Shown here one piece after another: positions 1-43,918 of a DNA stretch of 43,918 nucleotides (its first letter is position 1; every line of letters begins with the position of its first letter). Under the pieces are notes generated by a model. The model saw only the letters and a program-made list of their open reading frames with translations. It made no database searches and had not been told where the DNA came from. The translations under genes and the position numbers were made by a program. Location of the stretch: positions 1-43,918 of the IMG/VR virus record IMGVR_UViG_3300005095_000069. One strand, given 5' to 3'. The stretch comes from a virus.

Positions 1-90
1 TCCTTAACTCTTCTTTAGCTCTTCTTTAGCTCTTCCTTAGCTCTTCTTTAGCTCTTCCTATCAAAAAGAGATTACTTCCTTAGCTCTTCC
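1..90. repeat. 90-bp exact direct terminal repeat (left copy)
   Basis: Bases 1-90 are identical to bases 43829-43918, compared base by base. It may be a true terminal redundancy, or an assembly overlap of a circular or permuted molecule. It lies within the tandem array, so an assembler could also have collapsed or misjoined repeats here. The true repeat length therefore cannot be known from this window. Confidence 0.85.
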
Positions 91-180
91 TATCAAAAAG
101 AGAGCTTCTTCCTTAGCTCTTCTTTAGCTCTTCCTATCAAAAAGAGAGCTTTCCCCCCTCCTTTTTAGCCCTTGGAGCTT
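1..180. repeat. Left end of the 11-bp/21-bp hierarchical tandem array
   Basis: The stretch is built from 11-base units TTAGCTCTTCT and TTAGCTCTTCC (with a TTAACTCTTCT variant), interspersed with 21-22 base units that begin TATCAAAAAGAGA. Three of the longer units lie near 59, 91 and 136. The array ends in a C run and CCTTGGAGC-like text near 160-180. It is strongly pyrimidine-rich on the + strand. It is non-coding: each unit carries TAG or TAA, and an 11-base period puts stops in every frame. It continues the array at 42936-43918 if the genome is circular or concatemeric. Confidence 0.95.
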
Positions 181-200
181 TTTCTTTATATTTCCTTATT

Positions 201-342
201 TATTCTTTATCGTAATAAATAGTAATTTTAGTATAAAAAAGTAAAAAAAGTATTTTAGTAAATAGTAAAGGAAGTGTCAAACGATTATAGGGTTAAAAAA
301 AAAAGTTACTTTTTTTTTTTACGAAAATTACGATAAAGAATA
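201..342. promoter_or_regulatory. 16-bp inverted repeat pair framing a leftward promoter
   Basis: TATTCTTTATCGTAAT at 201-216 is the exact reverse complement of 327-342. The arm centres are 126 bp apart, about 12 helical turns. The same element, with 23-bp arms, recurs at 42349-42482. The interval holds a leftward promoter at 252-280. The layout resembles paired operator or looping sites, or an origin element; which of these is inference. Confidence 0.75.
252..280 (-). promoter_or_regulatory. Leftward sigma70-type promoter
   Basis: On the - strand TTGACA (280-275) is followed after exactly 17 bases by TAAAAT (257-252), a near-perfect sigma70 match. Transcription would start near 245 and run left into the tandem array, and so toward the late genes if the molecule is circular or concatemeric. 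Bases 201-240 just downstream match the sequence downstream of the 42402-42432 promoter. Confidence 0.6.
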
Positions 343-695
343 TTTTAAGAAAACTTCAGTCTTTTTTAGAATAAAAATTAAATAGGATTTAAAAACTCCT
401 ATTTAAATCTTCTTTTAAAAACCATTCTATGGGCCTAAAATTTTTAAGCTTAATTTTTTCTTAAGAAAATAAATTAGTTTTACGTTTAAGAAAAAAATTT
501 TTTTTAAAAAAAAACCTTAAACGAAACTTAAAGTTTAAAAAGGAATGAGATTTTAGGAATAATTTCATTTAAGAATACTTTAAGAAACCGTTTTATTCCT
601 TATTAGAATTTAAGTTTCGTTTAAGAAAACTAACTTTTTCTAGAATTCACAAATAAAAGCCTCTTAAAAATTTTTATAACTTTTAGATAATATTT
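343..695. other. AT-rich gene-free region with TTTAAGAA motifs
   Basis: No gene is seen here. The region holds several copies of TTTAAGAA or close variants (near 344, 485, 568, 580 and 620), homopolymer A and T runs, and a 17-bp perfect inverted repeat (516-532 with 609-625, CTTAAACGAAACTTAAA). It could be an AT-rich unwinding region or a set of regulatory binding sites. Confidence 0.6.
516..625. repeat. 17-bp perfect inverted repeat
   Basis: CTTAAACGAAACTTAAA at 516-532 is the reverse complement of 609-625, with a 76-base spacer. It lies in the leader region of the rightward arm. It does not resemble a terminator, because it has a long spacer and no U tract. A protein-binding pair or replication element is possible. 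Confidence 0.8.
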
Positions 696-735
696 ATTCT
701 TTTTAAGAATATATTAAGCTTTAATAAGCTATAAT
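696..735 (+). promoter_or_regulatory. Early rightward promoter with palindromic upstream box
   Basis: TATAAT lies at 730-735, about 40 bases before the first gene. The palindromic box ATTCTTTTTAAGAAT lies at 696-710, exactly 19 bases upstream of the -10. The promoter before the gene at 3791 has the same box-to-10 distance, and both share TATAATTACA at the -10. No good TTGACA box is present. Confidence 0.6.
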
Positions 736-774
736 TACAACATAACAAAAACAAACTAACTAAAAGGATTCGCA

Positions 775-1167
775 ATGACACAAGTAGAAATAACAGGAAA
801 AGTATTAGATTTAGAATTTTTCTATAACCTATTAAAGAAATGGGATTTAAAAGAAGATTATATTATTACTCTAGCTTCACCTTATATTGCTCAAGATAGC
901 TTAGATATTAATGAAGCAATAAAAAATACTCTATTTTTGATTAGAATTATTATCAACAGAAAGGTAAATGAGTTTTTAAATTCTCTTGATTCAAATAAAT
1001 ATATTATATTAAGAGACTTTATCTATTCTCCATTTATATTTGTTAATTACCTTGATTCTTGTATAGATGATGATTTATTTCTTGATGAGGTAGTAACCAA
1101 AGATTCTATTGACGAGGAGAAATTACTTGAATATCTCATAGAGTATGAGATAATTAAGAGAAAATAA
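775..1167 (+). CDS. Hypothetical early protein (130 aa)
   Basis: I do not recognise this protein. It is the first gene of the rightward arm. It sits about 40 bases after a TATAAT box and has a good ribosome site (AAAGGA, then a short spacer to ATG). The protein is acidic, leucine/isoleucine/aspartate-rich and probably helical, with no cysteine pairs, signal peptide or membrane segment. Its first position suggests an early, perhaps host-takeover, role, but that is inference from order only. The end of the gene is partly duplicated just past the stop: 24 bases at 1125-1148 recur at 1172-1195, which suggests a local tandem duplication in or after the C-terminal codons. Confidence 0.8.
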   Translation: MTQVEITGKVLDLEFFYNLLKKWDLKEDYIITLASPYIAQDSLDINEAIKNTLFLIRIIINRKVNEFLNSLDSNKYIILRDFIYSPFIFVNYLDSCIDDDLFLDEVVTKDSIDEEKLLEYLIEYEIIKRK

Positions 1168-1195
1168 AATCACTTGAATATCTCATAGAGTATGA
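1125..1195. repeat. 24-bp direct repeat across a stop codon
   Basis: Bases 1125-1148, inside the end of the first gene, recur exactly at 1172-1195, just after its stop, 47 bases apart. The second copy runs straight into the hairpin at 1195-1221. It is best explained as a recent local duplication. Confidence 0.85.
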
Positions 1196-1221
1196 ATTAG
1201 GAGAAACAATTTCTCCTAATT
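1195..1221 (+). terminator. 12-bp stem hairpin after the first gene
   Basis: AATTAGGAGAAA and TTTCTCCTAATT form a perfect 12-bp stem with a CAA loop. The following bases are not a clean T run, so it may stall or process RNA rather than fully terminate. Confidence 0.5.
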
Positions 1222-1291
1222 GTTAAGCAAAAACTGAACTAACTAACGAAAATCACTTAGTTACTTATTATATACTAATTAGTAACTATTT

Positions 1292-1350
1292 ATTATATAC
1301 TAACTAATCTTAAAATAAGGAAAATAGTTTAAGATTAGTTAGTATATAAT
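1292..1350. promoter_or_regulatory. 23-bp perfect inverted repeat before the primase gene
   Basis: Arms 1292-1314 and 1328-1350 are perfectly complementary over 23 bp, with a 13-base loop. The right arm ends in TATATAAT (1343-1350), a plausible -10 for the primase gene at 1388, so the arm overlaps a promoter. A further copy of TTATTATATACTAA lies near 1266, and the left arm begins with the same text. No T run follows, so it is not a typical terminator. It may be an operator, an origin hairpin or an RNA-processing stem. Confidence 0.65.
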
Positions 1351-1387
1351 TTAAAACTAGTATAAAAGGATAAAGGATACAATAGAT

Positions 1388-3709
1388 ATGATAAAAATAG
1401 CAGTAACTAAACTAACTAACACTCCAAAGCATAAGAGAGTATTAAAAGAGCACTTTAAGCCTAATTGGCAAGAGCCTGATAAACTAATTCCTTTTGATAG
1501 AGACTCTTTACAATCAGGAGGTTATATTGGTATACCAAAGAAGTCATCTCCTCCACTTCTTGTTATTGATTTTGATTTACCGAATATGGATAATGAAACA
1601 AAACAAGAAGCTAGCTTACTAATTAATACTTTACTAGAAACAAATCTTTATGTTAAAACCACAAAAGGGTATCATTTTTATTTTCTCCTTCCAAAAGACC
1701 CACATTCGCTTTATCATAGAAATTCTCTAAATATTAGAGAAGGAGTAGACATTCCTACAGGAGTATTTCTTCCTCTGTCAGATACTACAAAGACTCTACA
1801 TAATGAGAATAAACCTATAGTAGAGCCTCCAGAAGAGTTAACTAATTTTTTGTTTAAATATAAGGATAAAGATAAAGATAAAGATAAAGATAAATATAAA
1901 CCTAATCATACGTTAGAACAGTATTATATAAACTATGGATATATAAAACCTTTTAAAGATGAGTTAGAGACTTCTCAAAGAGATTCTAATTCAGCTCTAA
2001 ATGACCCTTATTTGCTAAGATTGTTTGAAGAAATTCTCTATTCTTATAATGCAGGAATTAACCCTAATTCATCTTTTGCTAGACACTTAAAAGAGCAAGA
2101 TATAAGTTTTAATATTATTAAATCAGGAGAGAAAAATCAACAGCTTAATAGACTTGCATTCTTACTTTTAAAAGACCCGTCAGTAGATGAGCAAACATTT
2201 AAACTACTGACAACTCTTTATAATATTTATCTTGATAGGGAAGAACGGGACAAAGAGGAACATATAGCTATAATAAATTCTCTTCTAAACACTCAAGAGT
2301 TTAATTTTGATTTAAACACACAAAAAACTCTTACTAAGTCTATAACAGTTACTCACTCTATAACATCTATAAAGTTTCATATACTTGCTACACCAGAGAG
2401 TAAATTTTATTTGCTTCCTTATTTACCCCATGCTAATCCAGAACAAACTATATTTACAAAACAGGCTATGCAACAACTTTTGATTAGAGATTTTAATATA
2501 CCTAAACAGAAAGCTAAATCTCTCTTAGAAAGAGCTCCTATAGTCTCCCTTATAAATGACCCTCTAACAGGGTATGGATTAATTCCTAAACATCTCTCAT
2601 TATATTCAGCAACAAATAAGTTTAATATTGCTATACAAACTGACTCAATGAGAGCATTTAAGGATAAATCATCATATAGCAATAGAATAGTAAAAGGATA
2701 CCTTACTCTATTAGATAATCTTACTAATTCTGATAAGTTTTTACAGGATTATATACTTTCTTATTTTAAGACACGATATCAAAGTCCTAAGCTTAGGCCT
2801 ATAATTTTTTGTTTTTGGGGAATAGGAGGTTCAGGAAAAGATACTCTTATAAACCTGTTATCGTCTCCTTTTGGAGAGCCAACAACTCTAACAGAGAATA
2901 TAGCTTTAGATAAACATTCTTCTTGGCAGATAGAGCCTAATGTACATATATCAGAGATAGCAGACTGGACAAAACAAGCACAATCTCAATTTAAGGCTCA
3001 ACTAAAGACTATTACAGGTTCTCAAGGGACTGTAACAATTCGCCCTATGCACAAGACAACAGTAAATATAAAGTCCTATGTACAGATATTTATATCCATG
3101 AACACACCTACGGCAATACATTCTACACCTAATGAGCTAAGAAGGTATGTTATATGCCGCTCTAATACGACACTATTAAAAGCTCTTGATAACTATAATT
3201 CTTCTCTTGATATAGATGAGCAAGTAACTATAGAGGAGTTAACAGACCCAAAAAATTACCACCATTTCCACGCGTGGCTTTCAACTTATACTCCTAAATA
3301 TGAACATAATTTTTATTCAGCAGAAGCAACACAAAAGTCTAGAGTATTTAGAGATTATCTTGACCTTACAACTACTAATAAAGATAAAATTGTCCATGCT
3401 CTTAATGCAGAGCCTACGACTAATTTTATACGACTCTCCACATTTGAGTATATACTAAAAGAGGTGCACGATATCTCACTAGAGACTCTATTAGAGGAGA
3501 ATGCTTCTCAAATAAAAGTTCAGCCATATGAGATACTTATTGCAAGACCTCTAGCAAACAAGCTCTTATATAAAGAGAATGCTATAATATATCTATCAGA
3601 AGATAAGTTACCTTTTAATGGTAACTATGCTCCTTATATTACTATTCAAGGGTCTATACAAAAGAAAGTAAAACCCCTTGATAAGTATGAAGATATAAAT
3701 ATAGAATAA
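1388..3709 (+). CDS. Prim-Pol primase fused to SF3-type helicase
   Basis: This is a 773-residue replication initiator that primes and unwinds phage DNA. The N-terminal part looks like an archaeo-eukaryotic Prim-Pol domain: LLVIDFD (D61, D63), then KGYHFYF with H96, then GVDIPTG (D121). This acid-acid/His/acid order is typical of the family. A charged linker of alternating Lys and Asp (about residues 159-169) follows, encoded by a GATAAA hexamer run. The C-terminal half has a Walker A motif GIGGSGKDT (near 477), a Walker B-like HISEIADW (near 519) and an SMN sensor (near 570), as in SF3/P4-D5 helicases. It has its own gap upstream with a hairpin promoter. The family roles are established; the assignment by motif is strong, though activity is not shown. 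Confidence 0.88.
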   Translation: MIKIAVTKLTNTPKHKRVLKEHFKPNWQEPDKLIPFDRDSLQSGGYIGIPKKSSPPLLVIDFDLPNMDNETKQEASLLINTLLETNLYVKTTKGYHFYFLLPKDPHSLYHRNSLNIREGVDIPTGVFLPLSDTTKTLHNENKPIVEPPEELTNFLFKYKDKDKDKDKDKYKPNHTLEQYYINYGYIKPFKDELETSQRDSNSALNDPYLLRLFEEILYSYNAGINPNSSFARHLKEQDISFNIIKSGEKNQQLNRLAFLLLKDPSVDEQTFKLLTTLYNIYLDREERDKEEHIAIINSLLNTQEFNFDLNTQKTLTKSITVTHSITSIKFHILATPESKFYLLPYLPHANPEQTIFTKQAMQQLLIRDFNIPKQKAKSLLERAPIVSLINDPLTGYGLIPKHLSLYSATNKFNIAIQTDSMRAFKDKSSYSNRIVKGYLTLLDNLTNSDKFLQDYILSYFKTRYQSPKLRPIIFCFWGIGGSGKDTLINLLSSPFGEPTTLTENIALDKHSSWQIEPNVHISEIADWTKQAQSQFKAQLKTITGSQGTVTIRPMHKTTVNIKSYVQIFISMNTPTAIHSTPNELRRYVICRSNTTLLKALDNYNSSLDIDEQVTIEELTDPKNYHHFHAWLSTYTPKYEHNFYSAEATQKSRVFRDYLDLTTTNKDKIVHALNAEPTTNFIRLSTFEYILKEVHDISLETLLEENASQIKVQPYEILIARPLANKLLYKENAIIYLSEDKLPFNGNYAPYITIQGSIQKKVKPLDKYEDINIE
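1862..1896 (+). repeat. In-frame GATAAA hexamer microsatellite
   Basis: About five tandem six-base units encode alternating Lys-Asp between the primase and helicase domains. Because the unit is six bases, slippage changes only linker length and never the frame. Confidence 0.85.
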
Positions 3710-3722
3710 TATAGTCTATATT

Positions 3723-3759
3723 ATTCTTAAGAATATTATAAGTTTAAATATAATATAAT
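3723..3759 (+). promoter_or_regulatory. Rightward promoter with palindromic box
   Basis: The palindrome ATTCTTAAGAAT at 3723-3734 lies 19 bases before TATAAT at 3754-3759, the same spacing as at 696-735. A second overlapping TATAAT lies at 3749-3754. It drives the gene at 3791. Confidence 0.55.
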
Positions 3760-3790
3760 ATAATTACACTATAAAAATAAAGGAAAGAAA

Positions 3791-4237
3791 ATGACTAAAG
3801 CAAAAGTTATAGAGTTAATAATTGCTAAGTTACCAAAAGAGTTAAAAAATAATAAGACTCTGATGACTATATTAGAAGAGATAAAAAATAAAAGAAATAG
3901 AAAGTCTAAAATAGACTTTATAAAAAATGATAAAGGAGAGGTATCTTACATTAAAGATACATTATCAAACCTTTGGTTTCCTGTAGATAAGTTCCCAAAA
4001 ACAAATACACCTTTTGGTTTCAGACCACAACATAAAGAGTTAGTAAAACATCGTAATATTTTTTATTCTGGTATAGATAATAAAATAAAAAATATTCAAG
4101 AGAAAGCTATTAATGGAGATATTTCTATTGATGAGGCTAGACGTCAAATAAACACTCTTAAAAATAAAAAATGGGACGTTAGAGTAGCTATACAAGAGCT
4201 TAATTTAAAAGGGTCAAAAGAGCCTCCTAAGGATTAA
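3791..4237 (+). CDS. Hypothetical protein (148 aa)
   Basis: I do not recognise this protein. It is basic, about 148 residues, with a lysine/asparagine-rich N-terminal half, a central aromatic-proline patch (around LWFPVDKFPK) and a charged helical C-terminal half. The charge suggests nucleic-acid binding, but there is no clear motif. It has a promoter of its own and a clear AAAGGAAAG ribosome site. It lies between the primase and the single-strand-binding protein, so a replication role is likely by context only. The stop codon lies inside a small hairpin (CCTAAGG/CCTTAGG, 4226-4245). Confidence 0.78.
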   Translation: MTKAKVIELIIAKLPKELKNNKTLMTILEEIKNKRNRKSKIDFIKNDKGEVSYIKDTLSNLWFPVDKFPKTNTPFGFRPQHKELVKHRNIFYSGIDNKIKNIQEKAINGDISIDEARRQINTLKNKKWDVRVAIQELNLKGSKEPPKD

Positions 4238-4256
4238 ACCTTAGGATACCATAAAA

Positions 4257-4313
4257 GATAACCTAAAAGAGCAGTTAACGCCTCCATTCTATTAACTGCT
4301 CTTTTAGGTTATC
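4257..4313 (+). promoter_or_regulatory. 22-bp perfect hairpin before the SSB gene, with a third competing copy
   Basis: Arms 4257-4278 and 4292-4313 form a perfect 22-bp stem with a 13-base loop. Fourteen bases of the left arm (GATAACCTAAAAGA) recur at 4331-4344, just before the ribosome site of the SSB gene (AAAGGA, 4357-4362). The right arm could thus pair with either the upstream or the downstream copy. No T tract follows the stem. It may be an RNA-processing stem, an attenuator or a riboregulator. Confidence 0.65.
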
Positions 4314-4368
4314 AAAATTCAAAACAAATAGATAACCTAAAAGATAACTAATAAAGAAAGGATTTTAA

Positions 4369-5091
4369 ATGGCAAAACAAAAGTATGAGACACCAGTAGG
4401 AACACTAGAGTATGTTATTGTAAGTGGTAAAGGTAAACTTAAATTAGAGGGAGATGAAACTAATCCTCTTGATTATGAATATTCTGCTAATCTTAAATTA
4501 GATGACCCTAAATTACTTGAGCAAGTACAGAAAGATATTAATGACTTTTGGAGAAAAGCTAAAGAAGCTGGAGATGTAAAAAAAGCTAAGCCTGATTGGT
4601 CTCCTATTAAAGCTCTTAAAAATGAGGAAACTGATGAGCCTATTCTTGGAACAGAATATTTTCATGCTAAAACTGTAGCTAATTGGAAAGATAAACAATC
4701 AGGAGAGATTAGAAAACAAATAATTCCTGTTTATGATGGTATTGGAAATAATATTAGACAAAAACTTATATCTAAAAATATACTTATTGGTAATGGTTCA
4801 GAGGGTATTATTTATTGTACTCTTACTACTACAAAAAATACTAAGACTAAAAAAGAGGGTATTACAGCATATTTAGAGGCTATTCAACTTGCTAAATTAG
4901 AACCTTATAAAGTAGGTGAAGTAGATAAATCAAGACTTAAAAAACTTGATAATGCAGAAGCACTTAATCTTGATGAGTACAGTATAGAGGAAGAACAAGA
5001 AACAGCTAATACTACAGAAGAAAGACAAGAAACAGCTAATACTACAGAAGAAAGACAAGAAACAGATAAAGTTCCTGAAGTAGAAGTATAA
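4369..5091 (+). CDS. Single-stranded DNA-binding protein, T7 gp2.5-like
   Basis: This probable replication SSB has 240 residues, close to the size of T7 gp2.5. It coats single-stranded phage DNA and contacts the polymerase and helicase. The body has the pattern of phage OB-fold SSBs of this type: an N-terminal TPVGTLEYVIV strand, a YEYSANLKLD strand, a central FHAKTVANWKD segment, a VYDGIGNN segment and an IGNGSEG turn near residue 143. The acidic C-terminal tail, expected to mediate partner contacts, is extended by repeats of TTEERQETAN (about residues 208-235). A clear AAAGGA ribosome site precedes it. It stands directly upstream of the polymerase genes. Family assignment is by pattern, not by search. 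Confidence 0.72.
   Translation: MAKQKYETPVGTLEYVIVSGKGKLKLEGDETNPLDYEYSANLKLDDPKLLEQVQKDINDFWRKAKEAGDVKKAKPDWSPIKALKNEETDEPILGTEYFHAKTVANWKDKQSGEIRKQIIPVYDGIGNNIRQKLISKNILIGNGSEGIIYCTLTTTKNTKTKKEGITAYLEAIQLAKLEPYKVGEVDKSRLKKLDNAEALNLDEYSIEEEQETANTTEERQETANTTEERQETDKVPEVEV
4991..5065 (+). repeat. 30-bp in-frame repeat in the SSB tail
   Basis: About two and a third copies of a 30-base unit encode the decapeptide TTEERQETAN. The repeat lengthens the acidic C-terminal tail in steps of ten residues without changing the frame. Confidence 0.9.
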
Positions 5092-5096
5092 TTAAG

Positions 5097-5126
5097 AATA
5101 AAGCAGATATTTTAATCTGCTTTATT
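5097..5126 (+). terminator. 12-bp stem hairpin after the SSB gene
   Basis: AATAAAGCAGAT (5097-5108) pairs with ATCTGCTTTATT (5115-5126) around a six-base loop. T-rich text lies at the end of the stem. It is a plausible intrinsic terminator or a processing site. Confidence 0.55.
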
Positions 5127-5167
5127 ATAAAATAATATTACAAAAAAGAATAAATAAGGATTAAAAA

Positions 5168-5521
5168 ATGAGTTTAAAAAGAATGGCAAAAATTAGATTT
5201 TTAGATGAGAATGCAGAGATAAATTCTGTTTCTTATGCTTATAAAATATTACCTAATTTAGAGTTGAAAGAAGGAGATTATGCTACAGTTCAAGCAAGAG
5301 GAAATTTAAAAGTAGATTTAACTGCTTTTAATATCTTTAAAAAACTGGATAAAAAAAGAGCATTTCTTCTAAAACAGCTACAAAAAGCAAAAGAGCAAGT
5401 AAATGAGTTGCAAATATTAAAATTATTATCGGAGTCTAACCCTAAATTGGCTGAATTATTCGATGAATACACAAAAGTAGAACAAGAACTTTTAGGAATT
5501 AAAGATGATACCAGAAATTGA
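5168..5521 (+). CDS. Hypothetical protein with beta-rich N-terminus and coiled coil (117 aa)
   Basis: I do not recognise a named family. The first 50 residues look beta-rich (SYAYKILP, then LKEGDYATVQARG, then LKVDLTAF), a pattern seen in small phage barrel-like proteins. The rest is helical and heptad-like (residues about 57-112). An AAGGA ribosome site sits before ATG. The end overlaps the start of the polymerase gene by 17 bases, which suggests translational coupling and a role near replication. The function is unknown. Confidence 0.8.
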   Translation: MSLKRMAKIRFLDENAEINSVSYAYKILPNLELKEGDYATVQARGNLKVDLTAFNIFKKLDKKRAFLLKQLQKAKEQVNELQILKLLSESNPKLAELFDEYTKVEQELLGIKDDTRN

Positions 5522-7487
5522 TAAGTCTAAGCCACTCTTTCTTGATTTTGAGACTACTATAGATAAAGTGGCAATAGAGAAAGCTCTAGTAGTTTCTTTA
5601 TATCAAGAGGATTGGGAAGATGCCTACTTAATATATTTACCTAAAATTAAAAAGTTATATAAGGAATTAAAAGATACTCATATAGTAGCTCATAATCTCT
5701 CTTTTGATATCCACATTTTTGGTAATTATTTAGAGGCTAAGCACTTTAAAAAGCTTGATGATACAATGCTTATGGCTATGTATGCACTTCCAGAGCTTAA
5801 ATCGCACTCACTTTTATCTTTGTTTAATCATTTTGGTATTAAATATATTAATGATAAAAGCATAGGTAAAGAGTTTGATATTATCTATAAGAGATTAAAG
5901 AAAAAATATGATAAGGTAACTCCAGATATATTTAAAAAAGCTTTAACTAAATATCAAAAAGAGTATGCTAAACTTGATACTAAGCTTTTAGCTAAAGTTT
6001 ATAACGAACTTAAGGAATTAAATTCTTATAGGATAAATAAAAAGGTACAAGACTTTTTTGCTTATAAACTAAATATAAAAGTATTAGAGCTTTGGGCTAC
6101 ACAAGCTAAATATGGAGTACCTTTTGTTAAATCTAAAGTAATTAAAGAGATAGAGACAAAACAAAAAGAGTTAGATTCTTTAATAAAGAAAATTCCAGTT
6201 AATATCAATAGTCCAAAACAAGTTAAGCAATGGTTAAATACACTTGATGTAACTTTAACACCTGATTATATATCTTTAAAGATATATCAAATTTTAAGAA
6301 AAAAGGTTAAACCTAATTCTATTCCTATAGATTTAAAACAATCAGATATACCATCTTGGTTACTATCTCAACCTTTTGCTAATCATTCTGATATAGACTC
6401 TTTAATAAAAGAGTTAAGTCAATTTAACTCAACTAATTCACAAGAGTTAGCTTATTTTAGACATATAGAAGAGGTTAGAAATATTTTAAATGCTAGAAGT
6501 TTATATAAGCTTATAAATACATATTTAAAAAAATTTGTTCAATTAAAAGATTCAAGATTTAGAGGAAGAATTGCTCCTACAGCAAAAACAGGAAGAGCAA
6601 GAAGTGATAATGAAAATTTACAAAATATACCTCGAGAGTTTAAATCTTTAATAGGATTTGAAGGAACAGCTAATACAGCAAATAACCTTATTGTATCTGC
6701 TGATTTTGCTCAATTAGAGCTTAGAACTATTGCAGCTCTTGCTCCTGATGTTCAAATGATTAAAGCATTTAAAGAGTATAGAGACCTACATTCTGAAACA
6801 GCTAGAAAAGTATTTGGTCTTAATTTTACAACACAAGAGAGAACTTATGGAAAAGAGATATCTTTTGGTACTTTATATTTAGGCGGAGCTAATGTTATTT
6901 GGAATGGAATGCTTAGTAAGGATATAGATGTAACTTTGCAAGAGGTACAAAAGTGGCAACAGGATTGGAAAAAAGCTTGGAGTGGAGTATCTTCTTGGCA
7001 TGAGCAATGTATTTTAGGGTTTAATCGCTCTAAATTAACTAAAATTCCAGCTCCTCGATATATGCTTGCTAATAGACTAACAGACTATGCAGCAGCACAA
7101 AATCAAGGGTTTGGAGCTATTGTTTCTCAACTTGCGACAACTAGAGTATATAAAAATCTTGAAGAGACTGCTCTTCCATATAAAGTAATTAACTTTATTC
7201 ATGATGATATTTGGATAGAAATACCTAACCCACTTAAAACTAATTCAAAAGAAGAAGTAGCTCAAATTTTTGATAAGTATGCTGCAGCATTTACTAAAGC
7301 TTATCAGGAGGCTTGGAGAGAAGCAGCTAAGATAGTACCAAAAGTAGCAGAAATTCCTATGCCAGTAGAGGTAGAGTTTGGAGTAACTCTTAAAGATATT
7401 ATTTATACTTATGAGGATAGAGACTCTAAATTTTGGTATGAGAAAAATAAAGATAATCATATAAAGAAAGGATATGTAAATGGATAA
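5505..7487 (+). CDS. Family A DNA polymerase with 3'-5' exonuclease
   Basis: This is the replicative polymerase, 660 residues, similar in size to T7 gp5. Exonuclease motifs are present: LFLDFETT (D14, E16), AHNLSFD (D68) and YAKLDTK (Y154, D158), so proofreading looks intact. Polymerase motifs are TGRARSDNENLQNIP (from 362), motif A SADFAQLELR (D400), motif B RTYGKEISFG (R446, K450, F454) and motif C FIHDDIW (H566, D567, D568). Position 454 is Phe, as in E. coli Pol I, where T7 has Tyr. Motif C reads HDD rather than the common HDE. The ribosome site AGGA lies inside the upstream gene, and the two reading frames overlap. The catalytic assignment is firm. Confidence 0.95.
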   Translation: MIPEIDKSKPLFLDFETTIDKVAIEKALVVSLYQEDWEDAYLIYLPKIKKLYKELKDTHIVAHNLSFDIHIFGNYLEAKHFKKLDDTMLMAMYALPELKSHSLLSLFNHFGIKYINDKSIGKEFDIIYKRLKKKYDKVTPDIFKKALTKYQKEYAKLDTKLLAKVYNELKELNSYRINKKVQDFFAYKLNIKVLELWATQAKYGVPFVKSKVIKEIETKQKELDSLIKKIPVNINSPKQVKQWLNTLDVTLTPDYISLKIYQILRKKVKPNSIPIDLKQSDIPSWLLSQPFANHSDIDSLIKELSQFNSTNSQELAYFRHIEEVRNILNARSLYKLINTYLKKFVQLKDSRFRGRIAPTAKTGRARSDNENLQNIPREFKSLIGFEGTANTANNLIVSADFAQLELRTIAALAPDVQMIKAFKEYRDLHSETARKVFGLNFTTQERTYGKEISFGTLYLGGANVIWNGMLSKDIDVTLQEVQKWQQDWKKAWSGVSSWHEQCILGFNRSKLTKIPAPRYMLANRLTDYAAAQNQGFGAIVSQLATTRVYKNLEETALPYKVINFIHDDIWIEIPNPLKTNSKEEVAQIFDKYAAAFTKAYQEAWREAAKIVPKVAEIPMPVEVEFGVTLKDIIYTYEDRDSKFWYEKNKDNHIKKGYVNG

Positions 7488-7701
7488 AAATAATATTAAT
7501 TTAAATAATATTATAGAAGATACAAAGTTAGATAGTTTGATTAGTGATATAGAATCTTATATGAGAGAAGTAGGATATAATTATGAATATGTAAATGGAT
7601 TTCAAGAAGGTATTGCTTTTGTATTAAATAAAAATATAATAGAGTTATTAGAAGAGTATAAAAATAATAAAAATAAAATAGATTTTAATCTATTTATATA
7701 A
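7480..7701 (+). CDS. Hypothetical small protein (73 aa)
   Basis: I do not recognise this protein. It is a short acidic, asparagine-rich, probably helical protein that starts eight bases inside the polymerase gene with an AAAGGA ribosome site, so it is coupled to the polymerase. It has no cysteines, signal peptide or membrane segment. It could be a small polymerase-associated or regulatory protein, but nothing in the sequence proves that. Confidence 0.7.
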   Translation: MDKNNINLNNIIEDTKLDSLISDIESYMREVGYNYEYVNGFQEGIAFVLNKNIIELLEEYKNNKNKIDFNLFI

Positions 7702-7724
7702 ATATAATTATTTACTTTAAGATT

Positions 7725-7749
7725 ATTCTAAAAAAGAATATGTTATAAT
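7725..7749 (+). promoter_or_regulatory. Extended -10 promoter before the RecB-like nuclease
   Basis: TGTTATAAT at 7741-7749 is an extended -10 box (TGnTATAAT). A palindromic box ATTCTAAAAAAGAAT at 7725-7739 ends only four bases upstream of TATAAT, unlike the 19-base spacing at 696 and 3723. It may be a terminator of the previous unit or a repressor site. Confidence 0.6.
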
Positions 7750-7775
7750 AGCATTAATAAAAGAAAGGAAATATA

Positions 7776-8780
7776 ATGAGTAATGAAAGACATTTAGGGA
7801 ATAAAACTCAAGCTGAACTGAAAAAAGAAACAGGAAAAGGAGTTCTTAGAGCTTCTAGTATATCAACATATGCTAGATGTCCTTTTAGTTTCTTTACTAA
7901 ATTTTTACACAACCTCCCAAAAGCTATTGAGAGAAGAAAACAAGATATACCTACAGTTGAAGAAGCACAAATAACTAGAATTAGATATTCAGCAGCAGCT
8001 TCCTTAGGTACAGCAGTGCATACAGGAATGGAGACAGCTATTAGAGCTAAGATTAAAGGAGAAGAGCCTAATATTAATACTGTAACTATAGCAGCTCTAA
8101 AAGAGTTTGAAACGCTCTCTACTGAACAAGACTTGTGGTTTAATATAGATAAAGGAGAAAGTAAAGAAGTAATGTTAAAACAAATTCCTGATTTAACAAA
8201 AGCTTATGTAGAGGATATTCTCCCTTATATTGATAATCCTACAGCTACTGAAGAGGTTTATCTTGTTAATATTAATAATCCTCTCTTGTTATCTATTCAA
8301 GGTTCAATTGATGTAGAGCAAGAGAACTCCGTTAGAGACTTAAAAGTAACTGGAGCTAAAGCTCAAATAAAAAGGCATTTAGCTCAACTTAGTGTATACG
8401 CTTGGATTAGAGAGCAAAACTCTAAGTCTACTGATAGAGTTTATATTGATAATATAGCTAAAAATTCTAAGAAGATAACTACAGCTATATTAGAAGATAA
8501 GCCTAAGACTCTATATATAGAGAATGTACTTGAGCATATTCAATATGTAACTGAACAATGGTATGAATCTGGTTGTATTGGAGCTGGCTCTGATTTAATT
8601 GATTTATTAACAAATGAAAAAAGAAAAGATGAGCTTAATTATTTAAAATTATTGTTTGGAGGTTCTAATCCATCTGATGACTTTTTATGTAATTCAAAAT
8701 GGTGTGATAGTTATGCTTCGTGTCCATTTATTAAAGGTTGGGAAAACAAAAAGATAATTGGAGAAGCAATAGAGATTTAG
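7776..8780 (+). CDS. RecB/Cas4-type PD-(D/E)XK nuclease with probable Fe-S cluster
   Basis: This is a 334-residue DNA exonuclease-type protein. H82 lies in LGTAVHTGMETA, D179 in IQGSIDV, then D188 and K190 in RDLKV, followed by a QxxxY-like QLSVYAW (from 204). Together they form the PD-(D/E)XK core of the RecB/Cas4 group. C35 (YARCPF), C305, C310 and C316 (NSKWCDSYASC) are arranged as in Cas4/AddB proteins, where four cysteines hold a 4Fe-4S cluster that clamps the fold. It lies within the replication genes, so a role in end processing, recombination or host DNA breakdown is likely. No cas1 or cas2 is near, so it is not a CRISPR adaptation gene. It is transcribed from an extended -10 promoter just upstream. 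Confidence 0.85.
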   Translation: MSNERHLGNKTQAELKKETGKGVLRASSISTYARCPFSFFTKFLHNLPKAIERRKQDIPTVEEAQITRIRYSAAASLGTAVHTGMETAIRAKIKGEEPNINTVTIAALKEFETLSTEQDLWFNIDKGESKEVMLKQIPDLTKAYVEDILPYIDNPTATEEVYLVNINNPLLLSIQGSIDVEQENSVRDLKVTGAKAQIKRHLAQLSVYAWIREQNSKSTDRVYIDNIAKNSKKITTAILEDKPKTLYIENVLEHIQYVTEQWYESGCIGAGSDLIDLLTNEKRKDELNYLKLLFGGSNPSDDFLCNSKWCDSYASCPFIKGWENKKIIGEAIEI

Positions 8781-8833
8781 TATCTCACAAAGCAGACATT
8801 TTTATTGTCTGCTTGATGAGATACTAAATCTCT
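8771..8833 (+). terminator. Two-tier 25-bp hairpin after the nuclease gene
   Basis: The outer stem is 17 bp (8771-8787 with 8817-8833). An internal loop of three bases on each side is followed by an inner 8-bp stem AGCAGACA/TGTCTGCT with a T-rich loop. It spans the stop codon of the nuclease gene and ends before the AAAGGA of the next gene. It resembles RNase III-type processing stems more than a simple intrinsic terminator. Confidence 0.6.
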
Positions 8834-8855
8834 AAATTTAACTAAAGGACTAAGT

Positions 8856-9584
8856 ATGACGGAGCAAGAAATAAAGGCAATAGGAATTGAAGAGTTAATT
8901 TGTAGAGACCCATATCATGACCCAAAGGTATCATTTGTTCAAGGTAGAGCTTACCATAGAGAGAAGAAATACTTAATTCCCCAAGATGAGCCAATTTACA
9001 TTATAAGAGGTTCAGACCCAACTGCAGTAAAAATGGTTGAGTATTATAATAAAGCTCTTAGAGATGAAGAAGCTACAGAGATTGTAGTAGACCACATTAG
9101 AACTAGTGATGAAAGATTAGAGACTTTTAAGTTATATGCAGACTCAATTAGTATGCCATTTAATTTAGATAAGATGGTAGTTAGATATAATGGAATGTCT
9201 TCTATTAAGATTTTAGTTGAGAATTCTATTAATGGTAATTTACCTCAACAAGATAAACAATTTATATTTGTAGACTTTAGATTGTTTGATGTTATAAGTC
9301 GTAAATTTTTACCTGACGAAGAGCCTGTAATTACATTTAGAGGTAAAGACGCTCTACTTGTGCAAATTATTGATAAGCATAATGAGTTATTAGAAGAGTA
9401 TTTAATGTATGAGGCCAACACTGATGTATCAGCTTATACTGAAAATTTAATAGAGCTTAATAAAAGTAGAAAAAGGCTTGTTAAAGATTTTCACAGAAGT
9501 AATCCAGATAGAGTAGGAGTTACTTGTGCAATTTTTCAAAAACCTAAAGCACAAGCATATATTAAAGCATTAAAAGGAAACTAA
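8856..9584 (+). CDS. Hypothetical protein with internal duplication (242 aa)
   Basis: I do not recognise a named family. The protein contains two related halves. Residues about 26-71 (KKYLIPQDEPIYIIRG, then SDPTAVKMVEYYNKAL) align with about 136-181 (SRKFLPDEEPVITFRG, then KDALLVQIIDKHNELL). The common pattern is hydrophobic strand, acidic-EP, strand, RG, D, then an amphipathic helix. It starts after a clear AAAGGA site. Its stop is directly followed by the ATG of the XRE regulator at 9585, so the two are co-expressed. A role in the replication or nucleotide cassette is possible; no catalytic motif is seen. Confidence 0.8.
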   Translation: MTEQEIKAIGIEELICRDPYHDPKVSFVQGRAYHREKKYLIPQDEPIYIIRGSDPTAVKMVEYYNKALRDEEATEIVVDHIRTSDERLETFKLYADSISMPFNLDKMVVRYNGMSSIKILVENSINGNLPQQDKQFIFVDFRLFDVISRKFLPDEEPVITFRGKDALLVQIIDKHNELLEEYLMYEANTDVSAYTENLIELNKSRKRLVKDFHRSNPDRVGVTCAIFQKPKAQAYIKALKGN

Positions 9585-9830
9585 ATGGAATCTATGACTA
9601 TTCAAGAATTTGTTAATTTGTATAGAAGTCAATATAGTAATTTAACTGAATTTGCAAGAGACTTAGGCATTACCCAAAGTACAATATCTAAGTATAAAAA
9701 TGGACAATTACAGCCTAATAAAAAAACTGCTTATAGAATTTTTAATCAATTTGGAATTATTATCAAACCTTTTTCTGAAGAGGGTTTAATTGATTATGGT
9801 TTTAATATACTTAAGAATAAAGGAAGATAA
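9585..9830 (+). CDS. XRE-type helix-turn-helix regulator (81 aa)
   Basis: This small DNA-binding protein has a clear helix-turn-helix: LTEFARDLGITQSTISKYK (about residues 20-38), followed by a helix ending in FGI. This is the Cro/XRE pattern of helix 2, turn and recognition helix. It could repress or time early phage promoters, for example those with ATTCT/AGAAT boxes, but the target is inference. The start at 9585 is supported by AAAGGA six bases upstream; another ATG lies three codons in. It is coupled to both neighbours: it follows the previous stop directly, and its own stop overlaps the next ATG. No lysogeny genes are present. Confidence 0.8.
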   Translation: MESMTIQEFVNLYRSQYSNLTEFARDLGITQSTISKYKNGQLQPNKKTAYRIFNQFGIIIKPFSEEGLIDYGFNILKNKGR

Positions 9831-10117
9831 TGAATGAACAACAAGTACAAAAGAAGATTTTACAGTATTTAACTAGAAAAGGTATTTATACTATTAAAGT
9901 AATATCAGCCTCTAAGAGAGGTGTTCCTGATATTATAGCTTGCTACAAAGGTAAATTTATAGGTATAGAAGTTAAAAAAGACTTTAGTTCTAAACCAACA
10001 GAGTTACAAAAGAAAAATTTATTTGAAATAAAACAAGCTAAGGGATATGCTTTTGTAGCTTATGGTTATAAGGATTTTATAAATACATTTGAACAGATAG
10101 AAGAGGATTTAATATGA
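9830..10117 (+). CDS. VRR-NUC domain nuclease (95 aa)
   Basis: This small PD-(D/E)XK nuclease is of the VRR-NUC type. The core is GVPDIIACYKGKFIGIEVK (residues 31-49), with D34, E47 and K49 as metal-binding and catalytic residues, followed by a helix ending in QAKGYAFVAYG. Stand-alone phage VRR-NUC proteins of about this length are known and may cut branched DNA, as proposed for Holliday-junction resolvase-like activity. It has ATG overlapping the XRE stop (TAATG) and a GGAAG ribosome site. Its place between nuclease, regulator and helicase suggests replication or recombination. Confidence 0.88.
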   Translation: MNEQQVQKKILQYLTRKGIYTIKVISASKRGVPDIIACYKGKFIGIEVKKDFSSKPTELQKKNLFEIKQAKGYAFVAYGYKDFINTFEQIEEDLI

Positions 10118-10464
10118 TTATATTTAGTATTTATTTTATTATTCTTTTACTTGTAGCTTTATTCTTTTTATACATTTTAGATAAAAAAGGGTGTTCAGAG
10201 GTAGTAGATATAAATTTAATGTTAGATGATGTAACTCATATAGTAGATTTATATACTAAGTGCTATAAAAAAGAAGCTTATAAAAAGTTATATAGCTCAT
10301 TAGATTTATATTTTAAACCTTTTGAGGGACAGGGTATATACTTTTTGATTTTAGATAAATATTTAGCTATAAAAGAATCTACTACAATTAAAAATCAAAA
10401 AGATAAAATGATACAAGCTTTAAAATTATTAAGGATAACAAATGTATTTAAAACATCAAATTGA
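10114..10464 (+). CDS. Membrane-anchored hypothetical protein (116 aa)
   Basis: I do not recognise a family. The N-terminus is one strong hydrophobic segment of about 20 residues (from IIFSIYFIIL), followed by a lysine/aspartate-rich soluble part of about 90 residues, probably helical. It is likely an inner-membrane protein with its C-terminal part in the cytoplasm or periplasm. The start overlaps the previous stop (ATGA). Its end overlaps the helicase gene by 23 bases. An exclusion or host-membrane role is possible but unsupported. Confidence 0.78.
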   Translation: MIIFSIYFIILLLVALFFLYILDKKGCSEVVDINLMLDDVTHIVDLYTKCYKKEAYKKLYSSLDLYFKPFEGQGIYFLILDKYLAIKESTTIKNQKDKMIQALKLLRITNVFKTSN

Positions 10465-11650
10465 TATTGGTTCAAAAGCATTTTCAATTCTAAAAAAGAA
10501 TGGTTATGTTTATATAGCAGGGAAGCCAAGAAGTGGAAAGACTGCTACAGCTTTTTATATAGCAGAGCAATCTACTAAGATTAATAAATGGCTTATAGTA
10601 ACAAAAAAGAAAGCTTTTGATGGTTGGGAAAAGTTTTTAAACAAAGATATAAATTTAAATTTAAATCATTCTTATACTTTGATTAATTATGAATCTTTAC
10701 ACAAGATTAAAGATAAATATAAAGGTGTAATTATAGATGAGTCTCATCGTTTGGGGTCAGTTCCAAAACCTAATAAGGCTTATAAAGAGCTTAAAAGAAT
10801 AGCAGGAGATTCAGTTCATATTCACTTGAGTGGTACGGCAATAGTAGAGACTCCTGCGAGTATTTATCATCAAATGAATTTTAGTAGATATTCTCCTTTT
10901 GCAGAGTTTAGAAACTTTTATCAATTTTTTAAAGTTTATGGAATACTTAAAAGTATTTATATAGCAGGAAGAGAAGTAAAGCAGTATAAAGAAGTTAAAC
11001 CAAAATTACTTGAGTATATAAACTATTTTACTCTCTATATTAGTCAAGAAGACGCAGGAATAGAGAAAGACATTCAAGCAGAAGATGTTCTACATTTTGT
11101 TGAGTTACCTTTATTTGTTAAAAAAGCTATTCTTGATTTACAAAAGAAGAAATATACAGTTCTTAAAGGGCAAGAGATTTATGCAGAATCTACTATGCAA
11201 GAGAGGTTACTTATACATCAGTTAGAAGGAGGAACATTAAAAGTTCCTGAAAGTGATTTAGTTTTAAATATTCATAAAGAGAAGATAGACTATATAAAGA
11301 AAACTTTTGATTTAACTAAAAAAGTAGGAGTTATGGCTCATTTTAGAGCAGAACAAGAGTTACTAAAACTTCTACTACCTGAAGTAGAAGTTTATAGTTC
11401 AAATGCTCACAAAGAGGGAGTGGATTTATCTCATCTTGATACATTTATTATCTATTCCCAAGATTATAGTGGAGCTTCACATATTCAAAGAAGAGAAAGA
11501 GTTGTAAACATAAACAAAAAGAGTAAAAGTTATGTTCATTATCTTCTTTGTGAACCTCCAGCTTTAAGCAAAGTGATTTATGAAGTGACAAAAAGGAAAG
11601 AAGATTTTAACAATTCAACTTATAGAAAGGAGATTGAAAATGACTACTAA
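10442..11650 (+). CDS. SF2-type (SNF2/DEAD-like) helicase
   Basis: This 402-residue ATP-dependent helicase or translocase is shorter than typical SNF2 proteins. Motif I is GKPRSGKT (27-34), motif II DESH (99-102), motif III-like LSGT (129-132), a motif IV-like GVMAHFRAEQELLK and motif VI-like QRRER near 357. Small phage helicases of this kind often act in replication fork restart, recombination or transcription. The start is supported by AAGGA just before ATG inside the end of the previous gene. It completes a set with the primase-helicase, two nucleases, the SSB and the polymerase. Confidence 0.85.
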   Translation: MYLKHQIDIGSKAFSILKKNGYVYIAGKPRSGKTATAFYIAEQSTKINKWLIVTKKKAFDGWEKFLNKDINLNLNHSYTLINYESLHKIKDKYKGVIIDESHRLGSVPKPNKAYKELKRIAGDSVHIHLSGTAIVETPASIYHQMNFSRYSPFAEFRNFYQFFKVYGILKSIYIAGREVKQYKEVKPKLLEYINYFTLYISQEDAGIEKDIQAEDVLHFVELPLFVKKAILDLQKKKYTVLKGQEIYAESTMQERLLIHQLEGGTLKVPESDLVLNIHKEKIDYIKKTFDLTKKVGVMAHFRAEQELLKLLLPEVEVYSSNAHKEGVDLSHLDTFIIYSQDYSGASHIQRRERVVNINKKSKSYVHYLLCEPPALSKVIYEVTKRKEDFNNSTYRKEIENDY

Positions 11651-11756
11651 AGAGTTAAGATGTTATTTAAAGATAAGTAAAAATCTAACAGCTGGAGAAG
11701 TAGCTTTACTTTATAATTGGGATAAATTTATAAAATGGTTGGAGGTAATTTCTTAA
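11640..11756 (+). CDS. Small hypothetical protein (38 aa)
   Basis: This 38-residue frame begins with MTTKELRCYLK and ends in KWLEVIS. Its ATG overlaps the end of the helicase gene, after a GAAAGGAG ribosome site, and its stop overlaps the ATG of the next gene (TAATG). The tight stop-start coupling and good ribosome site support a real gene. The sequence resembles a short helix-turn-helix-like pattern (LTAGEVALLYNWDKFIKWL) but is too short to assign. Confidence 0.6.
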   Translation: MTTKELRCYLKISKNLTAGEVALLYNWDKFIKWLEVIS

Positions 11757-12013
11757 TGGATTATTTAAAAAGATTATTTACTATTGCAAGAGATTTAATA
11801 CATTGTATAAAGAATCACTATAAGTATTCCTATAAACTAATAGGGGCAACTAATGTGGGAGGTTTATATTCATTCTACTCTTGTTCAACAGGGAATTACA
11901 AACTTTTGATTTATGATGATGAACTTGAAGAATACTTTTTGTTAGAGGATAATATAGAAACATTTAAAGATTTAGTAGTAAAAGCAGATGAAACGCCATG
12001 GAGGTTAAGATGA
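11756..12013 (+). CDS. Hypothetical protein (85 aa)
   Basis: I do not recognise this protein. I chose ATG at 11756, overlapping the stop of the 38-residue gene (TAATG), with GGAGG ten bases upstream. An in-frame ATG at 11735 would add seven residues but lies before that ribosome site. The protein has a basic N-terminus with a histidine/lysine helix, a tyrosine-rich middle and an acidic end. Its stop overlaps the next ATG (ATGA). Confidence 0.72.
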   Translation: MDYLKRLFTIARDLIHCIKNHYKYSYKLIGATNVGGLYSFYSCSTGNYKLLIYDDELEEYFLLEDNIETFKDLVVKADETPWRLR

Positions 12014-12513
12014 TTGGAGTTAGAATACAAAAAGAGTATGCAATACTTGCAGTAATTATAAGTTATCTTAGAGTATCAATTAAAGATGATTTAGAGTATT
12101 TAGAAAGTGATGAAGGTAAAAATATATCAGTTAAACATAAAAAAGGAATCAAAGAATTAATAGCTTTAAGAAGGAAATTTATTAAAGATATATTTAAAAT
12201 TATTGATAAGGGTACACCTGTTATTAGAAGATTAGTTGATAAAAGAACAATGAAAGCTAAGAAAGTTTTATATAATGCTTTAGCTATTAATCAAAAAATT
12301 AGAGAAAGAAAAGGTATTGAAACGCCTTATGTTGATTTAGATAGGTTACCTTTTTATATCCTTGATACAGATGAGATGAAGAAAAAAGAATATTCTCATT
12401 TGTTAGAATATGCAAAGAAACTTGCTAATAATAAATATCTTAGAGAAGGTATTGAAGAACAAGAGGTTAAAAAGTCAATGACTTTTTTTGTTAAAGATTT
12501 TATAAATAGTTAA
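12010..12513 (+). CDS. Hypothetical protein (167 aa)
   Basis: I do not recognise this protein. It starts at 12010, which overlaps the previous stop (ATGA) and has GGAGG five bases upstream; an in-frame ATG at 11998 gives four more residues but contains that ribosome site. It is basic, all-helical in appearance, rich in Lys, Arg, Leu and Ile, with no cysteines and no membrane segment. It could bind nucleic acid. It sits in the tightly packed distal part of the early arm. Confidence 0.75.
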   Translation: MIGVRIQKEYAILAVIISYLRVSIKDDLEYLESDEGKNISVKHKKGIKELIALRRKFIKDIFKIIDKGTPVIRRLVDKRTMKAKKVLYNALAINQKIRERKGIETPYVDLDRLPFYILDTDEMKKKEYSHLLEYAKKLANNKYLREGIEEQEVKKSMTFFVKDFINS

Positions 12514-12523
12514 AGGATATAAA

Positions 12524-12994
12524 ATGACAGTTAATTGTAATATGTGTAAGGGTATGTGTTGCTTTAATCCTCCAGCTTTACACTCAAAAGAAGAGATTGA
12601 TTTTGCTTTAGAAAAAGGTTGTACTTTATTATGTATTAAAACTAATAAAGGATATAACATATCTATAAAAGCTAAAGAAGAGCAGTGTCCTTTTCTTTAC
12701 AACGGAAATTGTTCTATCTATAAAGATAGATTTTTAGCTTGTAAAGAATTTAATTGTAAAGCTTTAGATAAGAATATAGATGAGGTTGATGTAAATGATT
12801 TTATAACTCTTGATTCAACTAACCAAAGTATGTCTATAACTTATTTTACAGAAGAGTTTATAAATAATATAAAACAATCATATAAAGATAGAATAGAGAT
12901 ATATGATAGTGTTTTTAAAGCTATTGATAATTTTACTATATCTACATTCAAACTAGCATTAGGAATAAAAAATACAAGGGAGTTATACAAATGA
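12524..12994 (+). CDS. YkgJ-type CxxCxxxCC cluster protein (156 aa)
   Basis: This protein has the cysteine pattern of the zinc/iron-chelating YkgJ family. NCNMCKGMCC gives C5, C8, C12 and C13. Later come a CPFL segment, CSIYKDRFLAC and FNC, matching the family's CPFL..C.IY..RP..C..F.C pattern with RF in place of RP. The family is thought to bind a metal cluster; in phages the function is unknown. The second half (after about residue 90) is acidic and unlike the family core. A clear AAAGGA ribosome site precedes it, and its end overlaps the next start (ATGA). Confidence 0.78.
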   Translation: MTVNCNMCKGMCCFNPPALHSKEEIDFALEKGCTLLCIKTNKGYNISIKAKEEQCPFLYNGNCSIYKDRFLACKEFNCKALDKNIDEVDVNDFITLDSTNQSMSITYFTEEFINNIKQSYKDRIEIYDSVFKAIDNFTISTFKLALGIKNTRELYK

Positions 12995-13311
12995 AAAAGT
13001 TATTAATAAGTTTACTAATTACTATTGGTTTAGTAGCAAAGGTTAATATTACAAAATGTGAATTAGTTTTTGATTCTAACTTAGGATTTTTAAAGCCTCA
13101 GTATATTGAAGAAATAGACTTATTACATCTTGAGTATAAAGGAGAGGAGTATTCGCTATCTTATATAGATGATAAAGCTGGTTTTGAGGTATATACTCTT
13201 GATGAGTTAAATTATATTGTTATCTATGATGAGAAAGATATAATAAGAGTAGAAGAAGATAATAAATCTATTGTTATGAGTGAGTGTGAGGAGTTATATA
13301 ATGAAGATTAA
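12991..13311 (+). CDS. Small secreted or periplasmic hypothetical protein (106 aa)
   Basis: The N-terminus MKKLLISLLITIGLVAKV looks like a signal peptide: two lysines, then a hydrophobic run and a small-residue region. The mature part is acidic and beta-rich, with two cysteines (C23 and C100) that could pair. No family is recognised. Secretion during infection suggests an envelope role, such as superinfection exclusion, but this is inference. A GGGAG ribosome site is present, ATG overlaps the previous stop, and its end overlaps the DUF3310 gene. Confidence 0.7.
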   Translation: MKKLLISLLITIGLVAKVNITKCELVFDSNLGFLKPQYIEEIDLLHLEYKGEEYSLSYIDDKAGFEVYTLDELNYIVIYDEKDIIRVEEDNKSIVMSECEELYNED

Positions 13312-13687
13312 TAAGCAAATAGGAGGTAATCACTATCAAAAATTTTCTATTGAGCCTATTAAAGTTATTGTTAACACAAAATTAGATTTTTTCTTAGGTA
13401 ATGTATTTAAATACATTATAAGAGATAAAGAGGAAACAGATTTAGAAAAAGCTAAGCATTATTTAGAGATGTTTATAGAGTTTAATTTATACTCTAATTT
13501 TGATTATGAATTTAATACTTATTATTTAGATAAGTGGATAGAATTAAATAAGACTAATTTAATAGAAAAAAGAATTAAATTATTATTACTATTTTCCTTC
13601 TTATTACAAACTTTAAATTCTATTAATGACAATAATTATAAATTACTTATAATTAATAAATTAATTAAGGAGTTGAAGAATGACTAA
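13301..13687 (+). CDS. DUF3310 family protein (128 aa)
   Basis: The N-terminal part matches the common phage DUF3310 pattern: QIGGNHYQKFSIEPIKVI, then FFLGNVFKYIIRD, then DLEKAKHYLEM. The family is widespread in phages as a small nucleotide-related protein of uncertain role. I chose ATG at 13301, seven bases after GAGGAG; an in-frame ATG at 13280 would add seven residues but lies upstream of this ribosome site. The C-terminal half is helical and leucine/asparagine-rich. Confidence 0.82.
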   Translation: MKINKQIGGNHYQKFSIEPIKVIVNTKLDFFLGNVFKYIIRDKEETDLEKAKHYLEMFIEFNLYSNFDYEFNTYYLDKWIELNKTNLIEKRIKLLLLFSFLLQTLNSINDNNYKLLIINKLIKELKND

Positions 13688-13934
13688 ATTAGAGTATTTA
13701 TATGAATTAAAAAAAGAGCAATTAATATCTTTACCCTATAGAGATGTTTTAGAGTTAAAAATAATGAAAGGAGAAGCTTTACATAAAAGATTAATCCTTG
13801 AACATAATATAAAAATAGAAAGCAATATTTTATATGATAATTTATTTAAATTAAGAAAAAGAATAGAATTAGTAGAAGAAGCTATAAAAAGAACTAAAGA
13901 CTTATTAAAAGAGTTAGAAAATGAAAATATGTAA
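13680..13934 (+). CDS. Coiled-coil hypothetical protein (84 aa)
   Basis: The protein is highly charged and helical, with leucine heptads over most of its length (about residues 1-80). No family is recognised. It is coupled at both ends: an AAGGAG ribosome site in the previous gene, and a 14-base overlap with the next. It might help dimerise or partner the zinc protein that follows. Confidence 0.75.
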   Translation: MTKLEYLYELKKEQLISLPYRDVLELKIMKGEALHKRLILEHNIKIESNILYDNLFKLRKRIELVEEAIKRTKDLLKELENENM

Positions 13935-14601
13935 AAAGTGTAAAAATTATTTTTTACCTTCTAATAACGCTCAAAAGTATTGTTTTGATTGTGGTTATAG
14001 TAAAAAAGAGGTAAAAATAAAAGTTAAAGAATGTAAACATTGTAAGAAAGAATTTATACCTAAAACTAATAATCAGCTCTATTGTACCAAAAAATGTAGG
14101 ATAACAAGTCCTGAATATAAACAAAAGCAAAAAGATAACTTTGCTTTTAAAGGTAGAATTTATAAGGGAATAAAAGATGTTACTAAAAATTGTGAAAGAT
14201 GTGGTAAGGAATTTAAGACAACTGAAGGAAGAGCAAAAATAAGAAAATATTGCTCTAATATTTGTAGAGTTTTAGCTTCAAGAGACTTAGCAACTCATAA
14301 TAAAAATGAGAAAAAGAGAAAATTGATTATAGAATTAGAAGCTACAAATGGAGACTTAAGTAAATTAAAATATAAAAAAAAGAAGTGGACTAAAGAAGAA
14401 TTTAAAAAATTAGAAAAACTTATTAAAAGAAATGCTTCAATAACTGAAAAAGTGATTAAGTTAAGAAGAAGTGTAAATTCTATTACTTATGCTACTAGCA
14501 AATTAAAAGGTTATTATGCTTTAAGAAAAATAAATAAAAACAAAAATAAAAGTGATTATAACTCTCTAAAGAGTGGGATAAATAGTTGGGAGGAGTTTTA
14601 A
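13921..14601 (+). CDS. Triple zinc-ribbon plus Myb/SANT-like protein
   Basis: This is a probable DNA- or RNA-binding regulator of 226 residues, the last gene of the early arm. It has three four-cysteine knuckles: C4, C7, C21, C24; C38, C41, C55, C59; and C91, C94, C111, C115. The C-terminal part from about residue 156 (WTKEEFKKLEKLIKRNA, then RRSVNSITYATSKLKG) has the tryptophan, acidic and basic spacing of a Myb/SANT or resolvase-like helix-turn-helix. The whole protein is very basic. Its position just before the late arm makes a late-gene activator plausible, but this is inference. The stop overlaps that of the convergent lysozyme-fusion gene. Confidence 0.72.
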   Translation: MKICKKCKNYFLPSNNAQKYCFDCGYSKKEVKIKVKECKHCKKEFIPKTNNQLYCTKKCRITSPEYKQKQKDNFAFKGRIYKGIKDVTKNCERCGKEFKTTEGRAKIRKYCSNICRVLASRDLATHNKNEKKRKLIIELEATNGDLSKLKYKKKKWTKEEFKKLEKLIKRNASITEKVIKLRRSVNSITYATSKLKGYYALRKINKNKNKSDYNSLKSGINSWEEF

Positions 14602-14609
14602 ATTCCTCC
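14589..14609. terminator. Weak bidirectional hairpin at the convergence point
   Basis: GGAGGA (14589-14594) and TCCTCC (14604-14609) form a 6-bp stem around an A/T-rich loop, spanning the overlapping stop codons of the two arms. It is a plausible but weak shared terminator. Confidence 0.4.
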
Positions 14610-17600
14610 ATTATAACCTATACCTATTTCATACAACATTGAAGCATTTTTATAAGCTCTATTAGGAAGTTGTTCTGCATAAGTACTATTGAGCAGTTCT
14701 TCTGCTGCTTTTATATAGTCTTTATTTGCTAAAGCTTTTCTCATATTTTTAAACTTAGCAAGACCTGTTATACCTAAGTTAAATCCTAAATCAAGTAATA
14801 CTAATCTAGCTCTTTTATCTAAAGAATCATAATTTGGGACTAATTTTTTAATTCTACTTTTTACCCACCCTAAATCTTTTCTAAATAACTCTTCAGCTTC
14901 TATTTGAGATATACCTTTTTTGTATTTCGCTAGCTCACCAGTTCTTAATTTATGTCCATATCCTATTGTCCAGTAACCTCTTGTATCTTTATAAGGCTTA
15001 TATCTAACTCCTTCATTTCCTTTTATAAAGGAATCTAAAGTTATATCAGAAGCAATAGCAGCTCCACTCATAGCTAAAGTAGTAGGAATGATTTTGAAAT
15101 GTTTAGCTTCATCAAATACTTCTTTATATTTTTTAAGTTTGTTAGGGTCAACTTTTGTTAAATCTACTTGTAAACCATAAGTTTTAGCTACATAAGGATT
15201 AGTTACATAAGAGGGATTTCTATACCTTAAAGCAATATACCTTCTAATTTCAGGTAAATCTTCTATTGATACATTTTTTGATTCTATTTTATCAAGTATA
15301 GGGTATATTTTTCTCATTTTATTATCAAAAATTTTTTCTTTGATAAACTTATCATTACGATAAAAAGTATCTGTTAAATTTAGGCCATATTTATTTAGCA
15401 TATCAACAATAGGGTGTCCTATACTCCCTTGTTCTGAAACTCTAGCTTCAACTTCTCCTATAAGATTAAAATACTTATCTTTCTCTACTTTTGTATTTTT
15501 TGTTACTGTTCCTCCTATGCCATAATAATTTAAAGCTTCATCAAACTCATCTCTATCAAGAGTATTTTGTAAATAATGAGTATACTCATGTATAATACTT
15601 TTGAAGTCAGTTTTATCAGCAACTTTTAGCTCATATATATCAAGTTTATTATTATATTCTAAAGCACCCTCTCCTTTTTTTAAAGAGGAATCAACTTTAA
15701 GAGTTATTTTAGGGTCATCATTAATAGCTTTAGTCAGCTCATCAATAGTTTGATACTCTTTTAATTGTTTAGGTAATCCATACAAATCAATATAAATTCC
15801 TTTAGAGTTAAATTCTTCTAATTCTCTTGATGGATTTTTTAATAACTCATAATATAAAGTATCATCTAATTTGATAGGAGTAGCTACTTTACCTGCATTT
15901 TGTAATCTTAAAGTATACTCTTTAGCTACTTTATTTAATAAAGCTGTATCTTCAATTAAATCACTTAAACTTTTTGTAACAAGATTTAATAATTGAGGAT
16001 AAGTATAATTATACTTTTTGTTTAAATCAAAAATATTATTTAGCCTATCATAAACTTTTATATCAAAATCTTGATTTATCTCTTTTGTATACTTATTGAT
16101 ATCTAAAGCTTCTCCTCCTCCATTAGGTTGAGTAGGTAAAGGCTTAATAGGCTTAGCTCCTCCATTTTGAGGTAAATCAGTATCATCTATTCCTTTTACT
16201 TTATTATTTTCAATTAAAATATCATGAGTAGCATTATAATATTTACCTTTAGTAAACTCTCCTTGCATATCTTGCATAGTCTCTTCTACTGCTTCTCTTC
16301 TAAGTCTATCAATTAAAGGCTCATCAAGATTCTGAATCTTAATATTAAAGTCTTTAACTTTATTAGCATTAGCATATACAGTATCAAGATAATCATATAA
16401 AATAGAGTCAAGTCTTACATCTTTTGTTTTAAAAATATCTAATACAGTATTAGCTAATTTCATTCCTATTCTACCTATAATGTTTGCCTTAACTGCTCCC
16501 CATAAATCTTCTCTAAAGCCAACATTTCTCTCTAAATTATGAGAAATTCTAGCTATTTCATCATCTAGTTTAAAATGTTTATTCATATCAGAAACAAATC
16601 GAGCTAATTTTTTACCTTCTTCAGTAACAAAAGATTGTTTTTTAATAGCTTTATCTAAAGCTTGCCAACTTCTTTTGTTAGGATTTTCAGTTAAAGCTTC
16701 TTTAATGATAGCTTTTTCTAATTTTGCTACTTCTTGTTCTCCTGCTAAATTAGCAATAGCTTTAAAATCTCCTCTTTCTATACCTATCCTAGATAATTTT
16801 TGAATTTTAGCTTCGGGAGTCATATCAGCTGTTAGTATTTTACCTACTTTTGAATCTCTTGCTTTAGCTACTTGAGCATAGAGTCCTTTTAATTCAATCC
16901 AATCTTTATAAGCTTGTTCAGGCATAACTTCTTTAAGAGTATTTTGTAAATTAGTTTGAAATTCACTCCATTCTCTATATCTTGCTTTATTATTTTTAAG
17001 TCCTCTTTTAATTTCATTAATAACTTTATCCGCTTCCATTAAACCTTCAATAGAAGGCTCTTTTATTATTTCTTTAATTCTAGCTACTTTTGTTCTAGTT
17101 AATTCATCAAGAGAATCAAGAGGTGTATTAGCTATTTTTGATTTTTTAACTACATCTTCAGGTAAATCAACTAGCTGTTGACCTATATTATAAGTAACCT
17201 TATCCCAAAGATGTTGGGCTAGAACATTAGCTTCACTTATTTTAGCTCCTAAATGGTCTATATCTAAATCATTTCTGTTTAAAAAATCAAAAAGTTTTTC
17301 TTTTCTTTGATTAACAAAATTAGCAAGAGCTTGCATAGATTTAGTAGTATCTCCTCCAGTTTTAGTAATTAAACTAGCTATATCACTACCATGAATTAAT
17401 AGCATAGCTTCTACACTTGTTTTAGGAGAGTATAAATCCTCGAAATTATCTACTTTCATATACTTAGCATACTCTTGAACTGCTTTATTTACATCTTCAT
17501 CACTTAAATTTAAAGTTTCTCTTAAAGTTTGGTCTAGTTTTGTATAGTTACTCATTCCTAATTTAGATAAATTATGAACTGCACTACTTAAAGCAACACC

Positions 17601-18470
17601 TCCTAATATACCAAAAGCAGCAGCTGTTTCAGGATTCTCTTCATTTCTTCCTTTAGCAACTACATAACCTAAACCTCCTCCAATAGCTCCATTAATTGCA
17701 TAATCTCTAAATCTCTCTCCAACTCCTGCAGTATATTTAGTCGATTTAAATAGTTTACCTAACAATCCAAAACCTAAAACTAAATCACCTAAATTCTGAA
17801 AAGTAAATATAGCATTACCTTGCTCTCCCAAAGCATGTTGATATTCTCTAATATCCTTATCATAGTGAGTAATTAAAGCGTCAAGAGATGTAGTATCAAT
17901 ATCAGCTCCTAATTCATTAGCTATATCTGTTCCAGTTTTAACTAGTCCAGCTACTGTTTGCATAGCTCCAGTAACAGTTTCTCCTATAGCTAAAGCTGTA
18001 GTATTAGGATTTACAGCTTTAGGAGTACTTACAGCAAAATGAGCTTTCCTATAAATAGTATCAAAAGTTTTTCTAGTAATTTGCCCAGAGTCTAAAGCTT
18101 CTTTAGCTTTATCTCTAATTCTTGTTTTAACAATAGAGCCTATTTTTTGTTTATCTTTGTTATACATATAATCAGGTAATTTTTTTAAAGCTTGATACAT
18201 TAAATTATAATCTCCTTTTGTATCAAGTTTAAATTTCTCAAAGTTAAAAGGAATATTTAATTCTTTCTTCTTAGCTTTTATCTCAATAGCTTTAGCTATA
18301 TCAGCAGGTCTATAATATTGTTCTGCTGTATTAAAATCAAAAAATTGATATTTATCTTTAGGTAAAGTAGCAGCTGTTTGTTCTGTTAAAATAGAGATAT
18401 CTTTAGGACTAGCGTCTGCTATTTGAGTAACATCTAAATTATCAATAATATCTAAACCACTTCTTGTCAT
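14598..18470 (-). CDS. Large internal virion/ejection protein with HExxH motif and T4-type lysozyme domain
   Basis: This 1290-residue protein, the size of T7 gp16, is probably an ejected internal virion protein that opens the cell wall during DNA entry. The last 150 residues form a GH24 lysozyme: E1153 (NEGVR), D1162 (PYKD) and T1168 (WTIGYGH) keep exactly the E11-D20-T26 spacing of T4 lysozyme. Upstream, IIHEYTHYLQ gives an HExxH zinc-peptidase motif at 961-965. Hydrophobic or glycine-rich segments (about residues 160-185, 226-240 and 255-300) could form membrane channel parts. Long helical regions fill the middle. Its end overlaps the convergent early gene by a few bases; its start touches the portal stop. 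T7 gp16 instead has an N-terminal transglycosylase. Peptidase activity is unproven. Confidence 0.85.
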   Translation of the reverse strand: MTRSGLDIIDNLDVTQIADASPKDISILTEQTAATLPKDKYQFFDFNTAEQYYRPADIAKAIEIKAKKKELNIPFNFEKFKLDTKGDYNLMYQALKKLPDYMYNKDKQKIGSIVKTRIRDKAKEALDSGQITRKTFDTIYRKAHFAVSTPKAVNPNTTALAIGETVTGAMQTVAGLVKTGTDIANELGADIDTTSLDALITHYDKDIREYQHALGEQGNAIFTFQNLGDLVLGFGLLGKLFKSTKYTAGVGERFRDYAINGAIGGGLGYVVAKGRNEENPETAAAFGILGGVALSSAVHNLSKLGMSNYTKLDQTLRETLNLSDEDVNKAVQEYAKYMKVDNFEDLYSPKTSVEAMLLIHGSDIASLITKTGGDTTKSMQALANFVNQRKEKLFDFLNRNDLDIDHLGAKISEANVLAQHLWDKVTYNIGQQLVDLPEDVVKKSKIANTPLDSLDELTRTKVARIKEIIKEPSIEGLMEADKVINEIKRGLKNNKARYREWSEFQTNLQNTLKEVMPEQAYKDWIELKGLYAQVAKARDSKVGKILTADMTPEAKIQKLSRIGIERGDFKAIANLAGEQEVAKLEKAIIKEALTENPNKRSWQALDKAIKKQSFVTEEGKKLARFVSDMNKHFKLDDEIARISHNLERNVGFREDLWGAVKANIIGRIGMKLANTVLDIFKTKDVRLDSILYDYLDTVYANANKVKDFNIKIQNLDEPLIDRLRREAVEETMQDMQGEFTKGKYYNATHDILIENNKVKGIDDTDLPQNGGAKPIKPLPTQPNGGGEALDINKYTKEINQDFDIKVYDRLNNIFDLNKKYNYTYPQLLNLVTKSLSDLIEDTALLNKVAKEYTLRLQNAGKVATPIKLDDTLYYELLKNPSRELEEFNSKGIYIDLYGLPKQLKEYQTIDELTKAINDDPKITLKVDSSLKKGEGALEYNNKLDIYELKVADKTDFKSIIHEYTHYLQNTLDRDEFDEALNYYGIGGTVTKNTKVEKDKYFNLIGEVEARVSEQGSIGHPIVDMLNKYGLNLTDTFYRNDKFIKEKIFDNKMRKIYPILDKIESKNVSIEDLPEIRRYIALRYRNPSYVTNPYVAKTYGLQVDLTKVDPNKLKKYKEVFDEAKHFKIIPTTLAMSGAAIASDITLDSFIKGNEGVRYKPYKDTRGYWTIGYGHKLRTGELAKYKKGISQIEAEELFRKDLGWVKSRIKKLVPNYDSLDKRARLVLLDLGFNLGITGLAKFKNMRKALANKDYIKAAEELLNSTYAEQLPNRAYKNASMLYEIGIGYNGGI

Positions 18471-20272
18471 TATACATTCCCTTCCTCTTGTTGAGTTGTT
18501 TGAGGTAATCTATTATCTGCACTAGCTTGAGCATACCCCTGTTGAGAGCCTCTTCCTGCTAAAGCTCCTTGCATTTGCGGTTGAGGTTGTAACATCATAG
18601 CTGTTTGCTCTAAAACATCAACTACTTTTGTTTTATTTCTAAAATTCATTTGGTCTACAAGTAAAGACCCCATTTTTAGATATCCTTGAGGATTTATAGA
18701 CATCATAACTTGTCCTATAGCTCCATTCATAACTGTTTCAATTGCAACTTGAGTTTGTTCTCTTTCATCAAGATAGTTAGTAGATGTAACTCTAAGCTTT
18801 ACATCAGCATATCTTATATCAGTATGATAATCATGAACAGGCTCAACAATAGGTTTTCCATTTTCATCAGTCATAATAATACCTTTATCATCAACTGCTT
18901 CTCTAATAATTAAATTTCCATCTCTATCAGTTAAAGGCTTATTTATAGTTAAAAATTTTTGTATGTTATTATCAGTTAAAGCAATAATTTGAGTGGCTTT
19001 ATAATATCTTCTAATTAGTTCTAAGAGTTTTAAACCTAAATTTTTATAGAATAGATTTAATTTAGTATCAATATAACGTAATCTCATCATAGAGCTATTT
19101 TGTTGTAATTTAACTTTTCTTCCACTATCACTAGCAAATGCTTGACCTAAAAAAGAATCATTTATACCTAAAATAAATTGTATTCTATCAAGAGCTTTAT
19201 CAGCAATCATTAATTGTTGTTGAATCTCTAAATTATATTTTTCTATTTTAATTCCAGCTAGAGTTCTAACAACTGCTATTTTTGATAAATTTTTATAATC
19301 TCTTTCAAATTTTTTAATATCATCTACACTAGTTTCTTGAACAATAACTTTTTCAGCATTTACATATTTTGCAATTTTTAATAAAGCTATATTTAAATTG
19401 TGTTGAGCAGATATAATCTCTCTAAAAGCTCCATAAATAGTTCCTTTAGTATCTCTTTCAAGATAAGTCATAACAAAAGGCATGTATTCTATTTCTTGTC
19501 TATAGAGTTCTAGTTGGTCATGCCATATTATTAACTCCCAAGTTCCTTTATCATTCTTAACATAACTTTGAACAATAAGATATTTATCATTTATATTCCA
19601 ATCAAAAGTTTTATTAGAATTAATAACTCCATCAGGAGTTGAGTCAGTTCCTGTAAAGTCATAATAAGCTTGAATATCTTTACTTTTTTCTTTAAACATA
19701 GCTTCAAGTGTAGCTTTATTTAGCCATTTTTTATAATGAATATGTTCTAAATCTTTAAAGTCAGCCTCTCTAGAGTCTGTATCAAATACAATATCAAAAA
19801 TATCTATTTTATCAATATCAGCTCTAACAATTTTTCTCCCGAACATATCCATTGAAGGATTGCCAAACATATCTTGCTTAATTTGAGCTTCACTTTTAGC
19901 AATAAATAAACCAGTTAAAATTCCTTGAAACTTTATAAATTCTCCTAAGACATCAAACTCATTATCATCAAGTATATGCTCAAGGACATCATTTAAAACA
20001 TCAGCTACAATAGCGTCTTGAGGTTTTAAAGGGTCAGCTCTAAAACCAGTTACAATAGCAGAGTAATAACCTATAAGCATTCTAGAGAAAGCTTTTATAA
20101 TATTAAAACTTTCAGGCTCTAAACCAGCGTCTTTAAATTCTTGAAGCTCTTCAGCACTAAATTGAGCATTATGGTATAAATTTAGAACTTCTTTTGCTTC
20201 ATCATAAAAAGGCTGTAAATTAAAATAAGTTGTAGTAAATACATCTCTTAAACTTGTTAAATCAGTTTTCAT
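18470..20272 (-). CDS. Portal protein, P22-like
   Basis: This is a head-tail connector of 600 residues that forms the DNA gate at one capsid vertex. The pattern is that of P22-type portals: an N-terminal helical part with DEAKEVLNLYHNAQFS, then FNIIKAFSRMLIGYYSAIVTG, a central VQSYVKNDKGTWELIIWHDQ strand pair, the conserved-looking LERDTKGTIYGAFREIISAQHN region, and a glutamine-rich tail (about 565-600) resembling the P22 barrel end. The gene is unusual in place: it lies near the far end of the late arm, not beside terminase, and sits between the gp15-like and gp16-like ejection genes. Assignment is by pattern. Confidence 0.8.
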   Translation of the reverse strand: MKTDLTSLRDVFTTTYFNLQPFYDEAKEVLNLYHNAQFSAEELQEFKDAGLEPESFNIIKAFSRMLIGYYSAIVTGFRADPLKPQDAIVADVLNDVLEHILDDNEFDVLGEFIKFQGILTGLFIAKSEAQIKQDMFGNPSMDMFGRKIVRADIDKIDIFDIVFDTDSREADFKDLEHIHYKKWLNKATLEAMFKEKSKDIQAYYDFTGTDSTPDGVINSNKTFDWNINDKYLIVQSYVKNDKGTWELIIWHDQLELYRQEIEYMPFVMTYLERDTKGTIYGAFREIISAQHNLNIALLKIAKYVNAEKVIVQETSVDDIKKFERDYKNLSKIAVVRTLAGIKIEKYNLEIQQQLMIADKALDRIQFILGINDSFLGQAFASDSGRKVKLQQNSSMMRLRYIDTKLNLFYKNLGLKLLELIRRYYKATQIIALTDNNIQKFLTINKPLTDRDGNLIIREAVDDKGIIMTDENGKPIVEPVHDYHTDIRYADVKLRVTSTNYLDEREQTQVAIETVMNGAIGQVMMSINPQGYLKMGSLLVDQMNFRNKTKVVDVLEQTAMMLQPQPQMQGALAGRGSQQGYAQASADNRLPQTTQQEEGNV

Positions 20273-20274
20273 AA

Positions 20275-22020
20275 CTACTCCATTATATAATCATCTAAGT
20301 TTATTTGTCGACTACTAGCAGATGACTTAGAATTAGACTTAACTTGTTTATCATCTTTTTGTTTGAACATAGAGTTAATAGGAGGTTTATTAGGGTTATA
20401 ATCCTCTACTAAATTAGAATTTTTTACTTTATAAAATTCTCTACTAAGTTTATAAACATCAGCAGGATATCTATATTTAGCAGATTTAATATAAGATTCT
20501 GTATCCTCTTCCATACTATTAACGAAATTAGTTAATCCTTCTATAATAGATTCTCCTGATTTCCATTTATCATACCCTGAAGATTCTAATCTTCTTTTTA
20601 GCTCATTATCAGTCATACTTTGTCCAGATATCATATTTACATAATCATAAACAGCAAGTAAAGCCTTTTGATGAGCTGTTTTAAATTTTTGTAAATCTTT
20701 ATCTGATTTAAGTAATCCATTATTATATTCAGCAAGCATTAGTTTTAAAGTATCTGTAAAATCAGTATCAGTTAAAGCATTAACTAATTCAGGAAGTAAC
20801 TTTTTCCCTCTTGTATATATAGATACTCTTCTAGATAATTTTTCTGAAGTACTTGCGTCCATAGGTTTTTTACCTTGAAGAGTCTCAAGAAGTTTTAAAG
20901 TTTGTCCATCAACTTTAGGTGTTTCCCAAATAGCTTTATTAGTATATAAATCTTCTGCATGTTTATAAGCTACATCTTTTCTTATAGTTTCATCTGTTAA
21001 ATCAGCTTCTTTTAGCTTCTTTAATTTTAAGTCAGCCTCTTTTAGAGCCACATCAAGAGCCTCTTTTTGTTTATCAAGAGGAAGTGGAGTAGCTAAAGCA
21101 CTTAAAGCAGCTTGTCTCTCATCATCACTTAAAGCTATCTCATTTAAAGCTTGTTTTGGGTCTGAAATACCTCCTTGAATAATAACATCTCCTAAAGCAT
21201 TATAAGCTTCATCATAATTCATTTTTCCTTTAGTGGCTATAGCTTTAGCCATAGAAACTAAGTCTTTTTCTGAAACATAATTAGTTTTAGGAGTCATTGC
21301 ATTAGGGTTAGTAACTGTTTTTGATATATTTAAAGCATTATTAATCTCTTCAAGTTGGGAAGAAGTCATAAACTTTTCTGCATTAATAGTCTTCATCAAC
21401 TCTTGAACACCATGTAATTGAATTTTACCATCAGGAGTATAACTTTTAAATGTTTTTCTTTCTAAACCCTCTTTCGCTTCAGGAGTTAAAGTAGATACAT
21501 CTACTCCTAATTGTTTAAGAGCTTGAACATCTTCAGGATTATTAAAATTAATTCCATCTACTCTTGTAACACCGTAATGCTGTTTTAATTTTTCTTTAAG
21601 AACAGGGTTAGAAACAAGAATTTTATTAGCGGCTTCATAATCAGAATGAGCAAGAGCTGTAACAATATTAGTCATATCTCGAGTATTTATAGTTCCTTCA
21701 ATAGCTCTTTGTTGTTGAGTAAGTAATTGTTGTTGCTGCTCTATCATTTGAGATTTCAAATCTTGCATAGCTTGAGCATTATCAAAATTATTACCCATCA
21801 TAGCATTAGTTAATTCTAATTGAGAAACTCTTCTTGATTCTAAAGAGTTTCTTTCTTTACCTAATTCATAATAATTATTAACATTCATTCTTTGAGATTC
21901 AGCATTATATTGCTGAATATCTAAACCTCTTGACCTAAGTTTAACTTCATCAGCATGTACTGCTTTTTTATAATCAAGTTCTGCTGAATCTCTAACTGCA
22001 CTATAAATTGCCCCTATCAT
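20275..22020 (-). CDS. Probable internal virion protein, gp15-like position (581 aa)
   Basis: The sequence is almost wholly helical and Gln/Asn/Ala-rich (a long QQQQLLTQQQR run near residue 100), with long charged helices after. I do not see a recognised catalytic motif. Its size (581 aa) and its place right after a 212-residue protein and near a 1290-residue one mirror T7 gp14-gp15-gp16, where gp15 lines the ejection channel. Its start lies directly after the preceding gene, and only two bases separate its stop from the portal start. Function by synteny. Confidence 0.65.
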   Translation of the reverse strand: MIGAIYSAVRDSAELDYKKAVHADEVKLRSRGLDIQQYNAESQRMNVNNYYELGKERNSLESRRVSQLELTNAMMGNNFDNAQAMQDLKSQMIEQQQQLLTQQQRAIEGTINTRDMTNIVTALAHSDYEAANKILVSNPVLKEKLKQHYGVTRVDGINFNNPEDVQALKQLGVDVSTLTPEAKEGLERKTFKSYTPDGKIQLHGVQELMKTINAEKFMTSSQLEEINNALNISKTVTNPNAMTPKTNYVSEKDLVSMAKAIATKGKMNYDEAYNALGDVIIQGGISDPKQALNEIALSDDERQAALSALATPLPLDKQKEALDVALKEADLKLKKLKEADLTDETIRKDVAYKHAEDLYTNKAIWETPKVDGQTLKLLETLQGKKPMDASTSEKLSRRVSIYTRGKKLLPELVNALTDTDFTDTLKLMLAEYNNGLLKSDKDLQKFKTAHQKALLAVYDYVNMISGQSMTDNELKRRLESSGYDKWKSGESIIEGLTNFVNSMEEDTESYIKSAKYRYPADVYKLSREFYKVKNSNLVEDYNPNKPPINSMFKQKDDKQVKSNSKSSASSRQINLDDYIME

Positions 22021-22030
22021 TATCTATCCT

Positions 22031-22669
22031 TTATCCTATTGTATATGTAATAGCTCCTAAAATATTATCCATCATTCCGCTATTTTGTTGAGCGTAATTT
22101 AGTCCTGCTTGTGTTTGAGTGCTAGTCATATTTGAGTAACCAGCACTAATACCTCCAAGAGCTGATTTAGTTGAGTTATAGGTATTATTTATACTACCAA
22201 GCAAAAGTTGTTGCTGTTGTAAACCTAAACCAGCAAAACCTAATTTTTGTTGAGCTACATATTCATCAGCACTACTAGCAACATTAGCTTTAGCAATAGC
22301 TCCTTGCATTAAGTTATTATTCATTAAAGACATACTTAAGCCACTATCTTGAACACCTCTAGCAGCCATAGCTTGATTTAATTGATTATTAGCAAGTTGA
22401 GTTTGTTTTTGAATCTCTACAGCTTTTTTAGCAGTCCATATATCTCCAGTTAAATTTTTAAAATAAGTTCCTAAATCATCAAAAGTAGGACCAAAAATAT
22501 CAGACCATTTTTGATACTCTTCAATATTTAATTTAATCTGCTCATCAGATAGTTTTTTAATATCTTGATTAGTCTCTTTTTGCAGAGCTAAGCTTTCTTT
22601 AGCAGTTTTGTTAGCTTCATCTTGAGCGTCAAAGTTAGTTAATCCTATTGCGTCTGTAATAAACCCCAT
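22031..22669 (-). CDS. Probable internal core protein, gp14-like (212 aa)
   Basis: The length is close to that of T7 gp14 (196 aa). Following a hydrophobic start (MGFITDAIGLTNF), it is helical and rich in Gln, Asn, Ala and Leu (a region of FAGLGLQQQQLL near residue 155), with a glycine/serine-rich C-terminus. Such low-complexity proteins are typical of outer ejection pore components. It lies first in the gp14-15-16-like set. Homology is too weak to call by eye. Confidence 0.62.
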   Translation of the reverse strand: MGFITDAIGLTNFDAQDEANKTAKESLALQKETNQDIKKLSDEQIKLNIEEYQKWSDIFGPTFDDLGTYFKNLTGDIWTAKKAVEIQKQTQLANNQLNQAMAARGVQDSGLSMSLMNNNLMQGAIAKANVASSADEYVAQQKLGFAGLGLQQQQLLLGSINNTYNSTKSALGGISAGYSNMTSTQTQAGLNYAQQNSGMMDNILGAITYTIG

Positions 22670-22671
22670 TA

Positions 22672-23040
22672 TTAAATCCTTTCTCCTAACTTATTAAGTA
22701 ATTTTTTACCTGCTAATGTGGCTGCATTACTTAACCATGTTTTATAACTTTTAGCTATAATCTCCTCAACTTCAGTTACAAATTGTTTAACATACTTTCT
22801 CTTTTCAGTAAGCACAAAAATATCAGCAAAATAAAAAACATCTTTTGTTAATCCATAACCAATAATATAACCATATATTGTATCAGAGTCATCTACAAGT
22901 TTAAAAGCTGATACTGATTTTCTTTGTAGCAAAAAGAGTAACTCTTGAGCTACTGCAGTAGGGTGTTCTGTATAATGATTCTTAAATGTTAAATCAAATA
23001 AAGTTGGTATATCTTCAACTTTTAAAATTTTAGTCTTCAT
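22672..23040 (-). CDS. Possible GNAT-fold small virion protein (122 aa)
   Basis: The central part has the strand order of a GNAT fold: AFKLVDDSDTIYGYIIGYGL, then YFADIFVLTEKR, then helical LSNAATLAGKKLLNKLGERI. No clear Q/RxxGxG/A acetyl-CoA loop is visible, so it is likely not an active acetyltransferase. T7 gp13, which also stands beside gp14, is annotated in a similar way; the shared position is suggestive. It is followed directly by the gp14-like gene and overlaps the start region of the next-upstream small gene. The call is tentative. Confidence 0.5.
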   Translation of the reverse strand: MKTKILKVEDIPTLFDLTFKNHYTEHPTAVAQELLFLLQRKSVSAFKLVDDSDTIYGYIIGYGLTKDVFYFADIFVLTEKRKYVKQFVTEVEEIIAKSYKTWLSNAATLAGKKLLNKLGERI

Positions 23041-23191
23041 TTTTTAATTCTTTCTTTAATAAATATATTTTTACATCTTGCTTTTCTAGTTTATCTTCTA
23101 AGTCTTTTATTTTACTAACAAGAGTTGATAGAACTCTTCTTAAATCCTCGTTAGTAAAATGTGGAGGTAAATTAAGAGAAAATGTACTCAT
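23030..23191 (-). CDS. Small coiled-coil protein (53 aa)
   Basis: This is a 53-residue helical protein, starting MSTFSLNLPPHF, then leucine/lysine heptads to the end. I chose the ATG at 23191 because AAGGTGA precedes it; a longer frame exists up to 23227. It overlaps the upstream nozzle gene and the downstream GNAT-like gene, which suggests coupled translation. Function unknown. Confidence 0.6.
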   Translation of the reverse strand: MSTFSLNLPPHFTNEDLRRVLSTLVSKIKDLEDKLEKQDVKIYLLKKELKNED

Positions 23192-25094
23192 AAACTTCAC
23201 CTTTTGATTTAATCTCAATTTGAACAACTCTATATTGTTTCTTATTTATTTTATATTTTATTATATCAAAATTATCTATATTATTCAATATAGAATTAGT
23301 AGTTTCTATATATGAAATAATATCATCAATAAATAATTGTACTCTAAGTTCACTATCTTTTTGAGCAGTTAAAATAAATTCTTTAGAGTATTTTGGTATA
23401 CTAATAAAAGTAGGAATTGAAAATTTAGGTGATAAATAAGTAAATTCTCTGTTTTCATTGCTTCCAAATACTTCTACTAATTCATTATAATCTTTTCTAA
23501 TTCCATGTAATTTTGATTTAACTACTTCTAAATAAGAATAAGTAGAATCAATATAATAAAACTTTATATCAAATCTAAAATCAATAATAAGAGTTTTATT
23601 ATTGATACCACTAATAAAAACTCTTTCATTCCATACACCAGCTACTATAGACTCATCTAAAGTTAAATAACCTAAATGGTTTTTAGTTAAATTCTCTACA
23701 ACACTTCCTGTTGTAGTTGAGATACCATCATAACTAGCCCAAATAAGGGTATTTTTATAGTAAGTTATAGAATCTCTGCTAACACAACCTACTTCATAAG
23801 ATAAAGGATAAACAAAAAAATTAGTTTCATCTTCTCCTGCTATAATCCAACTCTTATTTTTAGAGAAAATAACTAAACCACTTTGAATAACTCCTATTCC
23901 CTCTAAATCCTCTTCGAAGATAATAAAGTTTTCTTTAGGAAAATATTCAGGGTATCCTCTTTTTGAATAGTATACTTTATTTTCTACTATTGCTATATGT
24001 AATCCTTTATACATAACTGCATGAGTTACACTATCAGGAATAGAATAGTTATTATAACTATCTAAAATATGGTTTCCAGCTACTAATCTTGTTGTAGATG
24101 TATCAAGATAAGTAGGAGATGTAGTTGTATCAATAAGAGTAAAGTCATCTAATCCATCATCTGTTAACTTATAAATTCTAACACTCCAACCAGTCATAAC
24201 TCCATAAGTTAATTCATTATTACTAACTTTACCAAAGCTTACTTTATTAGAGGGAGGAGTTTCTAAATCAAATTCTTCATTATAATATGTAACTACATAA
24301 GTAGAAGAGGGTAGTTCAGATAAATAGGCATTATCTCTTTGAAGTTTTAAATTAGTATCTTCTGCTACATAAGGTAAATCAGGATATTCATCAGATAAAT
24401 ATTCTTTTGTATAAGATGTATTTTTACCTTTATAGATTAATTTTTCATTGATACAAGTTATAGACCCTCCACTTAAACCTCTTTGACAAGAACGTAAAAC
24501 AATATAAGTATCTGAATCTTCTAAATCAAGTTTTAAAGAGTAATTTATATCTCTTGAAGAGTCATAAATCTCTACTATATTAGAACTAGTTACTATATCT
24601 TTAAAATCAAAAATAGTTTTAATATCATCAGAATGAGTCGATACATCAGCAGAATTAAAGTGATGTTCTCCTCTAAATTCTATCCATGGAGTTCTAACAA
24701 TATTACCATCTACATCTTTAAACTCTATAGCAAAATCATAATGAACTTGTTTAGTAGAATCAACTGGTAATAATACAGGAGGAGTAGAATCATATTTTAG
24801 ATAAGTATTTTTATCCTTATAAATAGTACCATCTGTTAAATATAACTTTTTGTTAAATATATTAGCATATATATTATAATCAAAAGTTATATAATCATCA
24901 TCATAATATTTAAACTTTTTAGCATTAATATAACTAATTAAAGAGTCTTGTTTTAATGGGACTAATTTTCCTGTAGATACATCTACATTCTCTAAATAAA
25001 CAGCTGTATTAGGCTTTAACAAAAACGGAGATATATGTTGATTCATACCTCCGCTGAATTCTATAATTGGAATATTACTATCTTTATTAATCAT
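23172..25094 (-). CDS. Tail nozzle/stabilization protein (gp12/gp10-like)
   Basis: This 640-residue protein is predicted to be beta-rich, resembling the nozzle/tail tubular protein B (T7 gp12) or P22 gp10 stabilization family. The start has a pattern common in these proteins: IIEFSGGMNQHISPFLL, then AVYLENVDVSTGKLVPL. Repeats of tyrosine-strand motifs (for example GVIQSGLVIFSKNKSW and VGCVSRDSITYYKN) fit a beta-propeller. It lies beside the ejection and adaptor genes. The start has AGAGG upstream. The assignment to the gp12/gp10 class rests on pattern and order. Confidence 0.68.
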   Translation of the reverse strand: MINKDSNIPIIEFSGGMNQHISPFLLKPNTAVYLENVDVSTGKLVPLKQDSLISYINAKKFKYYDDDYITFDYNIYANIFNKKLYLTDGTIYKDKNTYLKYDSTPPVLLPVDSTKQVHYDFAIEFKDVDGNIVRTPWIEFRGEHHFNSADVSTHSDDIKTIFDFKDIVTSSNIVEIYDSSRDINYSLKLDLEDSDTYIVLRSCQRGLSGGSITCINEKLIYKGKNTSYTKEYLSDEYPDLPYVAEDTNLKLQRDNAYLSELPSSTYVVTYYNEEFDLETPPSNKVSFGKVSNNELTYGVMTGWSVRIYKLTDDGLDDFTLIDTTTSPTYLDTSTTRLVAGNHILDSYNNYSIPDSVTHAVMYKGLHIAIVENKVYYSKRGYPEYFPKENFIIFEEDLEGIGVIQSGLVIFSKNKSWIIAGEDETNFFVYPLSYEVGCVSRDSITYYKNTLIWASYDGISTTTGSVVENLTKNHLGYLTLDESIVAGVWNERVFISGINNKTLIIDFRFDIKFYYIDSTYSYLEVVKSKLHGIRKDYNELVEVFGSNENREFTYLSPKFSIPTFISIPKYSKEFILTAQKDSELRVQLFIDDIISYIETTNSILNNIDNFDIIKYKINKKQYRVVQIEIKSKGEVYEYIFS

Positions 25095-25338
25095 AATAAA
25101 CCTCTTTTGATACTCTTAAAGCTTCTAACCACTTTTTGTTTAAATCAGACCAAAAATTATAACCTTGAGGAGTTTCTCTCCATTTAAAAGCAAAATTAAT
25201 CCAGTTTTTCTTAGTAGCTTTAGTTTCAATACAATCAAAAGTTAAATTAGCTTGATATAATTCCCACACATTATTTTCTATAAGAAAATCTTTAAAAGTT
25301 AAAAAGGGCTTCTCTTTTACGTTACAAATATTACTCAT
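25087..25338 (-). CDS. Hypothetical protein (83 aa)
   Basis: I do not recognise this protein. It is aromatic-rich (VWELYQANLTFD, then WINFAFKWRE, then GYNFWSDLNKKWLEAL) with two cysteines. It overlaps both neighbours by a few bases, so is co-translated with the Tad2-like gene and the nozzle gene. Its small size and place in the late arm allow a tail accessory or a host-targeting role. Confidence 0.72.
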   Translation of the reverse strand: MSNICNVKEKPFLTFKDFLIENNVWELYQANLTFDCIETKATKKNWINFAFKWRETPQGYNFWSDLNKKWLEALRVSKEVYYD

Positions 25339-25682
25339 TTAACCCAACCTTTTTCACATGAAGATTTAGCTTGTAGTGAGTCTATTGCTCCATTACAAAG
25401 AGTTTTATCAGTTATTTCATAATCATCTGCATTTAGTTCTTCATCAATTGGAACAAAAACTTCAGCTTTTATTTTACCTAAAACAGCTGTAAATCTCCAT
25501 ATTTGAGGTTGAATTTCAATAGGATATAATCCTAAAGAATCTTTTAGAGAAGGTAAAGAACAAAAAGAAAAACACCCTGTAGGTTGATAAGCAAGGAAGG
25601 AGTATGATGTACCATCAGCCCATGAAGGTCTAGTAATAAGTTTATTGAGCTTTAATTGTTCTTCTGCTTGTGTTAGAGTCAT
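25335..25682 (-). CDS. DUF2829/Tad2-like protein (possible anti-Thoeris)
   Basis: The 115 residues follow the pattern of DUF2829, the family of Tad2, which sequesters the cyclic signal of the Thoeris defence. The N-terminus MTLTQAEEQLKLNKLITRPSW corresponds to the family's short N-terminal helix, K-L-x-x-R strand and conserved W. The end FVPIDEELNADDYEI parallels the family's W-x-P-S-x-x-D-L-A-x-D-W motif, but with F and Y for the two W residues. An extra Cys-containing C-terminal tail (about residues 95-115) is not typical. AAGGA precedes the ATG at 25682, which lies inside the end of the outer-spanin gene. The family resemblance is moderate; binding activity is inference. Confidence 0.55.
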   Translation of the reverse strand: MTLTQAEEQLKLNKLITRPSWADGTSYSFLAYQPTGCFSFCSLPSLKDSLGLYPIEIQPQIWRFTAVLGKIKAEVFVPIDEELNADDYEITDKTLCNGAIDSLQAKSSCEKGWVK

Positions 25683-25947
25683 TTAGTATCCTTTTAATTG
25701 TATTTATTTTTAAATTACATTTATCTATAGTTTCTAAACAGTTTAGTATGTATATAGCAACTCTCTTATCAACATCTACATCAATATCAGGAGGTTTAGG
25801 CTTTTTAAGAGGAGTAAGCAATTCATCAGGAACTACAGGAGTTACATATACAATTTTTTTAGTACAACTATTTATGAAAAATAGACTTAAACTTAACAGT
25901 ATTCCCTTTGTGCTTCCTAATAAAAGCTCTCTTAGTTCTGTAAACAT
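25642..25947 (-). CDS. Outer-membrane spanin (Rz1-like lipoprotein)
   Basis: The N-terminus carries a hydrophobic run and a lipobox-like FINSC (Cys28), so the mature protein would be lipid-anchored to the outer membrane. After it comes a proline-rich segment (PVVPDELLTPLKKPKPPD), typical of Rz1-type outer spanins, then a short helix. An AAAGG site precedes the ATG, which lies inside the inner-spanin gene in another frame, the classic overlapping arrangement. With the inner spanin it would fuse the two membranes at lysis. The tail overlaps the Tad2-like gene by 41 bases. Confidence 0.78.
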   Translation of the reverse strand: MFTELRELLLGSTKGILLSLSLFFINSCTKKIVYVTPVVPDELLTPLKKPKPPDIDVDVDKRVAIYILNCLETIDKCNLKINTIKRILNDSNTSRRTIKAQ

Positions 25948-26122
25948 ATTTAACCTTTTGTTTCTTTTTAATATATCTATCCATAGTTTTTAATGTTTTT
26001 AAAACTTGAGTAGTTCTATAATTTAACTCTTCTACTTTAGAATTAGCCTCTTCAAGTTTAAAAAACAAAAAAGCATTTACTACAATTAAAACAAAAATTA
26101 AAATAGGAGTTAAATATACCAT
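25868..26122 (-). CDS. Inner-membrane spanin (Rz-like)
   Basis: This 84-residue protein begins with one membrane segment (VYLTPILIFVLIVVNAFLFF) followed by a long helix with heptads, as in Rz-type inner spanins. I chose ATG at 26122 because it overlaps the stop of the transglycosylase (TAATG); an in-frame codon 21 bases upstream would lie inside that gene. It partners the overlapping outer spanin. The C-terminus is very basic (KRAFIRKHKGNTVKFK). Confidence 0.75.
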   Translation of the reverse strand: MVYLTPILIFVLIVVNAFLFFKLEEANSKVEELNYRTTQVLKTLKTMDRYIKKKQKVKYVYRTKRAFIRKHKGNTVKFKSIFHK

Positions 26123-26712
26123 TACCAGTATTTCCAATCCCACGTTTCTATATAATTATACCATTTAGTAGCAACTCTATAGATATGTTCACTATATCTA
26201 TAATTAATATCACAGGCATTTCTATGAGTTCCATTTTGAAACCATACAGTTCTTCTTCTACAATACATTTCAGCTATATCGTGATTACAAGATTCGGCTC
26301 TGTTTACTTCTTTTGCAACTAACCACCCTCCATTATAAGCTTGAAATGGAATCCATAATCTATCACAAGGAGTTTTTTGTTTAGCTTCCTTAATAAGTTT
26401 CTTCATAATTAAAACTTGAGCTTTTGTTTGTCTATCAATTGTAGCAAGATTAGGGACTCCTCGAGGCTTTAAATAATTTTTCCACCATCTCCACGTAATT
26501 TGTCCTACTCCAACAGAACCCACTCCATCATCAGATATAGCACTTAATCTACATTTACTTTCAGCCCACCCTTGAGCTATAAATAATTGATAAGGAAATG
26601 AGATACCTAAATATTTATTAGAGTATTTCCTAAAATAAGAAGCAGTCCATCTACAAGAAGCTGACGAGGCTATTACTGTTAAAGTTATAATTAAGAGTAT
26701 TACTTTTTTCAT
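26122..26712 (-). CDS. Lytic transglycosylase-type endolysin with signal peptide
   Basis: This 196-residue wall-cleaving enzyme has an N-terminal signal or anchor segment (MKKVILLIITLTVIASS). The catalytic Glu lies in AQGWAESKC (E51), followed by GVGSVGVGQIT and, later, IPFQAYNGG, which is the SLT/lysozyme-fold order of Glu-Ser, GxxQ and AYNGG. Several cysteines (C20, C54 and others) suggest periplasmic folding. It lies next to the spanins and a holin candidate, so it is probably the endolysin. The ribosome site is AAGGAG. The chosen ATG overlaps the upstream HNH gene's end. Confidence 0.82.
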   Translation of the reverse strand: MKKVILLIITLTVIASSASCRWTASYFRKYSNKYLGISFPYQLFIAQGWAESKCRLSAISDDGVGSVGVGQITWRWWKNYLKPRGVPNLATIDRQTKAQVLIMKKLIKEAKQKTPCDRLWIPFQAYNGGWLVAKEVNRAESCNHDIAEMYCRRRTVWFQNGTHRNACDINYRYSEHIYRVATKWYNYIETWDWKYW

Positions 26713-26978
26713 TTATTTAACTCCTTTATAGTATTAACTATTTTCATAAATTTATTCCACTTTTTTCTTGTACTAACTTTCTTCCAACCCCCGTTAAATG
26801 TATTATGATATAAAGAATGATGTTCTCTACATAACGTAACAAGATTAGAAGGATTATTAATAAGTTTAGGAAAATATTTAGCACTAAAGATATGATGTAC
26901 CTCTCTAGTTTTTATTTTACCACAGATAAAACATCTTGGATTACCTCTAAGATGTTTTATTCTTGTTTCTCTAAGCAT
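26709..26978 (-). CDS. HNH homing-type endonuclease (89 aa)
   Basis: This small free-standing nuclease has a CFICGK pair (C16, C19), EVHHIF (His-His) and NLVTLCREHHSLYH with the second histidine pair and a Cys. This is the HNH beta-beta-alpha-metal fold. It is in the late lysis region, between holin-like and transglycosylase genes. Its start overlaps the end of the holin-like gene, and no good ribosome site is seen. It may be a homing endonuclease, or a packaging-type HNH as in some phages, though it is far from terminase here. Confidence 0.85.
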   Translation of the reverse strand: MLRETRIKHLRGNPRCFICGKIKTREVHHIFSAKYFPKLINNPSNLVTLCREHHSLYHNTFNGGWKKVSTRKKWNKFMKIVNTIKELNK

Positions 26979-27258
26979 AACTATAACCGATATACAAAAA
27001 AGAAAGAATCAATAGAACTCTAGCATAAGCTCCAAAACCAATTAATTTAGGGCTATCATTCCAATTAATTTTGTGAGGAAATAAAACTAAGCCTACTAAA
27101 AACCCTATAACAGCACTTAAAATACCTTTAACCAATCCAACAAAAGTAACTTGAATTTGTGGATATATAAACTTTAAAAACCCACTTTGAGTAATTAAAA
27201 CATAAAAAAACACTAAAAATATAACAAGGAAAGCTCCTCTAATTAACCTATCTAACAT
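26971..27258 (-). CDS. Three-segment membrane protein, holin candidate (95 aa)
   Basis: The sequence contains three hydrophobic segments (about residues 8-25, 38-60 and 76-94), separated by short polar loops with LYS/ARG. This is the shape of a class I holin, which would form the lysis pores that release the endolysin. It lies directly before HNH, transglycosylase and spanins. No homology is claimed; the other candidate is the single-segment protein at 27647. Confidence 0.62.
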   Translation of the reverse strand: MLDRLIRGAFLVIFLVFFYVLITQSGFLKFIYPQIQVTFVGLVKGILSAVIGFLVGLVLFPHKINWNDSPKLIGFGAYARVLLILSFLYIGYSYA

Positions 27259-27274
27259 ATTATTCCTTTAATAC

Positions 27275-27280
27275 TTTATA
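27275..27280 (-). promoter_or_regulatory. Candidate leftward promoter before the holin/lysis genes
   Basis: TATAAA (27280-27275) lies 17 bases before the holin-like start, downstream of the hairpin at 27297-27316 in the direction of transcription. Its AT-rich surroundings limit certainty. Confidence 0.4.
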
Positions 27281-27296
27281 ATAATCTGCAACTATT

Positions 27297-27316
27297 AAGA
27301 GGAGATACCTCCTCTT
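27297..27316 (-). terminator. 8-bp stem hairpin between two late genes
   Basis: AAGAGGAG (27297-27304) and CTCCTCTT (27309-27316) form a perfect stem with a four-base loop, directly after the stop of the 27327 gene in the leftward direction. There is no clear T run, so it is a partial terminator or processing site. Confidence 0.5.
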
Positions 27317-27326
27317 GCTAAGCTAA

Positions 27327-27644
27327 TTAAGAGATAGCAAATAATTGTTGAGAGTAAGACAATAGTTGCAGTTGTCCATCTAAAAAACTCTGTACATCTC
27401 TTAACTTAGTATTAACACTATTAACCCATTCAGTATCTACATTATCTAATAGCTCGATTGCTTCTTGAAGCTTTTCTAAATCTTCAGGAGATAGTTCTAG
27501 ACCGTTAATTTTAGCTTCTACTTCATCTAACTTACCTTGAAGCTGAACATCTTTATCACTTAGCTCTTTATCTTTTGTATCAATATAAGTTTTTACTATT
27601 TGTAAAGTTTGTTGCAACTCATTTTTTAATTCTTCTACTGTCAT
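27327..27644 (-). CDS. Coiled-coil hypothetical protein (105 aa)
   Basis: The sequence is acidic and heptad-rich through most of its length (about residues 1-95), with no membrane part. It starts two bases after the XhlA-like stop. Because it lies among lysis and fibre genes, it may assist either. No family recognised. Confidence 0.75.
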   Translation of the reverse strand: MTVEELKNELQQTLQIVKTYIDTKDKELSDKDVQLQGKLDEVEAKINGLELSPEDLEKLQEAIELLDNVDTEWVNSVNTKLRDVQSFLDGQLQLLSYSQQLFAIS

Positions 27645-27646
27645 AA

Positions 27647-27946
27647 TTATCCTTTATTAAGTTTTAATGTTAAAGCATAGATAGCTCCAGTAACTATCAT
27701 AGCACCTATTGTCTTAAGAAACCAGCCAACAGCACTAGCTCTAGAAGATTCAAGAGAAATTAATCTTCTTCTTAACTCTGATACTTCTGCTTGAAGAGTT
27801 GATATTTCTCTTAACTCTTTTGCAAGAAGTTTTATATCTTTAGTTAGAGCTTGTACATTTTCTGTAGTTTGCTTTTGAGCTATACTAACCTCTTTTAAAG
27901 TTAGTATAAACTCTCTAAACTCTTCTTGAGTTATCTCTCCGCCCAC
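27647..27946 (-). CDS. Holin-like coiled-coil plus C-terminal membrane protein (99 aa)
   Basis: Residues about 10-72 form a long amphipathic helix; residues about 75-95 (VGWFLKTIGAMIVTGAIYAL) form one membrane segment. This is the shape of XhlA-type lysis proteins, where a soluble coiled coil is anchored by one C-terminal helix. It starts with GTG, with an AAAGGG site six bases before. It may cooperate with the three-segment holin candidate or anchor a tail component. Confidence 0.6.
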   Translation of the reverse strand: MGGEITQEEFREFILTLKEVSIAQKQTTENVQALTKDIKLLAKELREISTLQAEVSELRRRLISLESSRASAVGWFLKTIGAMIVTGAIYALTLKLNKG

Positions 27947-27959
27947 GACCTACCCTTTA

Positions 27960-30650
27960 TTAGTTGATAACTTTAATATCGATAGAGGCTACTCCTCCCC
28001 CAATAGGTCCTGTATCTTCTACTTGCCCTTGGAAGTTCCACCCTCCAGTAAAAGAACCTAAGTAAGTTTTTGCCCAAAATCTAAAAGTAACAGTTTCAGC
28101 ATTATTAACCTCGTCTATATCTACTATCATACTACCAGTATTTCTACCAATATTATTAGCTCTAGTCATAGTTTCACAATGATAACCTGAATCATAAATG
28201 AAATTCCATGTAGTTCCACCATCAATAGAGTAATCTATTTTATGATAAACTCCTGCCCAACTTGAACCTTGGTCATTTCTAACTGGAATATCCCAACTAA
28301 TCTCTACTACATCTCCAGCTAATTTACCGAAAGGTTGCCACTCTTTCATAACAGCCCATGACTCATTTACATCTTTTTTCTCTGTTGTCCATTGGCGTAA
28401 ATATTTTTTAGGTCTTAACTTTTGAGCTAAATTAATTGTAAAATCTCCTCCACCTAAAAGCTGTTGATAAGAAATTAAACCTTTAGCTGCGTCAATAACT
28501 GTACAGTTAGTGCAATTCTCTGTATCAAGAATATAATTGGGTTGTAAATCAACTGTAGAGACATAACTAGTAGTTCCCTCAAAAATTGTTTTTGTTGTCT
28601 GTCCTCTATCTACAGTTAATCCATCAAAAGTAACAGATACTGGAGTAGCTACTTTAGAGTCAGCGTCTAGCATAAGATATTGAGTACCAATAATACACCA
28701 AACTCCAGTTACTCTACCAAATGAACGAGTATAGTCACTTCCTGTAGTACCACTATAAGAATTTAATCTCTTAGGAACTCCATAACTACCACTAGTAGCA
28801 CTAGCAGCTGATTGAGACCCCCACACTTGGTGATTATGTCTTTGGATACCTTGTTGAACAAATAAACCTAATTTAGACGCAGCTAAACCTCTATCATCAT
28901 CTCCATATCCTCCAGTATAAGCTACTTCACCTCCATACTTAGACCAATCAGGTAAAGTTATAGAGTCTCCATCTACTGTAAAGTCAGGATAGGCATCACT
29001 ATCAGCTGCTTGCTTAGCTTCAATAAATCTAGCTAACTTAGCGTCTGAAATAGTTTGTCCATTTAATTCATAAATACCATTAGCTTCATTAGGTAAAGCT
29101 ATTAAAAGTTGTCCCATAAAAGCGTGACTAATAGCTATTGAGTCTATTTCAGCTGTAATAGTAACTATCTCATCAGTAGGAACATCTCTTGTAACTCTAA
29201 TCATTCCTGTATAAGGGTCAATAACTTGTACATCAATAGAGTTTCCACTATTATCAGTAGCTGAAATAGACTTAATGTATTTTTTATCAGGTACTTCTAC
29301 TACAAGAGCAACAAAATCTTTTTCATAATTTTGAGTAGAAATATCTAATTCAGACTCTCCATTAACAAGAAGTGGATTCGCGTCTTGGTCTTTAGCTTTT
29401 ACAGTGAATGTATTTACATTCTCTTTATAAAACTGAATAGGACTCCAATCTCCGCTATCTCTCTTAACAAAAGTAACAGCTTCACCTTTAGTTAAAATAT
29501 CATAACCATTAGGCTCTACTGTAACTTTCTCATCACTATCAAGAGTTCTTACTACTGTAATAGTAGCTCCAGTATCAAGTGTATCAGGTAAAGTTACTGA
29601 CTTAGCTGTACCATTGCTTGTAACAAAAACAACATTAACAGGGTCTTCATCAGGAACTGTAAAATGGTCTGATACTTCAAATACTTTTGCTTCAGCTCCA
29701 CCTTTTAAGATATTCCAATATCCAATAGTTCCATCATTAGGAGCTAAACCTTCTGTTGCGTCTGTATTAAAAATATAAAATACTGGTTTATTTAAATAAG
29801 ACTTAACTTGTCTAACTTCTCCATCTTCAGGAGCTGAAATATCTAAAAGGTCGTTTTCAGTTTGAACTGGTTCTTTAAGTTTTAAAGTACCACTAGAGCC
29901 TGTACCTACTAAAGCTTCAGTAAATTTAGAACTTTGTAAAACAAGAGCTTTAGATGAATTAATATCTGTTGTATCTTTTCTAGCTAAAATTCCGCCAATA
30001 TAAAAATACCCATCAAGTGCAGGAATATCTTCTCCAATATATCTCTGCTCTGCTTGAGTTAAAGTAGTATAATTTACAGTTCCTCTAACTACTACAAACT
30101 CTCCTTGAGTATTTACATAAATTTTTTGATAAGTAGCGTCATTAGAATAAGCTACATCTTGTAAAGAATTAGTTATAGGCTCTACAAATTTAGTAAAATC
30201 AAATTCGCTACGAAGTGTTCCATCTTCTTCTGTTCCATCAGGATAAACATATTTAAACTCTAAAGGCTCTTTAGCTGAAATAGAGAACTTATCCCAACCT
30301 TTTTTAGTTGGATTATAAGAGTGTAAAACTCCCTCTGAAACTTTTATAGTTAATCCTGTAGGTTGTGGTTGTAATCTTAAACCATTCTTTAAAACACTTA
30401 AATGCTCATTAAAAGAGTGTTGGTTATAAACAAGGTCTGTTTTAATCCATGCTGTATCATCAGTAATAGCTTTAGCTATATTACCATTATACATTTGAGC
30501 TTTTGGAAGTAATGCTCTATATACATCTCCTCCATAAGTACAATATTTAATAGAATCAGTACCATATTCTTTAACATTCTCATTAAAAGCAAGGATAACT
30601 CCTTGCTCTTTAGGATTAACTTGTGTATATAAATTAATACCTTTATTCAT
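27960..30650 (-). CDS. Tail fibre/receptor-binding protein with collar-like domain (896 aa)
   Basis: This large beta-rich structural protein probably forms part of the host-adhesion apparatus. A phage tail-collar-like segment is visible near residues 515-655: a beta region, NGIYELNGQTISDAKL, then SDAYPDFTVDGDSITLPDWS, a GGYGDDDRG loop, a HNHQVW motif and a C-terminal GVWCIIGTQYLM strand. Two sandwich-like regions follow. The start is MNKGINLYTQVNP. The gene lies at the end of the fibre cluster, next to lysis genes. Its function in receptor binding is inference. Confidence 0.72.
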   Translation of the reverse strand: MNKGINLYTQVNPKEQGVILAFNENVKEYGTDSIKYCTYGGDVYRALLPKAQMYNGNIAKAITDDTAWIKTDLVYNQHSFNEHLSVLKNGLRLQPQPTGLTIKVSEGVLHSYNPTKKGWDKFSISAKEPLEFKYVYPDGTEEDGTLRSEFDFTKFVEPITNSLQDVAYSNDATYQKIYVNTQGEFVVVRGTVNYTTLTQAEQRYIGEDIPALDGYFYIGGILARKDTTDINSSKALVLQSSKFTEALVGTGSSGTLKLKEPVQTENDLLDISAPEDGEVRQVKSYLNKPVFYIFNTDATEGLAPNDGTIGYWNILKGGAEAKVFEVSDHFTVPDEDPVNVVFVTSNGTAKSVTLPDTLDTGATITVVRTLDSDEKVTVEPNGYDILTKGEAVTFVKRDSGDWSPIQFYKENVNTFTVKAKDQDANPLLVNGESELDISTQNYEKDFVALVVEVPDKKYIKSISATDNSGNSIDVQVIDPYTGMIRVTRDVPTDEIVTITAEIDSIAISHAFMGQLLIALPNEANGIYELNGQTISDAKLARFIEAKQAADSDAYPDFTVDGDSITLPDWSKYGGEVAYTGGYGDDDRGLAASKLGLFVQQGIQRHNHQVWGSQSAASATSGSYGVPKRLNSYSGTTGSDYTRSFGRVTGVWCIIGTQYLMLDADSKVATPVSVTFDGLTVDRGQTTKTIFEGTTSYVSTVDLQPNYILDTENCTNCTVIDAAKGLISYQQLLGGGDFTINLAQKLRPKKYLRQWTTEKKDVNESWAVMKEWQPFGKLAGDVVEISWDIPVRNDQGSSWAGVYHKIDYSIDGGTTWNFIYDSGYHCETMTRANNIGRNTGSMIVDIDEVNNAETVTFRFWAKTYLGSFTGGWNFQGQVEDTGPIGGGVASIDIKVIN

Positions 30651-30665
30651 TTATTTATCCTTTAA

Positions 30666-31667
30666 TTACCAAATTAACTCTAAAATATCGCCTTCAAACA
30701 AGAAATTCATAGTATTAGAGTCTTTTAAATCTACTTCAATAGTAGTAGTATCTTTAACTTTAACATTATCAATAGGAATAGCAACACCATTATATCTAAC
30801 TGTTACACCCTCTTTAACATAAGCTAACTCATTAATACTATCTGCTGAAAAAACTTTTCTTCCACTTTGAGTTGCAGCTCCACTAATAGTAGCTCCTGCA
30901 CTATCTTTCCATTCAGTTGAAGTAGCTCCAGTAATAGCAATTGTAATAACTGAACTATCTAAAGTCATCTCACTATCAACTCTTAATTGAGTAAAGCCAG
31001 CTGGAGTTGATAAAAGCTCTTTTAACTCTTCAAGTCCTACTCCTCCTAAAGTACCATCTCCTGCAAGCATGCTAGCTAGTCTGTTTGCTTCTGCACTTGT
31101 AGCAAGAGTGTACATTCTAACTGGTTGAAAGTAATAAGTTCCTGCTGGAATTGTAACAGATGTTAAAGAGTCTGTTGTATCATCATAGATAACAAAAGAT
31201 ACTTGAATTTGATTAGCTTGAGTATCTTGACCATCACCGATAGTTGTTTGTAACAATCCATAAACATACTTAGCTGTTGTCAGTTCACCAGCTTCATATT
31301 GAATCTCTAACTGCTCATCTTTATCTGAATCAAGAATTTTAACCATATTAACAATTCTACCACCAACTTCATTAGTAGTAGTTTCGTTTGTTCCTAAACT
31401 TCCTGCTACTGTAGTACATGCTAAACCACCAGTAATAGCTTCATAAGTAGAGCCATCAATAAAAACTTTACCAGTTGGAGGATTATCTAGTAATTGAACA
31501 TCTACTTCACTTGAAGTAGTTAAAGTTACTCTTGCTCCTAAAGCATTATCAATAGTAGGAACACTACATTCCATTACTTTTTGTAAATTACCATAAACTG
31601 GTTTACCATCAACTAACTTTTTACCATGTCTAATTCTTACACTATACGCATTAATTCCGCCACTCAT
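30666..31667 (-). CDS. Virion structural protein with C-terminal domain shared with neighbour (333 aa)
   Basis: The protein is beta-rich and threonine/glycine-rich. Its last about 95 residues (VITIAITGATSTEWKDSAGA, ending in IEVDLKDSN...LFEGDILELIW) align with the end of the adjacent 276-residue protein. It is probably a tail-fibre or tail-tip component; no named family is recognised. An AGGAG-like ribosome site precedes it. Confidence 0.7.
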   Translation of the reverse strand: MSGGINAYSVRIRHGKKLVDGKPVYGNLQKVMECSVPTIDNALGARVTLTTSSEVDVQLLDNPPTGKVFIDGSTYEAITGGLACTTVAGSLGTNETTTNEVGGRIVNMVKILDSDKDEQLEIQYEAGELTTAKYVYGLLQTTIGDGQDTQANQIQVSFVIYDDTTDSLTSVTIPAGTYYFQPVRMYTLATSAEANRLASMLAGDGTLGGVGLEELKELLSTPAGFTQLRVDSEMTLDSSVITIAITGATSTEWKDSAGATISGAATQSGRKVFSADSINELAYVKEGVTVRYNGVAIPIDNVKVKDTTTIEVDLKDSNTMNFLFEGDILELIW

Positions 31668-31680
31668 TTTAATCTCCTTA

Positions 31681-32511
31681 TTATCTATTTAAACTAAATC
31701 TATCATCAATAAATAAGCTTAAAGCACCATTTAAAACACTTGTTAAATCTATCTCAATAGTATCATTAGCTACAATAGTAACATCTGTAGCTCTTACACT
31801 AGTACCATTATACATAAAATCTTCATCAGCTACATTTCCTACTTCTCCATTTAAGTAATCAAGAAATTGACCATTGTTCCAAATATTTTTTAAAGGTAAT
31901 GGAACACCAGCACTATCTTTTAATACTATATCACTAGCATTAACTGTTAAAGTTAATACTGGAGAAGGTAATTCATACTCTTCACTTAATTCTCCTTCAA
32001 ATTTTACCTCTTTTGACTCTGCTACAATAGGTAAATAAGAATCTACATCATTACTCCAAATTAGAGCTTCTTGAGTTCCTTTAATAAGATAAATAATATC
32101 CTCTTCTCCTTGAGAAGGAAGCTCATTTTTACTATCAAAAAATAAAATAGATTCTCTAAAGACACAAATTTTATTTCCTGCGATATTAACATATCCTCTA
32201 TGAGTATCTTTAGTAATATAGAGTACACCTTCTTGCATTGAAGATATTTCAGGTTCTGTATCAACTATTTGAATATACTCTTTAGAACTTGCATTAATAT
32301 AACTTTGAGTATCATCGTCCCATATATAAATCTGGTCGGTATCTCTATTAACATAAACAGTTAAGGAGTTACCTTTAGTTGGTAAAGCATTATCATAAAA
32401 CTCAACTCTACCTACACCTTTAAAAACTGCTGAAGGAGAAGCTAGCTTAGCTTCAAATTTAGACTCATCTCCTTTAAAGAAGTCTTGACTTCCTACACCT
32501 GCTTTAGCCAT
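31681..32511 (-). CDS. Virion structural protein, paralogous C-terminus (276 aa)
   Basis: The first half contains repeats of the pattern LP-G-x-IYI...Y/W (NALPTKGNSLTVYVNRDTDQ, then ELPSQGEEDIIYLIKGTQEA), common in phage fibre proteins. The C-terminal about 90 residues (LTLTVNASDIVLKDSAGVPL, ending in LSLFIDDRFSLNR) are related to those of the 333-residue protein. AGGAG lies just before its ATG. The role is probably tail-fibre or adhesin assembly. Confidence 0.7.
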   Translation of the reverse strand: MAKAGVGSQDFFKGDESKFEAKLASPSAVFKGVGRVEFYDNALPTKGNSLTVYVNRDTDQIYIWDDDTQSYINASSKEYIQIVDTEPEISSMQEGVLYITKDTHRGYVNIAGNKICVFRESILFFDSKNELPSQGEEDIIYLIKGTQEALIWSNDVDSYLPIVAESKEVKFEGELSEEYELPSPVLTLTVNASDIVLKDSAGVPLPLKNIWNNGQFLDYLNGEVGNVADEDFMYNGTSVRATDVTIVANDTIEIDLTSVLNGALSLFIDDRFSLNR

Positions 32512-33133
32512 TTAAAATCTCCTCTTTCTCTTTTAAATACTCCATCTCAATCTCATATCTTCTTTTGATAATAGCTTTAATTATAGCTTTTAAATCTTCA
32601 GGAGTCAAAAGTTTAAGCATTTTATTGCCTTTAGAATTAAAAACATAAGCTTTAACAGGCTCATCAAGAATTAATAATGATTGATACTGCTCTTGAACAG
32701 TTGGAGTATACTTAACAAAAAAATCTTTGACGTTAGTTAAACCACTATAAGCTTTATATTTTTTATCTCTTAACTTGTTTAGCTTCTCATTTTTTAACTT
32801 ATTCTTATCTATTACCCATTCATTTTTGTTTTCATCAAAATAAATAGACTTATTAGTTTCAAAAGGTTGTACCATAGTAACTAAATGTTTAATTTTATTG
32901 TAAGTAGTTTCATTTACTTCTACTTTATTACCTGAACTTTTATACCAAACAGTAAATTTTTTAGGCTTAATAATATCCCATTTACCAGTATCAGTATTAA
33001 ATACTAGTTTACTGTTAGTTGGAACTGTATCTGGTATTTTAATAAATGTAAAATCCTCATTATCCCTAATAAACTTTTTACTAGTAGCTACACCAGTAAA
33101 TTCTTTTGTTTTTTTATCATACTTGTAAAACAT
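32504..33133 (-). CDS. Tail-fibre assembly-like protein (209 aa)
   Basis: It has a pattern common in phage fibre chaperones: N-terminal MFYKYDKKTKEFTGVA, repeated FNTDTGKWDII and FDENKNEWVID strands, and a helical C-terminus (LTPEDLKAIIKAIIKRRYEIEMEYLKEKEEILNG, broken here for length at LKAII). It overlaps its upstream gene (TAATG). It might assist folding or trimerisation of the neighbouring fibre proteins. Family assignment is by pattern only. Confidence 0.5.
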   Translation of the reverse strand: MFYKYDKKTKEFTGVATSKKFIRDNEDFTFIKIPDTVPTNSKLVFNTDTGKWDIIKPKKFTVWYKSSGNKVEVNETTYNKIKHLVTMVQPFETNKSIYFDENKNEWVIDKNKLKNEKLNKLRDKKYKAYSGLTNVKDFFVKYTPTVQEQYQSLLILDEPVKAYVFNSKGNKMLKLLTPEDLKAIIKAIIKRRYEIEMEYLKEKEEILNG

Positions 33134-33684
33134 TAAGCTGTCCTTTTTATATGAACTTCTAATAACTCAATATTAGATGTAGTCTGTCTAGCATTTAGAA
33201 CTTTATAACTTTGTAATAAATTATTCACGTTATTTTTATTGTATATATTTATTACATAAGTAGCTACTTTTGTAGATGAGTCATATGTATAAGTAGAACC
33301 ATCATCAAAAGTAGCTTTACAATTTTTATCTCCACTACTTCCCTCTTGACATTGATTTCTAGTTTTAATAATTTGACGTGATTTTATTTTATATATTAGA
33401 GTTACTTCTATATCCATATAAGGAGGAACAGATATTACAATTCCAGTCCAACTACCATTAATAAAAGCAGTTTTATCTGTATAAGATAAAGTCTCCCCTA
33501 TATTTATAATAGGGAAAAATTCAGGTTTTATACAGTTATTAGAATCTAACTCTGTTGTTTGTTTTGAATACTCAATTACAAATATAGAATTATCAGGTAT
33601 AGAACACTTATACGGACAAGATATTTTATCATTTAACCAAGCATAGGTACATAATAATTCTTTTGTTTTACTACAACACCCCAT
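33133..33684 (-). CDS. Cysteine-rich hypothetical tail protein (183 aa)
   Basis: I do not recognise a family. It starts at ATG 33684, five bases after GGAGG; a TTG-initiated frame four codons longer is less likely. It begins MGCCSKTKELLCTYAW and carries several cysteines, then threonine/tyrosine-rich beta structure. Its gene overlaps its neighbour. Given its context, a small tail-fibre accessory is plausible. Confidence 0.7.
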   Translation of the reverse strand: MGCCSKTKELLCTYAWLNDKISCPYKCSIPDNSIFVIEYSKQTTELDSNNCIKPEFFPIINIGETLSYTDKTAFINGSWTGIVISVPPYMDIEVTLIYKIKSRQIIKTRNQCQEGSSGDKNCKATFDDGSTYTYDSSTKVATYVINIYNKNNVNNLLQSYKVLNARQTTSNIELLEVHIKRTA

Positions 33685-33685
33685 A

Positions 33686-36208
33686 TCATCCTCCAACTTC
33701 TACAACTGAGCCACTAGAAAGTTTATAACATTTACCCTCACCACTATCGCTAATATCAACTATAAGTTTAATATTATCAACAAAATCACTAGCTACAGGT
33801 ACACCATCTTTAGTTTTACATTCAATCTTAGAAATAATATCATCATAATTAGCTAGTACAACCCAATCAGAACCATTATAATATTTAGTAACTTTATCTG
33901 AAGTATTATAATAGGTAGCTCCAGTTAATAAAGGTCCTCCATCATCCATAGTTGAAGGGTCGCTAGATTTAGGATAAATCCAAAGAGTGTCTTTTACTGT
34001 GGGAGTCCATACTGCTGAACCATCACTATTATCATCACAAATAAATTTCTTTTGTGAATTAGAATTAATCCAATACTCTCCAACATCACAAGGAGGGTTA
34101 GAGTTCTCATCATCATCAGCTGTAGGATTTCTACCTTCATATCGAGCCCATTCTCCAGCACCTGCGTCAATAAGAATATATGTAGCAATAGTATTTCCAC
34201 TAGAATCTACTACTTCATATTTATCTCCTCCTTCATAACCGTGAGCTGAATCCATATCAGTTGTAGGTTTAGATATACCTTTTAAAGCTATCCAATCAGG
34301 ACTTCCTGCTTCTGCATTTCTTAAAATAAACTCTGAACCATCATCTTTGTACCATTTATCATCTACTTTAAATTGTTGAGTTTCATCATTATTATTTGTA
34401 GGAGAATTTTCGTTATAAATCTCATTTTTCTTTTGTAATGTTGTCCAAATTGCATTATGATTAGTATCATCAAAATTTGTAAATATAATGCCAGTTTTAG
34501 TGTTCTTCCAAACATCTCCTACATCAAAATTATCTTCATCGTCATCTCTTGTAGGGTCTGTTGTTTTTAAAATAGCCCACACACCATCAGATAACTGCTC
34601 ATAAGTATTACTACCTACTTCAATTTGATGACCAATAGGATAACCAGCGTCTGTATTCATAGATGAATCAGGCTTAGTATTACTCTTAGTTTTAATCCAT
34701 ACTGCATTACCATCAGTTGTATCAACTGCTAAAAACTCTTCTCCACTTGAGTTATTCTTCCACACATCATCAGGTTTAAAATTAAAGCTAATATCATCAT
34801 CTTTAGTAGGGTCTCTATCTGTTGATACTTCATTTTTATCTTTATCAGATAACCATACAGCATTACCATCAGCATTATCAAAACAAACAAAAGATTCATT
34901 AGTAGCTTTATTTAACCATTTATCTCCTTTATTCCATGATGGAGAAGAGTTTTCATCATCATCTTTAGTAGGGTCTCTGTATGCACTAGCAATCCATGTA
35001 CCATTATCAGCGTCTGCAAGAGTATAAGTAACATCACCTACTTGAATCTCATCACCATTTCTATATCCCTTTGTTTTATCAAGAGAAGAATCAGGCTTAG
35101 AATTTTTCTTTGTATAAATCCATACTGCAGCTCCATCAGTAGTATCTCTAGCTAAAAATTCTTCGCCTGTAGAATTATTTTTCCAATGGTCATTAGGATT
35201 ATAACCAATAGACTCATCGTCATCTTTAGTAGGGTCTCTATCAAATTCTACATCTTTAGGAGATTTATCACTAATATTAAACCATACTGCTTTGTCATCT
35301 GTATTATCAGCATTAACAAAAACTGCACCTGTAGTATAGTTTTTCCAATAATCTCCTACTTCAAAGCCATAGTCAATATCATCTGTATTAATAGGGTCTC
35401 TATCTCTTAATAAAGCCCACTTAGCTTTACCTTCAGTTGTATCAATAGCTTCATAACTATCTCCAGTTGTAGATACATTCCATATATCTCCTGCAAGATA
35501 ACCATCAGCTACATCATCACCTGCAGTAGGCACTCTATCTGATACAGTAACTTTTAGTTTACACTCTCCATTAATATTTTGAGTTTTAAACTCTTCATTA
35601 CCATATTGAACTTTAATATCACAAGGTAAAGGAGTTATAGTAGTAGGGTCATCTGCTGTAACAAGAGTATTTGTATCATAATTATACCAGTTACCGTCTC
35701 CATAACATTTAAATAGAGTTTTACCCACAATGATATAACCTGTTTCACTACAAGGCGTTGAAGTTGTAGGCTCTTGCTCATCTTCTCTAGCCCAAATAGC
35801 TTTATCTTTTTTTCCATCTACAAGTTTAAATGTTCCTACTGGAGTAACAATTTCGTGTCCTTCATCATATCCTTTAGAGTTATCCATATCTTGTGTAGGA
35901 ACATCATCACTCTTTATTACTAACCAATTATTAGTAGGAGCGTCAAAGATATGAGTATCATTCCAAAGAGATTTATCAGGAACATTATCTGTAAAAATAG
36001 GAACTTCAGCTAAAGATATAATTTGAGAAGGCATTTCCATACTCTGCCAAATATTAGCATTAACTGTATCATCTCTTAATCTATAAGTAATACCACTATC
36101 TGTATCAAGATAAAGCCTACCTACAAATGCAGTTGGTAAATTAGTTGTAGGAGTTGGAGTACCTTTACCTACATAAGTATTACCTTCATTATTACTTAAG
36201 TAACTCAT
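33686..36208 (-). CDS. Repetitive acidic adhesin-like tail protein (840 aa)
   Basis: Eight imperfect modules of about 45 residues run through the centre: PT-x-DDDE, a hydrophobic-GD-x-WKN segment, an stGe-x-F segment, then D-x-x-dGnAvWi. A second module type (about 35 residues, SKPDSSLDKTKGYRNGDEI, then TYTLADADNGTWI) alternates with them after modules 3, 5 and 7, and also occurs near the N-terminus. The composition is strongly acidic. It is probably a long fibre or receptor-binding stalk. I chose ATG at 36208, overlapping the stop of the upstream gene (ATGA); an in-frame ATG at 36223 gives five more residues. Calcium or sugar binding is possible but not shown. Confidence 0.8.
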   Translation of the reverse strand: MSYLSNNEGNTYVGKGTPTPTTNLPTAFVGRLYLDTDSGITYRLRDDTVNANIWQSMEMPSQIISLAEVPIFTDNVPDKSLWNDTHIFDAPTNNWLVIKSDDVPTQDMDNSKGYDEGHEIVTPVGTFKLVDGKKDKAIWAREDEQEPTTSTPCSETGYIIVGKTLFKCYGDGNWYNYDTNTLVTADDPTTITPLPCDIKVQYGNEEFKTQNINGECKLKVTVSDRVPTAGDDVADGYLAGDIWNVSTTGDSYEAIDTTEGKAKWALLRDRDPINTDDIDYGFEVGDYWKNYTTGAVFVNADNTDDKAVWFNISDKSPKDVEFDRDPTKDDDESIGYNPNDHWKNNSTGEEFLARDTTDGAAVWIYTKKNSKPDSSLDKTKGYRNGDEIQVGDVTYTLADADNGTWIASAYRDPTKDDDENSSPSWNKGDKWLNKATNESFVCFDNADGNAVWLSDKDKNEVSTDRDPTKDDDISFNFKPDDVWKNNSSGEEFLAVDTTDGNAVWIKTKSNTKPDSSMNTDAGYPIGHQIEVGSNTYEQLSDGVWAILKTTDPTRDDDEDNFDVGDVWKNTKTGIIFTNFDDTNHNAIWTTLQKKNEIYNENSPTNNNDETQQFKVDDKWYKDDGSEFILRNAEAGSPDWIALKGISKPTTDMDSAHGYEGGDKYEVVDSSGNTIATYILIDAGAGEWARYEGRNPTADDDENSNPPCDVGEYWINSNSQKKFICDDNSDGSAVWTPTVKDTLWIYPKSSDPSTMDDGGPLLTGATYYNTSDKVTKYYNGSDWVVLANYDDIISKIECKTKDGVPVASDFVDNIKLIVDISDSGEGKCYKLSSGSVVEVGG

Positions 36209-36729
36209 CTTCCAGCTCTCCATTCATTATTAAAATATCTAAAAATAACATTAGCTCCATTAACATCAATAATAAACTCATTATCTCCATTAATAGGTTT
36301 ATCTGCTATAACCTTAATAGGTCTATCTTGAGCATTTAATGCCCCATCAGTAACTACTACTACTTCTCTATCATCAAGAGGAGTTGGAAGAGTGATAGTA
36401 GCGTGAACTTCTCCAGAACTTAATTTAGCTCCTGCTGTATCTACAATAACTTGTTGATAATCTTCAGCTACATAATCAGATGTAGTATAAACAATATTAT
36501 GAACAATTAAGTCTGTTATCTCTGTCTCTGAAAACACCTCAAGGTTTTTTCTAGCTCCTTCAGGTGTATCTGCTCCAGTTCCTCCGTCTTCAACTTGAAC
36601 TACTTCATCTTCTTTAAATTCAGCTAATCCACATGGTTTACCACTAATATCTGTATTAACTCTTAGTGGCTCTTTAATTAGTACATTAGCATTTATATTA
36701 GGGTCTCTATGACTTAAATTTACTGCCAT
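36205..36729 (-). CDS. Tail-fibre protein with GGTGADTPEGARKNL repeat motif (174 aa)
   Basis: The N-terminal half has VQVEDGGTGADTPEGARKNL, which matches the common phage tail-fibre repeat (GGTGATTAAGARTNL-type). The C-terminal half is a beta-sandwich-like PIKVIADKPINGDNEFIIDV followed by FRYFNNEWR. The protein is probably an attachment or hub part of a fibre, near the adaptor gene. Its stop overlaps the start of the repeat-rich protein. Confidence 0.72.
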   Translation of the reverse strand: MAVNLSHRDPNINANVLIKEPLRVNTDISGKPCGLAEFKEDEVVQVEDGGTGADTPEGARKNLEVFSETEITDLIVHNIVYTTSDYVAEDYQQVIVDTAGAKLSSGEVHATITLPTPLDDREVVVVTDGALNAQDRPIKVIADKPINGDNEFIIDVNGANVIFRYFNNEWRAGR

Positions 36730-37559
36730 TACGCATTACCTCTTACACTTATTTCTTCAGTTGAACCATCTCTAAGTTCTACGTCTATATGCTCATCATC
36801 AGGATTAGGAGAACCTAAAACACATAAAGCTTGATTATCACCACTTCTAGTTTGTAAAGGAACATACTCATAACACATAGTTAAGAAAATACCAGCTTTT
36901 TCTTTTACAAGCTCATAATAATGTCTTGCACTATAATCACAAGTTGTAGTTGAAACAAGATTGTTATCATTATCTACACTCCAGCAATTAACAGGCTTAT
37001 TAATATTTTGATTAGCATACTCACTAGCTTGTAACATATGTGCTTGAGCTAACTTTTCAAGTCTATCAATTTTAGATACTAAATCTTTAGTATAAGCAAG
37101 ATTTTTATTAACTTCTTGAAGAGTTTTTAATAAAGCATTATAATCTTTATCAATTTTACCTACATAATCATTAATAGTTTCTTTGTAATGTTTTAAAGTT
37201 AATAATAAAGCTCTTGAGTCATTAATTAAATGTTCTGAATCTTTATTATTAATTTCAACTTGCTCTTTTAATCCTTCTATATAGTCTTTATCTCCTTGAA
37301 CTTGAGTAGCTAAATCTTTAACTGTATAAAACTCGTTATCTATTAGAGATTTTGTTGCTAATATATCATCTTTAACAGTATTAACCTCTTCAACAATAGA
37401 GTTTAAATCCCCAAACAAGATTGATTTAGCATATTTACGCAAAGATGGATAAGGCTCACCATTTATAATAATATCTGTTTCATCATCAGCAGTCATCATT
37501 TCTACAAGTTGGTTATTTGTATCAACTAACTGCTGTAAAACTTCTTGCTCTGTTGCCAT
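36729..37559 (-). CDS. Coiled-coil tail protein (276 aa)
   Basis: Residues about 35-180 form an extended coiled coil; a C-terminal beta portion (about 190-276) holds VNCWSVDNDNNLVSTTTCDY, then SARHYYELVKEKAG. Its C-terminal SARHYYEL-like motif resembles fibre hinge motifs. It probably links tail tube and fibres. Directly adjoins the adaptor gene on one side and overlaps the fibre gene on the other. Confidence 0.68.
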   Translation of the reverse strand: MATEQEVLQQLVDTNNQLVEMMTADDETDIIINGEPYPSLRKYAKSILFGDLNSIVEEVNTVKDDILATKSLIDNEFYTVKDLATQVQGDKDYIEGLKEQVEINNKDSEHLINDSRALLLTLKHYKETINDYVGKIDKDYNALLKTLQEVNKNLAYTKDLVSKIDRLEKLAQAHMLQASEYANQNINKPVNCWSVDNDNNLVSTTTCDYSARHYYELVKEKAGIFLTMCYEYVPLQTRSGDNQALCVLGSPNPDDEHIDVELRDGSTEEISVRGNA

Positions 37560-38189
37560 TTAAAATCCTTGCTTTTTACCTAATAATTTAGTATAAATAT
37601 CACAAAGTTGTAAATTCTGATTACCAAAATTTAAATTTTGTACATCTTTATCAAATCGTAATAAAGTTCCAGTAACAAAATAAACTATAGCCATTTTCCA
37701 ACTTTCAGGAACTTCATCAAGTGTAGGGATTGTTTTATAAGTTATTACTATTGTTTCAGGATTAACTGAAATTCCCTCTGCTAGTTGGATTTCAGTTGTA
37801 TTTATAATAACATCTTGAAGAGATGAGTATATAGCAAGAGAAGTTACTTTAGGACATAATCTTAAAGTATCATAATCTTTCTCTTCTGCAATCAAGTATT
37901 GTAAATCTTCTATTGTTTCAACCTCTTCAGGGTCACACTCACATTCTACCTCTACAATAGATTTAACCTCTACATCACAATTACCTAAAACTTTAACTAT
38001 CCCTAAATTATTAGGTAGATTTATATAACCATCTTTAGTAGAAGATAAAGCAAGAGTTTTTCTAAAATTAAGAGTATTTCTAGCAATATATTCTATTGCT
38101 TGTAATATTAACTCATCAATAACTTCGTCAGAATAACGAGTCGCCTCGTTATCTTCTAAAAACTCTCTAATTAATGCTTTAGCTTCCAT
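37560..38189 (-). CDS. Head-tail adaptor protein (T7 gp11/P22 gp4-like)
   Basis: This 209-residue protein has the helical start of a head-tail adaptor (EAKALIREFLEDNEATRYSD, then EVIDELILQAIEYIA), a middle beta portion and a C-terminal helix pair with YFVTGTLLRFDKDVQNLNFG. Phage adaptors bind under the portal and connect to the nozzle. It lies between the capsid and fibre genes. The family call is by pattern and position. Confidence 0.65.
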   Translation of the reverse strand: MEAKALIREFLEDNEATRYSDEVIDELILQAIEYIARNTLNFRKTLALSSTKDGYINLPNNLGIVKVLGNCDVEVKSIVEVECECDPEEVETIEDLQYLIAEEKDYDTLRLCPKVTSLAIYSSLQDVIINTTEIQLAEGISVNPETIVITYKTIPTLDEVPESWKMAIVYFVTGTLLRFDKDVQNLNFGNQNLQLCDIYTKLLGKKQGF

Positions 38190-38196
38190 TTATTAC

Positions 38197-38667
38197 CTAC
38201 TCTAAAATCATTTCACTTTCTAGTCTAGGAATGCGTGTTAATGAATCTTCTTTTTTATTTAACTCTAAGAACTCAATAACAATTGAAAATGCTCCATCTG
38301 CATTTCCTGCTACATCACCATTTCTAGTAGCAATAATCATCTCTTTATCAAGGAGTTGAGCTGTACAAGTATCACACCCCTTAACTCCTTCTGTACTAAT
38401 ATCAATTTCATCAGCAAGCACTACATCTGCATTAGTAATATCATCAAATGTAGGCTTAGGAATAGCAGGAACTGCTACAAGGTCAATTGTAGCTCCTGCT
38501 TGAGAATCTGCTTGTACTACACAAGTGTAGATTCTTTGAATTAGTACATTCTTAGGAAGATGAAATAAAATCAGCTCATTATCTTTATACTCAAGAGATG
38601 GGTTAGACACGCTAAAACGTGCCTTTCTTGTTCTGTAGTTGTCATAATCTCTTCTAATATCTACCAT
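38197..38667 (-). CDS. Hypothetical capsid-associated protein (156 aa)
   Basis: A beta-rich protein of 156 residues starting MVDIRRDYDNYRTRKARFSV, with a paired Cys (CDTC). It lies directly after the major capsid gene, as decoration or head-completion proteins commonly do. I see no recognised family. Confidence 0.6.
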   Translation of the reverse strand: MVDIRRDYDNYRTRKARFSVSNPSLEYKDNELILFHLPKNVLIQRIYTCVVQADSQAGATIDLVAVPAIPKPTFDDITNADVVLADEIDISTEGVKGCDTCTAQLLDKEMIIATRNGDVAGNADGAFSIVIEFLELNKKEDSLTRIPRLESEMILE

Positions 38668-38676
38668 ATCTTATCC

Positions 38677-39807
38677 TTAGTGCTTAATATTTAAGTTTAC
38701 AATATTAGCGTCCATATCTGCAACTTTAGCCATGTAATAGTCGTTGCTTGACGCTTTTAATCTTGTTCTTTGAGCTTCTTGATACACAATTAATGCTACT
38801 TCTCCATCAATAGCAAAATCATCACTCATCTCAAAACGGTAATCTGGAGCTTTACCATTAGCAAATTGAACTGCATTAGCTCCTGCAATATATGCTCTTG
38901 AATATAACTCTGCTCCAAAGTCAAAACCTTCTTGTCCACTCCATCTATCATTAGTTTTATCATAAATATGAAGTCCAGCAATCTCTGCTTTATAAGCGTC
39001 TGCTCCCCATACTGGAGTATCTTGAACAACCTCTCCCATAAATAATGGAGCTTCTCGGATAAGAAGATGACCAATTTTACCAATCACACCTCTAATAACA
39101 CGGTTATTATTACCTCTAACATCTGCATTAGTCATAATACTTGTATAATTAGGACTAGTTTTTAGTTTCTTAGCAAGATATGCGTCAATAGTTAATACCC
39201 ATACAGGCTCTCCATTCTCAAGATAAAAAGGCTCAATTGGTCGTCTAATGCCTCCTGTAGTAAATCCTACACCTGTTTTTAAAGTAAGCTCAATCTCTTC
39301 TAACTCTCCAATATCAAAATCATCAAAATCAATAGTATGAGTTGGAGTAGGGTCTGTTTGTCTATCATTAGAGTGAAGCCCTTGCATAGTATCAAAGAAA
39401 AGTTGGTCTTTCCAGCGAATATAGGCATCAGCTAACAAATTTTTAGCTTTAGTTGATACCGAACTTGTTAAATCTCCTATTTGAGAAGCGTCAAATTCAT
39501 CTTCAATATAAGCTACAAGTCTATATCTCTCTACATCAAGTTTTGAGTAAAATCTTTGCTCTCTTTCTCCAGTACCTCTAGCTTTCTCTTTACCTTTTAC
39601 AGCTCTAACTGCCATATTTCCACTATAATCAAAAGTTACAGTATCTCCCTTACCAGCCATAAAGTTATTTGATTGATAAATAACACTTGACTTACTAGTT
39701 CCAGTAAGAGGAGCAAAATAACTTCTAGAAGCAGCTTGAATAAGTCCCTCTGTAATCCATTGCTGTCTAATTAAAGGGTCATCATATCTTAATACTTTAC
39801 CACTCAT
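38677..39807 (-). CDS. Major capsid protein, N4-gp56 family
   Basis: This 376-residue protein follows the N4 gp56-type capsid family (DUF4043): start PLIRQQWITEGLIQAASRSY, then GDTVTFDYSGNM, a segment ERYRLVAYIEDEFDASQIG, and later LFFDTMQG and VWVLTIDAYLAKKLKT. It folds as HK97-type and builds the head. It lies directly downstream of the scaffold. An AAGGAG-type ribosome site precedes it. The family call is strong by pattern and position. Confidence 0.85.
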   Translation of the reverse strand: MSGKVLRYDDPLIRQQWITEGLIQAASRSYFAPLTGTSKSSVIYQSNNFMAGKGDTVTFDYSGNMAVRAVKGKEKARGTGEREQRFYSKLDVERYRLVAYIEDEFDASQIGDLTSSVSTKAKNLLADAYIRWKDQLFFDTMQGLHSNDRQTDPTPTHTIDFDDFDIGELEEIELTLKTGVGFTTGGIRRPIEPFYLENGEPVWVLTIDAYLAKKLKTSPNYTSIMTNADVRGNNNRVIRGVIGKIGHLLIREAPLFMGEVVQDTPVWGADAYKAEIAGLHIYDKTNDRWSGQEGFDFGAELYSRAYIAGANAVQFANGKAPDYRFEMSDDFAIDGEVALIVYQEAQRTRLKASSNDYYMAKVADMDANIVNLNIKH

Positions 39808-39826
39808 TAAATCTCCTTAATAATTT

Positions 39827-40264
39827 TTAAAATACTACTTGTTTATAATCTTTTTTAAAATCTTTTTGTTCATCATTGTTTGTAGGATTAGTACCTTTAG
39901 CTTTAGTAATATCAGGAACACTAGGATTATCATCTTTAGGCTCTTCTTTTTTAGTTAAACTATCAGGTAACTCTCCAGTTGCTAAAAATTTCTCATATTC
40001 TGCTACAGATAATTTTTGTTTTAATTCAGCTTCACTTAGACCTGTTTCTTCTAGCTTTTGTTGTTTTAAGTAATTTGAATACAGCTCTTCAGCTTTTCTA
40101 GCTATTTCTTGCTCTACTTTAGCCTCTAACTCTCGTTTTTTATTATACCATGTGTCAGGGTCTGATACTTTTAACTCTTCTAAATCTCTCTGCTCTTCAG
40201 GAGATAGAGTAATTTTAACTTGTTTTTGAGCCTCCAGTAAAGCTTTCTCTTTTAAAATATCCAT
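39827..40264 (-). CDS. Scaffold protein (145 aa)
   Basis: The sequence is highly charged and helical, glutamate/lysine-rich, with leucine heptads (about residues 20-95) and a disordered acidic/proline tail (about 110-145). This is a typical capsid scaffold. It is next to the major capsid gene. Upstream lies an extended -10 promoter (40300-40308). AAGGA precedes the ATG. Confidence 0.72.
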   Translation of the reverse strand: MDILKEKALLEAQKQVKITLSPEEQRDLEELKVSDPDTWYNKKRELEAKVEQEIARKAEELYSNYLKQQKLEETGLSEAELKQKLSVAEYEKFLATGELPDSLTKKEEPKDDNPSVPDITKAKGTNPTNNDEQKDFKKDYKQVVF

Positions 40265-40299
40265 AACAATCCTTATCTATCAGTAATATACTTATTAAT

Positions 40300-40308
40300 A
40301 TTATACCA
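40300..40308 (-). promoter_or_regulatory. Extended -10 promoter before scaffold and capsid genes
   Basis: On the - strand TGGTATAAT (40308-40300) is an extended -10 box. Transcription would start near 40293, about 30 bases before the scaffold ATG. It would give capsid genes extra transcription separate from the terminase genes. Confidence 0.6.
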
Positions 40309-40322
40309 TATATTTCTTAATA

Positions 40323-41990
40323 TTAGTGTAATTTAGTGAAATCTCTAGGCTTAATTTTTGTATCAAAAAATAGATATTGAGCAAGGTAACGAAGTGACGC
40401 CGCACGGTCTGAATTTATATCATGAACATCTGTATCAAGATAAACTTGTAACTGTTTATCATATCGTCGTCTATAATTTTGTATCCCTACAAGCAAATTT
40501 AAATTAGGATTACAAAACATTATATTTATAAAGTCTCTAGCTACTTGTATAGATGTAGAAAATTTAAGAAGTTCTGGAAGAGGGGATACTGGTAAGCCTT
40601 TATCCATCATAATCTCGGCAGCTGAACGTCCTGTTGTAAAGTCATGAGAAAATGCGTCATGGGGTAGTATAATAGCTCTATAGTTAGGAAAAAACTCTTT
40701 TTTAGTTAATGGACATCTTGCTTTATATATTACCTCTATAAAATGTTCCACTCCTAAAGTATCATTAGACTCATACTCCCATAAAATATGAGGTCTTAGT
40801 TCAGTTGAACCATCAGGTAGAGTTGTAGGCTTAACTTGAGCAAAATACATAACTGTATAGTCTTTAGCTCCTATATCAAAAGAAACATACACAGGATAAG
40901 CAGGGTCGTACGGTAGAGGTTGTAATCTATACCTTTCCCTCATCAAAAGAGCATATTGAGATTTAAAAAATGTACCATGAAGAGGTAAATTAAAAGCAGA
41001 ATCAGGAGAATATGGATACTCTTGATTCATATAATCTGATAGTTCATCTAACTTAGCTGCAGCCCAATTTTTTTGATATTGAGTGAGCTTGTACTGACCT
41101 TGTGTCATAATATTTTTAGGAAGTGGATTGAAATTATCAGCTTTATATAAATATGAAAGTATATTACCAAAATTATCAAGTTTAGGATATATCAAGTATT
41201 GTCTATTAATAAATATTCCATCTGCGTCTTTATAATTAAAAAACTCTTCTACAGTATCAAAATAGTCAAGAGCTTCTTGAGAGGGCTCATAATGATACTG
41301 TAAATTACAATCAGGGTCAATAACCCATGATAAAAATATAGGATAGAAATCAAGAGGTGTTAACTGTTGTTTTAATTTGAGTGTTGTGTTTTTTCTAGCT
41401 GTAGCAGTTTTCCACATCTCATAAAACATTCCTTGAGCTCCCTCTGCTGTAGATTCAATAGAAACAATATTATTAGTAGCTACTGCTTGTAATGCTCCTG
41501 TTTTTATCTCCTTAGCTTTTTCAGGATAAACTTTAGCTATCTTAGCAAGTTCTGATATATGAAATCGTTGTAGAGTATCACCTCTAAAGTTGCCAATACG
41601 AAGAGAAGACCCATTAGTAAAAGTAACACCCTCTTGAGCTGAAGCTGATTTTATATTAATATTAAGCAAAGTTTTTATATCAGGGTCTAGCCTCTCATAA
41701 GCAAACATAGCTTTATTATATAATTTTTTAGCTTCTACTTTACCATAGGACTGAATACCAGCTTGATAATTAGGAATCATTAAACAAGCGTCTAAAGCGT
41801 CAATAACTTTCTTAGTTGATATACCTTGTTGTCTTGATTTTAATGTAATCTCTCTAGGGTGCTTAACTGAATCTACAATCCTTTGAGCAAAATTAAGATT
41901 AAATAAATTAGTCTGCCCTTGTTTATCTGTAATATAATATAAATTATTTAACCTCCAAAAGCGATTAGATAATAATTGATTTATACTCAC
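40323..41990 (-). CDS. Terminase large subunit
   Basis: This 555-residue packaging motor has an N-terminal ATPase with a Walker A-like SRQQGIST (52-59), a Walker B-like RFHISELA (142-149) and a coupling STAEGAQGMFYEMW (from 180). The C-terminal nuclease shows VYVSFDIGAKDYT (D372, D377), then an ENCOUNTER-type hydrophobic WEYES segment. It cuts and packages concatemer DNA. It overlaps the start of the small-subunit gene by four bases. The missing classical GxxxxGK(T/S) is normal for this motor family. Confidence is high. Confidence 0.9.
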   Translation of the reverse strand: MSINQLLSNRFWRLNNLYYITDKQGQTNLFNLNFAQRIVDSVKHPREITLKSRQQGISTKKVIDALDACLMIPNYQAGIQSYGKVEAKKLYNKAMFAYERLDPDIKTLLNINIKSASAQEGVTFTNGSSLRIGNFRGDTLQRFHISELAKIAKVYPEKAKEIKTGALQAVATNNIVSIESTAEGAQGMFYEMWKTATARKNTTLKLKQQLTPLDFYPIFLSWVIDPDCNLQYHYEPSQEALDYFDTVEEFFNYKDADGIFINRQYLIYPKLDNFGNILSYLYKADNFNPLPKNIMTQGQYKLTQYQKNWAAAKLDELSDYMNQEYPYSPDSAFNLPLHGTFFKSQYALLMRERYRLQPLPYDPAYPVYVSFDIGAKDYTVMYFAQVKPTTLPDGSTELRPHILWEYESNDTLGVEHFIEVIYKARCPLTKKEFFPNYRAIILPHDAFSHDFTTGRSAAEIMMDKGLPVSPLPELLKFSTSIQVARDFINIMFCNPNLNLLVGIQNYRRRYDKQLQVYLDTDVHDINSDRAASLRYLAQYLFFDTKIKPRDFTKLH

Positions 41991-42262
41991 TCTGGTATAA
42001 CCTCTATATCAATAAAATTAGTTTTATCTAGAGAAGGTAAAGAGTTGTGATTTTTAATATCGTACTTTAATCTCAAAGACTGTAATGTATCTTCTAAAGA
42101 AGTAGCAGTCTTAGAGTCTAAATTAGCCTTCTCTATCTTTAAAGCTGTAGTAGTTAATAAGTCTACATCTTTTATATCAAGATAAGCTAAATTATCATCT
42201 TTAAATTGCTCCCTAATAAATGATAATGCTTGTTTTTTAATAAATTCAATATCTTTTTCCAT
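41987..42262 (-). CDS. Possible terminase small subunit (91 aa)
   Basis: This 91-residue, mostly helical protein stands directly upstream of the large subunit and overlaps it by four bases, the usual place of the small, DNA-recognising subunit. No clear helix-turn-helix is visible, and it is short for the family. No good ribosome site precedes the ATG at 42262, so initiation may be weak. It is the first gene of the leftward arm. Confidence 0.55.
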   Translation of the reverse strand: MEKDIEFIKKQALSFIREQFKDDNLAYLDIKDVDLLTTTALKIEKANLDSKTATSLEDTLQSLRLKYDIKNHNSLPSLDKTNFIDIEVIPE

Positions 42263-42348
42263 ATCAAAATAATAACAAAATTAAATTAAAGAGTCAACTT
42301 ATTTAAGAAGTGTTTAAGTTTCTAGTTCTTAAAAAAGCTAAATAACTC
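42263..42348 (-). other. Leader of the late arm
   Basis: This is an A/T-rich leader without a gene. It contains TTTAAGAAG-like text near 42303 but no purine-rich ribosome site just before the terminase small-subunit ATG. Confidence 0.5.
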
Positions 42349-42482
42349 TTAATTATTCTTTATCGTAATAAATAGTAACTTGAGTAAAATAGAAAAAAGT
42401 ACTTATAATAACTTAAAATATAAGAGTGTAAAAATAAAACATTAGAAATTTTTTATTGATTATTACGATAAAGAATAATTAA
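42349..42482. promoter_or_regulatory. 23-bp inverted repeat pair framing the late promoter
   Basis: The arms 42349-42371 and 42460-42482 are perfect 23-base reverse complements, containing the same TATTCTTTATCGTAAT core as 201-216/327-342. Arm centres are 111 bp apart. A short extension past the core (AAATAGTAA) is also shared with the left element. The likely late promoter lies between the arms. Confidence 0.75.
42402..42432 (-). promoter_or_regulatory. Candidate late promoter
   Basis: TTTACA (42432-42427) and TATAAG (42407-42402) lie on the - strand, 19 bases apart. TTTACAC aligns with TTGACAC of the 252-280 promoter, and the downstream sequence (TTACTATTTATTACGAT) is shared. It would drive terminase and virion genes. 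The wide spacer and the weak -10 lower the certainty. Confidence 0.5.
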
Positions 42483-42521
42483 ATATTTTGTTAAACTAAT
42501 TTAAAACTATCTAAGAGCTAC

Positions 42522-42624
42522 TTAAAAGTTATTTTTTAAATAAATCTTAATTTAAGATTAATTTAAGATTTAAGATTCATTTAAGATTTAGCTTTTTAAA
42601 AGTTATTTTTTAAATGAATCTTAA
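42522..42624. repeat. 29-bp direct repeat and TTTAAGATT cluster
   Basis: Bases 42522-42550 recur at 42596-42624 with one mismatch (28 of 29). Between them are several TTTAAGATT/AATCTTAAA motifs. This could be a set of protein-binding sites or an origin segment. Confidence 0.8.
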
Positions 42625-42658
42625 AAAATTAATTTAGTTTTTATAAGTTAAATTAGAG

Positions 42659-42823
42659 AATAATTAAAATCTGAAAGAGATATTATATAGTCTTAATTGG
42701 AATAATTAAAATCTGAAAGAGATATTATTTGGAATAATTGGAATAATTAAAATCTGAAAGAGATATTATATAGTCTTAATTGGAATAATTAAAATCTGAA
42801 AGAGATATTATATAGTCTTAATT
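42659..42823. repeat. 42-bp tandem repeat, three long copies and one truncated
   Basis: Copies begin at 42659 (42 bases), 42701 (32 bases, truncated), 42742 (42 bases) and 42784 (40 bases). Each long copy carries ATTATATAGTC, i.e. TATAAT on the - strand; the core is AATTAAAATCTGAAAGAGAT. A short extra AATAATTGG lies after the truncated copy. Possible roles are iterons of a replication origin or tandem weak leftward promoters. Confidence 0.85.
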
Positions 42824-42935
42824 TTACATTCACTAAGCCCCAAACCTTGACACTACCCCTTACATTTTTATGTAAATAATATTAGCTCTTCCTGTTCAAC
42901 TACTTAACAAAAATATATATATATATATATTAAAA
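42824..42935. other. Gene-free junction with local GC-rich patch and AT dinucleotide run
   Basis: The interval from 42829 to 42862 is locally richer in C (CTAAGCCCCAAACC). A TTGACA box lies at 42847-42852 on the + strand but no good -10 follows. An (AT)9 run lies at about 42913-42930. The first GCTCTTC outside the main array is near 42886. Confidence 0.5.
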
Positions 42936-43918
42936 GTTTTTCAGGTCCTTAACTTTTTATTTCAAACTTATTTCAAACTTCCTATCAAAAAGAGATTACT
43001 TCTAACTTACTTCTAACTTACTTCTAACTTATTTCAAACTTATTTCAAACTTCCTATCAAAAAGAGATTACTTCTAACTTACTTCCTATCAAAAAGAGAT
43101 TACTTCTAACTTACTTCAAACTTACTTCAAACTTCCTATCAAAAAGAGATTACTTCTAACTTACTTCAAACTTACTTCAAACTTCCTATCAAAAAGAGAT
43201 TACTTCTAACTTACTTCCTATCAAAAAGAGATTACTTCCTTAGCTCTTGGAGCTTTTTCCTTAACTCTTCTTTAGCTCTTCCTATCAAAAAGAGATTACT
43301 TCCTTAGCTCTTCTTTAGCTCTTCCTTAGCTCTTGGAGCTTTTTCCTTAACTCTTCTTTAGCTCTTCTTTAGCTCTTCCTTAGCTCTTCTTTAGCTCTTC
43401 CTATCAAAAAGAGATTACTTCCTTAGCTCTTCCCTTCCTTAGCTCTTCCTTAGCTCTTCTTTAGCTCTTCCTATCAAAAAGAGATTACTTCCTTAGCTCT
43501 TCCTATCAAAAAGAGATTACTTCTTTAGCTCTTCCTTAACTCTTGGAGCTTCTTCCTATCAAAAAGAGAGCTTCTTCCTGTTCAACTTCCTATCAAAAAG
43601 AGAGCTTCTTCCTTAACTCTTCCTATCAAAAAGAGATTACTTCCTTAGCTCTTCTTTAACTCTTCCTTAGCTCTTCTTTAGCTCTTCTTTAGCTCTTCTT
43701 TAGCTCTTCTTTAGCTCTTCTTTAGCTCTTCTTTAGCTCTTCCTTAGCTCTTCCTTAACTCTTCTTTAGCTCTTCCTTAACTCTTCTTTAGCTCTTCCTT
43801 AGCTCTTCTTTAGCTCTTCCTTAGCTCTTCCTTAACTCTTCTTTAGCTCTTCTTTAGCTCTTCCTTAGCTCTTCTTTAGCTCTTCCTATCAAAAAGAGAT
43901 TACTTCCTTAGCTCTTCC
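42936..43918. repeat. Main hierarchical tandem array
   Basis: About 980 bases are built from 11-base units: TTACTTCTAAC, TTATTTCAAAC and TTACTTCAAAC in the first 270 bases, then TTAGCTCTTCT, TTAGCTCTTCC and TTAACTCTTCC. About 14 longer 21-22 base units starting TATCAAAAAGAGA are interspersed. Variants include CTTGGAGCTTTTTCC and CTGTTCAAC. The + strand is strongly pyrimidine-rich. GCTCTTC appears dozens of times in one orientation only. A-tracts (AAAAA) recur at spacings near multiples of 10.5-11. CTCTT and AAGAG around TATCAAA can form short hairpins. All frames contain stops. The array continues at 1-180. Confidence 0.95.
43829..43918. repeat. 90-bp exact direct terminal repeat (right copy)
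   Basis: This copy is identical to bases 1-90. It is the basis for treating the window as a closed or terminally redundant genome. Confidence 0.85.

Follow-up and report, generated by a model that had tools for sequence, protein, structure and literature searches.

The window analyzed here is the whole 43,918-bp virus record IMGVR_UViG_3300005095_000069 of IMG/VR (positions 1–43,918). Its leftward late genes include those for the large terminase, the major head protein, and the portal, and its rightward early genes encode a primase-helicase, a gp2.5-like SSB, a family A DNA polymerase, an exonuclease, and an SF2 helicase. The large terminase subunit is encoded at 40323–41990 on the minus strand, and its identification rests best on tblastn. 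The adjacent gene at 41987–42262 (minus strand) encodes a 91-aa candidate small terminase, assigned from its position and from a weak similarity to the C-terminal half of the small terminase of relatives. This candidate is without the N-terminal part kept in relatives (consensus LLLSYQIEYETTDI..LC.KY), and the consensus was also absent in the three frames read upstream of the gene. In the early region, the product of 9585–9830 showed an HTH domain match, and that of 12524–12994 (plus strand) matched a CxxCxxCC metal-chelating domain below the Pfam cut-off.

Sequence comparison placed the phage among the podoviruses, as a distant relative of Kafunavirus. In large terminase and portal, its nearest matches were 31–37% identical; these were Kafunavirus KF-1 and its Edwardsiella relatives, Dickeya phage Amaethon, Vibrio phage VPMS1, Pseudoalteromonas phage PH1, and two Manatee Spring contigs. 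A single-sequence search with the large terminase gave no close relatives, and the structural region had no megablast match in phage records. A profile search yielded 80 viral contigs, the nearest of which showed 44–49% terminase identity. Among the portal relatives from collections of host genomes are two Sulfurovum contigs, which makes a host from the Campylobacterota possible. Contig L190, from the family of a Sulfurovum genome with a related portal, does not carry the terminase–primase gap and was therefore outside the gap comparison described below.

Composition and extent of the tandem array

A tandem array lies between the divergent early and late arms, as the preliminary description had placed it. 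It occupies 42957–43828 joined to 1–165 and measures 1037 bp (~1.04 kb) when merged. The earlier limits and length were too wide; the repeats begin at 42957 rather than 42936 and stop near 165 rather than 180, and a length of over 1.1 kb had been reached because bases 1–90, which duplicate 43829–43918, were counted twice.

A unit census assigned 93% of the 1037 bp to repeat units. These were CYTTARCTCTT (44 copies), CTAACTTACTT-type 11-mers (11 copies), CAAACTT (4 copies), the 21-mer CCTATCAAAAAGAGATTACTT (12 copies), and a 19-bp variant (4 copies). The 11-base units stood as described, and the long unit, given before as 21–22 bases, was a 21-bp unit accompanied by the 19-bp variant. The claim of at least two mixed unit families also held, in that two 11-mer families, arranged in zones, are interleaved with one 21-mer. 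Zone A (42957–43217, plus strand) contains CTAACTTACTT and CAAACTTACTT 11-mers mixed with the 21-mers. Zone B (about 43217–43918, or from 43238 by the unit parse, plus strand) contains CYTTARCTCTT 11-mers, 21-mers, and 19-bp variants, with a pure 11-mer block at 43643–43885 (plus strand), and continues across the record ends to 165. The 21-mer is common to both zones and the 11-mers differ. Between copies, the 11-mers vary at two positions; all 12 full copies of the 21-mer are letter-perfect within the two different 11-mer surroundings.

Tandem Repeats Finder reported overlapping arrays at 42957–43918 and 4–135, with periods of 11, 22, 32, 43, 50, and 70; distances of 32 and 50 bp are frequent from one 21-mer to the next. 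The top score was 401 (43640–43885, period 11 × 22.4), compared with a best score of at most 77 in 50 Markov shuffles of the gap. Tandem repeats covered 50% of the 2340-bp gap versus 0.8% of the remaining genome, and the 11-bp autocorrelation was 0.574 in the array versus at most 0.406 in 200 shuffles. Repeat search and autocorrelation were both far above shuffles, indicating that the tandem 11-mer array is real, and the array is restricted to this one gap. Consistent with the high proportion of repeat units, no unique spacers of the CRISPR type were found between the repeats. The SapI recognition sequence GCTCTTC occurs 34 times in the array (42957–43918 plus 1–165) and five times elsewhere on the same strand. 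Moreover, AGCTCTTGGAGCT followed by TTTTTCC, which has the look of a weak terminator, is present in two copies within the array (43242–43340).

Bases 1–90 are identical to 43829–43918, and a terminal repeat of 90 bp inside the array would fit a physical genome end there, yet a third copy of the 90-mer is also located in the array, at 43344–43433. Because of this recurrence, circle closure and array length are not secure, and the true array may be longer or shorter than in the record. The contigs of two relatives (L025 and L057) likewise start inside arrays.

The array is bordered by AT-rich DNA, with 18.3% GC at 42263–42956 and 19% GC at 181–774 versus 29.1% for the genome. The left flank ranks with the least stable parts of the genome; stretches starting at 42351–42521 belong to this group, as do two stretches elsewhere. 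A separate 42-bp repeat in four copies is situated at 42658–42823. The right flank separates the array from the first early gene (775–1167, plus strand), whose 130-aa product showed no family match and no detectable DNA-binding domain; its predicted structure was unusable (pLDDT 45). Outside the array, the GC skew stays close to zero from about 40 kb through to 4 kb, with no sharp switch at the array. Over the first early genes, which run rightward from 775, it is near zero or negative, and it becomes positive only from ~4 kb.

The best sigma-70-like promoter match of the region, TTGACA-17-TAAAAT at 252–280 on the minus strand, is a consensus match only and points leftward through the array. 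This match, the location between divergent operons, and the HTH protein gene at 9585–9830 would be compatible with transcription control, in which the array serves as operators for an early HTH regulator that balances the divergent promoters, or as a decoy for a host protein. We consider this rather improbable, since promoter scan matches are weak evidence, operator-like palindromes were absent at the promoter, and the number of units far exceeds that of usual operators.

The physical properties suggested in the preliminary description were also analyzed. In a wedge model, the array was the most curved DNA of the genome (9.7 versus an average of 4.4 degrees per turn). However, permuted 11-bp units, tiled in the same manner, reached the observed curvature in 10–49% of trials. 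Curvature as a tuned property was rejected by this control, and the curvature of the array is taken as a by-product of its 11-bp period, not as a designed feature. The A5 tracts, said to recur near helical phase, proved to be weakly phased (coherence of 0.17 at 10.5 bp and 0.47 at 11 bp). Pyrimidines make up 68% of the plus strand of the array, and just two runs of them reach 12 or more, so that calling it polypyrimidine was an overstatement; triplex formation was rejected on the same ground. Furthermore, RNA folding of either strand and single-stranded DNA folding were no better than shuffles, and a triplex-prone or otherwise structure-forming element was thus not supported.

In Rfam, the only hits were to CsrB on the minus strand and fell below threshold (17.4 bits and E 0.03, against a gathering score of 71). 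They would suit a noncoding RNA sponge, that is, a minus-strand transcript with many GGA motifs that titrates host CsrA. This appears very improbable, because the RNA folds no better than shuffles, GGA is missing from half of the 11-mers and from most zone A units, and the units of relatives are mostly without GGA.

Arrays in the relatives of the phage

Two gene orders were found among the relatives, which differ by a block inversion of the terminase gene pair. This inversion separates L009–L014 and L060–L092 from L015–L057. In the first order, which is that of the window, the late operon begins with the terminase pair, and the early operon is divergent to it. All 17 loci of this order that extend to the primase region show an enrichment of tandem repeats in the gap between small terminase and primase; the repeats make up 4–26% of the gap, compared with 0–7% of the rest of the locus and an average of at most about 0.6% in shuffles. 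The concern, raised in the preliminary description, that relatives might have no repeats at this site was thus settled, as they do have repeats there, although of unrelated sequence.

The relatives with the order of the window use two array sites. At the site 5′ of the small terminase, units are mostly 36–94 bp. The other site, 5′ of the primase operon, carries an array in most of these relatives, and its units are mostly 9 or 17–22 bp, as in L021 (21 bp × 4.8), L030 (22 bp × 7.3), L032 (21 bp × 6.2), L029 (19 bp × 7.4), and L042 (9 bp × 10.7). The window array resembles the primase-side arrays in unit length, and the 42-bp repeat of the window corresponds to the small-terminase-side site by position, not by sequence. 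Between the array and the primase, several relatives have a gene for a small protein that contains an HTH-like segment. The window genes at 775–1167 and 3791–4237 showed no homology to the genes flanking the arrays of relatives.

Directly 5′ of the small terminase, and about 500–900 bp 5′ of the large terminase, L024, L031, L035–L039, L043, L056, and L057 carry about 2–8 copies of a ~47-bp repeat (core like CCAATTTT-AAA-TCCATCACAATCCAACT). A recognizable core is common to at least eight phages. This repeat is a candidate packaging or terminase-binding site; no homology of the 42-bp repeat of the window to it was found.

Of the 25 loci with the inverted terminase pair, 18 have arrays on the side of the early operon, 3′ of the large terminase, and so do all six complete genomes. 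Arrays 5′ of the small terminase were observed in 3 of 25 loci and in none of the six genomes, a contrast (18/25 versus 3/25) that partly reflects where noncoding DNA sits. What all arrays have in common is nevertheless a position upstream of the early operon rather than at the 5′ end of the terminase genes. The arrays track the replication operon and not the packaging genes, because the terminase inversion leaves them on the early side. For the window, whose array also abuts the late arm, the early-side assignment is made by analogy with the relatives. In the cultured Pseudoalteromonas phage PH1 (L014), the array at 22911–23654 has a 16/32-bp period and a GACGTC palindrome, which occurs 12 times in the 744-bp gap versus once in the other 41.9 kb. 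The arrays of three uncultured viral contigs (L066, L069, and L076), situated 3′ of the large terminase, show the same period and palindrome.

These positions bear on a packaging element, namely a region for terminase recognition or a genome end, comparable in action to the T7 short repeats beside the terminal repeat or to a pac region, which had been among the earlier suggestions. The array is 1 kb from the terminase genes, the 90-bp terminal repeat of the record is inside it, and in relatives a conserved repeat adjoins the small terminase on its 5′ side, all of which would agree with packaging. However, arrays remain with the early operon when the terminase genes of relatives invert, which makes this role less likely. 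In addition, the terminal repeat may be an assembly effect because it is present three times within the array, and the repeat nearest to the terminase is the separate block at 42658–42823. We therefore regard a packaging function of the array as unlikely.

The sequences of the arrays turn over rapidly. Neither the 21-mer core nor tandem CYTTARCTCTT had an exact match among 2.9 million viral contigs, and 9-mers common to the window array and the gaps of relatives were at chance level versus shuffles. The repeat units of relatives are unrelated in sequence and range from 6 to 94 bp in length. Even between two relatives with ~90% identical terminase regions, gap identity is roughly 0.45–0.8, with additional length changes. 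On these comparisons, the array sequence is private to the window, and the array position is common to its relatives.

A neutral satellite could show a similar pattern, if replication slippage or recombination creates and expands functionless repeats in a large noncoding gap that tolerates them. The unrelated units, their wide range of lengths, the faster divergence of the gap than of the terminase, and the occurrence of arrays wherever a large noncoding gap is present are all as such a satellite would predict. On the other hand, the 21-mer is perfect in 12 copies across two different surroundings, and 1 kb of useless DNA is seldom kept in compact phage genomes. Conservation of the ~47-bp repeat in at least eight relatives and of the GACGTC motif in PH1 and three contigs further indicates that at least part of the arrays of this family is constrained. 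A neutral origin is thus possible but doubtful. Since relatives carry unrelated repeats at the same place, we suggest that the array is a quickly evolving docking site for the start of DNA copying, not a one-off oddity.

The primase-helicase gene and a possible initiation region

The gene at 1388–3709 (plus strand) starts 1.2 kb to the right of the array, with one small gene in between, and encodes a protein of 773 aa. This protein matches DUF5906 and TIGR01613, the latter below the curated cut-off, and a profile search matched it to the NrS-1 phage primase (E 5e-19). The Prim-Pol domain matches in the primases of relatives, slightly below cut-off. The active-site residues D61, D63, D121, and K484 are invariant and H96 is almost so. 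The best fold match of the predicted structure was NrS-1, in a model with a mean pLDDT of 60 that is best in the helicase part and below 50 for residues 675–773. Profile, residues, and predicted fold together indicate that the gene encodes an NrS-1-type PrimPol joined to an SF3 helicase, which we propose as the initiator. P4 alpha has an origin-binding winged helix in its C-terminal region, and the corresponding residues of the window primase are 675–773, within the low-pLDDT part of the model.

We estimate at about one half the probability that the array is a rapidly turning-over, iteron-like replication-initiation array. It would be a cis-acting part of the replication-initiation region and provide a long set of putative iteron-like binding sites. 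The invariant 21-bp unit, equal to two helical turns, is the probable core site, and the 11-bp units, equal to one turn, may be spacers or weaker sites. We infer that an early phage protein, which may be the PrimPol/SF3 helicase or else a small early partner that binds DNA, would load on the repeats, that the flanking DNA of 18–19% GC would melt, and that the ring helicase would then be installed in the divergent region, where replication would start.

Several features expected of iteron-type origins are present, namely direct repeats of about 17–22 bp (the 21-mer in 12 copies and the 19-bp variant in four), a nearby gene for a possible initiator, and adjacent AT-rich DNA. Counting against an origin, the small gene beside the array encodes no recognizable DNA-binding domain, the NrS-1 recognition sequence TTTGGTTA is missing from the array, GC skew has no clean switch there, about 70 units exceed what a known origin needs, and the 11-mers are variable at two positions. 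The preliminary proposal of a putative protein-binding array for replication initiation gained from the position 5′ of the replication operon throughout the family and from the PrimPol/SF3 neighbor. Among the functions put forward earlier, replication initiation is the best reading, packaging is less likely, and curvature and triplex formation are unsupported.

A broader and rather speculative proposal, which we hold to be improbable, is that the Kafunavirus lineage has satellite-like initiation arrays of fixed position, whose sequence is replaced wholesale together with the PrimPol/SF3 initiators. Such replacement would perhaps block cross-firing, in that co-infecting phages or satellites could not fire the origins of each other; the hosts span Edwardsiella to Pseudoalteromonas. 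If the replication-initiation reading is right, the initiation region of a whole phage lineage has been located from sequence alone, and its role is testable in the cultured phages PH1, Edwardsiella phage KF-1, Dickeya phage Amaethon, and Vibrio phage VPMS1. It would also provide a phage case of position-conserved, sequence-replaced arrays, comparable to centromere satellites, and would test for co-evolution between PrimPol/SF3 initiators and their sites.

Comparison with known repeat systems

The statement that no named phage element has such an architecture was too strong, because the origins of lambda, P4, PICIs, and PLE and the T7 short repeats are similar in kind. Our literature search for an equivalent phage array found only analogues of the lambda, P4, PICI, and PLE type. 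The kind of element is therefore known, and its extent and the family pattern of conserved position with replaced sequence were not found described in the literature searched. The T7 short repeats have a 7-bp unit and a dozen copies, and they are associated with a terminal repeat that is proven. They resemble the window array as a short direct-repeat array of a podovirus near a possible genome end, which in the window is not secure. The R1 parC-type centromere consists of 11-bp direct repeats, as are also present in the window array; no partition genes were found among roughly 20 window proteins scanned, including those of array-adjacent genes.

In the lambda ori, direct repeats (iterons) are bound by the initiator (PMC11447400). 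The likeness to the window is the direct repeats, whereas lambda has four iterons, located inside a replication gene. The PLE satellite of Vibrio has several repeat types in a noncoding region, of which one is an initiator-bound iteron, and its units converge on a poly-A tract (PMC7145576). Mixed repeat types are likewise found in one noncoding region of the window, where the 21-mer also has an A5 tract. In contrast, the PLE initiator is RepA_N and not PrimPol/SF3, and its repeats are far fewer.

The NrS-1 polymerase, from a phage of Epsilonproteobacteria, recognizes TTTGGTTA, which has two copies in the NrS-1 genome, and begins DNA synthesis at a specific sequence, which its authors propose as a possible origin (PMC7102993, PMC8718748). 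The window primase-helicase is homologous to this PrimPol by sequence and fold, whereas the window phage additionally encodes a family A polymerase. Unlike the NrS-1 genome with its two copies, the window array has no TTTGGTTA, which occurs in the window only on the minus strand near 1094 and 12820. NrS-1 is thus a relative of the enzyme and no proof for the site.

In PICI and P4 elements, origin repeats occur together with a primase/helicase initiator, and those of PICIs lie beside an AT-rich region (PMC6092414, PMC4234260). The window resembles PICI pri-rep-ori and P4 alpha in having direct repeats and AT-rich DNA near a primase/helicase initiator gene. However, PICI and P4 origins have small iteron sets, whereas in the window about 70 units of two classes extend over 1 kb as putative sites.
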